From: Bacillus sp. FJAT-22090
GTDB taxonomy: Bacteria > Bacillota > Bacilli > Bacillales_A > Planococcaceae
Assembly (NCBI RefSeq): GCF_001278755.1
Contig: NZ_CP012601.1
Coordinates: 1,488,001 to 1,552,000, forward strand
Direction of reading: 5' to 3'
Length of the DNA stretch: 64,000 nt
The notes beneath the pieces are model-generated. The model saw only the letters and a program-made list of their open reading frames with translations. It made no database searches and was not told the origin of the DNA. Position 1 is the first letter of the stretch, and the number at the start of each line of letters is the position of its first letter. The translations under genes and the position numbers were made by a program. Below are positions 1 to 64,000 of this stretch, piece after piece.

Positions 1-245
1 TTAGAGGACTTGAGGAGGTACAAAAACTTACTTCGTCCATCATTTCAGTACGGACGGATTCACAAATTGTTTGTGCTGCGGTAGAAAAAAAATATGCTAA
101 AAATGCAGAATTCGCAGCAATATTAGAAAAAATATTAAAGATCAGCGATACCTTTGATTTTTTCTTTATAAAATGGATTCCAGATGAACAAAATAAAGCA
201 GCACACGCATTAGCTAGAGAAGCTGTATTAAAAAAACTGCCTTAA
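1..245 (+). CDS. RNase H-like domain protein, C-terminal part (truncated by window start)
   Basis: The frame beginning at base 3 is open to a TAA at 243-245 and gives about 80 residues; the 5' end lies outside the window. The end of the chain reads KWIPDEQNKAAHALAREA, matching the last helix of bacterial RNase HI-like (reverse-transcriptase-like) proteins, where the segment W(I/V)P.E.N..AD.LA is typical, with the usual acidic Asp replaced here by Ala or His. The fold assignment is family knowledge; nuclease activity cannot be judged from this fragment. A terminator hairpin starts in the last codons. Confidence 0.75.
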   Translation, partial: RGLEEVQKLTSSIISVRTDSQIVCAAVEKKYAKNAEFAAILEKILKISDTFDFFFIKWIPDEQNKAAHALAREAVLKKLP

Positions 246-260
246 ATGGCAGCTTTTTTT
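231..260 (+). terminator. Rho-independent terminator of the RNase H-like gene
   Basis: Stem CTGCC (237-241) / GGCAG (248-252) with a six-base loop, followed after one C by seven T. The A-run before the stem can pair with the T-run. It overlaps the stop codon at 243-245. Confidence 0.7.
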
Positions 261-471
261 CGTTTAATTGTATTTTCTTCTGATTCTTATAGTACCCATT
301 CTCAATTACTTTAACGGATCCAACATTTACCCCAGCATTCTCTAGTGTAATATAATCAAACCGAAAAAATTTATGTATAACGAAAAATTGTAACTTAACT
401 TTTTCTAAACATCTCTTTAGGCTATATATATTTTTAGCTGCTATTAAATCTTGTAACAAAGCATATTACAT

Positions 472-936
472 CTATGCTTCTTCATTTTTATAAGCAGTTT
501 CTATTGTCTCTTTAGTTCGAGACATAAACCTGTCCACAACATCAGAATTACCAAACAATTGAAAAATACTTAATAAAATATTTTTAGGTTTGTTAATGGA
601 TGTGTATATAAATTTTGTCGTTATTTCATTTTGATTTTCCAATTCATATTCAATGGTCATACGAAATCGGTCATTGAGTATAAAGCTCTCTTGATACGAT
701 TTATAATTTTGTTCATCTTTGTATTTTTTGATAGTTAATTCATATTGTTCATTTAAAGAACCATTTTGGTAAGTTTGTGTTATAACCGACCCAACAACTT
801 GGTCTGTTTGCTTAATGATATTTTCATCAATTACTTTAGGGAATATCATTTTCTTTTTATGTAAGTTACCGTAAAAAAATTGCCAAACATATTCAATTGG
901 TGCATTGATTAGAATTTCTTTTTTCCACTTTTTCAT
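472..936 (-). CDS. SRPBCC (START-like) domain protein
   Basis: A 154-residue protein. The start MKKWKKEILINAPIEYVWQFF is the usual opening strand and helix of the SRPBCC/START-like ligand-binding fold (I.AP...VW..F), and the C-terminal helix (about residues 125-150) closes the cavity. Start at 936 is supported by GGGAG seven bases upstream. No enzymatic motif is visible; such proteins bind hydrophobic ligands or act in polyketide, lipid or stress roles, so substrate and process are unknown. It stands alone between the RNase H-like gene and the cold-shock gene, on the same strand as the latter. Confidence 0.7.
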   Translation of the reverse strand: MKKWKKEILINAPIEYVWQFFYGNLHKKKMIFPKVIDENIIKQTDQVVGSVITQTYQNGSLNEQYELTIKKYKDEQNYKSYQESFILNDRFRMTIEYELENQNEITTKFIYTSINKPKNILLSIFQLFGNSDVVDRFMSRTKETIETAYKNEEA

Positions 937-994
937 TTAACCAACTCCCATTTCTAAGTAACAACACTATTGAATGTTATAACATATCATAACA

Positions 995-1025
995 CAAAAA
1001 AACAGACTCCCTAATAGAGAGTCTG
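995..1025 (-). terminator. Rho-independent terminator of the cold-shock gene
   Basis: Read on the minus strand: stem CAGACTC (1019-1025) / GAGTCTG (1003-1009), loop of nine bases, followed by a run of seven T (996-1002). It lies 20 bases past the csp stop codon. Confidence 0.9.
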
Positions 1026-1045
1026 TTAAAGTTTTAGGTTTAAAA

Positions 1046-1246
1046 TTAAGCTTTAACTACGTTAGTAGCTTGAAGACCACGTTGGCCTTGCTCGATTTCA
1101 AAAGTTACTTCTTGACCTTCGTCAAGAGATTTGAAACCTTCGCTTTGGATAGCTGAGAAGTGTACGAATACGTCGTCTCCGCCTTCGCGTTCGATAAATC
1201 CGAATCCTTTTTCTGAGTTAAACCATTTTACTTTACCTTGTTCCAT
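1046..1246 (-). CDS. cspD: Cold-shock protein (CspA/CspB/CspD family)
   Basis: A 66-residue OB-fold RNA chaperone. Both nucleic-acid binding motifs are intact: KGFGFIE (RNP1, residues 13-19) and VFVHF (RNP2, about residues 27-31). It melts RNA secondary structure and aids translation and growth after temperature downshift. The ATG at 1246 was chosen over an upstream in-frame start because AGGAGG lies eight bases before it and the protein then has exactly the family length. The paralogue letter (B, C or D) is a guess from overall resemblance to Bacillus CspD. It has its own promoter, a long leader and a strong terminator, so it is a single-gene unit. Confidence 0.95.
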
Positions 1247-1356
1247 GTGTGTTTCCTCCTCGCATGCAGTTGCTGCATACATTGTGTTACTATCCTTGCT
1301 CAACACTGTTAAGTAAAAGTGTTGCCACCTACTAACTAACCGAACAAAAATAATCC
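1247..1356 (-). promoter_or_regulatory. Long structured 5' leader of the cold-shock mRNA
   Basis: About 110 untranslated bases separate the predicted transcription start from the ATG, as in csp genes of Bacillus and E. coli. The leader contains a hairpin with arms CAACACT/AGTGTTG and a second, TGCAG/CTGCA, just before the ribosome binding site. Such leaders act as temperature-sensitive structures controlling translation; that role is inferred here. Confidence 0.6.
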
Positions 1357-1362
1357 TCTTTA

Positions 1363-1391
1363 AATATAACATGCATCATTGTTTATTGCAA
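1363..1391 (-). promoter_or_regulatory. Sigma-A promoter of the cold-shock gene
   Basis: On the minus strand: -35 TTGCAA (1386-1391), 17-base spacer, -10 TATATT (1363-1368) preceded by TGT, i.e. an extended -10. Predicted start of transcription is near 1356. Confidence 0.75.
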
Positions 1392-1409
1392 CACTTTTAC
1401 TCAAAGAAT

Positions 1410-2231
1410 TTAAATACTTTCCAGTAAAGCTCCAATTGCTCCACTATACCCATGTTTTTCTAAAAAAAATGGTTTTTTCTCTTTCAATATTGTATAGCTT
1501 TCCATAATATTCTTTAGTAATTCATTATTTTCTAATGTTGAACCAATATAAATAATGTTGTCAATTGAGTGAGCATCTGCTGCTTGTATACATAAAGATG
1601 CTACGACTTCTCCAATTATACCTTGTACTCCTGATAAATAGTCCTCATACCTTCTATTTAAGTTCCCTTTAAGTGCTACACCACCAAAATTACTTGCTGT
1701 CAGAGAACCATTAATCGGTAATTTGTTGTTTTCGTAAATATCACTAACTAGAATATCAATGGAAGATCTATTGCCTAAGTCGGATAGCTCTATCATCTCT
1801 TTATAATCAGTTATCCCAGTTAAAGCTTGTCCCAATCCAATTAGAGTTCCCCCACCAATTCCAGTACCACCAAGTCGACTATGTGAATTTTCTTTCATTA
1901 TATGTATAGATGTCCCAGTTCCAATGTTCGCTATAATCGCTTTCTCACATTCAATATTTTCTTGTTTTAATTGATACATAACTCCAGCCATTGTAGCATC
2001 AAATTCAACTATGTATGGTATGTCCAATGAAGAAAGAAAATGTTTCTTTAATTGTTCAGCACGGCCACCGGTAAGACAAATGGAAGCTAACGAGTGATTA
2101 GTATCAATCCAATCCTTTACTGCTTGCATATCTGATGATAGGAAGCTGATTAATTGTAAATTCAAATGTTCATCAAAATAAGCTATTTTCGTTAACGTTC
2201 CACCTGCATCAATACCGATTTTTGTAGCCAT
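1410..2231 (-). CDS. coaW: Type II pantothenate kinase
   Basis: Phosphorylates pantothenate, the first step of coenzyme A synthesis, in the cytosol. The 273-residue chain starts KIGIDAGGTLTKIAY, the phosphate-1 ATP motif of the ASKHA fold, followed by the TGG (about residue 54) and the NIGTGTS loop (about residue 105) and a GGTGIGGGTLIGL glycine-rich segment. Length and order match the Staphylococcus-type enzyme (about 267-280 residues), which is refractory to CoA feedback. AAAGGGG precedes the ATG. It lies 14 bases downstream of a DUF4870 gene on the same strand and may be co-transcribed with it. Confidence 0.93.
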   Translation of the reverse strand: MATKIGIDAGGTLTKIAYFDEHLNLQLISFLSSDMQAVKDWIDTNHSLASICLTGGRAEQLKKHFLSSLDIPYIVEFDATMAGVMYQLKQENIECEKAIIANIGTGTSIHIMKENSHSRLGGTGIGGGTLIGLGQALTGITDYKEMIELSDLGNRSSIDILVSDIYENNKLPINGSLTASNFGGVALKGNLNRRYEDYLSGVQGIIGEVVASLCIQAADAHSIDNIIYIGSTLENNELLKNIMESYTILKEKKPFFLEKHGYSGAIGALLESI

Positions 2232-2245
2232 TAAAAATTCCCCTT

Positions 2246-2563
2246 TTATTTAATCCAAGAACCTACTATAGGATAATTAAATGTACTTCCATTAACTGCT
2301 TTTACAATTCCGATAATTGGTACAACAAATGCCATTATACCAAAAATAATTATCATTGGTATACCGATTAAAAAAATAATTAGTATAGCAGAAATAAAAA
2401 TTAAAGCACCGATTACTAATTGGAAAATAATTGCTTGAATGGATAGTTTTTTGATTTCTGCATCATCAATTACTAAATACAAAATAAATGGAACTAAAAA
2501 TGGCGCAAACCAAGTACTAGCATGTAGCAATACTTTTAAACCTGTGTTTTCCAAAAGACTCAT
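2246..2563 (-). CDS. DUF4870 family small membrane protein
   Basis: A 105-residue protein with three hydrophobic segments (about residues 15-32, 43-66, 68-90) and a C-terminal NYPIVGSWIK-like tail typical of DUF4870 (COG3296) proteins. These have no established function. The ATG at 2563 has AGGAG upstream (GAAAGGAGT). It may be transcribed with coaW, which begins 14 bases after its stop. Confidence 0.75.
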   Translation of the reverse strand: MSLLENTGLKVLLHASTWFAPFLVPFILYLVIDDAEIKKLSIQAIIFQLVIGALIFISAILIIFLIGIPMIIIFGIMAFVVPIIGIVKAVNGSTFNYPIVGSWIK

Positions 2564-2624
2564 ACTCCTTTCGATGAATTTATAGTATATATACGTAGCA
2601 ATTAATTATTCGTTTCATTTTCTA

Positions 2625-4139
2625 CTAAACTATTTTGTAGACTATCTCACCTGCGACAATGGTTTCTAAAATAGATGCTTTTAGAAAAGTCGTTTTGTTT
2701 AACTCTGTGCTTACTACAGTAAAATCTGCATCATAACCAGGTAATATTTTTCCTCTTTCATTTTCTTTGCCAATAGCTTTTGCACTACCGGTTGTAAATA
2801 AAGAAATTGCTTCAAACGCAGAAAGAGATTGCTCGGGTAGATAGGAGTTATTTACTGCAGCGTCCATTCCTAAAAGAGGATCAGCCACTTCTACAGGGGA
2901 ATCAGATCCACCGGAGCATTCAAACCCTCGATCAATTAGTGTTTTCCAAGCGTATGCCCATTTTAAACGATTGTTACCAAGTCGATCGATAACCCAAGGA
3001 AAATCAGAAGGTACAAAAATTGGTTGGAGATCAAGGACCACTGGTAATTTAATCATTCTTTCCATTAACTCTTCGCTTAGAACGTTCACGTGTATCAGTC
3101 TATCCTTCTTTCCAGCCGGAGCAGGATACTTTTCTATTAAGCCGACAATTATTTCTGTTGCCTTATCTCCGATAACATGAACAGCAATTGTTTCGTTAAA
3201 TTTTCTTGCTAATTGTACCAATTGCTCCAGTTTATCTGGGTCATGGACTGCTACACCTTTATTTCCTGGATTATCGGAATAATCTTGCGACAATAGTGCG
3301 GTATGACCACCTAAAGAACCATCTACAAATATTTTCATAGCTCCAAATTCTATAAATTCGCTTGGCTTCTCTCCTTGCATCTTCTCGAAAGCGTCATGAT
3401 GTCTTAAAAGATGTACTCTAAAATTTTTATCAATTGCTTCTCGATAGGCTTGTAAAGGTATTGTATAAGGTCCATAATACGCCATTTCTTCCGTATGTAC
3501 ACCAGTTAAACCTTTTGCTTGTAAGTCACTTACACTGTTTTTAATCACATCTACTAAATACTCTGTTGTTGCAGGAGGTATTTTTGAAGTGATCAATTGT
3601 TGTGCTTCATCATAAAATAAGCCATTTAAGTTCCCATCTGAATCCTTGCCGATAATCCCTCCTGTTGGATTTGGAGTATCTTTTGTTATTCCAGCAAGTT
3701 CCATTGCTTTGGAATTTGCTACTAGCACATGTCTACATACTCTCTTTAAAACAATAGGCGTTTCATTAATATGATCTAAATCTGAACAATAAATCTGTCT
3801 TCCTTCTATTAATTTGTTGTCATTCCATCCTTCTGCAACGTACCATTCGTTACCATCAACTCGTTGAGCCACCTCTTTTACAATCTCATTAATAGAAGTA
3901 AAAGTAGACAAGTCTAAATAAGCTAATTTTTCCCCATGCATAATCAAATGAATATGACTATCAACAAATCCAGGGTACATAGTAGCTCCATTTAGAGAAT
4001 TCACCTTATTTGCAAGTGGTAAAAGAGATTCTTTTGAACCCGTTCGAATAATTTTTCCATCTTCAACTAACACAGCTTCTATCTTTTGGTCTTCCTCATG
4101 CATTGTGAAAATATTTCCATCTGTCCATAAAGTTTTCAT
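2625..4139 (-). CDS. YtcJ-like metal-dependent amidohydrolase
   Basis: A 504-residue amidohydrolase family 3 protein. It has the N-terminal beta-sandwich strand (MKTLWTDGNIFTM), the metal-binding VDSHIHL motif (about residue 60), a GGSDSPVEV segment carrying the conserved catalytic Asp (about residue 415), and the C-terminal GYDADF.V strand that rebuilds the sandwich. Length fits the YtcJ group (about 530). Substrates are probably amides or cyclic imides but are unknown. Its ATG overlaps the TAA of the upstream DUF1836 gene by one base (TAATG), so the two are translationally coupled. RBS AAAGGGGG lies seven bases upstream. Confidence 0.88.
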   Translation of the reverse strand: MKTLWTDGNIFTMHEEDQKIEAVLVEDGKIIRTGSKESLLPLANKVNSLNGATMYPGFVDSHIHLIMHGEKLAYLDLSTFTSINEIVKEVAQRVDGNEWYVAEGWNDNKLIEGRQIYCSDLDHINETPIVLKRVCRHVLVANSKAMELAGITKDTPNPTGGIIGKDSDGNLNGLFYDEAQQLITSKIPPATTEYLVDVIKNSVSDLQAKGLTGVHTEEMAYYGPYTIPLQAYREAIDKNFRVHLLRHHDAFEKMQGEKPSEFIEFGAMKIFVDGSLGGHTALLSQDYSDNPGNKGVAVHDPDKLEQLVQLARKFNETIAVHVIGDKATEIIVGLIEKYPAPAGKKDRLIHVNVLSEELMERMIKLPVVLDLQPIFVPSDFPWVIDRLGNNRLKWAYAWKTLIDRGFECSGGSDSPVEVADPLLGMDAAVNNSYLPEQSLSAFEAISLFTTGSAKAIGKENERGKILPGYDADFTVVSTELNKTTFLKASILETIVAGEIVYKIV

Positions 4140-4711
4140 TATTTTTCCCCCTTTATTTTATTGCTTTCCAATAAATCATCTACTAGTATCTCAGCAGCTT
4201 TTCTATATGCATTACTTATATTAGCTAATGCTGAAATAAATAATACCTGTCTTAGTTCTTCATCAGTCGTTAGCTGTTCTATTTCTTGTTCTTGTCTCTT
4301 GATTTGATCCGTTATGTTATTAGTATTCTTTTGCTGCAATTCTATTAATGTAGAATAGAAACTTTCTAGTTCAAATTGTTCTGTTTCTATTCTTTCATTT
4401 ACAGGGGCAAGTATAGCTTTAATATCATTTATTGAAAGCGCCCCTTTTAATTGGTAGATCATGCTTATTAACATAATATGCTCTTTCGAATATTTTTTAT
4501 TTTTAATTGGAATAAAAAGCTTCCCTTTTGCATAGTTATTTATCATTGTTTTTGTTAATACTTTCTCTTCTGTATTTCGAAGAGATTTTTCAAACTTTGC
4601 GTCAAATAACTGTATGACTTGGTCCATATACAAATCAATATCGGGTATTTCTTCTTGCCTTATATTTGATTCGAGTGCTAGCTTTTGAAGTATATCAGCT
4701 GAATTAATCAC
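4139..4711 (-). CDS. DUF1836 domain protein (putative helix-turn-helix regulator)
   Basis: A 190-residue protein. Residues about 45-95 carry the DUF1836 signature: TMINNYAKGKL, then KKYSKEHI and a SINDIKAIL helix, reminiscent of MerR-like winged-helix regulators. The C-terminal half is a glutamine- and glutamate-rich, probably coiled-coil segment (about residues 115-150). DUF1836 proteins are conserved in Bacilli but not characterised. It is the first gene of a coupled pair with the amidohydrolase; local control of that gene is possible but unproven. Confidence 0.7.
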   Translation of the reverse strand: MINSADILQKLALESNIRQEEIPDIDLYMDQVIQLFDAKFEKSLRNTEEKVLTKTMINNYAKGKLFIPIKNKKYSKEHIMLISMIYQLKGALSINDIKAILAPVNERIETEQFELESFYSTLIELQQKNTNNITDQIKRQEQEIEQLTTDEELRQVLFISALANISNAYRKAAEILVDDLLESNKIKGEK

Positions 4712-4846
4712 TTAAGTCCCTCCGAAAAAGTTATTTCATTTATCGTATCGCAAATTTCACTATCAGTAAACATTGACTATCAAACGTGTTAGTTATATTA
4801 TATTAAGTAGTTATATAAACTACATTGTGTAATAGGAGGAATTATT

Positions 4847-5494
4847 TTGAATCAATATATTAGAGAACCATTTAACGGATTATCACATTTATTTGGAGCT
4901 ATACTTTCTTTATTAGGTCTTACTGCAATGCTTGTTAAGGTAACGATAAATGGCGATTCCTTTTTAACATTTATTGCAATAATTATATTTGGGGTAAGCA
5001 TGATTTTACTTTATTCCTCCTCGGCAACCTATCATATGGTAATAGCAAAGGATAGTATCATCCAGTTTTTAAGAAGATTAGATCATTCCATGATTTATTT
5101 ATTAATTGCTGGAACATATGCCCCATTCTGTTTAATTACTTTAAAAGGAACTACTGGTTACATACTATTTATCATCATTTCTATTATTGCGCTTTGCGGT
5201 ATATTATTTAAAATGATGTGGTTTAATTGCCCTAGATGGATATCAACTGCTCTATATATTGGAATGGGATGGATTATTGTATTTTTAGCCTCACCATTAT
5301 CAGAAAAAATTGGTACTCAAGGAATCCTCTATTTAATTATTGGCGGAGTATTATATACAATTGGTGGTATAATCTATGGTCTAAAGCCTAAGATTGCATT
5401 TATTAAAAAACTTGGTTTTCATGAGATTTTTCATATATTTATTCTACTTGGTACACTTTTTCACTTCATCTGCGTTTTCTCATATGTCATATAA
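4847..5494 (+). CDS. trhA: PAQR family membrane protein TrhA (hemolysin III-like)
   Basis: A 215-residue integral membrane protein with seven hydrophobic segments. It carries the family motifs: EPFNGLSHLFGA near the N-terminus with His16-region, SSATYHM (about residue 65), RRLDHSMIYLLIAGTYAP (about residues 83-102), and a C-terminal HEIFHIFILLG with the conserved His pair. In this family a metal site is formed by these His/Asp residues; bacterial members help maintain membrane energetics/fluidity rather than acting as toxins. Start is TTG at 4847 with AGGAGG seven bases upstream. It ends at a bidirectional terminator. Confidence 0.92.
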   Translation: MNQYIREPFNGLSHLFGAILSLLGLTAMLVKVTINGDSFLTFIAIIIFGVSMILLYSSSATYHMVIAKDSIIQFLRRLDHSMIYLLIAGTYAPFCLITLKGTTGYILFIIISIIALCGILFKMMWFNCPRWISTALYIGMGWIIVFLASPLSEKIGTQGILYLIIGGVLYTIGGIIYGLKPKIAFIKKLGFHEIFHIFILLGTLFHFICVFSYVI

Positions 5495-5498
5495 ATTA

Positions 5499-5528
5499 AA
5501 ACCGCCCTTTAAAATAGGGCGGTTACAT
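5499..5528. terminator. Bidirectional terminator between trhA and the small membrane gene
   Basis: Stem ACCGCCCT (5501-5508) / AGGGCGGT (5516-5523) with a seven-base loop between convergent genes. A-rich and T-rich flanks are present, though the T-tract is interrupted. Confidence 0.7.
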
Positions 5529-5758
5529 TATTTTAATAATTTTTGAAACTCATCATTTGGTGAATCTATACGCATCTGTTCAAGTTGGAGTCTCATTTTT
5601 TCTGTTTCGATAACAAAATTATCATATTTTAATTTTTCTAATTCAAGTTCATCCTTTACTCTCGCACCTTTTATTTGTTCTTTGTTTTCAAAATGCGTTG
5701 TAATTAGTTTGATAATTGGAACGGAAAATATAAGAATAACAGCGATTGTGCCGGTCAT
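5528..5758 (-). CDS. Small single-pass membrane protein with coiled-coil tail
   Basis: 76 residues: one N-terminal transmembrane helix (residues 3-20) followed by a highly charged helix rich in Glu/Lys (about 24-65) that looks like a coiled coil. The ATG at 5758 has GAGGATGGG upstream. I do not recognise a named family. Small proteins of this shape can anchor or regulate other membrane proteins, but nothing in the context identifies a partner. Confidence 0.6.
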   Translation of the reverse strand: MTGTIAVILIFSVPIIKLITTHFENKEQIKGARVKDELELEKLKYDNFVIETEKMRLQLEQMRIDSPNDEFQKLLK

Positions 5759-5818
5759 GACCCATCCTCACTTTACAAGTATTTGAATATTTAAATTATA
5801 CATCAAATAACATAAAAG

Positions 5819-6262
5819 CTATTCATTTATTGTTAAAATAGTAGGTTTAAGTTCAATTTCTACATTTCCTCTTAAAGCTTTACTGATCATACAGGTTTGC
5901 TCCGCTTTTACCACAATTTTTTCTGCCATTACTTTGTCTTTTTCATACGTTAAAACGATGGTTGGACGATGAATTATTTTTTTATACGTAAATATACCAT
6001 TCGTCACATCAACAATTGCTGTGGAATCCATATCTAATCTCTCTTTTAAAATTTTACTTCTTTCCATCATTGCAGCTAGCGTTATAATATAGCAAGTAGC
6101 AGCTGCACCTAATAACATTTCGTCTGGATTAGTGCCTTCTCCAGGTCCTTCCATTTCTTTTGGAATAGATATTCGAGTTTGTAAATTTTCTGCTCGAATC
6201 TCCCCTATATCATTTCTGTTGCCTGGCCAATTGGCTTTTAAATGAAACAAATGCTCTGTCAC
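5819..6262 (-). CDS. OsmC/Ohr family peroxiredoxin (SACOL1771-like)
   Basis: A 147-residue OsmC-fold protein. The two redox cysteines are present: Cys57 region in AAATCYI and Cys124 region in EQTCMISKAL, separated by the usual long helix. OsmC/Ohr enzymes reduce organic hydroperoxides with a dihydrolipoyl-type donor. The N-terminus (HFHLKANWPGNRNDIG type) and GPGEGTNPDEMLLGAAA resemble the staphylococcal SACOL1771 subgroup. Start ATG 6262 has GGAAGGAGA upstream. It is a single-gene unit facing the membrane protein gene at 6341. Confidence 0.88.
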   Translation of the reverse strand: MTEHLFHLKANWPGNRNDIGEIRAENLQTRISIPKEMEGPGEGTNPDEMLLGAAATCYIITLAAMMERSKILKERLDMDSTAIVDVTNGIFTYKKIIHRPTIVLTYEKDKVMAEKIVVKAEQTCMISKALRGNVEIELKPTILTINE

Positions 6263-6340
6263 TGTATTATCTCCTTCCTCATTTTAGCTTGTTGGAATAT
6301 ATTGATTTAAAGTATGATGTATTTAAGAAAGTGGGCGATT

Positions 6341-6712
6341 ATGTTGTTAAGGAATTATGGGAAAATAGCTGGAATTACAGTTGTCCTTTCACTCTTTTTA
6401 CTAATACTTGGAGTAAAATATGTACTTGGACAGGATTTAGTAATCCGTAATTTTATTGCATTTACTGTTATCTCCGTTTTAGTTGGGACAATTTCAGGAG
6501 CATTATTATTTTATAAATTGAAAATAGCTTATTATCTATTTACGGCTGGACTTCTAATTGGTTTCATTGAACTTTTCCGTTCCTTCATTTCTGGATTAGA
6601 AGGTTGGGGAGACCTAGTTGGTATTCTTTCTTTGTTTATTTTTACTGCATTTGGCTTAGTAGTAGGTCTGATTACAGAGGGCATTGTATATATGATAAAG
6701 AAAAATAAATAA
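6341..6712 (+). CDS. Hypothetical four-helix membrane protein
   Basis: About 123 residues with four hydrophobic segments and a basic C-terminus (YMIKKNK). I do not recognise the family. The frame is open from 6314, but no ribosome binding site precedes that ATG; the ATG at 6341 follows AAGTGGG and leaves a charged residue before the first helix, so it is preferred with modest confidence. It ends at a shared terminator with the diguanylate cyclase gene. Confidence 0.6.
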   Translation: MLLRNYGKIAGITVVLSLFLLILGVKYVLGQDLVIRNFIAFTVISVLVGTISGALLFYKLKIAYYLFTAGLLIGFIELFRSFISGLEGWGDLVGILSLFIFTAFGLVVGLITEGIVYMIKKNK

Positions 6713-6718
6713 AAAAAG

Positions 6719-6754
6719 AAGTTTTTCCGCTTTTTTGCGAGAAAAACTTTTTTT
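6719..6754. terminator. Bidirectional terminator
   Basis: Perfect arms AAGTTTTTC (6719-6727) / GAAAAACTT (6741-6749) with an inner CGC/GCG pair. T-runs flank both sides, serving the convergent genes ending at 6712 and 6753. Confidence 0.8.
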
Positions 6755-8297
6755 ATTTAGAAATAACTGTTTTGTTTCTTCCCTCAGATTTTGCCATATA
6801 AAGTGCCACGTCAACTCTGTTCATTACATCAGTTATACTTTCAAAACTATTCCTATATTCAGCCACTCCCAATGAAATGGTTATTTTCTTATTTGTTGGT
6901 GGGATACTTATTTCTATATCTTTTCTTAGTTTTTCAGCAATCGTATATGCCTCTGAAAGAATACAGTTTGGAAGTAAGACGATAAATTCTTCTCCACCAA
7001 GCCTAATACAAACATCATGATCTCTTGTAAAAGATTTCATTTTGCTCGCTAGAAACTTTAATACTTCATCTCCTGCATTGTGACCAAATTCATCATTAAC
7101 TAATTTAAAATGATCTATATCAATCATCATTATTGAAAATTGCTGATTAGATTCTATTAAATCTGTAAAAACAAATTCTGAATACCTTCTATTTTTTAGG
7201 CCAGTCAAAGGATCAGTTAAAGATTGGTGTTTAAAGTCTGCTACAGTTTCTTGTTGCATTTTATGATAGTTATTAATCGTTTCTGTTAATTGTTTGGCCT
7301 CAAAATACCAAGTAGATATTTTTAAGTTTTCGATGCTTATATCTTCTTTATGAGAATTTAACGTAAACAAAGCTAACTTTTTTAAAGGGGAGGCTAAACG
7401 TTCTGAAATATAAAATGCTAATATGTAAAAAATTAATAAGAAAGGTAAGGCATACAATAACATTTTCAAAATAATACCTTTTAAAGGATTTAAACTGCTA
7501 TCAAATGGTGTTTGAGAAACAACCCCCCACCCACTTGCTGCAATATAAGAATAGCCAGCTAAAACATGTTCACCTTTTGTATTAAAGATTTCTTTTGACC
7601 CATTTTCTTTATTCATTAAATTTTCTACTACCTTATTTTCACTTACCTTTTCGCCAATCCGATTTTTTTCAGGATGATAAATTAAAGTACCTTCCTTATC
7701 TACTACGAACACATAGGAACCATCTTCATTAAAATGCTCAGCTAATATATTTTGAATAAAGTTATCTTCTTGTAAATAAATTGTTCCGTTTAACATTCCT
7801 ATATAATTATTTGCACTATTAAATAAAGGAATAGATACTAAAACTAATAGACGCCCTGTAACTGCTCTATACGGAGTAGTAATTATACTCTCCTTTTTAG
7901 TTAAAGCTTCCTTTACTCCGTGGGAATCAATTTTATTGCCTGCAATACCAACATTCGGCGAGGTTGCTATAGCAATTCCATCACTCCCTATTACAGAAAG
8001 TGAGTTAAAATTCTTTCCACTAATAAGTAGTTGATCTAAAATCTCTGTAAGTACTTTTGAATCATGCATATTATCAATGACGTCTAGTTTCCTTGATTCT
8101 AAATTAGCTTGCATTGATTCAAACACTTCTTCTGTCATTTGTGAAAGTTTTAAAGAATATACTTCATTTTGTTCTAATGAATTTTCTATTAAAGTTTTTT
8201 TCGTTACGATGTAACTTGAAAATAAAGAACTACTTAATATTGCAACCATTGAAAATGTAATTAATGTCAATATCCAAAATCTTAGGGTTTTATTCAT
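6753..8297 (-). CDS. Membrane-bound diguanylate cyclase with dCache sensor
   Basis: Makes cyclic di-GMP from two GTP. The 514-residue protein has an N-terminal transmembrane helix, an extracellular dCache-type sensor region (about residues 35-270), a second transmembrane helix (about 280-300) and a C-terminal GGDEF domain. The active site is GGEEF (about residue 434). An RDHD inhibitory I-site lies exactly five residues before it, so product feedback is expected. The start at 8297 follows GGAGGAAAG; an in-frame ATG seven codons upstream has no such site. No EAL or HD-GYP partner is in the window. Confidence 0.93.
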   Translation of the reverse strand: MNKTLRFWILTLITFSMVAILSSSLFSSYIVTKKTLIENSLEQNEVYSLKLSQMTEEVFESMQANLESRKLDVIDNMHDSKVLTEILDQLLISGKNFNSLSVIGSDGIAIATSPNVGIAGNKIDSHGVKEALTKKESIITTPYRAVTGRLLVLVSIPLFNSANNYIGMLNGTIYLQEDNFIQNILAEHFNEDGSYVFVVDKEGTLIYHPEKNRIGEKVSENKVVENLMNKENGSKEIFNTKGEHVLAGYSYIAASGWGVVSQTPFDSSLNPLKGIILKMLLYALPFLLIFYILAFYISERLASPLKKLALFTLNSHKEDISIENLKISTWYFEAKQLTETINNYHKMQQETVADFKHQSLTDPLTGLKNRRYSEFVFTDLIESNQQFSIMMIDIDHFKLVNDEFGHNAGDEVLKFLASKMKSFTRDHDVCIRLGGEEFIVLLPNCILSEAYTIAEKLRKDIEISIPPTNKKITISLGVAEYRNSFESITDVMNRVDVALYMAKSEGRNKTVISK

Positions 8298-8360
8298 CTT
8301 TCCTCCAAAAAAATACATATTTATCTAGTATAACATGTAATATGTAAGTTTGAACTACAC

Positions 8361-8397
8361 AAAAAAGCTTTCATTAGATACTAACTAATGAAAGCTT
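8361..8397 (-). terminator. Terminator of the liv operon
   Basis: Thirteen-base perfect stem: AAGCTTTCATTAG (8365-8377) / CTAATGAAAGCTT (8385-8397), followed on the minus strand by a T-run (8361-8366). It sits just past the livF stop. Confidence 0.9.
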
Positions 8398-8404
8398 CTT
8401 TATA

Positions 8405-9118
8405 TTAATGACCACCTAAATATGCCTGTCTCACTTCTTCACTTGTCTGTAATTCATGAGCAGAACCAGACAACACTACTCTACCTGTCTCAATTACATA
8501 CCCTCTACTTGCAACAGATAGTGCCATGTTCGCATTTTGTTCTACTAACAATACAGTAGTGCCATCACGATTAATATCTTCAATAACTTGGAAAATTGTT
8601 TTCACCATTAATGGAGCAAGACCCATTGATGGTTCATCAAGTAGTACAAGCTTGGGCTTCGCCATAATTGCACGACCCATTGCCAACATTTGTTGTTCCC
8701 CACCAGAAAGAGTTCCCGATAATTGTTTTTTTCGCTCAAGTAGTCTCGGAAAAATCTCATAAACCTTCTGAAGATCTGAATTAATGCCAGCTTTATCTTT
8801 TCTCAAAAAAGCACCAAGCTCAAGATTTTCTTCTACTGTCAGATTTGCAAATACTCTTCTTCCTTCAGGAACATGTGAAATTCCTGATTTTACAACTGCT
8901 TGTGCTTGTTTTCCCGCAATCGATTTATCAAGAAATTCAATTTTTCCTTTTTTAGGCTTTAGGAGACCTGAAATAGTTTTCAATAGAGTGCTTTTTCCAG
9001 CACCATTTGCACCTATAAGCGTAACTATTTCCCCTTCGTTTACTTCAATAGAGACCTCTCTAAGTGCTTGGATGTTCCCGTAAAAAACATCAATATTTTC
9101 AACCTTAAGCATTGTCAT
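8405..9118 (-). CDS. livF: Branched-chain amino acid ABC transporter, ATPase LivF
   Basis: One of the two cytoplasmic ATPases that drive import of Leu/Ile/Val. 237 residues with Walker A GANGAGKST (about residue 37), signature LSGGEQQ (about 138), Walker B LVLLDEPS (about 157) and the switch His in VLLVEQN form (Gln/Asn variant usual in LivF). It overlaps livG by 14 bases, with GGGGAGG nine bases before its ATG. Last gene of livJHMGF. Confidence 0.95.
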   Translation of the reverse strand: MTMLKVENIDVFYGNIQALREVSIEVNEGEIVTLIGANGAGKSTLLKTISGLLKPKKGKIEFLDKSIAGKQAQAVVKSGISHVPEGRRVFANLTVEENLELGAFLRKDKAGINSDLQKVYEIFPRLLERKKQLSGTLSGGEQQMLAMGRAIMAKPKLVLLDEPSMGLAPLMVKTIFQVIEDINRDGTTVLLVEQNANMALSVASRGYVIETGRVVLSGSAHELQTSEEVRQAYLGGH

Positions 9119-9893
9119 TGTGAACTTCCTCCCCTAAATACGCCTCAATAACCTTAGGATGGTTACGAATCACTTCTGGTGATCCTTCCGCAAGAAGTTG
9201 ACCATGATCTAGTACATAAATTCTTTCACAAACACCCATAACCAAATTCATATCATGTTCAATAAGTAATATTGTCAAATCAAATTTATTTCGAATAAAT
9301 CCGATTAAATCCATTAAATCTTTTGTTTCTTGTGGATTCATTCCCGCCGCAGGTTCATCTAATAAAAGAAGTTTAGGACCAGCTGCCAAAGCACGTGCAA
9401 TCTCTAACCTGCGCTGCTGGCCATAAGGTAAATTTTTAGCCAACTCATCCTTATATTTATCCAAACTAAATATTTTTAAAAATTCTATAGATTTTTCTTC
9501 CATTTCTTTCTCGCCTTTAAAATGTGATGGTAAACGAAATATTGAACTCATCATCGTATGCTTCGCAAGTGAATGATAAGCAACCTTCACGTTATCTAAT
9601 ACAGATAAATCATTAAATAGACGAATATTTTGGAATGTACGACTAATCCCTTTTCGAGTAACTTTAAATGGTGGTAATCCATTGATTCTTTCCCCATCAA
9701 ATAATATATCGCCTTCTGTTGGTACATAAACTCCAGTTAATAAGTTGAAACTAGTTGTTTTCCCAGCACCATTTGGACCAATAAGACCAACTAGTTCACC
9801 ACGATTTAGTACCATATTTAAATTTTGGACTGCCTTTAAACCACCGAACTGAATACCAGCGTTTTTCACTTCCAATATCGGCTTACTTTCCAT
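9105..9893 (-). CDS. livG: Branched-chain amino acid ABC transporter, ATPase LivG
   Basis: Second ATPase of the importer, 262 residues. Walker A GPNGAGKTT (about residue 37), signature region LPYGQQRRLEIARAL (LivG replaces LSGG with LPYG), Walker B LLLLDEPAAGM, and the switch segment LLIEHDM. The C-terminal EAYLGEE is typical of LivG. The start has GGGGGCGGG upstream; it overlaps the end of livM by 11 bases, indicating coupled translation. Confidence 0.95.
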   Translation of the reverse strand: MESKPILEVKNAGIQFGGLKAVQNLNMVLNRGELVGLIGPNGAGKTTSFNLLTGVYVPTEGDILFDGERINGLPPFKVTRKGISRTFQNIRLFNDLSVLDNVKVAYHSLAKHTMMSSIFRLPSHFKGEKEMEEKSIEFLKIFSLDKYKDELAKNLPYGQQRRLEIARALAAGPKLLLLDEPAAGMNPQETKDLMDLIGFIRNKFDLTILLIEHDMNLVMGVCERIYVLDHGQLLAEGSPEVIRNHPKVIEAYLGEEVHNDNA

Positions 9894-10836
9894 GTTGCCC
9901 GCCCCCTTTTGGCGTTCTCCATAGCTTGAAGTAATCTGTAATTTCCATCGTACCCATCAAACCTTTTGGACGATATAACATTACCAAAATTAATACAAGA
10001 CTATAAATAATCATACGAGTCTCAGGATATCCTTGCAGATAAGTAGAGACTACCGTTAGCAAAATAGCAGAAAGCACTGCTCCTGAAAGACTACCTAATC
10101 CACCTAATACAACGAATATTAAAATATCAAATGACTTTAAAAAGCCGAACTGACTAGGCTGTATAATGTAAAAGTTATGAGAATATAAAGCCCCTGCTAC
10201 TCCGGCAAAGAACGAACCAATTGTAAATGCCACAACTTTATAATAAGTTGTATTAATACCCATAGCATCCGCTGCAATTTCATTTTCTCGAACTGATATA
10301 GCAGCAATTCCATGTCTTGAATTAGTAAAGTTAACAATCACTAAAATAGTAATGAACAAACTAACAAATGCATATGTCCAATTAGTTAAATGGGAGACTT
10401 GCATACCTGCTGCTCCACCAACATAATCGATATTCAAGAAAACTATTCGAATTATTTCAGCAAACCCAAGCGTTGCAATTGCTAAATAATCCCCTTTTAA
10501 TCGTAAACTTGGAATACCAACAATTAAACCAGCTAGAGCTGCAACAATTCCCCCTACAATAATGGCCAATATAAATGGAAGTCCCAACTTCATTGTTATA
10601 ATAGCTGAGATATATGCGCCTACAGCTAAAAATCCTGCATGCCCTATTGAGAATTGCCCCGTGATACCAATTACTAAATGTAGGCTGACCGCTAATATTA
10701 TGTTGATAGCAATATAGATTAGCGTATTAGAATAGAATTGATTCATTATTCCATTGGATATGAGAAGTTGAACAATCACATAAACTAATACAGACGCTAT
10801 AACAAATGGCCAAAATTGTTTAGACTTTTTCTTCAT
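9883..10836 (-). CDS. livM: Branched-chain amino acid ABC transporter, permease LivM
   Basis: Membrane permease subunit, about 317 residues, with eight or more hydrophobic segments and the LivM signature region GLPSLRLKGDYLAIATLGFAEI-type (seen as GIPSLRLKGDYLAIATLGF). A longer open frame starts at 10875, but the ATG at 10836 has AGGTGG seven bases upstream and leaves a clean MKKKSK basic start before the first helix. It forms the pore with LivH and is followed by livG with an 11-base overlap. Confidence 0.93.
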   Translation of the reverse strand: MKKKSKQFWPFVIASVLVYVIVQLLISNGIMNQFYSNTLIYIAINIILAVSLHLVIGITGQFSIGHAGFLAVGAYISAIITMKLGLPFILAIIVGGIVAALAGLIVGIPSLRLKGDYLAIATLGFAEIIRIVFLNIDYVGGAAGMQVSHLTNWTYAFVSLFITILVIVNFTNSRHGIAAISVRENEIAADAMGINTTYYKVVAFTIGSFFAGVAGALYSHNFYIIQPSQFGFLKSFDILIFVVLGGLGSLSGAVLSAILLTVVSTYLQGYPETRMIIYSLVLILVMLYRPKGLMGTMEITDYFKLWRTPKGGGQHGK

Positions 10837-10846
10837 TATGTACCAC

Positions 10847-11722
10847 CTACACTTTCTCTCGTGTATTTTTTCCAAAGATTCCTGCTGGTCTAAAAATTAG
10901 TATAAGAATTAAGATAATAAATGCAGCAGCATCTCTCCATAACGAGAACCCTAATGCACTAACAATCGTTTCAACTACTCCTAATACTAATCCACCTACC
11001 ATAGCTCCAGGTATTATTCCAATACCTCCAAGAACTGCGGCAACAAATGCTTTTACACCAGGAATAACACCCATTAGCGGATCTATCTTTGTATAATACA
11101 CACCAAAAATTACACCTGCTGCTCCAGCTAATGCAGAACCAATTGCAAAAGTAGCAGAAATAGTATTATCTACATTAATACCCATTAGCTTTGCAGCCTC
11201 AGTATCATGAGAAACCGCTCTCATCGCTTTACCAGTTTTCGTTTTATGAACAATAAATTGCAATAATATCATCAATACAACTGAAACAGACAAAATTAAA
11301 ATAGACTGAACGCTTATTTGTGCTCCAAAGATATCAAAAGAACGATTTGAGAACACATCTGGGTAAGCTTCTGGTTGAGCACCTCTAATGTAAATTACAC
11401 CGTATTCTATTAATAGAGATACACCAATAGCAGTAATAAGAGCAGCAATTCTTGTAGCATTTCTTAATCGCTTGTATGCAATGCGTTCAATAATTACACC
11501 AAAGAGTGCACAAGCTGCCATTGATAAAATAAGTGCTGGGAAGAATCCTAATCCAAACACAGTAATCGAATAGAACCCGATAAAAGAGCCTACCATGAAC
11601 ACGTCACCATGGGCAAAGTTAATCAATTTAATTATTCCATAAACCATTGTGTAACCTAGGGCGATTAATGCGTATATACTGCCGAGTGAAATACCGTTAA
11701 TCAATTGTTGTAACCATTCCAT
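10847..11722 (-). CDS. livH: Branched-chain amino acid ABC transporter, permease LivH
   Basis: Second pore subunit, 291 residues, about eight transmembrane segments. Typical LivH start (WLQQLINGISLGSIYALIALGYTMVYGI, here broken for length) followed by INFAHGDVFM (about residue 35). The cytoplasmic EAA-like loop region AVSHDTEAAKLMGI (about residue 170) contacts the ATPases. AAAGGAGTG lies upstream of the ATG. Follows livJ after an 80-base gap holding a hairpin. Confidence 0.95.
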   Translation of the reverse strand: MEWLQQLINGISLGSIYALIALGYTMVYGIIKLINFAHGDVFMVGSFIGFYSITVFGLGFFPALILSMAACALFGVIIERIAYKRLRNATRIAALITAIGVSLLIEYGVIYIRGAQPEAYPDVFSNRSFDIFGAQISVQSILILSVSVVLMILLQFIVHKTKTGKAMRAVSHDTEAAKLMGINVDNTISATFAIGSALAGAAGVIFGVYYTKIDPLMGVIPGVKAFVAAVLGGIGIIPGAMVGGLVLGVVETIVSALGFSLWRDAAAFIILILILIFRPAGIFGKNTREKV

Positions 11723-11760
11723 AAAGTTTCACTCCTTTAATTCAAAGTTTCTAGAAATAG

Positions 11761-11784
11761 AAAAGGAGGGATATAATCCCCCCT
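11761..11784 (-). terminator. Hairpin between livJ and livH (partial terminator)
   Basis: Minus strand: stem GGGGGGA (11777-11783) / TCCCTCC (11765-11771), one G-T wobble, five-base loop, then TTTT. The short T-run suggests partial termination or 3'-end protection, giving more binding protein than permease. A similar hairpin follows metQ. Confidence 0.6.
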
Positions 11785-11802
11785 ATATAAAACATGTTAA
11801 TC

Positions 11803-12981
11803 TTAAGGATTAACTTTAGTGTTAAACACTTGCTCACCATTTACGAATTCGATGATAGTTGCTGATTTAATAGGATGATGAAATTCGTCTACAGAATACA
11901 ATCCTGTAACTAGTTCTAAGTTGTCTGTAGCTTCAAGCGCTTCTTTAATTTTTGTTCCATCTAATGAACCCGCACGTTCAATCGCATCTTTCAAAAGATA
12001 AACTGTATCATATCCAAGTGCGTGGAATGAGTTTGGTGCTTCTCCATACTTTTCAGTAAACTTGTCAGCAAATTCTTTCGCTTTACCATCTGGATCTTCA
12101 GCAGAATAAGCAGTAATAATAAAAGTATTATTTAATGCATCTGCTCCAGCTAAGTCCACAATAGTTGGTGAATCCCAACCATCAGCACCCATTAATGGAA
12201 CTTCTATTCCCAATTCACGAGCTTGCTTTACAATTAAACCAACTTCTTCATAATATCCAGGAATAAAAACAAAATCCGGATTAGAACCTTTAATACGAGT
12301 TAGTGTAGAACGGAAATCAGTATCTTTTGCTACATATGATTCTTTCGCAACAATAGTACCTCCTGCTGCTTCAAAGTCTTTAATGAAAGATTCTGCAAGA
12401 CCTTTCGCATAATCACTCGCATTATCTGCATAAACTGCTGCAGTTTTAACTTTTAGTTCGTTTGCAGCAAAGTTTGCTGCAACTGTTCCTTGAAAAGGAT
12501 CGATAAATGCCGTACGGAATGTATATGGATTTACTTTTCCATTTTCTCCAACAGTTACTGTAGTACTAGTCCCAGAAGGAGATATCATAGGAGTTTTATT
12601 GTCCGTCGCAATTTGTACTTGAGCCACTGAGTTCCCGCTAGTTGCAGCACCGATAATAGCTGTAACTTTGTCTTGACTAGTTAACTTAATAGCTGCACTT
12701 GTTGCTTCTGCAGCATCAGACTTGTTATCTACTTTAATAAGTTCAATTTGTTTTCCATCAATACCACCGTCAGCATTGATCTCCTCAACAGCTAATTCTA
12801 TTGCGTCTGCCTCGGATGAACCATAGGAAGCTACAGCTCCAGAAAGTTCTAAGTTGGCACCGATTTTTATAGTATCTCCCCCATCGGAACTACTACCCTC
12901 TTCTCCACCTGAACATCCAGCAAGCACTCCTGCTAAAAGGGATGATGCAAGGAAAAGTGAAGCAAATTTTTTTAACTTCAT
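11803..12981 (-). CDS. livJ: Branched-chain amino acid ABC transporter, substrate-binding lipoprotein
   Basis: The extracellular receptor of the importer, 392 residues. A lipoprotein signal peptide (MKLKKFASLF start) ends in the lipobox LAGC with Cys23 as the lipidated residue, followed by a Ser/Gly-rich linker. The mature part begins IKIGANLELSGAVASYG, the usual start of type I periplasmic-binding LivJ/LivK proteins. First gene of livJHMGF, so the receptor sits at the promoter-proximal end. A GGGGG ribosome site lies nine bases before the ATG; a CodY-like box lies about 25 bases upstream. Ligand could be other amino acids of the class. Confidence 0.93.
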   Translation of the reverse strand: MKLKKFASLFLASSLLAGVLAGCSGGEEGSSSDGGDTIKIGANLELSGAVASYGSSEADAIELAVEEINADGGIDGKQIELIKVDNKSDAAEATSAAIKLTSQDKVTAIIGAATSGNSVAQVQIATDNKTPMISPSGTSTTVTVGENGKVNPYTFRTAFIDPFQGTVAANFAANELKVKTAAVYADNASDYAKGLAESFIKDFEAAGGTIVAKESYVAKDTDFRSTLTRIKGSNPDFVFIPGYYEEVGLIVKQARELGIEVPLMGADGWDSPTIVDLAGADALNNTFIITAYSAEDPDGKAKEFADKFTEKYGEAPNSFHALGYDTVYLLKDAIERAGSLDGTKIKEALEATDNLELVTGLYSVDEFHHPIKSATIIEFVNGEQVFNTKVNP

Positions 12982-13404
12982 AAATATTTTACCCCCTGTT
13001 TTTTGATAGTTCTGAAAATATAAGCTATACTACTTTTCTTTTTTATAAGTATTCTCTCAGACTATCAATATATTGTTTAGAACAATCTCATTGTAAAACA
13101 AACTTCAAATTCAGTCTATACTAATTTTTCGATTAATTCTCAAATTTCTATCATTAGGTTAATATAGTATTTTGACTCACCTCAAAAGTCCTTGATAATA
13201 CTACGTTTGCTTTATTTCGTAACCCTCAATATAATACTTTCGAATCATTTATATTATTCATTTATTATTAAAATTTCTATCATTCTCACTAATAAATTCT
13301 TTAATTCACAGAAAAATTTAAATAAAATGATTGTTTTTACTTTTTCATCTCTGTTCGTTATACTATTAATTAGTTCGATATCCGTAATATTAAGGAGTGA
13401 TAAA
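12982..13404. other. Divergent intergenic region between livJ and pepF
   Basis: About 420 bases, very AT-rich. It holds the liv operon control region (CodY-like box) and the pepF leader. An open frame from 13192 runs into pepF but is hydrophobic, AT-biased and has no ribosome binding site, so I treat it as non-coding. No repeat or RNA structure was recognised. Confidence 0.5.
13006..13020. promoter_or_regulatory. Candidate CodY operator of the liv operon
   Basis: ATAGTTCTGAAAATA matches the CodY consensus AATTTTCWGAAAATT at 11 of 15 positions, including the full TTCWGAAAAT core apart from edges. CodY represses branched-chain amino acid uptake in Bacilli when Ile/Leu/Val and GTP are high, so position and target agree. 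Confidence 0.5.
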
Positions 13405-15213
13405 ATGGTTAAAAGTTTACCAATTAGATCAGATGTAAAATTAGAAGAAACATGGAATTTGAAAGACTTGTTTAAAACAGAAGAAGATTTTAACGATTCT
13501 TTAAAGGAAATAGAGAAACTTGCAGATTATTTTGAAGAGAAATATAAAGGAAAAATCAATCAGCCGTCTATTATTTTAAAGGCTTTAAAAGACTATTCTG
13601 CTTTATATGAAAAACTAACACCAGCTGGAACTTTTGCAAGTTTGTCTCTTAGCACAGACCAGACAAATACAGATGCACAAATGCGCGGAAGTAAATTCTC
13701 TTCCCTAGCTGCAAAAATAAGTAGCAAGCTTTCATTTTTAAATAGTGAGCTTGTGGAGTTACCTGACGAAGTTTTACAAGAAGCAATAGCGGAGGGTGCA
13801 GAATATCAAAATTTTTTACAAAAGCTACTTACAAAAAAACAATATCAATTACACCCTGAAGTAGAAAAGACTCTAGCAGCATTTTCTTCAACCTTTAATG
13901 CACCTTATAAATTGTATGATACAACCAAAATGTTAGATATTTCCTTTAATGATTTTGAAGTGAACAATTCCTCCTACCCTCTTAGTTATGTTCTATTTGA
14001 AAATGATTGGGAAGCAGAATCAGATACAAGTGTAAGACGCGCAGCTTTCAAAGCTTTTTCGAGTAAATTAAAGGATTATCAACATACGACTGCAAAAACA
14101 TATGATATGCACTTACAAATAGAAAAAACAACATCTGATTTAAGAGGTTATAACTCTATTTTCGACTACTTATTATTAAACCAAGAGGTCGATCGTAGTT
14201 TGTACGATCGACAAATCGATTTAATTATGAAAGAACTTGCACCACATATGAGAAAGTATGCAAAGCTTCTTCAGCAAGTACACGGATTAGATAAAATGAC
14301 TTTTGCAGATTTAAAAATCTCACTTGATCCTTCTTATGAGCCTAAAATCTCAATTGAGGAGTCAAAAAAATATATAACAGATGCTTTGGAAGTAATGGGT
14401 GAAGAATATATACAAATGGTGGAACGTTCCTACAAAGAGAGATGGATCGATTTTGCACAAAATACCGGCAAATCAACTGGGGCCTTTTGTTCAAGCCCAT
14501 ATGGTAACCACCCCTATATTCTTATTTCTTGGTCTAGCAGAATGAACGAAGTATTTGTTCTTGCACACGAACTAGGGCACGCCGGTCATTTCTATCATGC
14601 AAATAAAGAGCAAAATATATTTAACGCCCGCCCTTCTTTGTATTTTATCGAAGCTCCTTCTACAATGAATGAAATGCTCATGGCCAATCATTTATTAGAA
14701 AACTCAAATGACCCTAAATTTAAAAGGTGGGTAATTTCTTCAATAGTAGCTAGAACATACTATCATAATTTTGTTACGCACTTATTAGAGGCAGCTTATC
14801 AAAGAAAAGTTTATGAAAGAATTGATGAAGGACTACCAGTTAATGCACAAATTTTAAATGAATATAAAAGAAGTGTATTGGAAGAATTCTGGGGCGATGC
14901 AGTAGAAATTACTGACGGTGCTGAATTGACATGGATGAGACAACCTCACTACTACATGGGGCTATACCCATATACTTATAGTGCCGGCCTTACAATCTCT
15001 ACACAAGTATCTAAGCGCATCTTAGATGAAGGTAAAGCTGCGGTAGATGATTGGATTAACGTATTAAAATCAGGAGGAACGAAATCCCCTGTTGAATTAG
15101 CAAATATGGCCGGAGTAGATATTACAACAGAGAAACCGTTAAGAGATACGATAGAGTACATCGGTTCCTTAGTTGATGAGTTAATAATATTAACAAATGA
15201 GATAGATAAATAA
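13405..15213 (+). CDS. pepF: Oligoendopeptidase F (M3B metallopeptidase)
   Basis: Cytosolic zinc peptidase that cuts 7-17-residue oligopeptides. The 602-residue chain has the N-terminal helical domain opening with ETWNLKDLF (typical of PepF) and the catalytic HELGH motif at residues 388-392 within VLAHELGHAGHF; the third zinc ligand is the Glu in APSTMNEMLM, 27 residues on. The start at 13405 is chosen because AAGGAGTGA lies just before it; the longer open frame from 13192 codes for an implausible hydrophobic leader. It stands alone and ends at a strong terminator. Confidence 0.95.
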   Translation: MVKSLPIRSDVKLEETWNLKDLFKTEEDFNDSLKEIEKLADYFEEKYKGKINQPSIILKALKDYSALYEKLTPAGTFASLSLSTDQTNTDAQMRGSKFSSLAAKISSKLSFLNSELVELPDEVLQEAIAEGAEYQNFLQKLLTKKQYQLHPEVEKTLAAFSSTFNAPYKLYDTTKMLDISFNDFEVNNSSYPLSYVLFENDWEAESDTSVRRAAFKAFSSKLKDYQHTTAKTYDMHLQIEKTTSDLRGYNSIFDYLLLNQEVDRSLYDRQIDLIMKELAPHMRKYAKLLQQVHGLDKMTFADLKISLDPSYEPKISIEESKKYITDALEVMGEEYIQMVERSYKERWIDFAQNTGKSTGAFCSSPYGNHPYILISWSSRMNEVFVLAHELGHAGHFYHANKEQNIFNARPSLYFIEAPSTMNEMLMANHLLENSNDPKFKRWVISSIVARTYYHNFVTHLLEAAYQRKVYERIDEGLPVNAQILNEYKRSVLEEFWGDAVEITDGAELTWMRQPHYYMGLYPYTYSAGLTISTQVSKRILDEGKAAVDDWINVLKSGGTKSPVELANMAGVDITTEKPLRDTIEYIGSLVDELIILTNEIDK

Positions 15214-15214
15214 T

Positions 15215-15250
15215 AAAAAAAGCTAAACCTATAAAGGTTTAGCTTTTTTT
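15215..15250. terminator. Bidirectional terminator pepF / MFS exporter
   Basis: Stem AAAAGCTAAACCT / AGGTTTAGCTTTT with a four-base loop (about 15217-15247), A-run before and T-run after. The exporter's stop codon (15229-15231) lies inside the stem. Confidence 0.9.
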
Positions 15251-16707
15251 TGTACATCTACTCTTTTTACAAAGAAAGCAAGTATTAAAGCAACAACTGT
15301 AACTAGCGTAGCTATAAAGAAGGTAAAGTTAATACCCTCCAACATCGCCTTCATACCCAGCTCTGCTTGGAATTGCACTAAGCCTTCCGTGTTGGTAGGC
15401 ACTTTCCCTGCTGCTGCGGCTTCGGTTGCAAGCACTTTAGCTGAAGACTCCATCTTTGCATTCATAATTGTTAGGAATATGGCAGACCCGATTGCACCTG
15501 ATACTTGTTGTAACGTATTGTTCATCGCAGTTCCATGTGGGTTCATATTCATTGGCAACTGATTTAATCCATTAGTCATTATTGGCATCATAATCATAGA
15601 CATACCAAACATACGGATTGTATAGACTGCCATTATATAATAATAATCTGAGTCTTGCGCTAAGTCACTCATTAAATATGTTGCGATGGTTGTAATAATC
15701 AGACCAGTAATCGCTAAAACTCTAGCACCGTACTTATCAAATAGCTTACCGGTTATTGGTGACATTAATCCCATTGCAATAGCACCAGGTAGCATGAGCA
15801 GACCCGAATGAAATGGTGATATACCTCGAATAGTTTGAACATAAAGAGGTGTTAAAATCATCCCCGAAAACATTGCAGCTGAAACAACAATCGAAATTAC
15901 GGATGACAAAGCAAACATTGGATATTTATAAATTCTAACGTCCAACATTGGTTCATCTAATTTTAATTGTCTCCATACGAAAACAATTAATGAAATAAAT
16001 CCAACAATAATAGTTCCGTAAACAATTGGTGCGTCCCATCCTTTATCCCCAGCAGTACTAAATCCATAAAGCAATGCACCAAAACCGATACTGGATAGTA
16101 TCAATGAGAATACATCCAGATTAACTTTACTATTAGGAGTAATATTGCGTAATTTAAATATAGCAAACAATAATACTATTATCGCAAACGGCAAAATAAT
16201 CTCAAATAATACACGCCATTCATAATGCTCCAAGATAAATCCTGATAAAGTAGGTCCGATTGCAGGTGCTAATATCATTACTAAACCGAACATACCCATT
16301 GCAGATCCGCGTCGTTCAATCGGAAAAGCAGTTAACATAACATTCATAAGTAAAGGCATCATCATTGCTGATCCCGCTGCCTGTATCATGCGGGCCAAAA
16401 TTAGTACCCAAAATTCTGGTGCAAACGCGGCAAGCGCTGTACCTGCAGTAAATAATACCATTGCTGTAATAAATAATTTTCTATTCGAAAATCTTTGAAC
16501 AAAAAATGCACTAGCCGGAACTAAAATCCCGTTCACTAACATATACCCTGTCGTTAGCCATTGTACAATGGAAGGTTTCACTTTAAACTCTGTCATAATG
16601 GTTGGTAGAGCTACATTGAGTAGTGTATTATTCAAAAAAGCGATGAACGCGCCAACAAATAGTATCGCAATCATGGCATATGGTGGTTTTTGTTGCTCGT
16701 GGTTCAT
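15229..16707 (-). CDS. MFS drug exporter, DHA2/EmrB-QacA family
   Basis: A 492-residue integral membrane protein with about 14 transmembrane segments, the size and layout of DHA2 proton antiporters (LmrB/MdtP/EmrB-like). Motif C-type sequence is visible (GLVMILAPAIGPTLSGFILEHY region, about residues 140-160), and motif A-like RFSNRK follows TM2. RBS AGGGGG is ten bases before the ATG. It is divergent from a TetR-family gene across a 170-base control region with a perfect dyad, so repression by that TetR and induction by exported compounds is likely. Substrate unknown. Confidence 0.9.
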   Translation of the reverse strand: MNHEQQKPPYAMIAILFVGAFIAFLNNTLLNVALPTIMTEFKVKPSIVQWLTTGYMLVNGILVPASAFFVQRFSNRKLFITAMVLFTAGTALAAFAPEFWVLILARMIQAAGSAMMMPLLMNVMLTAFPIERRGSAMGMFGLVMILAPAIGPTLSGFILEHYEWRVLFEIILPFAIIVLLFAIFKLRNITPNSKVNLDVFSLILSSIGFGALLYGFSTAGDKGWDAPIVYGTIIVGFISLIVFVWRQLKLDEPMLDVRIYKYPMFALSSVISIVVSAAMFSGMILTPLYVQTIRGISPFHSGLLMLPGAIAMGLMSPITGKLFDKYGARVLAITGLIITTIATYLMSDLAQDSDYYYIMAVYTIRMFGMSMIMMPIMTNGLNQLPMNMNPHGTAMNNTLQQVSGAIGSAIFLTIMNAKMESSAKVLATEAAAAGKVPTNTEGLVQFQAELGMKAMLEGINFTFFIATLVTVVALILAFFVKRVDVQKKAKPL

Positions 16708-16804
16708 TATTGTTGTTCCCCCTAAATTTCTTTCTTCTCTGCTATGACACTTTGATTATTTTATACTCCTAGTTTAAAAAAATCAAACATAATATACTTG
16801 TACA

Positions 16805-16820
16805 ATCAAAATGGTTTGAT
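16805..16820. promoter_or_regulatory. Candidate TetR operator
   Basis: Perfect inverted repeat ATCAAA-atgg-TTTGAT in the divergent exporter/TetR region, 11 bases upstream of the TetR -35. A further half-site, AATCAAAC, lies about 20 bases to the left (near 16782). Its position allows simultaneous control of both promoters. Confidence 0.55.
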
Positions 16821-16830
16821 AAATCCTTAT

Positions 16831-16858
16831 TTAACAGTTAAAATAGGAATTATACTAT
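16831..16858 (+). promoter_or_regulatory. Sigma-A promoter of the TetR gene
   Basis: -35 TTAACA (16831-16836), 16-base spacer, -10 TACTAT (16853-16858). Transcription would start about 12 bases before the ATG, leaving a very short leader that still holds AAAGGTG. Confidence 0.5.
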
Positions 16859-16877
16859 TAGTCTAAAAGGTGAAAAT

Positions 16878-17762
16878 ATGAATACAAAAAAAAGAAATGT
16901 ATTACAAGCAGCAAAACATCTTTTTATTGAAAAGGGTTTTAGATCTACATCCGTTCAAGATATTATTGATGAAGCAAATATTTCAAAGGGGACCTTTTAT
17001 AATTATTTCTCCTCTAAAAACGAGTGTATTGTAGCAATAATAGAGAGCGCTAGAGAAGAAATCTTGATAAAAAGAAGAGAGTTGCATACTTCACAAAATG
17101 GATCTGATTTAAATGTATTGATCGAGCAATTGACTGTTCGAATGAATATATATAGAGACCAAAAACTTTTTCCACTTTTTGCATCTATTATCCATTCACA
17201 AGATATAGAGTTACGAGATCTAATAAAGAAGAATTATTTTGAAGAAATCAATTGGTTGTCGAAGAGAATTGAAGATATTTATGGAGAGAAAACAAGAAAT
17301 GTCTCTACAGATTGTGCTGTATTGGCCATTGGCATGATTCAACAATTGCAACACCCATGGATTAATCAAATAGCAAATATTTCACTTGATCATTTAGTCA
17401 AGTTTGTCATGAGAAGAATTGAGTCGATTATTTATGAGATGACGAAGACAAACGACTCTTTATTGAACAAGTCACTCTTTGATTTAAATACAGTTGATGA
17501 AATTAAATCAAAACAACAGGTTGTAGAGCAACTAGAAAACTTTTATTTAGAAGAAAAAGAAAAAATGAATCAAAATGATCTGCAAACACTTGAATTTGTT
17601 TTAGAAGAATTTTCGAAAGAAAAGCCACGCCTATTTTTACTAGAAAAAATCATTCCCACATTAACGGAATCGTTTTCCGGAACAACTTTGGAACAAAGAT
17701 CCTTACCGATTATTTTTAACTTGTGGCAAATGATAGACAAATGGGGAGCTGATAATAATTGA
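16878..17762 (+). CDS. TetR/AcrR family transcriptional regulator
   Basis: 294 residues, longer than the usual 190-220. The N-terminal helix-turn-helix is clear: residues 1-48 with AAKHLFIEKGFRSTSVQDI, then ANISKGTFYNYFSSKNE. The remaining 240 residues are helical ligand/dimer domain, with an extended, charged C-terminal part. Divergent from the DHA2 exporter, which it probably represses. Its stop codon overlaps the TTG start of the following small gene (TTGA), showing coupled translation. RBS AAAGGTG. Confidence 0.9.
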   Translation: MNTKKRNVLQAAKHLFIEKGFRSTSVQDIIDEANISKGTFYNYFSSKNECIVAIIESAREEILIKRRELHTSQNGSDLNVLIEQLTVRMNIYRDQKLFPLFASIIHSQDIELRDLIKKNYFEEINWLSKRIEDIYGEKTRNVSTDCAVLAIGMIQQLQHPWINQIANISLDHLVKFVMRRIESIIYEMTKTNDSLLNKSLFDLNTVDEIKSKQQVVEQLENFYLEEKEKMNQNDLQTLEFVLEEFSKEKPRLFLLEKIIPTLTESFSGTTLEQRSLPIIFNLWQMIDKWGADNN

Positions 17763-18034
17763 ACGATAAAGTTATTGAGCAATATCAAAATGATGAAAAA
17801 ATGATGATAAACTTATATGCCCAATGGTGCGTAAACCATGAAATAGATGCCGTTAAATTATATAAACAAGCTTACCCTTCCCAACAGGACAACGAATTAC
17901 TTGTATCAATAATAGATGATACTGAAAAAAATAGTCTACAAGTCAATACGGATACATTACTGCAAGTTTTACAGCTATTCGGAAATGACGATTTAGCTTT
18001 TGAGGTTTCCCAAGCAGCTCTAAAGCAAAAATAA
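17759..18034 (+). CDS. Small protein of unknown function coupled to the TetR gene
   Basis: 91 residues, acidic and helical, no membrane segment or signal. It begins with TTG at 17759, sharing TTGA with the TetR stop, and has GGGGAG seven bases before it. Not recognised. Tight coupling suggests it works with, or balances, the regulator. An alternative is that it is a split-off domain of a longer TetR protein. Confidence 0.6.
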   Translation: MNDKVIEQYQNDEKMMINLYAQWCVNHEIDAVKLYKQAYPSQQDNELLVSIIDDTEKNSLQVNTDTLLQVLQLFGNDDLAFEVSQAALKQK

Positions 18035-18054
18035 CCACTATATAGTGGTTATTT
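18028..18054. terminator. Bidirectional terminator TetR unit / ppk
   Basis: Perfect palindrome with arms AAATAACCACTA / TAGTGGTTATTT around a short centre, followed by TTTT on one side and AAAA on the other. It overlaps both the small gene's stop and the ppk stop. Confidence 0.75.
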
Positions 18055-20157
18055 TAATTGGAGTATATTCAGTTTTGTAGCATTATCAAGTAATTGTTCC
18101 TGACTATTAATTTTTAAACCATCTGTTTCCCTATAATGATAATTACCATTGGAATCTTGTATTCTCGCTTTTGCTGTGTCATTTATTTCTAACTTTAAAA
18201 TATCAATTATTCTTTTTTTAATGGATGGAGACAAAATTGGAAATAGAATTTCCACTCGTTTTACCATATTTCTAGTCATCATATCTGCAGAGGATAAATA
18301 CAACCTAGATGCCCCATTTCGATGAAACCAATAGATTCGTGAGTGTTCTAAAAATCTTCCAACAATGCTTATGACAATAATATTTTCACTTACGCCTTTA
18401 ATCTGTGGTCTTAAACAACAAATCCCTCGAACTATCAACTCAATTTTCACACCAGCTGCCGAAGCCTCATACAATTTTAATATTAGATCCTTATCAGTTA
18501 ATGAGTTCATTTTGAGAATTATATGACCGTTATGAAAAGCTTTATGATATTCTATCTCTTCATCAATTAAGTAGAGAAATTTATCTCGAATATCATAAGG
18601 AGAGACTACTAATTTTTTGTATTCTGGCTTATTTGTATAACCACTTAAAAAGTTAAAAAATCTGGTAGCATCCTGCCCTATTTTTTTATTTGTCGTAATG
18701 ATCCCCATATCAGTATATATATTAGCAGTTTGATCATTATAATTACCTGTTCCTAAATGGACAAATTGTTCTATTTTTTTATTCCTTCTTCGAACGACTA
18801 GCGTTATTTTGGAATGAGTTTTTAAGTTATGCATCCCGTATATAACTAAGCATCCTGCTTTTTCCAATTCTTTTGCCCAATGAACATTCTTTTCTTCATC
18901 AAAACGAGCTTTTAGTTCAACTAAAACGGTGACTTGTTTTCCATTCTCCGCAGCTCTTTTTAAAGCTCTTATTATTGGTGAATTTCCGCTTACACGATAT
19001 AAAGTCTGTTTTATAGCTAAAACAGTTGGGTCATCTGCTGCTTTTTCAACAAAGTCAACAATTGGTTGGAATGACTCATATGGATGATGAAAGAATAAAT
19101 CTTGTTTTAAGGCTTTCATATAAATATCCTCCCCCGTTGCAATATCCTTGGGAGGTTGAGGTATAAATGACTGATAAAATAAATGATCATATTTCCCTTC
19201 AAATGCCTTAATAAATGAAAACAAAAATGTAATATCCAATGGTCCTTCTATTTTATATACATCTTCAAAAGATATTTCTAGCTCATCTAACAGATAGTGT
19301 AGAATTTTCTGCTTAATTTCGGTTGATTTAACCTCAAGCCTACTTACAGCTCCCCATTTTCGTTTCTTTAATTCTTTTTCAATCTCAATTAATAAATCAC
19401 GGGCACCTTCCTCATGGATGGTTAAGTCAGCATTACGGGTTATTCGAAATGGATTGGCATATTTAATATGGTATCCATGAAATAATTTATGTATGTTTTC
19501 AATGATTACATCTTCTAAAAGCACAGCAGCAAATGAACCATCTTTTGTAGTAACCTGAATGAATCGATTTAAGACAGAAGGAACCTGAACAATAGCAAAC
19601 TTAGATTGTTCTAACGATATATTCTTTTCATCTTCTATCATAACTAAAATATTCATCGTCTTACTCAGCAAAATTGGGAATGGTCGGTAAGCATCTACAG
19701 CAATGGGAGTTAAAACAGGAAAAATTTGTTCTTCGAAAATTGTATTTAATTCTTGTTTTTGTTCATGTGATAATTGATTAAAAGTTAATAAAGAAATTCC
19801 TTCATTTGGTAACTTCAACTCGATTAAATCTTTATAAATCTTCATTTGTCTACTTACAAGATTTCTTGTAATGATCGAAATTTGCTCCAGTTGTTGTTTA
19901 GCTGTTAGACCCGCCTTATTTTCAGGTTTGTTAAATCCAACTCTTACTTGGTCCTGTAATCCAGCTACTCTTACCATAAAAAATTCATCTAAATTTGAAC
20001 TAAATATCGCTAAGAACTTTAATCTTTCAAGTAAAGGATTGGTTTCATCCTCAGCCTCTTGTAAAACCCGTTCATTAAAGGCAAGCCAGCTGATTTCTCG
20101 ATTATTATAATAAGCATAGTCATCAAATCGATGATCTTCTGTACTCTCCAAGCTCAT
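18049..20157 (-). CDS. ppk1: Polyphosphate kinase 1
   Basis: Reversibly polymerises the gamma-phosphate of ATP into polyphosphate. 702 residues, the normal length for PPK1, with N-terminal domain starting YYNNREISWLAFNERVL, head domain, and two PLD-like catalytic domains. The autophosphorylated His lies in LKTHSKITLVVRRR, followed by the FVHLGTGNYNDQTANIYTD block; the second catalytic His is in RFLEHSRIYWF. GGAGG precedes the ATG. It follows ppx by five bases, forming a ppx-ppk operon that sets polyphosphate level. Confidence 0.97.
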   Translation of the reverse strand: MSLESTEDHRFDDYAYYNNREISWLAFNERVLQEAEDETNPLLERLKFLAIFSSNLDEFFMVRVAGLQDQVRVGFNKPENKAGLTAKQQLEQISIITRNLVSRQMKIYKDLIELKLPNEGISLLTFNQLSHEQKQELNTIFEEQIFPVLTPIAVDAYRPFPILLSKTMNILVMIEDEKNISLEQSKFAIVQVPSVLNRFIQVTTKDGSFAAVLLEDVIIENIHKLFHGYHIKYANPFRITRNADLTIHEEGARDLLIEIEKELKKRKWGAVSRLEVKSTEIKQKILHYLLDELEISFEDVYKIEGPLDITFLFSFIKAFEGKYDHLFYQSFIPQPPKDIATGEDIYMKALKQDLFFHHPYESFQPIVDFVEKAADDPTVLAIKQTLYRVSGNSPIIRALKRAAENGKQVTVLVELKARFDEEKNVHWAKELEKAGCLVIYGMHNLKTHSKITLVVRRRNKKIEQFVHLGTGNYNDQTANIYTDMGIITTNKKIGQDATRFFNFLSGYTNKPEYKKLVVSPYDIRDKFLYLIDEEIEYHKAFHNGHIILKMNSLTDKDLILKLYEASAAGVKIELIVRGICCLRPQIKGVSENIIVISIVGRFLEHSRIYWFHRNGASRLYLSSADMMTRNMVKRVEILFPILSPSIKKRIIDILKLEINDTAKARIQDSNGNYHYRETDGLKINSQEQLLDNATKLNILQLK

Positions 20158-20162
20158 GTAGT

Positions 20163-21704
20163 TTATTCCTCCAAAATCATAAATTCTATCTGTACGTCTT
20201 TACTACATATTTTTCCTACATGCTTTTTTAATTTTTCTGCTTGATATTTTTCCAACATAAAATTATTAGATACAATAAAAGTTATCGTTACGTTACTTGC
20301 TAAATTTTCAAGAAAAACATCCATAATCGATGATCTACTCAGTATATCTAATCCTTTTATAAATCTAAATAACGCACCAATATCACGTAGTTGTTTTATT
20401 TCTCTCTCATTCAAAAAAGCTGGCAATGAATTTACGTATCGTTTAAAAGTCTCTCTATTTTGATAGGAAGCAAGTAAGGCAAGCTTTAATCGTTCTTCGT
20501 TAGATACTCCATTTATGGATAGATTTGTTATTAGGTAAAATGTATGTTGGCTGGCAGCATCTTGATCTATATGTTTTCCGATATGATAAAGCTGATACGC
20601 ATAATATAAAAGTTCTTCATTTTCTAATGGTTGAATATATTTCCATTGTACAAAGGACATGTATATCTTTTGAAATATTTCATATAAATGAGAAACTTCC
20701 AATTCATGTACATGAAACTTTCCTAATATATGACGAATGGATTTCTTAATCACTTCATTTTTATTAAAATCTTCCGGAAATTTTTCTACCAACTGAGAAA
20801 AAATTATACCTTCGCGTAAACCTTTTTTACTATAAACCATTGACGGAGCATCCACTACTTCCATTAAAGTACGAAATGTTTCTAACGCAGGGATAATAAT
20901 ATCTGAACGATCACTTGAAAGTCCGTCTATTTTTTTCAACCCATCCGCTGAACATTGCGCAAACATAAAACTAATTTCTTGTATGTCTTCTTTCTTTAAT
21001 TCATATTGGTGAATTCCATTTAAAGGAAAGCTTTTTCGTTGCTGATCAACAAGCGCTAAATTTCGCGCACTTCCTCCAATTGTAATAATCGGTACTTGTA
21101 ATTGGTTTAACCACCCTAAAGAACAGAACTGTTCACTCACATAATTTATGAGTTCTAACTTTTCTTCATCCGTAATGGTTGTCCCTTTCATAAACTTTCC
21201 TTTTAATGAGACTGTTCCAAATGAAAAACTATGAAAACGAATAATGTTTTTATCTTTAAAATACGTAACCTCGGTACTTCCACCACCCATATCAATTGTT
21301 ACTGCATCAGAGATATTAGTAGAATGAATTACAGCAAAGTACCCATAATATGCTTCTTGCTCCTCTGATAAAATTTGTAGGTTTAACCCTACTTCAGTCT
21401 TCACAATCTCTAAAATTTCTTTCTGGTTTCTTGCTTGCCTGATCGCAGCAGTAGCTGCAGCAAAGACGTCATTTACTTGGATATCTAATAATATCTCTTT
21501 AAATTTGGTAAGTGTTTCTATTAATATGTTAATACCTTCTGTACTTAAATTTCCATTTCTCAATATGTACATACTCAATCTTGCTACTGTTTTGAAATTA
21601 TGATGTTCAACAAGGCCTTGAGAGGAATTGTAGCTATATACAACAAGTCGAATAGTGTTTGACCCAATATCAATAATTGCTTTTTGATCTGTTTTTATTG
21701 TCAT
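20163..21704 (-). CDS. ppx: Exopolyphosphatase (Ppx/GppA family)
   Basis: Degrades polyphosphate from the end, and related enzymes hydrolyse pppGpp. 513 residues: two ASKHA-type domains (residues 1-305) with IDIGSNTIRLVVY at the start, the DMGGGSTEV phosphate loop (about residue 145) and ITIGGSARNL (about 215), then a helical HD-like C-terminal domain (about 320-513). GAGGAGTGAG precedes the ATG. First gene of the ppx-ppk pair. The opposite activities in one operon are common in bacteria. Confidence 0.95.
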   Translation of the reverse strand: MTIKTDQKAIIDIGSNTIRLVVYSYNSSQGLVEHHNFKTVARLSMYILRNGNLSTEGINILIETLTKFKEILLDIQVNDVFAAATAAIRQARNQKEILEIVKTEVGLNLQILSEEQEAYYGYFAVIHSTNISDAVTIDMGGGSTEVTYFKDKNIIRFHSFSFGTVSLKGKFMKGTTITDEEKLELINYVSEQFCSLGWLNQLQVPIITIGGSARNLALVDQQRKSFPLNGIHQYELKKEDIQEISFMFAQCSADGLKKIDGLSSDRSDIIIPALETFRTLMEVVDAPSMVYSKKGLREGIIFSQLVEKFPEDFNKNEVIKKSIRHILGKFHVHELEVSHLYEIFQKIYMSFVQWKYIQPLENEELLYYAYQLYHIGKHIDQDAASQHTFYLITNLSINGVSNEERLKLALLASYQNRETFKRYVNSLPAFLNEREIKQLRDIGALFRFIKGLDILSRSSIMDVFLENLASNVTITFIVSNNFMLEKYQAEKLKKHVGKICSKDVQIEFMILEE

Positions 21705-21914
21705 AAAACTCTCACTCCTCTATTACTAATTTTATCCGATTTTGCTCAACTAAATGTTAAGCTTTTGTAAATGATGTATTCTTAAATTTCTGAATATATT
21801 TTATTGTACAATATCCATTTCTATTGTAAAAATTAAGTAATTTTTCCTTCTTATATACCGTAATGATTTTTGTTAATGTACAATATTAGTAATAAAGAGG
21901 GGGAATAATAAGAA

Positions 21915-23195
21915 ATGGGGAAATTTACAAAGCAAGAAAATAGTTGGGCTCTTTATGATTGGGGTTCTTCCGCTTACTCGATCATTATAACAACTGCAGT
22001 ATTTCCAATATTTTATAAATCTTCTGCGACAGCTGCTGGTGTAGATGGGGCGGATTCAACAGCTTATCTTGGTTATACAATCGCAATATTCACTTTTATT
22101 TTAGCTATGCTTGGTCCAATTTTAGGTTCAATCGCAGATTATCGTGGCATGAAAAAGAAATTTTTCACTTTTTTCTTTGTACTAGGAGTTACATTTACTG
22201 CATTACTAGCATTTGTTCCCTATGATAATTGGTTACTATTATTAATTTGTTATACATTAGCTGCACTCGGAGCAACTGGCGCAAATGTTTTTTATGATGG
22301 ATTTATTGTTGATGTAACGACGGATAAACGAATGCACACAGTTTCAGCAAGAGGTTACAGTTTAGGCTACATTGGAAGCACTATTCCCTTTTTAATTAGT
22401 ATTGTTATTATTTTGTTAGCAGGCAAGGAAGTAATTCCTCTTTCAAGCATTAATGCTAGTCGGATTGCATTCCTAATTACAGCTACATGGTGGATCGTGT
22501 TTTCTATTCCTTTATTCAAAAATGTCCAACAGATATACTTTATTGAACGTGATGGTAACCCGGTTATTCAAAGCTTTAAACGCTTAGGTATTACATTTAA
22601 AGAAATACGAAAATACCGAGCATTGTTCTTATTTTTACTAGCGTACTTTTTCTATATTGATGGAGTCGGAACAATTATTAGTATGTCTACTGCATATGGT
22701 ACAGATCTAGGACTTGACACTACCGGGCTATTACTAGTGCTTTTCGCGACTCAGATAGTAGCTGCACCATTCGCTATACTGTTTGGCAAACTTGCAGGAA
22801 AATTTTCCGAGAAGAAAATGCTTTATGTCGGCATAATCATTTATATTATTGTATGTATTTATGCAGTTTTCTTAGAAACAATTGTAGATTTTTGGATTTT
22901 AGCAATGCTAGTTGCAACTTCCCAAGGCGGTATTCAGGCTCTCAGTAGATCATACTTCGGGAAATTAGTACCAAAAGAAAATTCAAATGAGTTTTTTGGA
23001 TTTTACAATATTTTCGGCAAGTTTGCTTCTATTATGGGTCCACTATTAGTAGCATTTACTGCTCAACTTACAGGAAAATCAAACTATGGCGTGTTTAGTT
23101 TAGTTGTCTTATTTATTATCGGCCTTTTCATTCTATCGAGAGTCCCTGAACCAAAAGAAGCAGCACCAGTTGATGAAGTTGTTTCCACATCATAA
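21915..23195 (+). CDS. MFS transporter, UMF1 (Atg22-like) family
   Basis: 426 residues with about 12 transmembrane helices. The N-terminus (QENSWALYDWGSSAYSI) is the signature of the UMF1/Atg22-like group, followed by the SIADYRGMKKKF motif A-like loop and a late SRSYFGKLVPKENSNEFFGFYN block, also typical. In yeast Atg22 exports amino acids from the vacuole; bacterial members are uncharacterised. AGAGGGGG lies upstream. Its promoter region holds TACAAT at 21881 as a possible -10. It ends at a perfect hairpin. Confidence 0.88.
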   Translation: MGKFTKQENSWALYDWGSSAYSIIITTAVFPIFYKSSATAAGVDGADSTAYLGYTIAIFTFILAMLGPILGSIADYRGMKKKFFTFFFVLGVTFTALLAFVPYDNWLLLLICYTLAALGATGANVFYDGFIVDVTTDKRMHTVSARGYSLGYIGSTIPFLISIVIILLAGKEVIPLSSINASRIAFLITATWWIVFSIPLFKNVQQIYFIERDGNPVIQSFKRLGITFKEIRKYRALFLFLLAYFFYIDGVGTIISMSTAYGTDLGLDTTGLLLVLFATQIVAAPFAILFGKLAGKFSEKKMLYVGIIIYIIVCIYAVFLETIVDFWILAMLVATSQGGIQALSRSYFGKLVPKENSNEFFGFYNIFGKFASIMGPLLVAFTAQLTGKSNYGVFSLVVLFIIGLFILSRVPEPKEAAPVDEVVSTS

Positions 23196-23200
23196 TAAAC

Positions 23201-23225
23201 AAGAGACATGCTAAGCATGTCTCTT
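23201..23225 (+). terminator. Hairpin after the UMF1 gene
   Basis: Perfect 11-base arms AAGAGACATGC / GCATGTCTCTT with a three-base loop, six bases after the stop. The U-run is missing directly after, but a second hairpin with a T-run follows at once. Confidence 0.7.
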
Positions 23226-23226
23226 C

Positions 23227-23276
23227 AGACTGTAGACAAACTCAAAGAAATTTGAAATTGTCTATAGTCTTTTTTT
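23227..23276 (+). terminator. Second hairpin with T-run; possible IS-end remnant
   Basis: Arms AGACTGTAGACAA (23227-23239) and TTGTCTATAGTCT (23258-23270), one mismatch, then seven T. It works as the UMF1 terminator. The outer ends are imperfect inverted repeats lying 220 bases before an IS1182-like transposase fragment, so it may also be a leftover of that element's ends; this is inference. Confidence 0.65.
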
Positions 23277-23309
23277 ATTTACAATACATAGTAAGAAATC
23301 GTCAATTTC

Positions 23310-23424
23310 CGTTTCAGGCGCTACGCTTTCCACGGGCACGGCCTCAGCCTTCTCCCTCGCTTCGCTCAGTCCGGGTGCTTCGGCTCGTGCTGTTCCCGTA
23401 GGAGTCTTCGCGCCTTCCATTCCA
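23310..23424. repeat. GC-rich dispersed repeat, copy 1
   Basis: About 105-115 GC-rich bases in an AT-rich gap. It runs from near AGGCGCTACGCTTTCC to AGTCTTCGCGCCTTCC and can fold on itself. The reverse complement of 39408-39512 aligns along its whole length (for example CTCAGTCC, TCGCTCAG and CGCCTTCC blocks), and 28060-28182 shares the CTTTCC.CGGGC and CAGGAGTC blocks. It has REP-like character; no coding sense. Confidence 0.75.
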
Positions 23425-23496
23425 ATCGACTAGTGTTGGCTAGTTTAAAAAGTGTTGAGGTTCTAAATCTTCTAAGAAGTTGAGGTGTTGAATATC

Positions 23497-23626
23497 ATGA
23501 TGACCAAAAACCAAATCAATGAACGTGAACAACTTGAAATGCTAACATTGAGAAGCTGTACCGAAACACCATTTGGTTCGTAAATTAGATGCCATGTTTA
23601 GCATAATGAAAGTTTTGGAAAACTAA
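23497..23626 (+). pseudogene. Decayed N-terminal fragment of an IS1182-like transposase
   Basis: ATG at 23497 gives MMTKNQINEREQLEMLTL; after a net two-base loss around 23549-23557 the next frame continues VPKHHLVRKLDAMFSIMK and then stops at 23624. Together these read like the first 40 residues of IS1182-family transposases (REQLEM.TLE.LVP..HLVRK.D). All the rest of the element is gone. The family call comes from memory of that N-terminal motif. Confidence 0.65.
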
Positions 23627-23659
23627 AAAAGTGTTTTAGCACCATAGAATACTTGAAAC

Positions 23660-23756
23660 ACGGATGTGCACTTGCTTTGCATGAGCCTCCGCAGGATGAG
23701 TCGCTTCTTTTAAGGGTCTTATTCTTCGGGGTCTTGCGGCGTGGGAGGCGCACATC
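23660..23756. repeat. GC-rich repeat, decayed copy 2
   Basis: Contains AGCCTCCGCAGGATGAG and GGTCTTGCGGCGTGGGAGG, with outer GATGTGC / GCACATC as inverted ends (23664 and 23749). It matches the style of the other GC-rich repeats but is too diverged to align throughout. Confidence 0.5.
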
Positions 23757-24042
23757 TTATTTTCCACTGTTGATAAAAAAATCCTTTTTTATAAGCCATT
23801 GATTACAGTATTTAAGATTATCAATATTATGTAGCACATTTTATTAGAAAACCTTTTATTTATGATAACTGACAACTGCATTTGCGCCTTCCTAGCCGTA
23901 TGACGTCAGTATGAGACAGTTGATGCGCTGCCTAGTGCAAATAGCGGCTCAAGCAAACGTTCGGGAAGCTTCGAATGCATATAGATATGTAGTATTCCAT
24001 ATAACCTAAACCCTAATTAATTTGCTCATTTAGGACCAGAAT
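23757..24042. other. Gene-free stretch
   Basis: About 285 bases with mixed composition, including a moderately GC-rich patch (23876-23985). A short frame from 23912 of about 32 codons has no ribosome binding site and no recognisable product. I see no other structure. Confidence 0.4.
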
Positions 24043-24711
24043 CTACTTTATTGAAATTTTGTTTTGAATGAGTTTTCTTTTAGTCCAAATAAGAGTGAAA
24101 ATGAGAAATAACTCAAATGCATTGGTCACTGCCCCACTTTCAACATTTATAGGTATCGCACTTCCAATCGTCATGATAAATACACCTATAAAAAACAGCA
24201 CCCACTTTGTTTTTACCCATAGAACAACACTACATAAAATTAGTATCAGTGTTACAAACAAAATCATTAATGGTGGTCCAGAAACCTCTTCTATTGTTCC
24301 GTACCTTAGAACATCAAATTCCTGTATTGGTATTAATTTGATTCCAATTGTTTCAACAATAAGCTCTAATCCAATCATACCTAGTGTATAAATAATAGTT
24401 GCAGCTTTTACCCAAGTCTTTTGAGCCCATTTGAGCCCACTTTCCTGAAGTGTACCTACTGAAAATATAACTAAGAGTGGTGTAAAAAGAGCATGAAACC
24501 AAAACCTCGCTAAATTTAAACTTTCTAAGAAAGAACTTTCTCCAATCCATCTACCAATTGCAATGATATAATTATCATAAACAAGTGCTATTACAATTAA
24601 ATAGATAACATTAGTCCACTTATGCAGTCCTTCCTTTCTGATTCCTTTTAATCCAATTAAGAGAAACATTAAATAAGCAAGTGTAAAAACAATATATAAA
24701 ATTGTATCCAG
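24043..24711 (-). CDS. Hypothetical polytopic membrane protein, probable CTG start
   Basis: From the first ATG (24669) it is 208 residues with six hydrophobic segments, but that start cuts the first helix. The frame is open upstream to a CTG at 24709-24711 with GGGGGGTGA six bases before it; starting there adds LDTILYIVFTLAYL and completes the first helix. I therefore prefer CTG (222 residues). The family is not recognised; the seven-helix layout with conserved-looking ARFWFHALFTPLLVIF resembles small uncharacterised Bacillus membrane proteins. It flanks the transposase-remnant region. Confidence 0.6.
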   Translation of the reverse strand: MDTILYIVFTLAYLMFLLIGLKGIRKEGLHKWTNVIYLIVIALVYDNYIIAIGRWIGESSFLESLNLARFWFHALFTPLLVIFSVGTLQESGLKWAQKTWVKAATIIYTLGMIGLELIVETIGIKLIPIQEFDVLRYGTIEEVSGPPLMILFVTLILILCSVVLWVKTKWVLFFIGVFIMTIGSAIPINVESGAVTNAFELFLIFTLIWTKRKLIQNKISIK

Positions 24712-24779
24712 TTTCCGTCACCCCCCTCACATTCTATATCCCCTTCTTTGTTCTTACTTAATCCGGTTATTCAGTCTTC

Positions 24780-25355
24780 TTAATATTTTTTGGCTAAAAG
24801 AGTAGTGGTAATACCAACAGAAACTACAGTGATGCAAGAATACAATAATGATACAGAATCGACTAGGAGACTCCCCATGACTACTACTAATATATCAATC
24901 GATAGAATCCCTAATCCCGGATTAATGCGTAACATTTTAGAGATCATCTGAGCAAGTAGATCTGTTCCACCAATTGTTATGTCTGATCGAAGCATTAAAC
25001 CAATTCCTAGGCCAACAAAAATCCCACCACTTATCGCTCCAGCCAATTCATTCGTAATTAATTTCTGCCCTGCAATATGTAAAGGATAGAAGAAATCAAT
25101 GATTACTGAAGAAAATAATAATCCATGAATACCATTATAAAAAAATGTTCGATAGTTCATCCAAGCTATTAAAAATATCGGCAAACTGACACAAATAATA
25201 GCAATCCCAACTTTTACATTAAATAAATAATGAATGATTAAACTTATACCAATGGCTCCACCGTCCAATAGATGATAAGGAACAATAAAAAAATTGATTC
25301 CTATTGCTATTAAAATACTTCCTAAAAAAATAATAAGAGACTTTTGTAAAAACAT
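24780..25355 (-). CDS. Short YitT/DUF161 family membrane protein
   Basis: 191 residues with five or six transmembrane segments. Motifs SLIIFLGSILIAIGINFFI, LLDGGAIGISLI and the IGGTDLLAQMI block are those of the YitT (UPF0750) family. Usual members are about 280 residues with a C-terminal cytoplasmic DUF2179 domain; that domain is absent here. The ATG at 25355 is preferred over the longer frame because AAAGG lies eight bases upstream. Function of the family is unknown. Confidence 0.82.
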   Translation of the reverse strand: MFLQKSLIIFLGSILIAIGINFFIVPYHLLDGGAIGISLIIHYLFNVKVGIAIICVSLPIFLIAWMNYRTFFYNGIHGLLFSSVIIDFFYPLHIAGQKLITNELAGAISGGIFVGLGIGLMLRSDITIGGTDLLAQMISKMLRINPGLGILSIDILVVVMGSLLVDSVSLLYSCITVVSVGITTTLLAKKY

Positions 25356-25397
25356 GATCATCACCTTTCCGCATATAAAAATATATGTTTGAGGAAT

Positions 25398-25429
25398 GAA
25401 AAAAACACAGGAAAAAAATAATCCTGTGT
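25398..25429 (-). terminator. Terminator of the thioesterase gene
   Basis: Minus strand: ACACAGGA (25422-25429) / TCCTGTGT (25405-25412), nine-base loop, followed by seven T (25398-25404). Confidence 0.85.
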
Positions 25430-25443
25430 TCGATAATCTTATG

Positions 25444-25926
25444 TTATTTTGATTGGGCAAAAGTTGACGGCATTACAACTGCAATTACTTCTCCTTTAGC
25501 ACAAAGTACGTCACCTGCAAATACTTCAGTTGTCACTTTCCATTTCTTCGGATGAATCTCTTCTACTGTACCTATCGCTTTAAGCAACACATTTTTCGGA
25601 GTAGGTTTTAAGAAGTCGACATGCAATGAGCCTGTTACGAAACGAGGTGGTGTTTCACCGCTTCCTGGCTCATGACCATTCTTCCGATGTAAAGCAAGAG
25701 ATGCGGATCCTGTCCCATGGCAATCTACCAGTGCACCTATTAATCCTCCGTACACAAATCCAGGTATTGCAATATGTTCTTCTCTTGGCTCATATACAGT
25801 TTCCGTCTGGTCCCCATTCCAGTACGTTCGTAAATGATACCCGTCTTCGTTTAATCTACCACACCCATAACACCAAGCAAAATCATCTGGATAGTCATCC
25901 TGAATAGCGCGAATATTTTCTTCCAT
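25444..25926 (-). CDS. PaaI-type hotdog thioesterase
   Basis: 160 residues with one hotdog fold. The helix-start motif GFVYGGLIGALVDCHGTGSA carries the conserved Gly and Asp that place the thioester (Asp68 region), and SLHVDFLKPTP is the typical following strand. An N-terminal CYGCGRLNEDG segment, with two cysteines, is found in the subgroup often annotated as PaaI family. It should hydrolyse acyl-CoA; the acyl group is unknown. It lies 20 bases downstream of mtnU on the same strand, so co-transcription is likely. Confidence 0.85.
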   Translation of the reverse strand: MEENIRAIQDDYPDDFAWCYGCGRLNEDGYHLRTYWNGDQTETVYEPREEHIAIPGFVYGGLIGALVDCHGTGSASLALHRKNGHEPGSGETPPRFVTGSLHVDFLKPTPKNVLLKAIGTVEEIHPKKWKVTTEVFAGDVLCAKGEVIAVVMPSTFAQSK

Positions 25927-25946
25927 CTCTCAAATCCCCCTTGTTT

Positions 25947-26732
25947 TTAAAGATACTTATATAATACTTCTCTTCTATCTTGAAATATAGGAATTCTTTT
26001 TCGAACATCTTCAATTTCATTTATATCAATATCCACTAGTTTAACCTTTTCTTCATTTTCGCCTACCCACAATACTTCTCCCCAAGGGGCTATTACCATC
26101 GAATTACCATTAAATGAATTGTTTGGATCACTTCCTACACGGTTTACAGCAACAATAAAAATTTGATTTTCAATAGCTCTTGCCTGCAACAATATTTTCC
26201 AGTGATCAATTCGTGCATCTGGCCATTGAGCTGGAATAAACATTACCTTTGCACCACTTAATGCATGAGCTCGTGTCCATTCAGGGAAGCGTAAATCATA
26301 ACAAATAATTCCACCCATTTTGACACCATCTAATGTAAATAGGTTCTTTTCATTACCTTCTTCCAAATAATGGTGTTCATCCATTAATTTAAATAGGTGT
26401 GCCTTGTTATATTCGGAAATTATCTCTCCATGAGAATTTGTAACGTACATTGTATTGTAAAACTGATCCCCTTTTTTGGTAGAAACAGATCCCCCAACTA
26501 TATGAATGTTTAATTCTTTGGACAATCGAGAAAATAATTTTTTCGTAGTTTCGCCTTCCAAGTCCGCGATTTCTTTTAATCTCTTTAAATCATACCCTGT
26601 ATTCCACATCTCTGGTAATACAACAATTTTAGCTCCTAAAGAGGCTGCTTCTCTTACTTTTTCTTCAACCTTCAAAAAATTTTCTTTTGGCGCTCCAAAC
26701 GCAATATCTAATTGAACACATGCAACTTTCAT
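25947..26732 (-). CDS. mtnU: Nitrilase-family omega-amidase, methionine salvage type
   Basis: 261 residues of the carbon-nitrogen hydrolase family with the complete triad: Glu41 (VVLPEMWNTG), Lys110 (EYNKAHLF) and Cys144 (IICYDLRFPEW). It would hydrolyse 2-oxoglutaramate or the ketoacid amide made when glutamine is the amino donor of MtnE. The ATG at 26732 is chosen for AGGTGG seven bases upstream. Pairing with mtnE repeats the B. subtilis mtnU/mtnE (ykrU/ykrV) arrangement, which supports the specific role. Confidence 0.85.
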   Translation of the reverse strand: MKVACVQLDIAFGAPKENFLKVEEKVREAASLGAKIVVLPEMWNTGYDLKRLKEIADLEGETTKKLFSRLSKELNIHIVGGSVSTKKGDQFYNTMYVTNSHGEIISEYNKAHLFKLMDEHHYLEEGNEKNLFTLDGVKMGGIICYDLRFPEWTRAHALSGAKVMFIPAQWPDARIDHWKILLQARAIENQIFIVAVNRVGSDPNNSFNGNSMVIAPWGEVLWVGENEEKVKLVDIDINEIEDVRKRIPIFQDRREVLYKYL

Positions 26733-26817
26733 TTCGCCACCACCTATAGACATAATACTAAAAAGATTATAAGATTTGTCTAATCTATGCAACTATTTAG
26801 AAAAAGAGGTATCACAC

Positions 26818-27981
26818 ATGGAATTTTCAAATCGACTAAAAAATTTACCTACTCAATTTTTTGCAACACTTGTTCAAAAAGTAGCATTAGCTGTGTCAGA
26901 AGGAAGAGATGTCATAAACTTAGGTCAGGGCAATCCAGATCAACCTACTCCTGAACATATAGTTAGAGCATTGCAAGATGCAGCAACAAATCCTTTAGCA
27001 CACAAATACTCCCCTTTTCGAGGAATAAATGAGTTAAAACAATCAGCTGCAGACTTTTATAAACGTGAGTACAATGTAGAAATAGATCCATATTCCGAAG
27101 TAGCAATAATGTTCGGAACGAAGATTGGTCTAGTTGAATTACCATTAGCGATGATGAACGAAAATGAACTAATGCTCTTACCAGATCCAGGTTATCCAGA
27201 TTACTTATCAGGTGTGGGGCTAGCAAGTGTTCGATTTGAAACAATGCCTTTACTAGAAGAAAACAACTTTCTTCCTGATTACAGTAAATTAACAGAAATA
27301 CAAAAAGAAGATGCGAAGTTAATGTACTTAAATTATCCAAATAATCCTACTGGGGCAACTGCAACAAAGGATTTTTTTGAAGAGACTGTTGCACTTGCAA
27401 AAGAATCAGATATAGCGATTGTTCACGACTTTGCCTATGGAGGAATTGGTTTTGACGGTCAAAAACCTATCAGCTTTTTACAGGTTGAAGGTGCAAAAGA
27501 TGTAGGTATAGAGATGTATACCCTTTCCAAAACTTATAATATGGCGGGTTGGAGGGTTGGCTTCGCAGTTGGAAACCCAAAAATAATTGAAGCGATCAAT
27601 ATTATTCAAGATCATTTATTTGTTAGTCTGTTCCCTGCAATCCAAACTGCTGCCGCTGCAGCACTAAATGAGAGCCAGGAATGTGTCGATGAACTTGTTT
27701 CTTTGTATGAAGGTAGAAGAAATGCATTAGTAGATGCTTGCTCAAAAATAGGATGGAATGTCAAAGCACCAAAAGGCTCCTTTTTTGCATGGTTACCAGT
27801 TGCAAAAGGTTACACAAGTCAAGAATTTGCAGACTTACTTTTAGAAAAAGCCGATGTCGCTGTAGCTCCTGGAAATGGTTTCGGATCCTTTGGCGAAGGC
27901 TATGTCCGTGTTGGGTTATTAGTGGATGAAGTTCGATTGGTAGAAGCTATAAATCGTATTGAAAAACTAAATCTATTTTAA
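26818..27981 (+). CDS. mtnE: Methionine salvage aminotransferase
   Basis: Class I PLP aminotransferase, 387 residues, that converts 2-oxo-4-methylthiobutanoate to methionine, the last step of methylthioadenosine recycling. The PLP lysine is Lys238 in TLSKTYNMAGWR; NYPNNPTGA (about 172) and the start DVINLGQGNPDQPTPEHIV are as in B. subtilis MtnE/YkrV. The start at 26818 follows AGAGGT at seven bases. Divergent from mtnU with only 85 bases between. No S-box was seen directly before it. Other class I aminotransferase roles remain possible. Confidence 0.87.
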   Translation: MEFSNRLKNLPTQFFATLVQKVALAVSEGRDVINLGQGNPDQPTPEHIVRALQDAATNPLAHKYSPFRGINELKQSAADFYKREYNVEIDPYSEVAIMFGTKIGLVELPLAMMNENELMLLPDPGYPDYLSGVGLASVRFETMPLLEENNFLPDYSKLTEIQKEDAKLMYLNYPNNPTGATATKDFFEETVALAKESDIAIVHDFAYGGIGFDGQKPISFLQVEGAKDVGIEMYTLSKTYNMAGWRVGFAVGNPKIIEAINIIQDHLFVSLFPAIQTAAAAALNESQECVDELVSLYEGRRNALVDACSKIGWNVKAPKGSFFAWLPVAKGYTSQEFADLLLEKADVAVAPGNGFGSFGEGYVRVGLLVDEVRLVEAINRIEKLNLF

Positions 27982-28059
27982 TAAAAATATCGATTTACTT
28001 TTGTAAATTGCTCAGATTGTAGAATAACTCGAATTATTATTATAAAGGATAAATTAGGT

Positions 28060-28182
28060 TTTCCGAAGCTTACCGCTCGCTTTCCGCGGGCGAGCGCCGA
28101 GCCTCCTCCGCAGCTCTCGCTACGTGCGGGGTCTCGTCTGTCTCGCTTTCCCGCAGGAGTCGAGCGGACGCTTTTCCAAACC
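28060..28182. repeat. GC-rich dispersed repeat, copy 3
   Basis: About 120 GC-rich bases between mtnE and its distant terminator: CGCTTTCCGCGGGCGAGCG at the left and CCCGCAGGAGTCGAGCG at the right, with GAGCCTCC and GGGGTCTCG between. Related to 23310-23424 and 39408-39512. A 68-codon open frame across it is a by-product of the GC content. Confidence 0.75.
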
Positions 28183-28300
28183 AATAAATGCTACCATATT
28201 ATCTTCTATTTACGTTAGAAAGAATAATTTTGAGTAGTACAGACGACTTAAAATCATAATAACGAACTAGAGTTAGCAAACTTCCTTTTTTCTACAACCT

Positions 28301-28336
28301 ACCCGACCGAATTACTTTTGTAAATCGGGTTTTTTA
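28301..28336 (+). terminator. Terminator downstream of mtnE
   Basis: Stem ACCCGA (28301-28306) / TCGGGT (28325-28330) followed by TTTTTT on the plus strand. It is 320 bases after the mtnE stop, beyond the repeat, which may have been inserted between gene and terminator. Confidence 0.65.
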
Positions 28337-28849
28337 TTACAGTTTATTTGTTGAAGTTTTATTAGAATCCACTGGGTAAAATTGGTTTGCTCCTGTTTCC
28401 TCATCAAACTTACGATGAAACTCCATTCCAGTAACTTCAGCTAAAACTATATCAACCGTAATAACAGGGGTTTCTCCTTTGATAAAATGACCTCCAAAAA
28501 TGTTGCCATGTTGGTCACACATGGACCCGTGAAAATGAGTTTCGTATTCCCCTTCCCTTTTACATACAACACCTGTCCCTTGTAAAAATTCTATTGGTCC
28601 CTCTTTTACTATAAGGTCATTATATCCAACACCAATTTTAGAGCTTTTATTCGGTACAAGATAAACAAAACCACTTCGTTGAAAACTTCCAAAACAACTT
28701 ATGATTGTTGCATATTCAATATAATTTACTTTACATAATTGCTCAATTCCTTCTAGTAAATCTGTTCCATAAATTAGTCTTGCACCAACAGTTTTACCTA
28801 ACTGACCAGTGGCATAATTTGCTCTTATTAAAGACATAAAATTCATCAT
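28337..28849 (-). CDS. PPC/DUF296 domain protein
   Basis: 170 residues. The C-terminal half carries the DUF296 (PPC) block: ETHFHGSMCDQHGNIFGGHF (about residues 103-122), then the TVDIVLAEVTG strand. In plants this domain is part of AT-hook proteins; bacterial ones are trimeric proteins of unknown role, sometimes metal-binding through these His residues. The start is uncertain: AGGG lies close to the first two ATGs and 12 bases before a third (28837). It lies between mtnE and the S-box operon but on the opposite strand. Confidence 0.75.
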   Translation of the reverse strand: MMNFMSLIRANYATGQLGKTVGARLIYGTDLLEGIEQLCKVNYIEYATIISCFGSFQRSGFVYLVPNKSSKIGVGYNDLIVKEGPIEFLQGTGVVCKREGEYETHFHGSMCDQHGNIFGGHFIKGETPVITVDIVLAEVTGMEFHRKFDEETGANQFYPVDSNKTSTNKL

Positions 28850-28919
28850 CCCTGCATATTTATTTATTGATAATAACTTTAAACTAACCCGACTGAAAAT
28901 TTCAACTAGAAAAAATTTG

Positions 28920-28948
28920 TTGACTTTAATAAGTTGATGTAGTAAATT
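28920..28948 (+). promoter_or_regulatory. Sigma-A promoter of the S-box met operon
   Basis: -35 TTGACT (28920-28925), 17-base spacer, -10 TAAATT (28943-28948). Transcription would begin near 28955, about 33 bases before the riboswitch P1 stem. Confidence 0.6.
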
Positions 28949-28987
28949 AACTTTTATGGAATAGCTGAAAAATTAAATAGCTTTTAT

Positions 28988-29149
28988 CTCTTATCAAGAG
29001 TAGCTGAGGGACTGGCCCGTTGAAGCTCGGCAACCATCTACATTTTTAATGTAGAAAGGTGCTAAATCCTGCAAAACATTTGTTTTGACAGATAAGAGAG
29101 GACAATCATATTTTTGTATGCCTCTCTTTCTGTGAAAGAGAGGCTTTTT
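28988..29149 (+). promoter_or_regulatory. SAM-I (S-box) riboswitch
   Basis: Aptamer 28988-29098: P1 arms CTCTTATC (28988-28995) and GATAAGAG (29091-29098), the conserved AGAGTAGCTGAGGGACTGGC block with its kink-turn, GAAGCTCGGCAACC, and an AAAGGTGCTAAATCC P3/P4 junction. AAGAGAGG (29094-29101), the 3' side of P1 and beyond, can pair with CCTCTCTT (29121-29128), the 5' arm of the terminator: a classical antiterminator switch. SAM binding favours P1 and termination; low SAM allows read-through into metQ. All parts are visible in the sequence. Confidence 0.97.
29120..29149 (+). terminator. Riboswitch-controlled terminator
   Basis: Perfect 11-base arms GCCTCTCTTTC / GAAAGAGAGGC with a TGT loop, then TTTTTA. 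Expression platform of the SAM riboswitch, 43 bases before the metQ ATG. Confidence 0.95.
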
Positions 29150-29191
29150 ATATTTATTCAACAGTACTAATAAATTATAGGAGGAAAAGAA

Positions 29192-30019
29192 ATGAAAAAA
29201 TTGGGTTTGCTTTTATCAACAGTACTTTTATCTGGAGCACTTGCAGCATGTGGGGATAGCTCTAGTGAAGGAGAAAAAACGGAAGCGTTAAATGAGAAAA
29301 AATTAGTAGTAGGAGTTACAGCAGGTCCCCATGAACAAATTGTTGAAGTTGCAAAAGAAGTAGCTGCAAAAGACGGTCTGGAAATTGAATTAAAAGTTTT
29401 CTCTGATTACATACTTCCAAACACTGCACTATCTGAAGAAGACTTAGATGCTAACAGTTATCAGCATGAGCCCTTCTTAAATACTTTTAATGAAGACCAT
29501 GGAACAGATTTAGTACCAGTTGGGAAAACAATTCTAAATCCTATGGGAGTTTACTCAGACAAATTTGACTCAATAGATGATCTTCCAGACGGAGCAACTT
29601 TTGGTTTACCTAACGATCCAACTAACGGCGCTCGTGCACTATACATTTTAGAAGAACATGGACTAATCAAAATAAAAGAGGATAAAAGAGAAACTGCTTC
29701 CATCTATGATCTAGAAGAAAATCCAAAAAATTTAAAATTCATTGAGCTAGAAGCAGCACAAATTCCTAAACAGTTAAGCGAAGTTGATGCAGCAGCAATC
29801 AACACTAACTTTGCTTTAGATGCGGGTATTAATCCAAAAGAAGATTCTATTTTACTAGAGTCATCTAATTCACCTTATGTAAACTACATTGTTGTACGCG
29901 CTGAGAATAAAGACGACCCAACGATTCAAAAGTTTGTAAAAGCATATCAATCAGAAGAAGTTAAAAAATTCATCGAAGAAGAATTTCAAGGTTCTGTATT
30001 ACCTAGCTGGGAAGAGTAG
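29192..30019 (+). CDS. metQ: Methionine ABC transporter, substrate-binding lipoprotein
   Basis: Receptor for D/L-methionine, 275 residues. The signal peptide ends in lipobox LAAC (Cys20-21 region, SGALAACGDSS). The mature chain KLVVGVTAGPHEQI and the ANSYQHEPFLN block (about residue 87) are NlpA/MetQ family marks. RBS AGGAGG at 29179. First gene after the S-box, so expression follows SAM starvation. A 12-base hairpin follows before metN. Confidence 0.96.
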   Translation: MKKLGLLLSTVLLSGALAACGDSSSEGEKTEALNEKKLVVGVTAGPHEQIVEVAKEVAAKDGLEIELKVFSDYILPNTALSEEDLDANSYQHEPFLNTFNEDHGTDLVPVGKTILNPMGVYSDKFDSIDDLPDGATFGLPNDPTNGARALYILEEHGLIKIKEDKRETASIYDLEENPKNLKFIELEAAQIPKQLSEVDAAAINTNFALDAGINPKEDSILLESSNSPYVNYIVVRAENKDDPTIQKFVKAYQSEEVKKFIEEEFQGSVLPSWEE

Positions 30020-30028
30020 ATAATATTC

Positions 30029-30058
30029 GAAAACGTTACCGACCTTGGTAACGTTTTC
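30029..30058 (+). terminator. Hairpin between metQ and metN (partial terminator or mRNA stabiliser)
   Basis: Arms GAAAACGTTACC (30029-30040) and GGTAACGTTTTC (30047-30058), six-base loop, followed only by TTT. Likely lowers expression of metN relative to metQ. The arm also resembles a CcpA cre half-match (12 of 14), which I take as incidental to the stem. Confidence 0.6.
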
Positions 30059-30078
30059 TTTAGAAAGGAAGACAAACA

Positions 30079-31098
30079 ATGATTGTATTAGAAAATATAT
30101 CGAAAGAATTTAACAGCAAGAATGGCATTGTAAAAGCAGTGAAAAATGTCAATATTCATGTAAAAAAAGGCGAAATTCATGGAGTAATAGGATACAGCGG
30201 GGCCGGAAAGAGTACTCTCATTCGTTGCGTAAACCTGCTAGAAAAACCTACTCAAGGTAAAGTTATCATTAACGGCAAGGAAGCTACCTCCCTTCCCCTT
30301 CCTAAACTAAGAGAAGTCCGAAATAAAATCGGAATGATTTTCCAAGGATTCAACTTATTAAAAACAGCTACTGTTTACGATAATATAGCCATCCCTCTAA
30401 AACTTCTTGGGTATGATCAAACAGAAGTAAAAACGAGAGTAAACAAATACTTAGAAATTGTAGGGCTGACAGATAAACACCATAACTATCCAAATCAATT
30501 ATCAGGTGGTCAAAAGCAAAGGGTCGCAATTGCACGTGCTCTTGCGCAAGAACCGGAAGTGTTATTAAGTGACGAAGCAACTAGTGCGCTTGATCCTGAA
30601 ACAACCGATTCTATCTTAGAACTATTATTAAAAATTAATAGAGAACTAGGAATAACAATTTTACTGATCACGCATGAAATGAATGTGATTCAAAAGATTT
30701 GTGATTATGTATATGTAATGGAAAATGGAGAAGTGGTTGAGCAGAACACTGCTATTAATCTATTCACTAAACCAAGTCATCCAACTACTAAAAAGTTTTT
30801 AAGTACAATTAGTCAGCGAAATCTCTCTCCTACTTTGATCACTCAGTTAAATGTTACAGGAGCTGTTACACGTTTAACTTTTGTTGGAGAAAGTACAGGT
30901 AAGCCTCTACTCGCAGAAGTTAGCCAAAAATTCAATGTTCAGCCAAATATTTTAACTGCTAATATTATTGAATTAAAAAATGGGATCGTTGGAAACATTG
31001 TCGTTCATTTAATTGGTGTGAAGGAACAAGTAAATGCTGCACTAAAATTTCTCGAAGACCACGGAGTTGGTACTGAGGATTTGGAGGGACAATCATGA
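30079..31098 (+). CDS. metN: Methionine ABC transporter, ATPase
   Basis: 339 residues. Walker A GYSGAGKST (about residue 38), signature LSGGQKQRVAIARAL (about 141), Walker B VLLSDEATSALDP (about 162), switch His in LITHEM. The C-terminal 80 residues form the NIL domain that binds methionine and inhibits transport in MetN homologues. RBS AAAGGAAG. The last four bases overlap metP (ATGA), showing coupling. Confidence 0.97.
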   Translation: MIVLENISKEFNSKNGIVKAVKNVNIHVKKGEIHGVIGYSGAGKSTLIRCVNLLEKPTQGKVIINGKEATSLPLPKLREVRNKIGMIFQGFNLLKTATVYDNIAIPLKLLGYDQTEVKTRVNKYLEIVGLTDKHHNYPNQLSGGQKQRVAIARALAQEPEVLLSDEATSALDPETTDSILELLLKINRELGITILLITHEMNVIQKICDYVYVMENGEVVEQNTAINLFTKPSHPTTKKFLSTISQRNLSPTLITQLNVTGAVTRLTFVGESTGKPLLAEVSQKFNVQPNILTANIIELKNGIVGNIVVHLIGVKEQVNAALKFLEDHGVGTEDLEGQS

Positions 31099-31766
31099 AC
31101 AGATATGAACAGTTTACAGAGCAATGGTTACCGATTATCGGAAAATCAGTGATTGAAACATTCCAAATGGTTGGTATTTCACTGTTTTTCTCTGTCCTAA
31201 TCGGAATTCCTTTAGGAATTTTAATCGTATTAACTAGACCAGGTCAGGCATTACAAAATAAAGTTTTGTATCAAATTAGTAATTTATTTATTAACATAGT
31301 ACGTTCAGTTCCATTTATCATTTTACTCTTTTTTATACTTCCTTTTACGAAAATAATTGTTGGTACGACAATCGGTGTTAAAGGAGTTATAGTTCCATTA
31401 GTTATCTATACTGCTCCCTATATCGCACGTTTAATGGAATCCGCCTTACTTGAAGTAGAGAATGGTGTAATAGAGGCCTATACAGCGATGGGAATTAAAA
31501 CAAGATCGATTATTTGGCATGTACTATTAAGAGAAGCACGTCCTTCTATCATTTTAGGATTAACTATTTCAACAGTAAGTTTAATTGGCGCAACTGCCAT
31601 GGCTGGAATGGTCGGGGCTGGTGGACTTGGAGATTTAGCCTACCGTTTTGGACATTTACGTTACGAAGTTGATGTAATGTACGCTACTGTCTTTATTTTA
31701 ATTATCCTCGTACAAAGTATTCAATCCATCGGCAATAGATTAGCAGCTAGATTGAAGAAAGATTAA
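31095..31766 (+). CDS. metP: Methionine ABC transporter, permease
   Basis: 223 residues with five transmembrane helices and the binding-protein-dependent EAA loop (EAYTAMGIKTRSIIWHVLLREA, here about residues 134-155). Equivalent of E. coli MetI. Starts inside the metN stop. The next gene begins only 14 bases after its stop without any terminator, so the operon continues. Confidence 0.95.
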   Translation: MNRYEQFTEQWLPIIGKSVIETFQMVGISLFFSVLIGIPLGILIVLTRPGQALQNKVLYQISNLFINIVRSVPFIILLFFILPFTKIIVGTTIGVKGVIVPLVIYTAPYIARLMESALLEVENGVIEAYTAMGIKTRSIIWHVLLREARPSIILGLTISTVSLIGATAMAGMVGAGGLGDLAYRFGHLRYEVDVMYATVFILIILVQSIQSIGNRLAARLKKD

Positions 31767-31780
31767 TCGGAGGTTTTCAT

Positions 31781-32557
31781 ATGACTAACTATTTGTATAT
31801 TGAACGTAAAGGATCAATCGCTACTCTCATTATTAATCGAGCAGAGAAGAAAAACTCTTTTTCACTCGCTATGTTTAAACAGCTAGGTAATATTTTGGAT
31901 GAGCTCGAAAGTGATTCTAATATAAAAATATTAATTTTAAAAGGTGTGGACGAATCAGCCTTCTCTTCTGGAGCTGACATATCGGAATTCCTTGAAAATC
32001 GTTTTTCTGCACAAAAAGCAAAAGATTATAATGATGCAACTTTGGAGTCTATCGAGAAATTATATCGTTTTCCTAAACCAACAATTGCTCTTATTAAAAC
32101 ATTAGCAATTGGTGGTGGATTAGAGTTAGCTAATTCTTGTGATTTTAGATTTGCTACCTCAGGAAGTAAACTTGGTATTACCGCTTCAAATATCGGAATT
32201 ATTTATAACTTAACAAGTACTAAGCGTTTAGTGAATTTAATCGGTCCTTCAAAAGCAAAAGAATTACTTTATACTGCTTCGTTAATCTCTGCTGAAGAAG
32301 GAAAAGAATTAGGTTTAATCGATTATGTATTTCCTATGGAAGAGATTGAAGAGAAATGTCTTGAGTTTGCCGAAAAAATTACCCGTAAATCATCTGTAGC
32401 AAATAATGGCATCAAGCAAGTAATCCAATCGATTATAGACGGTGAAAATGCAGAAACGAAAGAAATTGAACAACTAATTTTAGATTCATTCAGTTCAGAT
32501 GATTATAAAGAAGGAATTCAAGCATTTTTAGAGAAAAGAAAACCTAATTTTTCTTAA
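31781..32557 (+). CDS. Crotonase-fold protein (enoyl-CoA hydratase/isomerase family), atypical active site
   Basis: 258 residues with the crotonase fold. The oxyanion-hole elements are present (SSGADISEF about 62-70; AIGGGLELANSCD 109-121). Of the two hydratase acid/base residues, the first Glu is kept (Glu115) but the second, usually in a PE motif after the FG turn, is replaced (Thr134-Ala135). Straight hydration of enoyl-CoA is therefore doubtful; isomerase, decarboxylase, hydrolase or lyase reactions of the family are possible. AATCGGAGG precedes the ATG. Fourth gene of the S-box operon; substrate unknown. Confidence 0.85.
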   Translation: MTNYLYIERKGSIATLIINRAEKKNSFSLAMFKQLGNILDELESDSNIKILILKGVDESAFSSGADISEFLENRFSAQKAKDYNDATLESIEKLYRFPKPTIALIKTLAIGGGLELANSCDFRFATSGSKLGITASNIGIIYNLTSTKRLVNLIGPSKAKELLYTASLISAEEGKELGLIDYVFPMEEIEEKCLEFAEKITRKSSVANNGIKQVIQSIIDGENAETKEIEQLILDSFSSDDYKEGIQAFLEKRKPNFS

Positions 32558-32568
32558 GAGGTGAGCTC

Positions 32569-33711
32569 ATGTCAACTATAAAAAATAATGATTTGTTATT
32601 AGATAATATTGGTTCTAATGAAAAATACCCTATTAATTTTAGGGAATTAGAACAAGCTGCACAGGAAAAATTAGGTGCAGGTCCATTTGGTTACATCCGG
32701 TCATCTGCTGGCGGTGAAGAAACATATCGTAAAAATAGCAATTCATTTGAAAAATATTCTATTGTACCAAGATTTCTTACTGATGTTTCTACTTTAAATA
32801 CAGAAGTAACTATCCTTGGACATACATATCCTCATCCCCTTTTCATAGCTCCTGTAGGAGTAAATAAAATCGCACATGAGGATGGGGAAATTGCTGTTGC
32901 TAAAGCAGCGGCAAAATTTAATTATCCATATATACAAAGTACCGTTTCTAGTTATTCCATCGAAGAAATTGCAGATGCAACTAAAGGCAGTTCGAAATGG
33001 TTCCAATTATATTGGTCTCAAAACAAAGAAATTTCATTTAGCATGGTTAGGAGAGCAGAAGCTGCTGGGTATGAAGCAATTGTGTTAACGGTAGATACAG
33101 TTATGCTTGGTTGGCGTGAAGAAGATGTTCGAAATCAGTTCTCCCCACTTAAACGTGGTTTTGGTCAAGGAAATTATACTTCTGACCCTATTTTTATGGC
33201 TGCCCTTTCAGATCATTCGATGGATGCCATTATTGATAGTATGATAAAGAACATCTATCATCCTACTTTAAATTGGAACAATATCGAAGAATTAAGAGAG
33301 TATACTTCATTGCCGATTTTGCTAAAAGGTATTCTCCATCCAGAAGACGCAAAGCTAGCAATTGAAAAAGGGATAGATGGAATAATTGTTTCAAACCATG
33401 GTGGTCGTCAGTTAGATGGGGTTATCGCAAGTATCGATGCCCTTCCGGAAATAGTAGAAGTCGTAAAAGGGCAAATCCCCGTGCTATTCGACAGTGGCGT
33501 AAGACGAGGTTCAGATGCTGTAAAAGCTCTAGCACTAGGTGCAACTGCAGTTTGCATCGGACGTCCTTTTGTCTGGGGGCTTGCTAGTGGTGGGCAAGCT
33601 GGTGTGGAAAGGGTTCTTGAAAATTTCCTTCAAGAAACAAATGTGTCTATTTCTTTGAGTGGAGCACGTAATTTAGAGGAGCTTCGCAAATTAAAAATTG
33701 TTAGAAGCTAA
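32569..33711 (+). CDS. FMN-dependent 2-hydroxyacid oxidase, lactate 2-monooxygenase-like
   Basis: 380 residues of the alpha-hydroxyacid oxidase TIM-barrel family. The catalytic His and neighbouring Arg are in SNHGGRQLDG (about residue 276), followed by the FMN phosphate block PVLFDSGVRRGSDAVKALALGA and CIGRPFVWGLA. The N-terminal FRELEQAAQEKLGAGPFGYI and LTVDTVMLGWREEDVRN segments resemble actinobacterial lactate 2-monooxygenase more than lactate dehydrogenase LldD. It should oxidise (or oxidatively decarboxylate) a 2-hydroxyacid. Eleven bases after the crotonase gene, with GAGGTGAG as ribosome site. In this operon a methylthio-hydroxyacid substrate is attractive but unproven. Confidence 0.87.
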   Translation: MSTIKNNDLLLDNIGSNEKYPINFRELEQAAQEKLGAGPFGYIRSSAGGEETYRKNSNSFEKYSIVPRFLTDVSTLNTEVTILGHTYPHPLFIAPVGVNKIAHEDGEIAVAKAAAKFNYPYIQSTVSSYSIEEIADATKGSSKWFQLYWSQNKEISFSMVRRAEAAGYEAIVLTVDTVMLGWREEDVRNQFSPLKRGFGQGNYTSDPIFMAALSDHSMDAIIDSMIKNIYHPTLNWNNIEELREYTSLPILLKGILHPEDAKLAIEKGIDGIIVSNHGGRQLDGVIASIDALPEIVEVVKGQIPVLFDSGVRRGSDAVKALALGATAVCIGRPFVWGLASGGQAGVERVLENFLQETNVSISLSGARNLEELRKLKIVRS

Positions 33712-33739
33712 TGGCAGATTTAAAGGTGGGAAGTTGGAA

Positions 33740-34933
33740 ATGGAACAAGCTTTAAAAGGAATGAAAGTAATTGATTTATCACAAGTTCTTGCTGGTCCCT
33801 ATTGCACAATGGTGCTAGGAGATATGGGTGCTGATGTTATTAAAGTGGAAAAGTTTCCTAAGGGCGATGATACCCGAACAATGGGTCCATATATCAACGA
33901 AGAAAGTTATATGTATATGATGGTCAACCGAAATAAACGTGGGATATGTCTTAATTTGAAGAAAGAAGAAGGCTTGAAAATATTATATAAACTTATAAAA
34001 GATGCAGATGTCTTCATCGAGAATTATCGTCCAGGTGTTACGAAGAAACTTGGTATTGATTATAATTCGTTAAAGTCAATTAATCCTGCTATTATTTATT
34101 GTTCTATATCTGGTTATGGCCAAACTGGACCTTACAAGAATAAAGGTGGCTTTGATATTATGGCTCAAGGTCTCTCCGGTTTAATCGATATGACAGGAGA
34201 ACGCACTGGAAAGCCTGTAAAGGTAGGTATTGCAATCCATGATATCGCTGCAGCTCAAACAGCAATTCAATCTATATTAGCTGCATATATTCATCGATTG
34301 AAATCAGGAAATGGTCAGTATATTGACGTTTCGTTAGTAGATTCCGGACTTGCCTGGACTGTTTGGGAAGCTGCTGCATACTTTGGAAAAGGCGAGGTGC
34401 CAAGAAGGAATGGTACTGCACACCGAGTTTCTGCACCCTATCAAGGTTACAAAACGAAAGATGGATTTATTTTAATCGGTGCAGCCAATCAAAAGCTTTG
34501 GGAAAAATTTTGCTTATTAGTAGTAAATAAACCAGAGTGGATATCGGATGAACGATTTCTAACAAATAGTATACGTTCACTTCATGTCGATGAATTAGAA
34601 GTTGAAATTGAAAATATTTTAAAAGAACACGACTCATCCTATTGGCTGAATCTGTTAGATGAGCACGGTATTCCTTCAGGACCAATTTATTCATATGACC
34701 AAACTCTTTCGGATGAACACATACTTTCTAGAGAAATGATTTTAGATTATGAACACCCTGTAGCTGGTCCGATGAAGACACTTGGATTCCCTGCAAAATT
34801 CTCAGAAACACCTGGACAATTCAAGAGCCCTGCTCCACTATTGGGACAGCATAATAGTGAAGTGTTGAATGAGCTAGGATTTTCAGTAGAAGAAATTAGT
34901 GACCTTTTAAGTAAACAAGTAATTAATAAATAG
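33740..34933 (+). CDS. Family III (CaiB/BaiF) CoA-transferase
   Basis: 397 residues with the interlocked-ring family III fold. The start MKVIDLSQVLAGPYCTMVLG and the GADVIKVEKP-like strand (GADVIKVEKF) are typical. The catalytic Asp that forms the acyl-aspartyl anhydride is Asp168 (AIHDIAAAQTA). It moves CoA between carboxylic acids. The ATG at 33740 is chosen for GGTGGG nine bases upstream; the frame opens earlier without a ribosome site. Last gene of the S-box operon, closed by a strong terminator. Acyl substrate unknown. Confidence 0.88.
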   Translation: MEQALKGMKVIDLSQVLAGPYCTMVLGDMGADVIKVEKFPKGDDTRTMGPYINEESYMYMMVNRNKRGICLNLKKEEGLKILYKLIKDADVFIENYRPGVTKKLGIDYNSLKSINPAIIYCSISGYGQTGPYKNKGGFDIMAQGLSGLIDMTGERTGKPVKVGIAIHDIAAAQTAIQSILAAYIHRLKSGNGQYIDVSLVDSGLAWTVWEAAAYFGKGEVPRRNGTAHRVSAPYQGYKTKDGFILIGAANQKLWEKFCLLVVNKPEWISDERFLTNSIRSLHVDELEVEIENILKEHDSSYWLNLLDEHGIPSGPIYSYDQTLSDEHILSREMILDYEHPVAGPMKTLGFPAKFSETPGQFKSPAPLLGQHNSEVLNELGFSVEEISDLLSKQVINK

Positions 34934-34963
34934 GACCGAGTTCACAATCGGTCCTTTCTTTTT
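34932..34963 (+). terminator. Terminator of the S-box met operon
   Basis: Stem AGGACCGA (34932-34939) / TCGGTCCT (34948-34955), eight-base loop, then TTCTTTTT. It starts at the caiB-like stop codon and is the first full terminator after the riboswitch. Confidence 0.9.
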
Positions 34964-35855
34964 ACATATTAGCCATTAATCTTTTAGCAATTGCTGCATA
35001 TTCATCAGGTCCTATGCCAGGTGCAAATTCTTCAGGTTTTGACTCTAAATCAGGAATATCATATCCTTTTGGACTACCTTCTTTTACAAAGAGCTGATCC
35101 CCACTTGCTGGATTAGTCCCTTTCCAAATATATTTTATATCTTTATAGTCGCCTACATTATTCCATGTGAATAATACGTTTCCGTAACCACGTTCCTCAT
35201 ACTTTCTTGCTTGATCAAAAACGCGATTATCTAAACTTGGAATAGGAAGCATTGTTGTCACATCTGTTCCTGTTGCCATTTCTATCGCTTTTGCATACGC
35301 AAGAATATGAGTACCTCCACGAACAAGTAAATAGCCAATTAATTCTCTAGCAGCAGGGTGGTCTGTCATCTCATATACACGCATTTTATGTGTACGAGCG
35401 CCACATTCTAAGAAAAAGTTATGAAGCAAGTCTAGTACCAAGTTTCCACTTGAAAACACATAGTCTCCTCTCCATGGATTACCCATTGAATCTCCAGCTA
35501 AAGAAGTCTGTGCATTTGCAATGAAGGCATAGGTGTTCCGTATATCTGTAGCATTTTGAAGCGGAGTTATATCTGGGTCTCCGGCAAAAGAAGTTCCTTT
35601 ATGCAAAAGATTAATTGTATTGGAGACAAGCTCTACATGACCAAATTCCTCTGCTGTGATACTGGCAACCAAATCATAAAAAGGCTTTAATTTTGATTTC
35701 CCTCTGAAGTTAAAGGATTGGTACATATAATTATTTAATGTGGACATTTCACCAAATTTTCCACCTAACAGCTCTTGAACAGCCGAAGCAGCATTTGCAT
35801 CACCATATTCTACGTTGGGAAGTTCTATTAATAGCTTGTTTACACGTTGAAACAT
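34962..35855 (-). CDS. Manganese catalase
   Basis: 297 residues of the ferritin-like dimanganese catalase family. MFQRVNKLLIELP is the usual start; metal ligands are recognisable in VQELLGGKFGEMSTLNNY (Glu), ITAEEFGHVELV (Glu, His) and LLHNFFLECGARTHKMRVYEM (Glu, His). It disproportionates hydrogen peroxide without heme. The ATG at 35855 has AGGAG seven bases upstream, and the longer frame overlaps the neighbouring gene. It follows the DUF2642 gene by 16 bases. In Bacilli such catalases often sit in the spore coat, which fits this partner. Confidence 0.93.
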   Translation of the reverse strand: MFQRVNKLLIELPNVEYGDANAASAVQELLGGKFGEMSTLNNYMYQSFNFRGKSKLKPFYDLVASITAEEFGHVELVSNTINLLHKGTSFAGDPDITPLQNATDIRNTYAFIANAQTSLAGDSMGNPWRGDYVFSSGNLVLDLLHNFFLECGARTHKMRVYEMTDHPAARELIGYLLVRGGTHILAYAKAIEMATGTDVTTMLPIPSLDNRVFDQARKYEERGYGNVLFTWNNVGDYKDIKYIWKGTNPASGDQLFVKEGSPKGYDIPDLESKPEEFAPGIGPDEYAAIAKRLMANM

Positions 35856-35871
35856 ATAGTCTCTCCTTCCC

Positions 35872-36108
35872 TCATAGCGCTTGTGTAACCCAAACAATTT
35901 GCTGGTTTCGTATAAAAAAAGGAGTGCCGCTAACATCTAATACAATGTGATCCGGAGTTAACATTGTTAATATACCTTGAAGTGTACTTCTAGTAGTTTG
36001 AACTGCAATATGTTTTCCATTCAATCTCATAAGTTGTTGGTAAAGATAAGATTCAACATTACTTACAAAGACAACATTCGGCTGTGAATTTGGATTAACT
36101 TTAACCAT
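35872..36108 (-). CDS. DUF2642 family protein, possibly spore-coat associated
   Basis: 78 residues. The GKHIAVQTTRSTLQGILTMLTPDHIVLD core is the DUF2642 beta-barrel-like pattern, followed by FFIRNQQIVWV. Proteins with this domain occur in spore coat and coat-related clusters; biochemical role unknown. It is the first gene of a pair with the manganese catalase, suggesting the small protein helps place or assemble the catalase. Confidence 0.75.
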   Translation of the reverse strand: MVKVNPNSQPNVVFVSNVESYLYQQLMRLNGKHIAVQTTRSTLQGILTMLTPDHIVLDVSGTPFFIRNQQIVWVTQAL

Positions 36109-36145
36109 CCTTTCTATACAATCACACTAGTGTATGAGTTGAATA

Positions 36146-36174
36146 TTTATATGGTGACAATTAAGTGGTATGAT
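36146..36174 (+). promoter_or_regulatory. Promoter of the ypsA unit
   Basis: -35 TTTATA (36146-36151), 17-base spacer, -10 TATGAT (36169-36174), 36 bases upstream of the ypsA ATG. Confidence 0.45.
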
Positions 36175-36209
36175 AAAATATAGATGTAAAATAAAGTAGG
36201 TCGAAAAGA

Positions 36210-36776
36210 ATGACAAAACGTTTAGTTATAACTGGTTATAAAGCACATGAATTGGGTATTTTTAATGACTCACATGCAGGAATACCTATTATAAAAAGAG
36301 CAATATACAATCAATTGCTTTTACTAATGGATGAGGGTCTTGAATGGGTAATATTAAGTGGTCAACAAGGGGTTGAAACTTGGGCTGCCGAAGTATTACT
36401 AGAGATGAAAGTCGATTTTCCGCATTTAAAATTAGCTATAATAACCCCTTTTCTGGAACAAGAAAAAAATTGGAATGAGCAAAAACAAGAAAAGTATAGA
36501 AATTTGCTTTTTCAAGCGGATTATCAAACGAGTATTACTAAAAGTCCTTACGAGGCACCATGGCAATTCATCGAAAAAAATAAATTCCTACTTAGAAATT
36601 CGGATGGAATTCTAATTGTCTACGACGAAGAAAACGAAGGGTCTCCCAAATATTTTAAAAAACTTGCACAACAATTTGCTGAAAAAGAAAACTACTCTTT
36701 ATTCATAATTGATGCATATGACCTTCAAGTGATAGCAGAAGAAATCGCAGAGGAAGAAAGGAATAATTATTTATGA
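36210..36776 (+). CDS. ypsA: YpsA-like SLOG-family protein (DUF1273)
   Basis: 188 residues with the Rossmann-like SLOG fold. It has TGYKAHELGIF near the start, LSGQQGVETWAAEVLLE (about residues 49-65), TKSPYEAPWQF and NSDGILIVYDEE, all DUF1273 marks. SLOG proteins bind nucleotides or their derivatives; in B. subtilis YpsA affects cell division and is next to gpsB. Here gpsB is absent and a hypothetical gene follows with a four-base overlap. Confidence 0.85.
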   Translation: MTKRLVITGYKAHELGIFNDSHAGIPIIKRAIYNQLLLLMDEGLEWVILSGQQGVETWAAEVLLEMKVDFPHLKLAIITPFLEQEKNWNEQKQEKYRNLLFQADYQTSITKSPYEAPWQFIEKNKFLLRNSDGILIVYDEENEGSPKYFKKLAQQFAEKENYSLFIIDAYDLQVIAEEIAEEERNNYL

Positions 36777-37363
36777 TAACTGAAAAATTGTCCAAAAAAA
36801 TCAACGAAGCAAATGGCGCGGAAATTAATTTATTGATAGAAGAAAAAGATTATGCTGAAAGACATCAATTACTTTCTGCCGAACAAAAAGTAGTAATAAC
36901 TGAAAAAAATGAGCAGTTTTCTGATGCTATAATTGAACGATTCGTTAAAGAAACAGATGAAACGGTTTCTAAAGGTACTAAGGAATTTTTTCAATCTCCA
37001 CTTTCCCATGTCAAAGAAAACCAAACTGAATATGTATATGTAGAATCTAAAAGCTTTGATATTATTAATGTAGATGCTATTGCATTAGAATTCGACGAAG
37101 TATTTGAAGTATACACAGCAATGTTTGGATTAGCATTACAAAAGAAATTTGGTGGGTCTATACGAGATTACTTAAATCAACATTTTGATTCCGAAAAGAT
37201 GAACTATAGCTTAATGTTTTCTGGTGAAGATGGATTATGGGAAGTAAACTTACCACTAAATTATATGGCAGGATTTAACGAAGACACTACGATTGAACAA
37301 ACTTATCAATTTTTGTATTCCTATATCTTCTCATTAGTAGAAGCAGTAGAAAATAATAAATAA
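36773..37363 (+). CDS. Conserved hypothetical protein coupled to ypsA
   Basis: 196 residues, acidic, no membrane segments. Starts with ATGA overlapping the ypsA stop. The middle (IIERFVKETDETVSKGTKEF) and C-terminal half (FDEVFEVYTAMFGLALQKKF, then EDGLWEVNLPLNY) look globular. Similar proteins in related genomes have been labelled aminotransferase, but I see no PLP-binding motif and its length is far too short. No function assigned. Confidence 0.7.
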   Translation: MITEKLSKKINEANGAEINLLIEEKDYAERHQLLSAEQKVVITEKNEQFSDAIIERFVKETDETVSKGTKEFFQSPLSHVKENQTEYVYVESKSFDIINVDAIALEFDEVFEVYTAMFGLALQKKFGGSIRDYLNQHFDSEKMNYSLMFSGEDGLWEVNLPLNYMAGFNEDTTIEQTYQFLYSYIFSLVEAVENNK

Positions 37364-37370
37364 TACTTTA

Positions 37371-37409
37371 CAATCATGAATTCAACTATTCATGATTGTT
37401 TTATTTTTT
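37371..37409 (+). terminator. Terminator of the ypsA unit
   Basis: Arms CAATCATGAA (37371-37380) / TTCATGATTG (37389-37398), eight-base loop, then TTTTATTTTTT. Confidence 0.9.
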
Positions 37410-37421
37410 CCGTTTGTTTCT

Positions 37422-37450
37422 GGTGCCTGGCACTTGTAATGGATTTGTAA
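37422..37450 (-). repeat. GGTGCC-GGCACC dispersed element, copy A
   Basis: On the minus strand: TTACAAA, then CCATTAC and AAGTGCCAGGCACC ending the element. Same 29-base pattern as copies at 50077, 56759 and 60430. Located just after a terminator. Confidence 0.7.
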
Positions 37451-37562
37451 CATAGATTTTCTTGAATGTTTTAATTTCCCCTGTTTTATGCATATGAACG
37501 AATAATGTGGTCAAACTAATGAGGATGGTTTCATCACATTTTCTACAAGGAGGAATTATTGA

Positions 37563-38207
37563 ATGACTCAAAACCCATTTGGTCAAGGTCAAGCTCAAGG
37601 TCAAGGTCAAACTCATCAAAATATGCAAACCGGAAATATTTCTCAACAAATGAATCATGGTGGTCATGAAGTATTTGATGTTCATGAAGTTTTATCAACT
37701 GTTGTATCTGGTTTAAACTTGAAAACAATTTTACGTCCACATGTAAAAGACCAAGAATTGTTGAACATCTTGGATCGTCAATATGCATTTGCACTTGATG
37801 AATATAATATTACGGTTGAATGCTTTAAAACTGGACAAGACCCTTCACATCCAACAACAAGCTATAAAATGCAACAAGGCAACGACTTTGTATATGGAAC
37901 GAAGCCTTCTCAACCGAAAAAGCCTATGCAAAATGCAAATGAAATTAATGACGAAGCGATTTCTGGTTATTTACTTGGAGCGGCAAAAGCAGCTGCAACT
38001 ATCAAAACAGGTGCGGCTTTAGAAACTACAAACCCAGTAGTGCGTCGAGTTCTTGCAGATTCAATTCCAAACTGCATCGAAATGGCTTATGAGCTTTCGA
38101 TCTATCAAAACAAGCATCACTACTACCAAGTACCACAACTTGACCAACAAAGCATGCAAGCAATGTTAAACGCATATGCTCCTGTACAAGGAAAAATGAT
38201 GAGTTAA
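37563..38207 (+). CDS. cotF: CotF-family spore coat protein
   Basis: 214 residues. The N-terminal 35 residues are a low-complexity Gly/Gln/His stretch with repeated QGQA/QGQG units. The rest is the CotF/ferritin-like helical domain: FDVHEVLSTVVSGL, then HVKDQELLNILDRQY and NPVVRRVLADSIPNCIEMAYELSIYQNKHHYYQVP (cut here into motifs of about residues 155-190). Such proteins coat the spore. RBS AAGGAGGAA precedes the ATG at 37563. Its low-complexity opening is longer than in B. subtilis CotF. A sporulation sigma promoter is expected but I could not place one. Confidence 0.85.
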   Translation: MTQNPFGQGQAQGQGQTHQNMQTGNISQQMNHGGHEVFDVHEVLSTVVSGLNLKTILRPHVKDQELLNILDRQYAFALDEYNITVECFKTGQDPSHPTTSYKMQQGNDFVYGTKPSQPKKPMQNANEINDEAISGYLLGAAKAAATIKTGAALETTNPVVRRVLADSIPNCIEMAYELSIYQNKHHYYQVPQLDQQSMQAMLNAYAPVQGKMMS

Positions 38208-38215
38208 TTCCATAT

Positions 38216-38244
38216 CTCGTCCCTTTTATGGGGACGAGTTTTTA
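38216..38244 (+). terminator. Terminator of the coat protein gene
   Basis: Stem CTCGTCCC (38216-38223) / GGGGACGAG (38230-38238), six-base loop, then TTTTT. Confidence 0.9.
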
Positions 38245-38318
38245 AATACATTGTTTCTATTCCGAAATAACGTATAATTTACCTAAAGTATATTATTACA
38301 AATAAAAGGGTGAATTAT

Positions 38319-38978
38319 ATGCGTGTCGCAATTTTTGACTTTGACGGAACATTATATACCGAAGAAACATTTAAATTGTTAATGAATCATTTAAAAGAAC
38401 ACCCCATTTATAAAACAAATTATAAACGCTTTTATAGATCTATCGTCCCTCCTTATATTGCGAATAAACTTAAACTTTATCCAACATCAAAAATGAAAGC
38501 ACGTTCCATGCAATTGTATTTAGAAGCTTTCAGCGGAATATCTACTGCTGAAATGGATGCTTATTTTGAAGAATTAAAAGATAAAATGCAAAAAGATTTT
38601 AATCAAGATGTGGTAGAAAGATTAGAAAAGCATCAATCTGAAGATATACATATTTTACTTGTTTCGGGAGCATATACACAGTTTTTACAACGCGTTACTG
38701 CTGGAATGACCTTTAACCAAATTATAGGTACAGACATACATTACAAAGAGGACAAAATAGATATCCATTCCCCAATTACACACGTAAATGGGCCTCGCAA
38801 AACAGAAAATATCTTGAAAATTTTAAAGGATAAACAAATAGATTGGGAAAATAGTTTCGCATACGGGGACAGTTACTCAGACTTACCTGTATTAGAGCTA
38901 GTAGGAAACCCGGTTGCGGTAAAACCAGAAGAAAAGCTCAGAAATATAGCAAAAGAACGAGGCTGGGAAATAATTTAA
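38319..38978 (+). CDS. HAD-superfamily phosphatase, HAD-IB (SerB-like)
   Basis: 219 residues. Motif I DFDGTLY (residues 7-13) with the nucleophile Asp, motif II Ser in LLVSGAYTQ (about 111), conserved Lys in GPRKTENIL (about 160) and motif III YGDSYSDLPVLE (about 185) are complete. The layout is that of HAD-IB phosphatases such as SerB and phosphatidylglycerophosphatase-type enzymes; the phosphoester is unknown. The ATG at 38319 follows AAAAGGG at eight bases; an in-frame GTG three codons earlier overlaps that site and is not used. Confidence 0.87.
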   Translation: MRVAIFDFDGTLYTEETFKLLMNHLKEHPIYKTNYKRFYRSIVPPYIANKLKLYPTSKMKARSMQLYLEAFSGISTAEMDAYFEELKDKMQKDFNQDVVERLEKHQSEDIHILLVSGAYTQFLQRVTAGMTFNQIIGTDIHYKEDKIDIHSPITHVNGPRKTENILKILKDKQIDWENSFAYGDSYSDLPVLELVGNPVAVKPEEKLRNIAKERGWEII

Positions 38979-39136
38979 TAAGGTAATAAAAAGAACGATG
39001 TTTATCTCAGAAAGAAGACAAAAAGTAGTTGGATTATTCATTACTTGATTTTTTCTCATCTTTTTCGATTACCTCAAGATTATTCTACCTGAGTATTTAG
39101 AAGATAATAAGATGCATTTTATTGGTTTGGAGATAT

Positions 39137-39200
39137 GTCCGTTCTACTCCTGCGGGAAAAGCTAGACAGACTTGACTCTGCAGGAGACAAGCGAGGGAAA
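39137..39200. repeat. GC-rich repeat, short decayed copy 4
   Basis: Contains CTCCTGCGGGAAAAGC and CTCTGCAGGAGACAAGCGAGG, the same boxes found in the long GC-rich repeats, in a short form. Part of the 780-base gene-free gap 38979-39758. Confidence 0.45.
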
Positions 39201-39253
39201 TGAAAAAGTCTATAGAATTTATCTTTACTAAATAATGTCATCCAATATAATAA

Positions 39254-39310
39254 GAAAATCGTTGAAACGGCTCCCTTTCCGCAGGAGTGTCGCCTTTTTC
39301 AACGATTTTC
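39254..39310. repeat. 57-base inverted repeat (hairpin) with GC-rich core
   Basis: Perfect 13-base arms GAAAATCGTTGAA (39254-39266) and TTCAACGATTTTC (39298-39310) enclose a core with CCCTTTCCGCAGGAGTGTCGC. Looks like a miniature version of the GC-rich element with its own ends. No T-run, and no gene ends nearby. Confidence 0.65.
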
Positions 39311-39407
39311 TATAAATATGAATTGAAAAAATTTAAGTGATGGAAACTCGCTCTATTATAATCATGATGATTCCCTAATTGAAAAGCGGATAATAGTTAA
39401 TTGAAGA

Positions 39408-39512
39408 GGAAGGCGGCGACTCCAGCCGAAATAGCATGAGCTGAAGACCCTGGACTGAGCGTTAGTGAGGGAAGCGGCTGAAGCCATGCCGGCGGAAAGC
39501 GTCCGCCTGGAA
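39408..39512. repeat. GC-rich dispersed repeat, copy 6 (inverted relative to copy 1)
   Basis: The reverse complement of this stretch aligns with 23310-23424 from AGGCG-ACGCTTTCC through CGCTCAGTCC to CGCCTTCC, roughly 70 percent identical by eye. It is flanked 35 bases later by a small hairpin GAGTATGTGA / TCACATACTC (39542-39566). Confidence 0.75.
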
Positions 39513-39584
39513 CGTAAATTAACGGGTCCAAAATATAAATCGAGTATGTGATAGTTCACATACTCATTAAATCTCCTTGAGGAC

Positions 39585-39695
39585 TTTTTCAGTGCACTTA
39601 GCGTAAGGAAGGCTAAGGGCGTCTCGGCAAGCGGAAAAGATTGCCTGACCAACATTCTGTTTGCCCAAGCGGCTCGAGAAGGTCGCCTATTAAAA
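39585..39695. repeat. GC-rich repeat, decayed copy 7
   Basis: Moderately GC-rich, with GCGTAAGGAAGGC, GGCGTCTCGGCAAGCGG and GCGGCTCGAGAAGGTCGCC. Only partial resemblance to the better copies, so membership is tentative. Confidence 0.4.
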
Positions 39696-39758
39696 ATGCA
39701 ATTTACTTTTTTCTACTTTCATCTCCAAAAAATAATGAAGCATACATTAAATCGGAGA

Positions 39759-40574
39759 TTAGTTAAATTTAGCTAATTCCTGTTCAATGGCATTAATACA
39801 ATCTTTACACCATGACTTTATAATGTCACTATTATCAATAGTACCAAATGGCATCTCATTTTCTATAAATTGGGGTTGAGACTTATTATTTTTACCGTTT
39901 AAAGTAATCAATAGGTTGAAAATGTCATTTAAAAAATAGTGTAGATATGCCATATACACTACTAAGAAGTATCTAAAGTAGTAAACGTTCTTTTCATATT
40001 TTAAATATTCCAGGTCATTAATGATATTATCAAAATTTAAATCAAAAATTTGAAAGATTATTTCGGTATCATGCTTAAATACCATGCAATTACTCCCTCC
40101 ATGAACTAAACCATTTCTATAGTTTGCTATATCTTTAAACCACAAACTACTTTTGAGTAAAGGATAATCTTCTAATTGGTGCTCTTCTATTTTTTTATTG
40201 AGAATCTCAAATATCTCCCATAAATTTTTTCTTGGCTTAGGTGGGATCTCGAAATACAATTTAATGGATTCGATAATGTGGTCAATCACTGTTCGATATT
40301 TAACAAAAAACAATTCAATATCTAATGATGTATATCGAAAATCTGTTTGATTAATTTTACCTTCTTGCATTCTTCCAACTAAAATATAGATTTTAGCTAA
40401 TTCTTGTCTAACGGCTTTTAAATGGTCATCTATAATTTCATTATTATTAATAGCAATAAACTTGTACATAGCTTCATGTATTACTTGGATTTCTCCGTTT
40501 CCCTTTTCAAATAATTCTTCCAGATATTGAACTAAAGTCAAATCATCTTTTAGTTGCACCATTTCTTGTTCCAT
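39759..40574 (-). CDS. HEPN-like domain protein of unknown function
   Basis: 271 residues, predicted all-helical, AT-rich, no membrane segment. The motif YRNGLVHGG contains R153-x4-H158, the R-X4-6-H signature of HEPN domains, preceded by a helix (YPLLKSSLWFKDIA) as expected. HEPN proteins are often RNases in toxin-antitoxin or abortive-infection systems, but other HEPN-like families (for example Cthe_2314-type) are uncharacterised. It stands alone beside a repeat-rich gap, which suggests acquisition. No antitoxin-like MNT partner is adjacent. The start ATG at 40574 lacks a strong ribosome site (GGGGAG lies nine bases upstream). Confidence 0.6.
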   Translation of the reverse strand: MEQEMVQLKDDLTLVQYLEELFEKGNGEIQVIHEAMYKFIAINNNEIIDDHLKAVRQELAKIYILVGRMQEGKINQTDFRYTSLDIELFFVKYRTVIDHIIESIKLYFEIPPKPRKNLWEIFEILNKKIEEHQLEDYPLLKSSLWFKDIANYRNGLVHGGSNCMVFKHDTEIIFQIFDLNFDNIINDLEYLKYEKNVYYFRYFLVVYMAYLHYFLNDIFNLLITLNGKNNKSQPQFIENEMPFGTIDNSDIIKSWCKDCINAIEQELAKFN

Positions 40575-40846
40575 GTATTATACTCCCCAATAAAAGACTA
40601 GTCTTTATAAAATTCATTATAAATTATTGTATTCAAATCGACTGTACTCTTAGAGTTTACCCAATCTATCATAACTTAGTACTTCTTCCCCTTTATTGAG
40701 AAATTATTTAGACAATGTGACTCGCAAGCATATGGATAGAATGTTGTCGGGATAATAAAGAATGAACTTATTCTTTTAGGGTAAACTATTTACCATACAA
40801 TCTAATTATCAAAACAATCATCATTTGTTGAAATGAGGTTTAATAA

Positions 40847-41476
40847 ATGAAACAATCCAATTGTGACTTTTCACCTCTAAAAGAACAATTAAAAATAGAG
40901 TTGGAAACTATCTCGGTTGAAATCAATAAAGGTTTAACTACATTAGATAATGACAACTTTTGCCTTTTAGGAGGGCTCGCTACTATTAAAGGACAATTTG
41001 AAAAGGCAGAAGCAGTTGCCGCTTCTTTTTATTTAAATTGTTATTTATCTCCATTCACTGATATGTATTTAGATATTTCTAGTGCTATTCAACATTTATC
41101 ACACCAAAGACATGGTGCTTTAATTGTAATTGAGCGTAATGATATACTTAATCCATTTTTAAGACCAGGTACTCCCATCGGCGCAAAACTAACACACTCC
41201 TTATTAGAATCTATTTTTTACCCTGGTAATCCACTTCATGATGGGGCGGTCTTAGTAAGAAGCAATCAAATACATTCTGCAGCAAATGTTCTTCCTTTGT
41301 CGAGTATATTTGTAGGAGACAAGAAACTAGGTACACGTCATCGTGCGGCAATTGGTTTATCTGAAAAAAGTGATGCACTCGTAATAGTTGTTTCGGAAGA
41401 GACAGGAAGAGTATCTTTTGCAATTGACGGGGAGCTACATCCTGTCGTGACAAATAGCTCGTTAATAGTTAATTAG
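40847..41476 (+). CDS. cdaS: Diadenylate cyclase, CdaS type
   Basis: Makes cyclic di-AMP from two ATP. 209 residues: an N-terminal pair of helices (residues 1-60), which in B. subtilis CdaS is autoinhibitory, and a DisA_N catalytic domain with the DGA motif at 132-134 (NPLHDGAVL) and the RHR motif at 164-166 (LGTRHRAAIG). No transmembrane segment, unlike CdaA. CdaS is expressed in the forespore and aids germination in B. subtilis. A CATACAAT sequence at 40794-40801 resembles sporulation-sigma -10 elements. RBS GAGG at nine bases. Confidence 0.93.
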   Translation: MKQSNCDFSPLKEQLKIELETISVEINKGLTTLDNDNFCLLGGLATIKGQFEKAEAVAASFYLNCYLSPFTDMYLDISSAIQHLSHQRHGALIVIERNDILNPFLRPGTPIGAKLTHSLLESIFYPGNPLHDGAVLVRSNQIHSAANVLPLSSIFVGDKKLGTRHRAAIGLSEKSDALVIVVSEETGRVSFAIDGELHPVVTNSSLIVN

Positions 41477-41492
41477 TCTATTGGATAAAATT

Positions 41493-41526
41493 AAAGGAAT
41501 CGCTAATTTCTATGGCGATTCCTTTT
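41493..41526. terminator. Bidirectional terminator cdaS / hisF
   Basis: Arms AAAGGAATCGC (41493-41503) / GCGATTCCTTT (41515-41525), 11-base loop, with T-rich and A-rich flanks between convergent genes. Confidence 0.8.
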
Positions 41527-41530
41527 GTAT

Positions 41531-42304
41531 TTATAAACGAACATTAATATTTTTGTTTTGTAAATAGGCCTTAATTTCAGAAATTGTATAATCACCATAA
41601 TGAATCATTGAAGCAACAAGTGCAGCATCTGCTTGGCCATCTGAAAATACCTCTTCAATATGTTCCAACTTTCCAGCACCGCCAGACGCAATTATTGGTA
41701 CATTTGTCTTTTCTGAGAGTAATTTAATTAGCTCTACATCATAGCCATTTTTCATCCCATCTTTGTGGATGCTTGTACAAATAATCTCTCCAGCACCCAG
41801 TTCTGTCGCTTGCTGAGCCCATTCGACAACATCCATCCCTGTTTTTTCATGACCAGAGTGTGTATAAACTTCCCAACGGATTATTTCTTCTTGGTCATTA
41901 TATATTGGCATCGCATCTAGCCCTAATACTACACATTGTTTTCCATATATTTCAGCTGCTTCCTTTAAAAGCTCAGGTCTTTGTACTGCTGCTGAGTTCA
42001 CTCCAACTTTATCTGCTCCTGCTCGAAGCAAGTTTTTGAAGTCATCAACTGTTCGGACACCGCCGATTACCGAAAATGGAATGTATACTTGTTCCGCTAC
42101 TTTACGAATCCATTCAATTTTTAAGTCTTGGTTTTTTAGTGAAGCCGTCGTGTCCAAATAAATTAATTCATCTGCACCATCTTCCGTATACTTCTTCCCA
42201 AGTTCTGCAGGATCACCGATAATAGTAGGATTTCTAAATTGTACATACTTAACTGCTTTGTCATTTAATACATCGATTGCAGGAACTATTCTTTTTCTTA
42301 GCAT
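41531..42304 (-). CDS. hisF: Imidazole glycerol phosphate synthase subunit HisF (divergent)
   Basis: 257-residue TIM barrel. Catalytic Asp11 (IVPAIDVLN) and the second Asp (VVLGLDAMP, about 130) are present, as is the C-terminal IASGGAGKLEHIEEVF phosphate site. Several normally fixed positions differ: PCLDV is PAIDV, VNF is VQF, and the first Gly of the VGGGI loop is Ile (VIGGVRT). It cyclises PRFAR with ammonia from HisH to give IGP and AICAR. It follows hisH by 13 bases, and no other his gene is in the window. Confidence 0.88.
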   Translation of the reverse strand: MLRKRIVPAIDVLNDKAVKYVQFRNPTIIGDPAELGKKYTEDGADELIYLDTTASLKNQDLKIEWIRKVAEQVYIPFSVIGGVRTVDDFKNLLRAGADKVGVNSAAVQRPELLKEAAEIYGKQCVVLGLDAMPIYNDQEEIIRWEVYTHSGHEKTGMDVVEWAQQATELGAGEIICTSIHKDGMKNGYDVELIKLLSEKTNVPIIASGGAGKLEHIEEVFSDGQADAALVASMIHYGDYTISEIKAYLQNKNINVRL

Positions 42305-42317
42305 ATATATGAACTCC

Positions 42318-42917
42318 TCACTTACAGTAATTATCTAATAATTGGATCCCGAATTTCCCACTTTTTTCAGGGTGGAACTGAACACCCATTACTTGCTCAT
42401 TTCCTATTACACTTGCAAAATCTATCCCATAATTAGTTGTTCCTAGTACATCCTTTTCTTCTAATGGATTTGCAAAGAACGAATGTACAAAATAAAAATC
42501 AGTATTATCTGGGATGTTGTTGAATAAGAAATGTTGCTGAACATCTTTCACTTGATTCCAACCCATATGTGGAATCTTTTCGGCATCCACTTTAAATTCC
42601 GGTACTGTCCCTTTTAAGAGACCTAAACAAGGAACGTTCCCTTCCTCACTTGATTCTAAAAGTAGTTGCATACCAAGACAAATTCCTAACAATGGAGTTC
42701 CTTTTGCGACTTCACTCTTTAAATAATCACTTAAACCCGATTCATTTAATATTTCCATAGCAACTTTTGCATTACCCACTCCAGGTAATATCAACTTTGT
42801 AATCGATTCATCATGATCGGATGGTTTCGTAATTAGCTTTGTATCATATTCTAAACGAGCAATTGCTTTCATCACACTATGTAAATTTCCTGCTCCGTAA
42901 TCTATAATGCCAATCAT
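42318..42917 (-). CDS. hisH: Imidazole glycerol phosphate synthase glutaminase subunit HisH
   Basis: 199-residue class I glutamine amidotransferase. Nucleophile Cys in LLGICLGMQLLLESSEEG (about residue 78), catalytic His-Glu in GVQFHPEKSGKFG (about 178-180), and the opening IGIIDYGAGNLHSV are standard. The ATG at 42917 is preferred because GGAGG is seven bases upstream; an ATG two codons earlier is only one base from it. It delivers ammonia to HisF. First gene of an isolated hisH-hisF pair near gltBD. Confidence 0.92.
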   Translation of the reverse strand: MIGIIDYGAGNLHSVMKAIARLEYDTKLITKPSDHDESITKLILPGVGNAKVAMEILNESGLSDYLKSEVAKGTPLLGICLGMQLLLESSEEGNVPCLGLLKGTVPEFKVDAEKIPHMGWNQVKDVQQHFLFNNIPDNTDFYFVHSFFANPLEEKDVLGTTNYGIDFASVIGNEQVMGVQFHPEKSGKFGIQLLDNYCK

Positions 42918-43001
42918 TCTCATGCCTCCACTTTTAGTATGCTATTATTATGCCATCTATCTATTAAAATTAAAACAAAAACTTTAGTACACTAGCAGAC
43001 T

Positions 43002-43032
43002 AAAACCAGTCATTTATAAAATGACTGGTTTT
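43002..43032 (-). terminator. Terminator of gltBD
   Basis: Perfect 12-base arms AAAACCAGTCAT / ATGACTGGTTTT around a seven-base loop; the gltD stop codon lies in the loop. The T-run after it on the minus strand is short, so termination rests on stem strength. Confidence 0.7.
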
Positions 43033-44495
43033 TTACTTACATATTCATTTACTTTTTTCGCTACTTCTCGCCCTTCTTTAATTGCCCAGACGATTAAACT
43101 TTGCCCTTTTCTAGAATCACCTGCAGTGAAAACTCCCTCAATATTAGTGGAGTAATCCTTCGTAGAAGCAGCAATTTTTTTATTTACAATATTTACTCCA
43201 AATTGTTCCGCTAATGAAGTTTCAGGTCCTTCAAATCCAATAGCAACAAATACGTATTGTGCTGGCCAGACTTTTTCTGTTCCAGGTAGCTCTTTAAAAT
43301 AGAAAAATCCATCTTCTCCTAATACTTTTTCCATTTCTATAGTGTGAAGTTCTTTTAAATTTCCGTTTCTATCAGCTACCATTTTTGTAGTCTGTATTAA
43401 ATATTCACGTGGATCTTTCCCATACTTTGCAGCTGCTTCTTCATATGCATATTCTAATTTATATATATTCGGATCAGTTGGCCATTGATTATCTTCAGCT
43501 CTTGATACAGGCAACTGAGGATGCTTACCAAACTGAACGATACTTCGGCATTTTTGTCGTATCGCAGTAGCCACACAATCTGCTCCAGTATCTCCACCAC
43601 CTATAACAATAACGTCTTTACCTTTTGTATTAATAAACTGACCATCTGTAAAATTGGAATCTAGTAAGCTTTTTGTTGTAGTTGTTAAATAATCCATCGC
43701 ATAATAAACACCTTGAGAAGTGCTACCTTCCATATGAAGCTCTCTATGCTTATGAGCTCCAATACATAAAATAACTGCGTCGAAGTTTGCTTTTAATTGT
43801 TCCGCAGAAATATCCTTCCCAACTTCCGTATTCAAAACAAAATCGATTCCCTCTTGTTGTAGCAAATGAATTCGGCGTTGCACTATCACTTTTTCCAGTT
43901 TCATATTCGGAATACCATACATTAATAATCCGCCTGCTCTGTCTGACCTCTCAAAAACAGTAACAGAATGACCTGCTTGATTTAACTCATCGGCACTTGC
44001 AAGCCCTGCTGGACCTGAACCAATTACGGCAATCTTTTTTCCAGTACGCTTAGTCGGAATTCTCGGTGTAATCCATCCGTTTTCGAATGCCTTGTCTATA
44101 ATCGTACGCTCGATACTTTTAATCGACACTGCTGGATCTGAAATAGCAAGTGTACATGATCCCTCGCATGGGGCTGGACATACCCTACCTGTGAACTCTG
44201 GAAAATTATTTGTCATTTGTAATCTCACTAGAGCTTCTTTCCATTTTCCCTTATAAACTAAATCATTCCACTCTGGAATTAAATTATATATCGGACAGCC
44301 TGCTGTCGCTCCTCTTATTTCAATTCCCATGTGACAGAAAGGGGTTCCACAATCCATGCATCTAGCTCCCTGTCTTTGAAGGGATTCATCCGTTAATTTT
44401 GTTGAGTATTCGCTCCAATTTTTTACCCGTTTGAGAGGGGCCACCTCTTTACCTTTTTCACGTTCGTACTCCATAAATCCTGTAGGTTTACCCAT
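43014..44495 (-). CDS. gltD: Glutamate synthase, small (beta) subunit
   Basis: 493-residue FAD/4Fe-4S oxidoreductase that passes NADPH electrons to GltB. The N-terminal cysteine cluster is intact (CMDCGTPFCH about residue 47 and GRVCPAPCEGSC about 103), followed by the FAD GSGPAGLASADELNQAGH loop (about 157) and the NADPH loop VIGGGDTGADCV (about 298). GGGGAG precedes the ATG. It follows gltB by 18 bases. Confidence 0.97.
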   Translation of the reverse strand: MGKPTGFMEYEREKGKEVAPLKRVKNWSEYSTKLTDESLQRQGARCMDCGTPFCHMGIEIRGATAGCPIYNLIPEWNDLVYKGKWKEALVRLQMTNNFPEFTGRVCPAPCEGSCTLAISDPAVSIKSIERTIIDKAFENGWITPRIPTKRTGKKIAVIGSGPAGLASADELNQAGHSVTVFERSDRAGGLLMYGIPNMKLEKVIVQRRIHLLQQEGIDFVLNTEVGKDISAEQLKANFDAVILCIGAHKHRELHMEGSTSQGVYYAMDYLTTTTKSLLDSNFTDGQFINTKGKDVIVIGGGDTGADCVATAIRQKCRSIVQFGKHPQLPVSRAEDNQWPTDPNIYKLEYAYEEAAAKYGKDPREYLIQTTKMVADRNGNLKELHTIEMEKVLGEDGFFYFKELPGTEKVWPAQYVFVAIGFEGPETSLAEQFGVNIVNKKIAASTKDYSTNIEGVFTAGDSRKGQSLIVWAIKEGREVAKKVNEYVSKKPVIL

Positions 44496-44513
44496 AAGTT
44501 ACTCCCCTCTCCA

Positions 44514-47500
44514 CTACTTTTTCAATAGTTCTAGTTCTTTCTTATCTTTGTTATTTGAAGTAGATAAAAATGCTTTCATCGCTGCTGCATCATCCGTTAA
44601 ACCTTCCAATTTAAATGCTTGGATTTTTTCTAGCATTATTTTGTAATCATTTGGCACTATTTTTACAAATCGATCAGACATTTCTTCCCATCTGTCTAAA
44701 ATGTTCATCGCTTTCGAACTCTTTGTGTAATAGTAGTGATCCATAATCAATTGGCGTAAAGAATGCAACTCATCTGAAGAACTTATCTTTTCAAAGTCAA
44801 TCATTTCCATATTACATTTTTCTTTCAATCCGTTCACATCATCAACAAGTACATACGCAATACCACCGGACATTCCTGCCCCAAAGTTTTTTCCTACATC
44901 CCCTAAAATGACTGCACGACCACCAGTCATGTATTCACATCCATGATCCCCTATACCTTCTACTACAACATCTACCCCACTATTTCGAACTGCAAAGCGC
45001 TCCCCAGCACGTCCATTGATAAATGCAGTTCCACTAGTTGCCCCATATAATGCAACATTACCTGCTATAACATTTCCTTCTGCAGCTCCTTTAAGCGGTG
45101 CCGTGACAATTAGTTTTCCTCCAGATAATCCTTTCCCAAAGTAATCATTAACATCACCTGTTACGTACATGGACATTCCCTTCGGAACAAATGCACCAAA
45201 GCTTTGGCCAGCCGCTCCAGTAAAGCGTAAAATAATGGAATCGTCAGCTAATCCTCTTTCTCCATGCTGCTTAGATATTTCGCTTCCGATTATAGTTCCT
45301 ACTACTCGATCTGTATTCGAAATAGGATATTGTAAATCAATTTTTGTTTGATTCGTAATTGCCTTCTCCACTTTAGGAAGTAGTTCACGTAAATCAAACG
45401 AAGCATCAATCTTATGATTTTGTGGAGTTGAGTATGTTCTATTTCCTTGAACCTGGAATAACAAATTAGCAAAATCTAGTTGTTTTGCTTTCCAATGTTC
45501 TTTGGCACGTTTACTCACTTCTAATACATCTGTACGTCCAACCATTTCTTCCACTGTTCTAAATCCTAGATTTGCCATATATTCGCGCATTTCTTCAGCA
45601 ACAAAACGCATGTAATTTACTACATAATCTGCACTTCCTGTAAACTTATCACGCAGCTCTGGATTTTGAGTGGCAATACCAACCGGACATGTGTCTAAAT
45701 GACAAGCACGCATCATAACACACCCTAAAACAATTAACGGAGCGGTCGCAAATCCAAATTCTTCTGCACCTAATAAAGCAGCCATTACTACATCTTTTCC
45801 TGTCATGAGCTTACCGTCCGTCTCTAACCTCACTCGATCACGTAAGCCGTTTAACATGAGTGTTTGATGTGCTTCTGCTAGTCCTAGCTCCCACGGAAGG
45901 CCAGTATGTTTTATACTCGTTTTAGGTGATGCTCCTGTCCCTCCATCGTAACCGCTGATCACAATGACATCCGCTGCACCCTTTGCTACTCCTGCTGCAA
46001 TTGTCCCTACTCCAGCTTTCGCTACTAGTTTGACGCTGATACGAGCTGTACGATTAGCATTTTTCAAATCATGTATTAATTGAGCCATATCCTCAATGGA
46101 ATAAATATCGTGATGTGGTGGGGGGGATATTAAACCAACACCAGTCGTAGAGCCACGAACATCCGCTACCCAAGGGTAAACTTTATTACCTGGTAATTGT
46201 CCACCTTCCCCTGGTTTTGCTCCTTGTGCCATTTTAATTTGTAGTTCGTCTGCCTGAACAAGATAATGACTCTTCACTCCAAATCTTCCGGATGCAATTT
46301 GTTTGATAGCGCTTCTTCGGTTATCCCCATTTGTATCAAGTTCATAACGACTAGGATGTTCACCACCCTCTCCACTATTACTTTTTCCACCTAATCGATT
46401 CATTGCTATCGCAAGAGTTTCATGAGCTTCTTGGCTTAAAGAACCAAACGACATAGCGCCAGTTTTAAATCGTTTTACGATGGAGTCTACGGATTCAACT
46501 TCATCAAGTCGTACTCGCTTATTTTTTGGTTTAAATGTAAATGAATTACGTAAAAAGCCTATTCGTTCTTCATTTGCCATTTCCGCATATTGTCTGTATA
46601 AACCATAGTCTCCTTTACGTGTAGCCCATTGAAGCGTATGAATTGTTTTAGGGTTAAAAGCATGGTGCTCTCCTGTACTTCTCCACTGGAAATCACTTCC
46701 AGATTCTAAGGAAACTTGTGTAGAGTCAATCGCTGTATTATGACGTCTTTTTGCTTCTTCGGCGATTGTCCCCAAATCAATTCCATCCAATTGAGAAACT
46801 GTACCAGTAAAGTGACGTTCTATAACATCTTTGCTAATGCCAACAGCTTCGAAAATTTGCGCTCCACGGTAACTTTGCACTGTAGAGATACCCATTTTTG
46901 ACATTACCTTTACTACACCCTCTGCAATTCCTTTACTATATTTAGAAATCGCTTCCTTGTAACTACTATCTATATGACCATTCTGAATCGCTTCACCAAT
47001 GGTTGCAAAAGCTAAATAAGGATTAATGGCATCTACACCGTATCCTATAAGCGCTGCAAAATGATGTACTTCACGTGCTTCCCCTGATTCAACTATGATA
47101 CTCACTTTTGTTCTATTTCCTGTACGAACTAAGTGTTGATGAAGACTACTAGCAGCAAGTAATACAGGAATAGTGACTTGTTCTTTATTGATCATTCGGT
47201 CAGATAAAATTAAAATGGTTTTATCTTGTTCCATAAAACGGTCAGCCATTTTAGAAATATTCTTTAAGTCAGAGTCTAAATCTTCTGTCATTTCTAAACC
47301 GATTAAACCATATTGGAAATTAGAATCTTTCATTTCTAGTAAATTTTTTAATTGATTGTTCGTTAAAACTGGATTATCTAAAAATATTCTTTTAGCATTT
47401 AAGGCATTTGGTTGTAGCAAATCACCTTCAGCACCAAGCAATGTCATCGTCGAAGTAACTATATGCTCACGAATAGAATCAATGGGAGGATTCGTAACTT

Positions 47501-49046
47501 GTGCAAAGTGCTGCTTAAAATAGTTGAACAATGATTGTGGACGTTCTGATAAAACTGCAAGTGGTGTATCGTTCCCCATCGAACCAATCGGATCTTTGCC
47601 ATCTAAGGAAATTGGAACAATATACTTTTGAATATCTTCATACGTATAGCCAAATGCTTTTTGTAGAAATAAAAGATTATTTAATTGCTCAGGCTCCTCA
47701 TGAACGGTTGTCAGAGTAAGTTTGTTCTCATCTAACCACTGCTTATATGGAAATGCTATTGCCATTTCCTGCTTAATTTCTTCATCAGAAATAATGCGTC
47801 CTTGTTCTAAATCGATCAGCAACATTCTTCCAGGACTCAGTCGCTCTTTATATAAGATATTACCCTCATCAACATCCACAACTCCAACTTCTGAAGAGAA
47901 AATGATGTAGTCATCCTTCGTTACGTAATAACGAGCTGGTCGTAATCCATTTCGATCTAAAATTGCTCCTATTTGCTTTCCATTTGTAAATGAAATTGCG
48001 GTTGGACCATCCCAAGGCTCCATTAAAGAACTGTGGTAAGCATAAAATGCTTTTTTCTCTTCACTAATGTGAGGATTTTCTGTCCATGGTTCCGGTATGA
48101 GCATCATAGCAGTATGAGCAGGCGATCTTCCTGCTAGTACGAAAAATTCAAATGCATTGTCAAGCATTGATGAATCACTACCGTTTGTATCAATGATCGG
48201 CAATACTTTTTCCAAATCTTTCCCAAATGCGTCAGAAACAAATTGTTTCTCCCTAGCTTTCATCCAATTTACATTACCGCGTAAAGTATTTATTTCACCG
48301 TTATGGACAATGTAACGATTAGGATGCGCTCTTTCCCAACTTGGGAATGTATTTGTACTATATCGTGAATGCACAAGCGAAAAAGCCGATGTGAATAATT
48401 CATCTTGCAAATCAATATAAAATAAATCTACTTCATCAGGAGTTAATAACCCTTTGTATACGATAGTTTGGCTTGATAAGCTTGCACAATAAAATTTCTT
48501 TGATTGTTGTTGTGCCCAATGCTCTACTTGTTTTCTTATTACAAACAATTTTCGTTCAAAAGCAAGAGAATCCATTTCGTTTAACGATTTTATAAAGACT
48601 TGACGAACTACCGGTACTGTCTCTTTTGCTGTTTCACTTAACGCATTGGCGTTAATCGGTACTGTTCTCCATCCAATTAGTTGCTGTCCTTCTAATTGGA
48701 TTGTCTCGTTAAATTTTTTTTCGATTTCTTCACGTTCTTTGTCATCATCTGTAAAGAATAACATTCCAACCCCATAACCGCCTTTGGCTGGTAAATCCCA
48801 TTCATTACACACTACTCGAAAGTACACATCTGGTATTTGAACCATTAAGCCTGCGCCATCTCCCGTTTGACCATCACTTCCTCTTCCAGCACGATGATCG
48901 AGACGACATAACATCTCTAATCCTTTTTTAACTATGTCATGCGTAGCTAAACCTTTTATATGTGCATATAAACCAATCCCACAAGCGTCGTGCTCAAATT
49001 CAGGTTGATATAGCCCTTGTGCTTTTGGTAGCTTATGAAAAGTCAT
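44514..49046 (-). CDS. gltB: Glutamate synthase, large (alpha) subunit
   Basis: Converts 2-oxoglutarate and glutamine to two glutamates. 1510 residues: class II glutaminase domain with nucleophile Cys22 exposed after removal of a 21-residue propeptide (FEHDACGIGLY), central domain, FMN-binding synthase domain (LVAKAGVGTIAAGVAKG, about residue 955) with the 3Fe-4S cysteines in CVMMRACHLDTCPVGIA, and a C-terminal beta-helix (about 1250-1480). The ATG at 49046 has GGAGGG seven bases upstream. First gene of gltBD, divergent from gltC. Confidence 0.97.
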   Translation of the reverse strand: MTFHKLPKAQGLYQPEFEHDACGIGLYAHIKGLATHDIVKKGLEMLCRLDHRAGRGSDGQTGDGAGLMVQIPDVYFRVVCNEWDLPAKGGYGVGMLFFTDDDKEREEIEKKFNETIQLEGQQLIGWRTVPINANALSETAKETVPVVRQVFIKSLNEMDSLAFERKLFVIRKQVEHWAQQQSKKFYCASLSSQTIVYKGLLTPDEVDLFYIDLQDELFTSAFSLVHSRYSTNTFPSWERAHPNRYIVHNGEINTLRGNVNWMKAREKQFVSDAFGKDLEKVLPIIDTNGSDSSMLDNAFEFFVLAGRSPAHTAMMLIPEPWTENPHISEEKKAFYAYHSSLMEPWDGPTAISFTNGKQIGAILDRNGLRPARYYVTKDDYIIFSSEVGVVDVDEGNILYKERLSPGRMLLIDLEQGRIISDEEIKQEMAIAFPYKQWLDENKLTLTTVHEEPEQLNNLLFLQKAFGYTYEDIQKYIVPISLDGKDPIGSMGNDTPLAVLSERPQSLFNYFKQHFAQVTNPPIDSIREHIVTSTMTLLGAEGDLLQPNALNAKRIFLDNPVLTNNQLKNLLEMKDSNFQYGLIGLEMTEDLDSDLKNISKMADRFMEQDKTILILSDRMINKEQVTIPVLLAASSLHQHLVRTGNRTKVSIIVESGEAREVHHFAALIGYGVDAINPYLAFATIGEAIQNGHIDSSYKEAISKYSKGIAEGVVKVMSKMGISTVQSYRGAQIFEAVGISKDVIERHFTGTVSQLDGIDLGTIAEEAKRRHNTAIDSTQVSLESGSDFQWRSTGEHHAFNPKTIHTLQWATRKGDYGLYRQYAEMANEERIGFLRNSFTFKPKNKRVRLDEVESVDSIVKRFKTGAMSFGSLSQEAHETLAIAMNRLGGKSNSGEGGEHPSRYELDTNGDNRRSAIKQIASGRFGVKSHYLVQADELQIKMAQGAKPGEGGQLPGNKVYPWVADVRGSTTGVGLISPPPHHDIYSIEDMAQLIHDLKNANRTARISVKLVAKAGVGTIAAGVAKGAADVIVISGYDGGTGASPKTSIKHTGLPWELGLAEAHQTLMLNGLRDRVRLETDGKLMTGKDVVMAALLGAEEFGFATAPLIVLGCVMMRACHLDTCPVGIATQNPELRDKFTGSADYVVNYMRFVAEEMREYMANLGFRTVEEMVGRTDVLEVSKRAKEHWKAKQLDFANLLFQVQGNRTYSTPQNHKIDASFDLRELLPKVEKAITNQTKIDLQYPISNTDRVVGTIIGSEISKQHGERGLADDSIILRFTGAAGQSFGAFVPKGMSMYVTGDVNDYFGKGLSGGKLIVTAPLKGAAEGNVIAGNVALYGATSGTAFINGRAGERFAVRNSGVDVVVEGIGDHGCEYMTGGRAVILGDVGKNFGAGMSGGIAYVLVDDVNGLKEKCNMEMIDFEKISSSDELHSLRQLIMDHYYYTKSSKAMNILDRWEEMSDRFVKIVPNDYKIMLEKIQAFKLEGLTDDAAAMKAFLSTSNNKDKKELELLKK

Positions 49047-49086
49047 ATTAAATCCCTCCAATTTACCTTACAAGTTACTTATGAAT

Positions 49087-49115
49087 ATTGTAGGTTTTCA
49101 AAATAATATAAACAA
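49087..49115 (-). promoter_or_regulatory. Promoter of gltBD
   Basis: Minus strand: -35 TTGTTT (49110-49115), 17-base spacer, -10 TACAAT (49087-49092). The weak -35 fits an activator-dependent promoter. Transcription would start near 49080. Confidence 0.6.
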
Positions 49116-49136
49116 TATATAATTTGGATATAAATC

Positions 49137-49151
49137 ATCTACTTTTTAGAT
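49137..49151. promoter_or_regulatory. Candidate GltC box
   Basis: Perfect dyad ATCTA-N5-TAGAT with the T-N11-A shape of LysR sites, centred about 64 bases upstream of the predicted gltB start, the usual place for a LysR recognition site. It also lies just upstream of gltC, allowing autoregulation. Confidence 0.6.
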
Positions 49152-49170
49152 TGATTAGAGGAGTGAGAAT

Positions 49171-50073
49171 TTGGAACTACGTCAATTGAGGTATTTTATA
49201 GAAGTTGCAGAACGTGAACATATTTCGGAAGCAGCCATTAATTTGCATGTCGCTCAATCAGCTGTAAGTAGACAAATTGCAAATTTGGAGGAGGAACTTG
49301 GGGTAGAATTGTTCGAACGCGTGGGGCGGAATGTTAAGTTAACACCTATCGGGAAAATATTTATGCAACATAGTATATTCGCTTTGCAAGCTATTGACCA
49401 TGCTAAAAAACAAATTGATGAATACTTAAATCCTGAAAAAGGAGTTATTAAAATAGGCTTTCCAACCAGTTTAGCTGGCCACTTATTGCCAACAGTTATT
49501 TCTGCTTTTAAGAAAGAACATCCAAATGTAGCCTTTCATCTACGCCAAGGATCTTACAACTATTTGATTGATGCTGTAAAAAATAGAGAATTAAACCTTG
49601 CATTTTTAGGTCCTCTCCCCCCAAAGGATGAATTGATAAATAGCACTATTTTATTTACTGAAGATTTTTCAGTACTCTTACCAAGCCATCATCCTTTTGC
49701 CAATAAAAATAGTATTCCTTTAATTGATTTACGAAATGAAAATTTTGTTTTATTCCCTGAAGGCTATGTATTAAACAAACTTGTCGTTGAAGCATGTAAT
49801 TCTGTCGGATTCACACCCAAAGTTACGTCTGAAGGTGAGGATATGGACGCTATTAAAGGTCTAGTTGCAGCAGGTATAGGAGTAAGTCTACTACCCGATA
49901 GTACGTTTACCGACTCCACTCCGAGATTTACCACAAAAATCCCAATAGCCTCACCTGCCATCCGAAGAACGGTCGGTATCCTTAGCCCAGCTTCAAGAGA
50001 GTTGTCTCCTTCTGAAAAAGTGTTTCATCATTTCGTTATCCGTTTCTTCTCCTTACTTGGACAATACCAATAA
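49171..50073 (+). CDS. gltC: LysR-type activator of gltBD
   Basis: 300 residues. N-terminal winged helix (residues 1-60, MELRQLRYFIEVAEREHISE, then AQSAVSRQIANLEEELG) and C-terminal effector domain of the LysR family. Identity as GltC rests on close similarity in the N-terminus to B. subtilis GltC and on divergence from gltBD. In B. subtilis it activates gltAB when 2-oxoglutarate is high and is inhibited by glutamate. Start is TTG at 49171 with GAGGAGTGAG before it. Confidence 0.92.
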   Translation: MELRQLRYFIEVAEREHISEAAINLHVAQSAVSRQIANLEEELGVELFERVGRNVKLTPIGKIFMQHSIFALQAIDHAKKQIDEYLNPEKGVIKIGFPTSLAGHLLPTVISAFKKEHPNVAFHLRQGSYNYLIDAVKNRELNLAFLGPLPPKDELINSTILFTEDFSVLLPSHHPFANKNSIPLIDLRNENFVLFPEGYVLNKLVVEACNSVGFTPKVTSEGEDMDAIKGLVAAGIGVSLLPDSTFTDSTPRFTTKIPIASPAIRRTVGILSPASRELSPSEKVFHHFVIRFFSLLGQYQ

Positions 50074-50076
50074 TTA

Positions 50077-50105
50077 TTACAAAAGTATTACAGGTGCCTG
50101 GCACC
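50077..50105 (+). repeat. GGTGCC-GGCACC dispersed element, copy B
   Basis: TTACAAAAGTATTACA followed by GGTGCCTGGCACC. It sits between the gltC stop and the shared terminator and is fused directly to that hairpin, as copy C is. Confidence 0.75.
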
Positions 50106-50110
50106 AAAAT

Positions 50111-50158
50111 AAAAACAAACATGAAAACGTGTATTTCACGATTTTCATGTTTGTTTTT
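50111..50158. terminator. Bidirectional terminator gltC / ycsI
   Basis: Perfect 17-base arms AAAAACAAACATGAAAA (50111-50127) / TTTTCATGTTTGTTTTT (50142-50158), with an inner CGTG/CACG stem. Nearly the same hairpin occurs at 56815-56861. Confidence 0.9.
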
Positions 50159-50178
50159 AAATGCCATTCATTTGTTTA

Positions 50179-50970
50179 TTATAATACGCTTAATTTTTCG
50201 TCTTTCAAATCACTGATGAACATGCAGCCCGGAGCATGCGTAATCATGATCGAAGGTTTACTCTGCATCGCAACCGCTTGTGGTGTTACTCCGCAAGCCC
50301 AAAACACAGGGATTTCACCTTCTTTGATTGTAACAGCATCGCCAAAGTCAGGCTTATGGATGTCATTGATACCAATAATACTTGGATCCCCAATATGTAT
50401 CGGAGCTCCGTGCACTCCTGGAAAGCGCGAAGTAATTTGTATCGCTCGAATCGCATCTGATTGTGACATTGGACGCATACTTACTACAGTTGGACCTTCG
50501 AAAACACCTGCTTTTGCACACTCAATATTTGTTTTGTACATCGGTACATTGCAGTTTTCCTCAATATGTCGAATTGGTATGCCTGCTTCAATCAACGGCG
50601 TTTCGAAGGTAAAGCTACAACCAATTAAAAAAGCTACCATATCATCTTCCCAGTAATCCTTAATATCAGTCACTTCTTCTGTAAATACACCGTCTTTATA
50701 AATACGATATTTTGGAATATCCGTTCGAATATCCGCCCCATTTGCAATAGTACTTGGATTATATGAACCTACTTCCGTAACATCTACCAATGGACAAGAC
50801 TTTGGATTTCTTTGGCAAAATAATAAAAAATCAAAAGCATATTCTTTTTTCAAAATAGCTAAATTTGCTTGTGTATATCCTTTAGCCATACCAGCTGTCG
50901 GACCTGTAATTTGCCCAGATCTTATTAATTTACGGATTTCATTTGGAGCCATTGTTCCATAATTAATCAT
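50179..50970 (-). CDS. ycsI: YcsI-type putative hydro-lyase (DUF1445)
   Basis: 263 residues of the DUF1445/YcsI family, related to D-glutamate cyclase. Family blocks GPTAGMAKGYTQANLAIL (about residue 23), SFTFETPLIEAGIPIRHIE (about 128) and the C-terminal WACGVTPQAV..SKPSI.ITHAPG.MFI are complete. D-glutamate cyclases interconvert D-glutamate and 5-oxo-D-proline, which fits this 5-oxoproline locus. Third in pxpA-ycsG-ycsI, as in the B. subtilis ycsFGI-kip region. Confidence 0.92.
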   Translation of the reverse strand: MINYGTMAPNEIRKLIRSGQITGPTAGMAKGYTQANLAILKKEYAFDFLLFCQRNPKSCPLVDVTEVGSYNPSTIANGADIRTDIPKYRIYKDGVFTEEVTDIKDYWEDDMVAFLIGCSFTFETPLIEAGIPIRHIEENCNVPMYKTNIECAKAGVFEGPTVVSMRPMSQSDAIRAIQITSRFPGVHGAPIHIGDPSIIGINDIHKPDFGDAVTIKEGEIPVFWACGVTPQAVAMQSKPSIMITHAPGCMFISDLKDEKLSVL

Positions 50971-50987
50971 CGATCAACTACCCCTTC

Positions 50988-52208
50988 CTATTTAAAAAGC
51001 AATGGAATTTGTTCTATTAGCGTCATGATTCCTAACACACCCATTATAATAGTTACGATTGCCCCAGTGATTGTTAACCAAATAGGATGCTTGTAATCTC
51101 CTACAATTTCTTTCTTGTATGCTCCAACTAATAACGTACCTAGTGCTATTGGCAAAATTAGAGCATTTAGAGCACCAACAAGAAGAAGAATATTAACCGG
51201 TCTTCCTACTAACGCAAAAACTATAGTTGATGTAAGAATAAAAACGATAATAATCCAGTTATGGTATTTCTCTATTAAAGGATGGAATGAACGAATAAAT
51301 GATACGGATGTGTAAGCCGCACCAACAACAGATGTAATTGCAGCTGCCCACATAATTACACCAAACATACGATAACCAATTTCACCAGCAGCAAGTTTAA
51401 ATACAGAAGCTGGTGGATTTGCAGGATCAATTTGTAATCCTTGTGACACAACCCCTAGTACTGCTAAAAATAATGCAACACGCATTATTCCCGTTACTAC
51501 AATACCTGTTACAGAACCTTTCGTTACATCAGGTAATGACTCCACACCTTTTACTCCTGCATCTAAAAGTCTGTGACCTCCTGCAAAAGTTATATAACCA
51601 CCAACTGTTCCACCTACTAGTGTCACAATGGCAAAAATACTAATTTCTGAAGGAGCAAACGTATGTACAATCGCTTCGCCAACTGGTGGTGAAGTAGAAA
51701 AAGCAACATAAACCATTAAAGAAATCATGACAAATCCAGCAATTTGAGCAACCTTATCCATTGCTTTTCCTGCTTCTTTCACAATAAATATAAAAATCGC
51801 AAATGCCGCACTAATAATTGCGCCAGTGATCGGATCCAAACCAAGCATCGCATTTAAACCAAGGCCTGCTCCAGCAACATTCCCAATATTAAATGCAAGT
51901 CCACCCATTACTATTAGAATCGCCAATAGCACACCTAAACCCGGCAATACTTTATTGGCAATTTCTTGTCCACGAAGCCCTGAAACAGCAATAATTCTCC
52001 AAACATTTACTTGAGCAACAACATCTAGTAAAAGTGAAATCAAAATGACAAATCCAAAACTAGCTGCTAGTTGTTCAGTAAATACAGTTGTTTGTGTTAA
52101 AAATCCTGGTCCTATAGCTGAGGTCGCCATCAAAAAAGCCGCCCCTAGTAAGACACTTTTCCCTACCGTCTTTTTAGTATTATCTTTTGGTATTAATTGT
52201 TCGCCCAC
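50988..52208 (-). CDS. ycsG: YcsG-type NRAMP-fold transporter
   Basis: 406 residues, about 11 transmembrane helices, LeuT/NRAMP fold. SAIGPGFLTQTTVFTEQ near residue 33 corresponds to NRAMP helix 1, where metal transporters carry DPG; the Asp is absent here (GPG), so divalent metal is unlikely to be the substrate. Genetic context with pxpA and ycsI suggests uptake of 5-oxoproline or a related organic acid, an inference. Start is GTG at 52208, GGGGGAG five bases upstream. 12 bases after pxpA. Confidence 0.87.
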   Translation of the reverse strand: MGEQLIPKDNTKKTVGKSVLLGAAFLMATSAIGPGFLTQTTVFTEQLAASFGFVILISLLLDVVAQVNVWRIIAVSGLRGQEIANKVLPGLGVLLAILIVMGGLAFNIGNVAGAGLGLNAMLGLDPITGAIISAAFAIFIFIVKEAGKAMDKVAQIAGFVMISLMVYVAFSTSPPVGEAIVHTFAPSEISIFAIVTLVGGTVGGYITFAGGHRLLDAGVKGVESLPDVTKGSVTGIVVTGIMRVALFLAVLGVVSQGLQIDPANPPASVFKLAAGEIGYRMFGVIMWAAAITSVVGAAYTSVSFIRSFHPLIEKYHNWIIIVFILTSTIVFALVGRPVNILLLVGALNALILPIALGTLLVGAYKKEIVGDYKHPIWLTITGAIVTIIMGVLGIMTLIEQIPLLFK

Positions 52209-52220
52209 ATGTTCTCCCCC

Positions 52221-52982
52221 TTAATCAACGAAAGCTGAAACGCTTACATTATTATTTTTTAGAGTTTCTTTAATATTTCGGGCAAAAGAAACAGCATGTT
52301 CCCCATCTCCATGAATACAAACTGTATCTGCTTTTATATGTACTTCTGTATTTTGTTGCGAAATTACGATTCCTTCCGTCACCATTTTCACAACTTGGGC
52401 AATCGACTCGTTAGTATCTATTATTAGAGCATTACTCTGTTGACGCGAAGTTAATGAACCATCTGACTGATATGTACGATCCGCAAATACTTCATGAGCT
52501 GTTCGTAAGCCCACTTTTTCTCCTGCAGCCGTTAATTCACTATTAGCTAACCCAAATAAGACAAGTGAAGGAGATACATCATATACCGCTTGGGCTATCG
52601 CTTGGGCCAATTCAAAATCTTTAGCGGCCATATTAAATAATGCACCATGCGGTTTTACATGTTGCATCTGCTCACCAAAAGTAGCTAAAAACCCATTAAG
52701 CGCACCAATTTGATAAACTACCATATCATATGCCTCTTGGGGAGTTATTTTCATCTCTCTTCTACCAAATCCATTTAGATCAGGCAAACCAGGATGTGCA
52801 CCAATTTTAACGCCATTTTCAATAGCTAACTTGACAGTTTTCCGCATTACACTTGGATCTCCAGCATGAAATCCACATGCAATATTCGCTGATGATACAT
52901 ATTTTAGTATTTCCTGTTGCTCTCCTAATTTGTATCGACCGAAACTTTCCCCTAGGTCGCAATTTATATCTACTCGAAACAT
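52221..52982 (-). CDS. pxpA: 5-oxoprolinase subunit A
   Basis: 253-residue LamB/YcsF protein. The [15 protein letters not shown] start, [16 protein letters not shown] (about residue 31), [16 protein letters not shown] (about 60) and [10 protein letters not shown] (about 117) blocks are complete. With PxpB and PxpC it hydrolyses 5-oxo-L-proline to glutamate using ATP. GGAGG precedes the ATG. It heads pxpA-ycsG-ycsI and is divergent from pxpBC. Confidence 0.96.
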
Positions 52983-53022
52983 TTTATCCCTCCTAAACTT
53001 CTATTAGCATCACAATACTCTA

Positions 53023-53054
53023 GTTCCGAATTATGAAACTGATGTTTTGAAACT
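53023..53054. promoter_or_regulatory. Candidate operator region of the pxp locus
   Basis: In the pxpA/pxpB divergent region, two direct TGAAACT copies lie 14 bases apart (53034-53040, 53048-53054). The first belongs to a dyad GTTCCGAATTATGAAAC, the second to GTTTTGAAAC. A third GAAACT is at 53210, just before pxpB. They could bind the IclR regulator encoded downstream. Confidence 0.35.
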
Positions 53055-53228
53055 TAAACATAATATTAGCACAATCGTTTTTTTCTGAATAGATATTATT
53101 TTGCAATTGTTTATTTAATTATTTTTTAAACTATAGCTTGTATTTTGATTTTAGAGAATTATAATAATTGTTATATTTCATTTTTAAGAACTTCATTACC
53201 GTATTTCGAAACTAAAGGAGCTGTTTGT

Positions 53229-53957
53229 ATGCCTAATTCCTATTCTGATTGCATTATAAAACCATTGGGAGATTCCGCATTAATTGTACAGCTCGGAGAA
53301 GGTATAGATAGTGCTATTCATCAAAAAGTTAAAAATCTATCCGAACTACTAGCTAATAGTCCATTTGAAGGATTAACAGAATTTGTTCCAGCTTATAACA
53401 ATATAACGGTGTATTATAATCCATATATTGTTCATACTTCCCAGAAAAGTGACTTAAATTCCTTTGAATTTGTTTCTATTCATATGAAAAATTTAGTAAA
53501 AAAAATGACGAAAAATAAAAACGAGTCTGCTAGGGTAATTTCTATCCCTGTTTGTTACGGAGGAGAATATGGACCCGATTTAAATACAGTCGCTCAATAT
53601 CACAACATTTCACCAGAGGAAGTTATTCGCATTCATTCAGAGAGTGAATGTTTAGTTTACATGCTCGGTTTTGCACCGGGTTTTCCTTTTATGGGTGGAA
53701 TGGATGAACGTATAGCTACACCTAGAAAGGAAACTCCTAGATTGTCAATAAGACCCGGTTCAGTTGGAATAGCAGGTAAACAAACCGGTATTTATCCACT
53801 AGAGACTCCTGGTGGATGGCAAATCATTGGACGCACCCCGCTAGATTTGTTTCTACCTCAAATGTCCCCCCCTACCTTATTGCAAGCTGGTGATATTATC
53901 CGCTTTGTGCCGATTTCTTCCAGTGATTATTTAAATTATAAGGAGTTGAAGAAATGA
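53229..53957 (+). CDS. pxpB: 5-oxoprolinase subunit B (KipI-like)
   Basis: About 242 residues of the KipI/PxpB family, with IKPLGDSALIVQLGEG at the start, CLVYMLGFAPGFPFMGGMDE (about 145) and the TPRLSIRPGSVGIAGKQTGIYP block (about 175). With PxpC it forms the ATP-dependent ring-opening unit; B. subtilis KipI also inhibits kinase KinA. The ATG at 53229 has AAAGGAG seven bases upstream; the longer frame from 53145 has none. It overlaps pxpC by four bases. Confidence 0.95.
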   Translation: MPNSYSDCIIKPLGDSALIVQLGEGIDSAIHQKVKNLSELLANSPFEGLTEFVPAYNNITVYYNPYIVHTSQKSDLNSFEFVSIHMKNLVKKMTKNKNESARVISIPVCYGGEYGPDLNTVAQYHNISPEEVIRIHSESECLVYMLGFAPGFPFMGGMDERIATPRKETPRLSIRPGSVGIAGKQTGIYPLETPGGWQIIGRTPLDLFLPQMSPPTLLQAGDIIRFVPISSSDYLNYKELKK

Positions 53958-54943
53958 GCATACGAGTGTTGCATTCCGGACTATTAACTACGATTCAAGA
54001 CATAGGCCGTTATGGATCGCAAAAGTTTGGAGTTATAGTCAGTGGTGCGATGGATAGCTATTCTTTAAGACTGGCAAATCTTTTAGTTGGAAATAAAGAA
54101 AATGAAGCCACACTTGAAATTACTTTATTTGGGACAACGCTTCAATTTGATGAAGATACCTTAATTTCAATAACTGGAGGAGATTTTCTCCCTACGATTG
54201 ACGGAAAAAAAGTTCTGTCGTGGCGACCAATCTTAATAAAGAAAAATTCTGTCTTAAAATTCAATTCAGCTATAAAAGGAAGTAGAGCATACGTTGCTTT
54301 TGCAGGTGGAATAGATATCCCGGAAATTATGGAGAGTAAAAGTACCTATTTACGTGCAAATATTGGTGGCTTTAAAGGAAGAGCGTTGCAAAAAGGAGAT
54401 ATTTTTTCAGTAGGAGAAGTAAGTGAAATTGCCGAAAAGCTTATTGAACAGTTGAAAAACAGTGATGCAACTTGGTCTGTAGACTTTAATAATTTGATAA
54501 GATTTGAACAGAATCAGTATATTCGAGTGCTAAAAGGAACTGAATTTAACCGTTTTGATCAGAAAAGCCAAAACATTTTTTTCGAAAAACCTTATACCCT
54601 TACAGTCCAATCCGATCGAATGGGATACCGATTAGATGGTCCTACCCTATCATTAGCTGAAAATTTCGAGCTCTTATCTGAAGGAGTTACCTTTGGAACT
54701 GTCCAGATCCCATCAAATGGACAACCAATTATCCTGATGGCAGACCGTCAAACTACTGGGGGCTATCCTAAAATAGCACAAGTGATAACTGCTGACTTAC
54801 CAAGTCTCGCTCAGATTCAACCAACCGGAACAATACGCTTTAAGGAAGTCACGCTCGCTGAAGCTGAAAATGAAATATTTAAAAATGAGCAGCTAATAAA
54901 AAATATAAAAAATGCAATCCATTATAAAATAGTTAGTAATTAA
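53954..54943 (+). CDS. pxpC: 5-oxoprolinase subunit C (KipA-like)
   Basis: 329 residues, biotin-dependent-carboxyltransferase-like cyclophilin fold. RVLHSGLLTTIQDIGRYGSQKFGV opening (split at residue 20), then the AYVAFAGGIDIPEIMESKST block and QSDRMGYRLDGP (about 218). Starts within the pxpB stop (ATGA). Partner of PxpB. Confidence 0.95.
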   Translation: MSIRVLHSGLLTTIQDIGRYGSQKFGVIVSGAMDSYSLRLANLLVGNKENEATLEITLFGTTLQFDEDTLISITGGDFLPTIDGKKVLSWRPILIKKNSVLKFNSAIKGSRAYVAFAGGIDIPEIMESKSTYLRANIGGFKGRALQKGDIFSVGEVSEIAEKLIEQLKNSDATWSVDFNNLIRFEQNQYIRVLKGTEFNRFDQKSQNIFFEKPYTLTVQSDRMGYRLDGPTLSLAENFELLSEGVTFGTVQIPSNGQPIILMADRQTTGGYPKIAQVITADLPSLAQIQPTGTIRFKEVTLAEAENEIFKNEQLIKNIKNAIHYKIVSN

Positions 54944-54947
54944 AAAT

Positions 54948-54985
54948 AATCCTCTATTCACGTTTGGAATAGAGGATTTTTATTT
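54948..54985. terminator. Bidirectional terminator pxpC / kipR
   Basis: Perfect 12-base arms AATCCTCTATTC (54948-54959) / GAATAGAGGATT (54967-54978) followed by TTTATTT, with A-rich sequence on the other side. The regulator's stop lies in the stem. Confidence 0.85.
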
Positions 54986-55728
54986 ACAAAGCCTAATCTT
55001 TCAGAAATTATATTCGCAGCATCTATTGCTTTTTTTGCAAAGAAATCGACCTGATCTTTTTGATAGTTTGCTTCAATTCCAGCTATACTAATTCCACCTA
55101 TGATTTCTCCTTTATTGTTGAAAATAGGAGCAGCAATAGCTGAGGTATGATCTTCTAATTCGGAATGACTAATCGTATAACCATTTGTTCTTGCATTTTT
55201 TATACTCTCTAATAAAATCTCTTTATCAGTAATTGTTCCCATAGCAAAAGACTTTAATTCTACATTTTCTAAATAAGAATTGATTTCATCATCTTCTAAA
55301 AAAGATAAAATGACTCTTGAACAAGCTCCAGCATACAAAGGACTTCTTCTTCCAATAGCAGTGTATAATCGAACTTTTTGGTATACATCTACTTTTTCAA
55401 TGTAAATAGCTTCGTCACCTTGCCGTATAATTAAATTAATCGCTTCTTTTAATTCATTATGTAATTCTTGCATGATAGGATATGCGATTTGTCGTATATC
55501 CAATCTTGAAGAAACGAGATTTCCATAAGTAAGAAAGAGGAGACCTAACCGATATTTAGAATCAGCGCCTTTTACGACAAAACCCATTTCCTCTAAAGAT
55601 ATTAACATTCGATAAACGGATGATTTAGGAATCTTCGAAAGTTCAATTATTTCTTGAAATGTCAAAGCCGCATGATCAATAAATAAATTTAAAATATCCA
55701 TCGAACGAACTACTGTTTTATTTTTCAT
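54958..55728 (-). CDS. kipR: IclR-family regulator (KipR-like)
   Basis: 256 residues. Winged helix in residues 1-60 (FQEIIELSKIPKSSVYRMLI, then LEEMGFV) and an IclR effector domain (about 75-250) with the ISHSELEDHTSAIAAPIFN and GISIAGIEANY blocks. By position next to pxpBC it matches KipR, the repressor of the kip/ycs operon in B. subtilis. Nitrogen- or 5-oxoproline-dependent control is inferred. AAGGAGAG lies upstream. Confidence 0.87.
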   Translation of the reverse strand: MKNKTVVRSMDILNLFIDHAALTFQEIIELSKIPKSSVYRMLISLEEMGFVVKGADSKYRLGLLFLTYGNLVSSRLDIRQIAYPIMQELHNELKEAINLIIRQGDEAIYIEKVDVYQKVRLYTAIGRRSPLYAGACSRVILSFLEDDEINSYLENVELKSFAMGTITDKEILLESIKNARTNGYTISHSELEDHTSAIAAPIFNNKGEIIGGISIAGIEANYQKDQVDFFAKKAIDAANIISERLGFVNKNPLFQT

Positions 55729-55754
55729 ATACTCTCCTTTAACAAGTAACTCTC

Positions 55755-56654
55755 TTATTCTTTAACAAAATTAATAAGCTTCTTTTTACTTCTAAAATTA
55801 ACGATAAAAATACTAGCACCAACCATGATTAATCCAATAATAAGCAAGTAGGTAATTGGTTCATCTAGGAAAACAGCACCTATAAAGACAGCAATAATTG
55901 GTACAAGAAATGTATATGAGCCTACTTTGCTTGCTTCTCCTTCATTAATCAACTTGTAGTAGATAATATAAGAAATAGGAATCCCAAAAATTGCGCCATA
56001 GCTTAAACCAAATATGTATGTACTATTCCACTGAATTTCAGACCAACTTTCAAAGTATGTCCCTGTTCCAAGAAGAACCGCTCCCCCAATGATACATTGT
56101 AAGGAAACCATCCAGTAAGCATCTACTCTATCCCTTATACTTTTAACGTAAATCACACCAAATGCCCAACATATTGCTGTGACTATCCCAAGAACAACCC
56201 CAATTATGGACACATGAAAAGTTAACCCATCTAAACTAACCATTAATATTCCTAGGAATCCTATCAAGAGACCAATAATTTTAACTGGGGTCATAAATTC
56301 CCCTAACCAAATCCATGCGAACAAACCTAATAACACTGGTTGAAAATAAACAAGTATCGAAAACAAGCCTCCAGGTAAATAATTTAACCCTACTGTTTGT
56401 ATTCCAAAAAATAATGTTGTATTAAATAAAGCCGAAATACAATACAACTTCCAATTTTCCCGCCAATTAATTTTATCTATCCTCTTCAACAATAGGACTC
56501 CTAACAAAACCCCACCAATCGTTGCTCGCATTCCGGAAAATAGCAACGGAGGTGTGTAAGGTAACGCTAATTTATAAATTGGCCAGCTAGCACCCCACAC
56601 TAAAATAAGCACTAATAGTGCCATCGTCGATTTCGTAAATACCTTACTCAACAT
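55755..56654 (-). CDS. EamA/DMT-family transporter
   Basis: 299 residues with ten transmembrane helices in two EamA repeats (about 8-140 and 150-285). VLVWGASWPIYKLAL in helix 1 and ALFNTTLFFGIQTVGL (about 75) are typical. Members export amino acids or other metabolites. It ends 26 bases before the kipR start, on the same strand, so it may be co-transcribed with the regulator. AGGGAAG precedes the ATG. Substrate unknown. Confidence 0.87.
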   Translation of the reverse strand: MLSKVFTKSTMALLVLILVWGASWPIYKLALPYTPPLLFSGMRATIGGVLLGVLLLKRIDKINWRENWKLYCISALFNTTLFFGIQTVGLNYLPGGLFSILVYFQPVLLGLFAWIWLGEFMTPVKIIGLLIGFLGILMVSLDGLTFHVSIIGVVLGIVTAICWAFGVIYVKSIRDRVDAYWMVSLQCIIGGAVLLGTGTYFESWSEIQWNSTYIFGLSYGAIFGIPISYIIYYKLINEGEASKVGSYTFLVPIIAVFIGAVFLDEPITYLLIIGLIMVGASIFIVNFRSKKKLINFVKE

Positions 56655-56758
56655 TATAACTTCCCTTCAAAACTAAACCAAGTCTATGAATCCACTATAC
56701 ACCCAAAGAAAAAAACCATCTATCAAAAAAACAAAAAAATTGAACTAATCCCTCTCTA

Positions 56759-56786
56759 TTACAAATAGATTACAGGTGCCTGGCAC
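56759..56786 (+). repeat. GGTGCC-GGCACC dispersed element, copy C
   Basis: TTACAAATAGATTACA followed by GGTGCCTGGCAC. Followed after about 30 bases (with short GTGAAATTCGTGAAA repeats) by the same hairpin seen next to copy B. Confidence 0.75.
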
Positions 56787-56814
56787 GAAAACAATCGTGA
56801 AATTCGTGAAAATC

Positions 56815-56861
56815 AAAACAAACATGAAATTCGTGAAATTCACGTTTTTCATGTTTGTTTT
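56815..56861 (-). terminator. Terminator of the FMN reductase gene
   Basis: Arms AAAACAAACATGAAA (56815-56829) / TTTCATGTTTGTTTT (56847-56861) with an inner CGTGAAATTCACG stem. The last bases of the stem provide the T-run. Near copy of the hairpin at 50111-50158. Confidence 0.8.
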
Positions 56862-56875
56862 ATTAATTACTAAAA

Positions 56876-57424
56876 TTATTTAACTTTATTGTAAAATTCA
56901 ACAAAATTGTTAACTACGGAATCAAGGAAATCACTTGTACCTTGGTCAGTAATTTCATTTTGTTCATTCAATTTTGTATGAATTGCACCAATGTATACTT
57001 CATTTCCAGGAAGTAGTTTTGGTTGTAATGTTGGATTAGAGATGATTTCTCTTAAATGCAATTGAGCACGAACACTACCAAGTACGCCCATAGAAGAACC
57101 TACGATAAAAGTTGGTTTATCTTTTAGGTCATGTCCGCTACGAGACATCCAATCAATTGCATTTTTCAAAACTCCTGGGATTGAAAAGTTATATTCAGGT
57201 ACTGCGAATAGCACCGCTTCCGCATTACGAACTTTCATTTTGAAATCCATTGCCCCTTTGGGAGGATTCTCTTCAATATCAGCACTAAACATCTCTACAT
57301 CGTTGATTAATACGACTTCAATGTCTAATTTGTCTGCGTAGCGTTTTTTCATGTACTCCACTAGTTTTAAGTTATAAGATTCTTTTCTGTTACTACCTAT
57401 TATTGCTGCCACTTTAATTGCCAT
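56876..57424 (-). CDS. NAD(P)H-dependent FMN reductase / azoreductase family
   Basis: 182-residue flavodoxin-like fold. IIGSNRKESYNLKLVEYM (about residue 8) binds FMN phosphate; VPEYNFSIPGVLKNAIDW (about 75) and GSSMGVLGSVRAQLHLRE are the other family blocks. It would reduce FMN, quinones or azo dyes with NAD(P)H. AGAGGAG precedes the ATG. Single-gene unit. Confidence 0.9.
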   Translation of the reverse strand: MAIKVAAIIGSNRKESYNLKLVEYMKKRYADKLDIEVVLINDVEMFSADIEENPPKGAMDFKMKVRNAEAVLFAVPEYNFSIPGVLKNAIDWMSRSGHDLKDKPTFIVGSSMGVLGSVRAQLHLREIISNPTLQPKLLPGNEVYIGAIHTKLNEQNEITDQGTSDFLDSVVNNFVEFYNKVK

Positions 57425-57587
57425 TTGTAAATCTCCTCTTTCCTTATAATCTTTTGGTATCGAATCTACAATATTCGACCAGTTAACACGTTTTTTAGTA
57501 TATCACTGTGATCCTCAAAAATGCATAGACTATGCTTGCAACCTCTTTTACAAATACAGGAACAATATTCTTTATATTCGGAACATA

Positions 57588-57615
57588 TTGACAACCTAAA
57601 AATTAAATATATAAT
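57588..57615 (+). promoter_or_regulatory. Consensus sigma-A promoter of the yfcC operon
   Basis: -35 TTGACA (57588-57593) and -10 TATAAT (57610-57615) both match consensus exactly, with a 16-base spacer. Predicted start near 57622. Confidence 0.8.
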
Positions 57616-57637
57616 TAATTTTAATATTTCCGAATAT

Positions 57638-57651
57638 TGAAAACGTTTTCC
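57638..57651. promoter_or_regulatory. CcpA cre site downstream of the yfcC promoter
   Basis: TGAAAACGTTTTCC matches the cre consensus TGWAARCGYTWNCW at 13 of 14 positions. It begins about 16 bases after the predicted transcription start, a roadblock position for carbon catabolite repression. Confidence 0.75.
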
Positions 57652-57749
57652 GTAGACCGGAAAAGTTAAAGTGATTCTTCCAAAACTCTAACTTCTGAAA
57701 GGATTGCTACATTAATAAGGAAATTAACGACAAACTAGGGGGAATTGTA

Positions 57750-59177
57750 TTGGCAAAAATCATAGAAAAAGGAAATTTAAACTCAAATGTAAAAAGTAAA
57801 TTAACGAATGAAATATCTATCGATGCATTTGTACTAATGTTTTGTGTAATATTAATAGTGGCTGTATTAACGTATATTTTTCCTGCTGGACAATACGATC
57901 GAGTGGAAGTAGATGGACGACAAGTAGTGGACCCTTCCACATTTCATTTTGTTGAAAATGCACCTGTTGGTTTTTTTGATATATTTAGTAATGTTCATGT
58001 TGGTATGACTGAAGCCGCGCCTATTATACTTTTTGTACTACTATTTGGTGGAGCACTTGGAATAATACAAATGACTGGTGCATTAAATTCTTTTATTCAA
58101 ATAGTATCCTTGAAATATTCTTCTAAAGAAAAATTGCTTATACCAATTATGGTTTTAGTATTTTCTTTGTTAGGCACTTTAATTGGTTCCGCTGAAGATT
58201 CTCTTGTTTATTTAGCAATCCTTGTACCTATGACTATTTCTTTAGGATTTGATGCGCTTACTGGATTTGCTATAGTCATGCTTGGTATTATGGTCGGTTT
58301 TCTTACAGGTATTACAAATCCATTTAACGTAGGTGTGGCTCAAGGTATAGCTGAGCTTCCAATATACTCAGGTATTGAGCTGAGAATTGCACTATTTGTA
58401 GTAATGTATCTAGCAACAGTTTTATATATCTACCGTCATGCAATGAAAGTTAAAAAGAACCCGGAGTTAGGTGTGTTTGGAAAATATACTAGACAATCCA
58501 CTGATACCATTGAAGAAAATTTCAAACTTTCTATGAGACATAAAATCTCTTTGTATGCTTTGCTTTTAAACTTCATTATTCTAATGTATGGGGTTATCAA
58601 ACTTCAATGGTATATTTCAGAAATCGCTGGGATATTCTTGTTATTTGGGATTATTATAGGTTTTATTTGTAAGCTCTCCCCCAGCGATATGTCTAAAGGA
58701 TTTATTGATGGTGCAAAGGAAATGATTTCTGGGGCTTTAATTATTGGAGTCGCTCAAACTATTTTAGTAATCGTACGTGATGGTTTGCTGTTAGACTCTA
58801 TTTTATATTATTCGTCAAGTCTAATTGGGAATCTCCCTCCTGCTATTAACGCACTTGGTATGTTCTTTACCCAAATGTGTATGAATTTTATCGTTCCATC
58901 TGGAAGTGGACAAGCAGCACTGACGATGCCTATTATGACACCTCTGGGAGATTTGATTGGTGTTACAAGACAAACAGCCGTGCTTGCCTTTCAAACTGGA
59001 GACGGTATTTCCAATCTCATTTTCCCAACATCAGGTGTTTTAATAGCAGCACTAGCTTTAAATGGTATCCCCTATACGAAATGGCTAAAATGGGTCTTCC
59101 CGTTCATCGGAATATTAATAGCAATTTCCATTTGCTTTTTAATGTTCGCACAATTCACGAATTATGGTCCATTCTAA
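57750..59177 (+). CDS. yfcC: YfcC-family membrane transporter
   Basis: 475 residues, about 12 transmembrane segments, YfcC/C4-dicarboxylate anaerobic carrier-like family (ion transporter superfamily). Family blocks are YIFPAGQYDRVEVDGRQVV (about residue 45), GSAEDSLVYLAILVP (about 143) and FIVPSGSGQAALTMPIM (about 380), likely substrate-binding hairpins. Start TTG at 57750 follows GGGGG at seven bases. Followed 19 bases later by an M20 peptidase gene, so the import of a peptide, N-acyl amino acid or related compound then hydrolysed is likely. Under a strong promoter with a cre site. Confidence 0.85.
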   Translation: MAKIIEKGNLNSNVKSKLTNEISIDAFVLMFCVILIVAVLTYIFPAGQYDRVEVDGRQVVDPSTFHFVENAPVGFFDIFSNVHVGMTEAAPIILFVLLFGGALGIIQMTGALNSFIQIVSLKYSSKEKLLIPIMVLVFSLLGTLIGSAEDSLVYLAILVPMTISLGFDALTGFAIVMLGIMVGFLTGITNPFNVGVAQGIAELPIYSGIELRIALFVVMYLATVLYIYRHAMKVKKNPELGVFGKYTRQSTDTIEENFKLSMRHKISLYALLLNFIILMYGVIKLQWYISEIAGIFLLFGIIIGFICKLSPSDMSKGFIDGAKEMISGALIIGVAQTILVIVRDGLLLDSILYYSSSLIGNLPPAINALGMFFTQMCMNFIVPSGSGQAALTMPIMTPLGDLIGVTRQTAVLAFQTGDGISNLIFPTSGVLIAALALNGIPYTKWLKWVFPFIGILIAISICFLMFAQFTNYGPF

Positions 59178-59196
59178 TTAAAGGAGTTAATGAATA

Positions 59197-60372
59197 ATGA
59201 CAATAAAGGAAACAACAATTAAAGAAGAAGTAATTAAATGGAGAAGGCAACTTCATGAGAATCCTGAGCTCGGTTTTGAAGAAGTGGAAACATCAAATTA
59301 CATTTATCAACTTTTGCAATCATTTTCTGGTTTAGAAATATCAAGGCCAACTAAAACAAGTGTGCTAGCAGTACTTAAAGGATTAAAGCCTTCTGCCTCC
59401 CCTCTTACTATTGCTTTTCGAGCAGATATCGACGCACTTCCGATAGTAGAAGAAGCAGACGTTCCTTTTAAATCCAAAAAAGAGGGTGTCATGCATGCAT
59501 GTGGACACGATACACATACTGCCATGTTACTTGGTGCAGCAAAAGTACTTTCCTCCAAAAGAGAAGAAATTAGTGGAGAAATTCGTTTCATCTTCCAACA
59601 CGCAGAAGAAGTAAGCCCTGGAGGAGCGTTAGGACTAGTAGATGTAGGTGTCGTTGACAATGTTGACCATATATTTGCATTACATGTGGATCCATTCGTT
59701 AAATCAGGTACGATTACAATGAAGGATGATGTCTTATGTGCAGCAATTGACGATTTTGAAATTACCATAATAGGTAAAGGGGGACACGCATCAATGCCCG
59801 AAAAATCTATAGATCCAATTGCAATTGGAGCAGAAGTAGTTTCCAATCTCCATCAAATAACAGCTAGAAAAATTTCAGCATTAAATGTTCCTGTTTTATC
59901 TGTTGTTGTTTTTCAAAGCGGCAATGTACTAAATGTTATACCAGAAACTGCCTATATCGGGGGAACACTTCGCTCCCTTGATAGTGTGAGCAGAGAAGAA
60001 GCAAAAAAGTATGTCAATCAGATAGTTAAAGGAATCTCAGAAGCACACGGAGCATCATTTAAGATTAATTGGATGGAAGGATACGATCCTGTTATTAACG
60101 ATAAAGAAAGTGTTACGATTTCAAGAAAAGCTGCTATTGAAGTATTTGGGCACGAAAATGTCATTCATATAGATAAACCTTTCTTTGGTGGAGAAGATTT
60201 CTCAGCGTATCTACGTAAAAGTCCTGGCTCTATGCAATTTCTTGGTATTTACAATGAAGAACTCGGAAACAACTACCCTCTTCATCATCCAAAGTTCATG
60301 GTAGATGAAGAAGCTCTACAGTATGGTACAGAGTATTTCGTTAAAATAGCTGAACACCTATGTATGAAGTAA
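59197..60372 (+). CDS. M20 family metallopeptidase/amidohydrolase
   Basis: 391 residues of the M20D group (HipO/AmhX-like aminoacylases). Catalytic residues are visible: HACGHDTHTAMLLG (metal Cys/His, about residue 99), HAEEVSPGGA with the Glu pair (about 133), ALHVDP (His, about 158) and the C-terminal HHPKF His. The dimerisation/lid domain is about 185-300. It hydrolyses N-acyl amino acids, dipeptides or p-aminobenzoyl-type conjugates. AAGGAGT precedes the ATG. Forms a two-gene operon with yfcC. Confidence 0.9.
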   Translation: MTIKETTIKEEVIKWRRQLHENPELGFEEVETSNYIYQLLQSFSGLEISRPTKTSVLAVLKGLKPSASPLTIAFRADIDALPIVEEADVPFKSKKEGVMHACGHDTHTAMLLGAAKVLSSKREEISGEIRFIFQHAEEVSPGGALGLVDVGVVDNVDHIFALHVDPFVKSGTITMKDDVLCAAIDDFEITIIGKGGHASMPEKSIDPIAIGAEVVSNLHQITARKISALNVPVLSVVVFQSGNVLNVIPETAYIGGTLRSLDSVSREEAKKYVNQIVKGISEAHGASFKINWMEGYDPVINDKESVTISRKAAIEVFGHENVIHIDKPFFGGEDFSAYLRKSPGSMQFLGIYNEELGNNYPLHHPKFMVDEEALQYGTEYFVKIAEHLCMK

Positions 60373-60387
60373 AAATATAAAACTTAC

Positions 60388-60423
60388 AGGAGGAGGTCGC
60401 CATATATTAGGTAACCTCCTCCT
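60388..60423 (+). terminator. Hairpin after the M20 gene
   Basis: Arms AGGAGGAGGT (60388-60397) / ACCTCCTCCT (60414-60423) with a 16-base loop; the T-run is weak (ATATTATT). The arm contains two overlapping Shine-Dalgarno-like cores but no start codon follows at proper spacing. Confidence 0.6.
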
Positions 60424-60429
60424 ATATTA

Positions 60430-60474
60430 TTACAGAAGTGTTACTGGTGCCAGGCACCAGTAATACTCCTGTAA
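60430..60474 (+). repeat. GGTGCC-GGCACC dispersed element, copy D (full compound palindrome)
   Basis: Inner palindrome of 11-base arms TTACTGGTGCC / GGCACCAGTAA around one A (60441-60463), flanked by TTACAG (60430) and CTGTAA (60469) as outer inverted repeats. It is the most complete copy and shows that the other copies are half-elements of the same structure. Confidence 0.8.
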
Positions 60475-60609
60475 TACAACCACTAATAACTTCCTTGATA
60501 AAGAATATAGTTGTTACATTATTTCGAATTCTTCGAAAGAATAATGGCGATTTACTACTGTAGTGTGTTAAAATATATTAATCTTTAAATTGGAGGAGTC
60601 ATTATCTAT

Positions 60610-61872
60610 ATGCAAGCAACAGGTACGAAAACCATTCAAGTAGAAAATGTGCTAATAGCACATCATTTTTTGAAAGATGTAGTTATTCATACACCTTTAC
60701 AAAAAAATGAGTATTTATCTGAAAAATATAATTGCACAGTATATTTCAAAAGAGAAGATTTGCAGCATGTTCGCTCATTTAAACTCCGTGGAGCTTACTA
60801 TAAGATTAAAACAATTGAGAATGATGCAAGGGAAAAAGGAGTCGTGTGTGCAAGCGCGGGTAATCATGCTCAAGGAGTAGCTTATGCATGTGCACATTTG
60901 CAAATTACCGCAAAGATTTTCATGCCTCTTACTACACCAAAACAAAAAATCGACCAAGTGAGAATGTTTGGTCGTGAATATGTTGAAATAATTCTCGCAG
61001 GTGATACTTTTGATGACTCTGCTACTAATGCTATCGCTTTTGCTGAAGCTGAGAACCGGATTTTTATCCACCCATTTGATGACCGAGAAATTATTTCTGG
61101 GCAAGGTACTGTAGCTGTGGAAATAATGAATGACATGGAAGAACCAATTGACTTTGTTTTCGGAAGTATTGGTGGTGGAGGATTAATATCTGGAGTTTCT
61201 ACTTATATAAAGAACATATCACCAAAAACTAAAATTATTGGAGTCGAACCAGCTGGGGCAGGTAGCATGAAAGCTGCTTTAGAAAAAAATGGACCAGTAG
61301 CTTTAGAATCTATTGATAAATTTGTAGATGGTGCTGCAGTAAAATGTGTTGGTAATCTCAATTATGATGTATGCCAAAAATATGTAGATGATATCGTTCT
61401 CGTTCCAGAAGGCAAAGTTTGTACAACCATTTTAGATTTGTATAATAAACACGCAATCATTGCAGAACCTGCAGGAGCACTTCCTGTGACCGCTCTCGAC
61501 TTATATCAAGACCAAATAAAAGGAAAAACTGTTGTATGCATTATCAGTGGTGGAAATAACGATATTGGTAGAATGCAAGAAATTAAAGAAAAGTCATTAA
61601 TGCATGAAGGCCTACTTTATTACTTTATTGTAAACTTCCCTCAACGTGCTGGGGCATTAAGACAGTTTTTAGATAAAGTACTTGGACCGGACGACGATAT
61701 TACGACATTTGAGTATACAAAGAAGAACAATAAAGAAAGCGGACCAGCGCTTGTAGGAATTGAATTGAAAAATAGCTCAGACTATAATGGTCTTATTTCT
61801 CGTCTAAGTGAGAATGGCTTCTCTTATAAAGAAGTGAATAAAGACAGTACTCTCTTTGAGCTTTTAATATAA
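60610..61872 (+). CDS. ilvA: Threonine ammonia-lyase (threonine dehydratase)
   Basis: Deaminates threonine to 2-oxobutanoate, the entry to isoleucine synthesis. 420 residues: PLP-binding Lys58 in VRSFKLRGAYYK, SAGNHAQGVA (about 81), PLP-phosphate loop GSIGGGGLISG (about 187), and a C-terminal ACT-like regulatory domain of about 90 residues, shorter than the double domain of E. coli IlvA, as in other Bacilli. GGAGGAG lies 12 bases before the ATG. A dyad ATTCTTCGAAAGAAT occurs 80 bases upstream (60527-60541). Alone, not in an ilv operon. Confidence 0.94.
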   Translation: MQATGTKTIQVENVLIAHHFLKDVVIHTPLQKNEYLSEKYNCTVYFKREDLQHVRSFKLRGAYYKIKTIENDAREKGVVCASAGNHAQGVAYACAHLQITAKIFMPLTTPKQKIDQVRMFGREYVEIILAGDTFDDSATNAIAFAEAENRIFIHPFDDREIISGQGTVAVEIMNDMEEPIDFVFGSIGGGGLISGVSTYIKNISPKTKIIGVEPAGAGSMKAALEKNGPVALESIDKFVDGAAVKCVGNLNYDVCQKYVDDIVLVPEGKVCTTILDLYNKHAIIAEPAGALPVTALDLYQDQIKGKTVVCIISGGNNDIGRMQEIKEKSLMHEGLLYYFIVNFPQRAGALRQFLDKVLGPDDDITTFEYTKKNNKESGPALVGIELKNSSDYNGLISRLSENGFSYKEVNKDSTLFELLI

Positions 61873-61884
61873 TAATCACTGTTT

Positions 61885-61922
61885 AAACACTTGTGAAATA
61901 TAGGTTTCACGAGTGTTTTTTT
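61885..61922 (+). terminator. Terminator of ilvA
   Basis: Interrupted stem AAACACT-GTGAAA / TTTCAC-AGTGTTT followed by TTTTTTT. Confidence 0.85.
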
Positions 61923-61992
61923 GTCTCCAAAGTAGAAACAAATAAAAAAAATAAATTTCTCTCAGTAGATTCCTAGCAAAATATTTATTCCT

Positions 61993-62019
61993 TTGATATA
62001 ATCATTCTTGTATTATAAA
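61993..62019 (+). promoter_or_regulatory. Promoter of katA
   Basis: -35 TTGATA (61993-61998) and -10 TATAAA (62014-62019) with a short 15-base spacer; the -10 overlaps the Per box, which would let the repressor block it. Confidence 0.5.
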
Positions 62020-62027
62020 TATTCTAA
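62013..62027. promoter_or_regulatory. Per box (PerR operator) of katA
   Basis: TTATAAATATTCTAA matches the Per box TTATAATNATTATAA at 12 of 14 fixed positions. PerR is the peroxide-sensing repressor that controls katA in Bacillus. Located 19 bases before the katA ATG. Confidence 0.7.
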
Positions 62028-62045
62028 TCTAGGGGGAAATAGTCA

Positions 62046-63524
62046 ATGACAGAGAATCAAAATAATAACAAATTGACAACTGCAGCTGGAGCACCTGTAG
62101 TAGATAATCAAAACTCCATGTCAGCTGGACCAAGAGGACCATTATTACTTCAAGACGTGTGGTTATTAGAAAAATTAGCTCACTTCGATAGAGAAGTTAT
62201 TCCCGAGCGCCGCATGCATGCGAAAGGTTCTGCTGCTTACGGTAAATTTACTGTAACTAATGATATTACTCAATATACAAAAGCTAGTATTTTCTCCGAA
62301 ATCGGAAAAGAAACAGAAATGTTCGTTCGTTTCTCTACAGTGGCTGGTGAACGTGGGGCTGCTGATGCAGAACGAGATATTCGTGGTTTTTCAATGCGAT
62401 TCTACACTGAACAAGGTAACTGGGATTTAGTTGGTAATAATACTCCAGTATTTTTCTTCCGTGACCCACTTAACTTCCCAGATTTAAACCATGCAGTTAA
62501 ACGTGACCCACGTACGAATATGCGTAGTGCAAATAACAACTGGGATTTCTGGACTTCTTTACCGGAAGCACTTCATCAAGTGACAATTGTCATGAGTGAC
62601 CGTGGTATTCCTTCAACATACCGTAATATGCATGGATTTGGTAGCCACACTTTCAGCATGATCAATGCAAACAACGAACGTGTTTGGGTTAAGTTCCACA
62701 TGCGCTCTCAACAACCTATCGAAAACTTAACAGATCAAGAAGCAGAATTGCTAATTGGTAAAGACCGTGAAAGTCATCAACGTGATCTTTTTGATAGTAT
62801 TGAGCAAGGTAATTTCCCTAAATGGAAAATGTATATCCAAGTAATGACAGAAGAACAAGCAAATAATATGCCTTATAATCCTTTTGATTTAACAAAAGTT
62901 TGGTATAAAAAAGATTTCCCACTAATTGAAGTTGGTGAATGGGAATTAAATCGTAACCCAGAAAACTATTTTGCAGAAGTGGAACAAGCTGCTTTCACAC
63001 CAGCGAATGTAGTACCTGGTATTAGCTTCTCCCCTGATAGAATGTTACAAGGACGCCTTTTCTCATATGGAGATGCTCAACGTTATCGTTTAGGAGTTAA
63101 CCACCACCAAATTCCGGTTAACCAACCAAAATGTCCTGTTCATTCTTTCCATAGAGATGGTGCTATGCGTGTAGATGGCAATAAAGGCGGAACACTTCAC
63201 TATGAACCAAACAGCTATGGTCAATGGAAAGCACAACCTGAATTCAAAGAGCCACCGTTAGCAATAAATGGCGAAGCATCAATTTGGGACTTCCGTGAAG
63301 ACGATGACAATTACTATGAACAACCGGGTAAATTGTTCAATCTTATGAGTCCAGAACAACAACAAGTATTGTTTGAAAACACTGCTCGTAATATGAGTGG
63401 CGTAGAGGAACATATTAAAGTTCGCCACATCATTCATTGCTACAAAGCAGACCCAGCTTATGGTAAAGGCCTTGCAGAAGCAATGGATATCCCATGGGGC
63501 AATATTGAAGCTGCTATGGCTTAA
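62046..63524 (+). CDS. katA: Vegetative heme catalase
   Basis: Breaks hydrogen peroxide into water and oxygen. 492 residues, monofunctional clade 3 size. Catalytic His58 ([12 protein letters not shown]), Asn131 (VGNNTPVFF) and the heme ligand Tyr341 ([13 protein letters not shown]) are all present. AGGGGGAAA precedes the ATG. A Per box overlaps its promoter and two hairpins close the unit. Together with the manganese catalase gene the window encodes two unrelated catalases. Confidence 0.97.
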
Positions 63525-63534
63525 AAATTACTAG

Positions 63535-63567
63535 AAAGAGCTGTCTTGTAGAAAGACAGCTCTTTTT
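63535..63567 (+). terminator. Terminator of katA
   Basis: Arms AAAGAGCTGTCTT / AAGACAGCTCTTT around a four-to-five-base loop, followed by TTTT. Confidence 0.9.
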
Positions 63568-63577
63568 ATACGAAGAA

Positions 63578-63623
63578 AGCTACTCCTTATGTCAATAATG
63601 ACTTAGGTAGTAGCTCTTTTTTT
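63578..63623. terminator. Second hairpin between katA and the ABC gene
   Basis: Arms AGCTACT (63578-63584) / AGTAGCT (63609-63615) with a long loop and seven T after it; may end transcription of the minus-strand ABC gene as well. Confidence 0.5.
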
Positions 63624-64000
63624 ATACTGATAAAAGTGTTCGATCACTCGTTAACTTTTCACCGCGAATCCTTTGGAATTCATCCATAAGCTTTTCAATT
63701 GTGAGTGACTTTTTCTCTTCTTCATTTACCTCTAAAATAATTTGGCCTTTATCCATCATAATTAAACGATTTCCTAAATCCAAAGCTTGTTGCATATTGT
63801 GCGTAACCATTAGTGTTGTCAGTTTATCTTTCTCCACAAGTTGCTTTGTTAGGTTAGTAATTAGCTCTGCTCTAGATGGGTCAAGCGCAGCAGTGTGCTC
63901 ATCTAACAATAAAATGGAAGGATTCGTAAATGTCGCCATCAATAAAGAGAGCGCCTGTCTCTCCCCTCCCGATAGTAATCCAACTTTTGCATTCAATCTA
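63622..64000 (-). CDS. ABC transporter ATPase, C-terminal part (truncated by window end)
   Basis: About 125 residues; the frame is open past 64000, so the N-terminus with Walker A lies outside. Visible: signature LSGGERQALSLLMAT, Walker B SILLLDEHTAALDP and switch His in MVTHNMQQAL. The wording ALSLLMAT plus DEHTAALDP is typical of the ATPase of the DUF534/TrpX-type ABC systems, which take up aromatic amino acids or related ligands; that assignment is by resemblance. No partner genes are in view. Confidence 0.85.
   Translation of the reverse strand, partial: RLNAKVGLLSGGERQALSLLMATFTNPSILLLDEHTAALDPSRAELITNLTKQLVEKDKLTTLMVTHNMQQALDLGNRLIMMDKGQIILEVNEEEKKSLTIEKLMDEFQRIRGEKLTSDRTLLSV

Follow-up and report, generated by a model that had tools for sequence, protein, structure and literature searches.

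A SAM-I riboswitch unit joining a MetQNP importer to a 2-hydroxyacid oxidase: a tentative case for hydroxy-methionine scavenging

In Bacillus sp. FJAT-22090, a SAM-I (S-box) riboswitch stands ahead of metQ-metN-metP and three enzyme genes, which confirms the original prediction for this part of the window (the whole stretch of 64,000 nucleotides that was analysed). The locus comprises the following features.

25947..26792, minus strand: mtnU-like carbon-nitrogen hydrolase (PF00795), presumably of the omega-amidase type, divergent to the aminotransferase gene
26776..27981, plus strand: MtnE-type aminotransferase, a unit of its own upstream (NF005977, 679 bits, cut-off 494)
28337..28849, minus strand: PPC/PCC-domain protein (PF03479), divergent, co-travelling with the crotonase/CoA-transferase pair
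28988..29098, plus strand: SAM-I (S-box) riboswitch aptamer (RF00162, 92.1 bits, E 9.7e-21)
29094..29128, plus strand: predicted antiterminator, 29094-29101 pairing with 29121-29128
29120..29144, plus strand: intrinsic terminator of the riboswitch, 11-pair stem of -16.6 kcal/mol, then UUUUU
29192..30019, plus strand: metQ, substrate-binding lipoprotein (PF03180; TIGR00363 254.6 bits, cut-off 228.85)
30079..31098, plus strand: metN, ATPase with NIL domain (PF00005 and PF09383; best NCBIfam model TIGR02314, under its cut-off)
31095..31766, plus strand: metP/metI, permease (PF00528; best NCBIfam model NF008049, 204.4 bits, cut-off 212)
31781..32557, plus strand: crotonase-fold protein of the accessory module (PF00378; GGGLE kept, GITA replacing the second Glu)
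32569..33711, plus strand: FMN-dependent 2-hydroxyacid oxidase, the core enzyme (PF01070, 423 bits; family residues kept; Gly97)
33740..34933, plus strand: family III CoA-transferase of the accessory module (PF02515, 446 bits; catalytic Asp column kept)
34932..34955, both strands: bidirectional intrinsic terminator at the end of the operon, 8-pair stem on both strands

With the covariance model, the aptamer scores above the RF00162 gathering score of 44.4 bits. On its 3' side, P1 carries AAGAGAGG (from 29094), a perfect 8-base complement of the terminator 5' side, CCUCUCUU (from 29121), and terminator and antiterminator are predicted to be mutually exclusive, as expected of an S-box. The claim that transcription meets no full terminator before 34932 held up as well: from metQ to that point, the plus strand contains three terminator-like sites, all of them weak and intragenic (30317, 32891 and 32895). 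Gaps of 14, 11 and 28 bases between the genes, as originally given, follow from the coordinates (the CoA-transferase starts at ATG 33740; its open reading frame is listed from TTG 33698), and ribosome-binding-site-like stretches are present. Promoter-like sites between 26000 and 38000 show no excess (47 vs 44.1 in shuffles, sd 6.7); one weak match (9/12) lies at 31774-31801. We infer that the S-box, metQNP, crotonase, oxidase and CoA-transferase form one transcript.

The importer is a diverged one. For MetN, the equivalog TIGR02314 is not reached (374.6 vs 499.7 bits), yet it is the best family. The operon resembles the S-box metNPQ operons of Bacillota, in which a SAM-I riboswitch precedes a MetQ/N/P importer; a canonical example, metNPQ (L099), lies elsewhere in the same genome. 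In contrast to these, the present operon adds three enzyme genes and has the order Q-N-P, not N-P-Q, and the pocket motifs of its MetQ differ from those of the canonical copy. Window MetQ contains SPYVN, the Asn of which we take to be Asn229 in E. coli MetQ numbering. This Asn aligns with the residue mutated to Ala in 6cvl; the NDPTN..R motif, too, retains its Arg. In ten of the listed loci a pocket His is replaced by Thr or Ser. MetQ of the Brevibacillus-type clusters (L027, L258, L259) keeps the Asn, but the SPY motif and the QH histidine are gone, so that those clusters may import another compound.

All three enzyme families named beforehand were recovered (PF00378, PF01070 and PF02515). 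Substitution A95G reportedly turns lactate oxidase into a long-chain hydroxyacid oxidase (study cited in PMC7039449). The window oxidase shares PF01070 and the family residues with lactate oxidase and lactate 2-monooxygenase, and its Gly97, in place of lactate oxidase Ala95, is the Gly of the monooxygenase (APVGV vs APIGV). It differs from both by scoring far below the lactate oxidase equivalog TIGR02708 (288.3 vs 645.5 bits) and by an active-site loop of intermediate length, which as read from the alignments has about 10 residues fewer than that of M. smegmatis lactate monooxygenase (6dvh) and about 10 more than that of lactate oxidase. Gly97 was dropped as proof of monooxygenase action because 98 of 102 unlinked oxidases have it too; with 43 of 43 metP-linked oxidases, it is not linkage-specific.

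Linkage of S-box, metQNP and oxidase proved to be conserved when checked in relatives. The oxidase lies behind metP in 43 of 145 distinct oxidase loci (present locus counted, 8 duplicates between locus sets removed beforehand), and 36 of these 43 carry an S-box, with two of the other seven (L141, L158) ending at a contig edge before the leader and counted as lacking it. S-box scores in the linked relatives run from 86 to 106 bits (model R1) across several families. Nine named genera and further relatives share the linkage, and several genera the same gene order. In the oxidase tree (quick method, SH-aLRT only, long branches L051, L279 and L289 unsure), the linked label changes 8 times, at least 6 of them forced by well-supported branches; hence the linked oxidases do not group in a single simple clade. 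The genome scan covered the best 80 of 587 confirmed loci, and the class survey yielded 38 genomes with an oxidase match, with surroundings examined in 31 (G178, G266, G293, G322, G347, G386 and G402 left out). All locus sets were gathered via the oxidase; S-box metQNP operons without it lie outside the survey.

The original view of the three enzymes as one pathway was not supported by this comparison. In 17 of the 43 linked loci the oxidase lacks both partners, and the pair also occurs without the oxidase, once beside metQNP (L257) and in other operons, where we noted TctABC-like carboxylate importers by eye. The oxidase is the core of the cluster, and the three enzymes are not one unit. Crotonase and CoA-transferase, by contrast, are gained and lost together and are present in 26 of the 43. 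A PPC-domain gene, overlooked at first, co-occurs with them (23 of 26 linked loci with the pair vs none of 17 without, present window counted).

Alignment rows of the met-linked pairs number 29, including two duplicates and L257. In all 29, the second catalytic Glu of the crotonase is Ala or Pro. Both glutamates are presumably the catalytic residues of enoyl-CoA and methylthioacryloyl-CoA hydratases of the DmdD type, and the crotonase does not have the two. We hence rejected DmdD-type hydration; a role as methylthioacryloyl-CoA hydratase is unlikely, and the methylthiopropanoate route proposed originally is weakened. The CoA-transferase exceeds the PF02515 cut-off and keeps in 29 of 29 rows the Asp that we take to be catalytic in family III. 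A 2-methylacyl-CoA racemase role was dropped since the 29 rows have Phe or Tyr in the column where a racemase would presumably carry its histidine.

The nearby mtnE of the original prediction turned out to be the sole strong MtnE-type copy in the genome (872 bits vs 250 for the next), with a likely true start at 26815, and stands apart from the other mtn genes (names assigned by eye). Its model NF005977 (PRK08068) is one that we take to cover MtnE. The fetched stretch holds an MtnE-type gene in 26 of 43 linked vs 0 of 102 unlinked oxidase loci, counting any match in the former and matches above 50% identity in the latter; the neighbourhood tables of the unlinked loci contain no MtnE-type match of any identity.

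Some other linked loci carry a dehydrogenase gene instead. A relative of E. coli HcxA is found in 6 of the 17 linked loci lacking the crotonase/CoA-transferase pair and in none of the 26 with it. In L014, L289 and L048 its gene is the first one behind the S-box, with an apparently interrupted reading frame in L048, and in L279 it lies beside an MtnE-type gene, divergent from S-box-metQNP-oxidase. The L014 protein is 41% identical to E. coli HcxA; those of L014 and L279 reach 305 and 297 bits against NF007880, apparently the E. coli HcxA model, below the cut-off of 429, and it is still their best family. In E. coli, hcxA is divergent to ybdL, annotated as a methionine transaminase. According to PMC3228920, MetJ regulates hcxA (ybdH), and the gene is found together with genes of methionine salvage; both systems would place a hydroxycarboxylate dehydrogenase by a methionine transaminase under SAM-dependent repression. 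The S-box relatives differ in using an RNA switch instead of MetJ and in adding importer and FMN oxidase, and the source genome differs in that no HcxA match was found in it.

We hence suggest, with slightly more doubt than confidence, that this may be a SAM-repressed operon for scavenging 2-hydroxy-4-methylthiobutanoate (HMTB), the hydroxy analogue of methionine. Retention of this layout in related bacteria makes recovery of methionine from its hydroxy form, the putative substrate, a probable function of the cluster. At low SAM the S-box would read through, and the second, diverged MetQNP importer might take up HMTB and perhaps methionine as well. From L-HMTB the FMN oxidase would form 2-oxo-4-methylthiobutanoate (KMTB), which MtnE beside the operon would transaminate to methionine. 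HMTB use, part of the original prediction, gains support from the HcxA-type dehydrogenase that a number of these S-box operons encode. Gly97, in view of the A95G report, also counts in its favour, though the residue is not confined to linked oxidases. Relatives would thus have two alternative accessory modules, the HcxA-type dehydrogenase or the crotonase/CoA-transferase pair, mostly with the PPC gene as in the window, which probably widen the substrate range, e.g. to the D form or another methylthio acid needing CoA activation. In animals, the enzymes oxidising HMTB reside in organelles and, unlike the present operon, are not known to be linked to a SAM switch; the L-2-hydroxy acid oxidase belongs to the FMN hydroxyacid oxidase family. 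PMC6912822 describes oxidation of HMTB by this enzyme and a D-hydroxyacid dehydrogenase, followed by transamination; the bacterial conversion of L-HMTB to the keto acid is putative.

Several observations speak against HMTB as substrate. HMTB conversion to methionine requires neither CoA-transferase nor crotonase. In 17 of the 43 linked loci, some of which have short flanks, no MtnE-type gene was seen. No S-box was found in the Brevibacillus-type clusters, which have the order metQNP-crotonase-oxidase-CoA-transferase, or in the hcxA-type loci L015 and L147, and neither S-box nor oxidase in L257 (metQNP-crotonase-CoA-transferase). Furthermore, oxidases 59-64% identical (L016-L018, L020, L022 and L023, from Cytobacillus, Niallia and two others) are not behind metP, i.e., close relatives work outside the metQNP context.

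In a rival reading, the MetQNP paralogue has switched to a carboxylate unrelated to methionine, and the S-box is a relic of an ancestral methionine transporter. The drifting MetQ pocket motifs, the pairs beside TctABC-like importers and the state of L257 fit such a switch, which we nevertheless consider unlikely, though the most serious competitor. An S-box retained at such scores across families in 36 of 43 loci is unlike a relic, window MetQ keeps the Asn and Arg described above, and the MtnE and HcxA relatives are methionine-linked.

Less probable still is a decarboxylating monooxygenase that turns HMTB into 3-methylthiopropanoate, which the CoA-transferase would activate and an external acyl-CoA dehydrogenase oxidise before the crotonase frees methanethiol for an O-acetylhomoserine sulfhydrylase to make methionine. 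All three enzymes would get a job, Gly97 sits at the monooxygenase position, and an O-acetylhomoserine sulfhydrylase-like gene was seen by eye in the S-box regulon of the genome. However, the hydratase Glu is missing, the loop falls short of the monooxygenase, the operon is without a dehydrogenase, 17 linked loci have the oxidase without the pair, and the MtnE association points to KMTB.

Crotonase and CoA-transferase might also invert D-HMTB via its CoA ester for an L-specific oxidase, in place of HcxA, an idea of low probability. R-2-hydroxy acids are substrates of some family III CoA-transferases (HadA, FldA), the crotonase has one catalytic acid residue left, and HcxA relatives and the pair exclude each other in the counts above. 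These counts are not independent because the loci are related, though; 11 of the 17 linked loci without the pair have neither module (one, L141, truncated on its upstream side), the pair is also found in other operons, and we know of no such racemase in the crotonase family. We give equally little credence to the idea that the S-box operon encodes an entire route of hydroxy-methionine salvage not described before, in which the D form is handled in either of two interchangeable ways: by a HcxA-type dehydrogenase in some genera and, in others, by PPC-assisted, CoA-dependent epimerisation through the family III CoA-transferase and the one-acid crotonase. Such an epimerisation, if real, would be a reaction new to the crotonase family and would mean a metabolic role for bacterial PPC-domain proteins. 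That the three genes are passengers behind metP by chance, with a promoter of their own, is very improbable: the weak match at 31774-31801 and the 17 linked loci missing the pair stand against short gaps with ribosome-binding-site-like stretches, absence of a strong terminator, an order kept in several genera and promoter-like sites at shuffle frequency.

Among the literature matches listed, the operon is described nowhere, which is weak evidence of absence with subscription journals mostly uncovered; the text of PMC4239095 has no mention of ybdH, hydroxy, oxidase or CoA. If HMTB scavenging were true, SAM riboswitches would also channel hydroxy acids into the supply of methionine, HcxA/YbdH would have a candidate physiological substrate, and roles of the CoA-transferase-associated crotonase subfamily and the bacterial PPC-domain protein would become testable. 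HMTB is a common feed additive and an intermediate of DMSP synthesis, and a bacterial route for its uptake and oxidation would thus be of practical reach. A manganese catalase gene (34962-35936, PF05067) was considered as H2O2 partner of the oxidase and set aside because it is convergent and a high-identity neighbour of the operon only in same-genus loci.

In the window, which lies inside a single 4.21 Mb contig, an S-box (SAM-I riboswitch, RF00162) is followed on the plus strand by metQ, metN, metP and genes for a crotonase, an FMN 2-hydroxyacid oxidase and a family III CoA-transferase. The flanking features are:

28988-29098, plus strand: SAM-I riboswitch, 92.1 bits
29120-29144, plus strand: terminator after the riboswitch
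34932-34955: bidirectional terminator at the operon end

The 3' side of the S-box P1 stem is complementary to the 5' side of the terminator at 29120-29144, and the two are predicted to pair. In the usual S-box arrangement, this terminator/P1 pairing leads to read-through at low SAM. The junctions 3' of metP are short and carry ribosome-binding-site-like stretches, and we infer a single transcript across the operon. The arrangement behind the S-box that was originally noted is confirmed. A manganese catalase gene (PF05067, 34962-35936) runs convergent to the operon, shares its terminator and recurs beside the operon in several relatives of the same genus; the enzyme could remove oxidase-derived H2O2. 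Elsewhere in the window, a cspA thermoregulator match (998-1392, minus strand) scored 78.8, barely above the gathering score of 78.

The linkage of metP and oxidase was also found beyond the window. The nearest named relative of the oxidase, from Psychrobacillus, is 95% identical. When named genomes were scanned with an 18-sequence oxidase alignment and the best 80 of 587 confirmed loci were kept, metP directly preceded the oxidase gene in 11 of these 80, spanning nine genera: Psychrobacillus (the window's own genus), Sporosarcina (two loci), Peribacillus, Planococcus, Oceanobacillus (two, with metQ absent nearby), Brevibacillus, Salirhabdus, Sutcliffiella and Evansella. The Rfam search placed an S-box in nine of the 11 and none at L015 and L027 (L-numbers denote individual loci). 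Six of the best 80 loci (L016-L018, L020, L022, L023) are unlinked despite 59-64% oxidase identity. Of the 151 genomes in the family to which the window belongs, 41 encode the oxidase at E ≤ 1e-70; all 48 matches other than the window's own were inspected, and 28 lie behind metP (at least 56% identity) and 20 do not (at most 54%).

Pooling the named-genome loci, the family matches and part of a class survey gave, after removal of eight duplicates, 145 distinct oxidases, of which 43, the window's own included, are linked and 102 unlinked. An S-box precedes 36 of the 43 linked loci. The S-box-metQNP-oxidase cluster is more than an oddity of one genome. The seven linked loci without a detected S-box comprise two contig ends (L141, L158), two loci with an HcxA-type gene (L015, L147) and three of the Brevibacillus type (L027, L258, L259). 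S-boxes also occur in the stretches of seven unlinked loci (L023, L040, L052, L165, L280, L284, L285), none positioned as an oxidase leader. L161 carries tandem metQ genes, each with its own S-box, followed by metN-metP-oxidase (7680-9722). In a same-genus relative (L143, 200-9500), transposase-like ORFs, named by eye, lie 5' of the S-box, the crotonase, CoA-transferase and PPC-domain genes are absent and the oxidase frame is interrupted, an apparent decay of the system.

The constant part of linked loci is the importer plus the oxidase gene. Crotonase and CoA-transferase genes are always jointly present or absent, and this pair occurs in 26 of the 43 linked loci. A PPC-domain gene accompanies it in 23 of these 26 loci versus none of the 17 without it (Fisher p ~3e-9), and a dehydrogenase gene of the E. 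coli HcxA (YbdH) type shows the reverse, 0/26 versus 6/17 (p 0.002), in both cases among related, not independent, genomes. The original interpretation is partly supported: the trio consists of a core oxidase and a module that can be exchanged, and treating the three enzymes as one pathway is not supported, as 17 linked loci have the oxidase gene without the pair. The HcxA-type gene is the first gene 3' of the S-box in L014, L048 and L289, although in L048 the match is split in two pieces and the frame seemingly interrupted. In L279, it stands together with an MtnE-type aminotransferase gene, divergent from S-box-metQNP-oxidase.

For the pair itself, the catalytic Asp of the CoA-transferase is retained in all 29 met-linked rows, which include two duplicates and L257. 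Of the two acidic positions of the crotonase, one is retained and the other is Ala or Pro in the same 29 rows, so that ordinary hydration is unlikely. Related pairs share operons with TctABC-like carboxylate importers in L260, L262, L265 and L273 (ORFs by eye), which suggests a general role in which an imported carboxylate is joined to CoA and the resulting ester is processed further. Crotonases with GITP or VTP at the second-Glu site (L260-L263, L265, L266, L269-L273) form a subfamily; most are encoded next to a family III CoA-transferase, and several belong to operons with TctABC-like importers. In L257, the pair lies 3' of metQNP, and oxidase and S-box are both absent. This locus is the strongest result against the three enzymes acting in series, and likewise against methionine as their common theme. 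MetQ pocket motifs are altered in L257 and the Brevibacillus types.

As a substrate theme, hydroxy-methionine is our best single guess. To the demonstrated switch, gene order, conservation and module exchange, the model adds that MetQNP would import 2-hydroxy-4-methylthiobutanoate (HMTB), the FMN oxidase would convert it to 2-oxo-4-methylthiobutanoate, and MtnE would yield methionine. A precedent for this chemistry exists in animals, where L-2-hydroxy acid oxidase, together with a D-2-hydroxy acid dehydrogenase, acts on HMTB, followed by transamination (PMC6912822). PMC11306096 places HMTB on the route to DMSP and notes that methionine salvage uses it as a substrate. An MtnE-type gene lies in the inspected stretch of 26 of 43 linked versus 0 of 102 unlinked oxidases; near the window's operon it is the only strong copy in the genome, other mtn genes lying elsewhere (by eye). 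The MtnE-type and HcxA-type genes favor the predicted methionine-related hydroxyacid pathway, but not with the trio in series, as L257 argues. The HcxA-type protein of L014 shares 41% identity with HcxA of E. coli, where hcxA and ybdL, the gene for a methionine transaminase, are divergently oriented; PMC3228920 describes ybdH as MetJ-regulated, of unknown function and co-occurring with methionine salvage genes. The oxidase retains the family-conserved residues and has Gly at the position of Ala95 in lactate oxidase, an exchange that, by a title cited in PMC7039449, turns lactate oxidase into a long-chain hydroxyacid oxidase. Since 98 of the 102 unlinked relatives share this Gly, it is compatible with HMTB, not specific to it. 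No description of an S-box-metQNP-oxidase operon appeared among the open-access literature matches listed.

The window's genome holds 12 S-boxes. The genes behind the other eleven were named by eye, save three proteins that were checked. Ten of these S-boxes precede a metA-like gene, metI-metC, homocysteine methyltransferase/reductase with metH, homoserine dehydrogenase together with O-acetylhomoserine sulfhydrylase, metK, mtnK-A, mtnW-X-B-D, a canonical metNPQ, an M20-type amidohydrolase, and the D-aminopeptidase DppA with peptide importer genes. Behind the remaining one lie a flavoprotein of the acyl-CoA dehydrogenase type, which matches SfnB weakly, and an ABC importer. The metQNP-oxidase operon is therefore a second S-box importer, and its switch is common to further scavenging operons. 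Four MetQ-family matches were found in the genome, three of them above the cut-off. At L096 (4806-5972 and downstream), the S-box precedes the flavoprotein, which also weakly matches sulfinopropanoyl-CoA desulfinase, and the ABC importer; this may be a further operon for organosulfur scavenging under SAM control. Unusual targets are the M20-type amidohydrolase at L097 (673-1908) and, with one short ORF between, the DppA/peptide importer operon at L098 (1572-2402).
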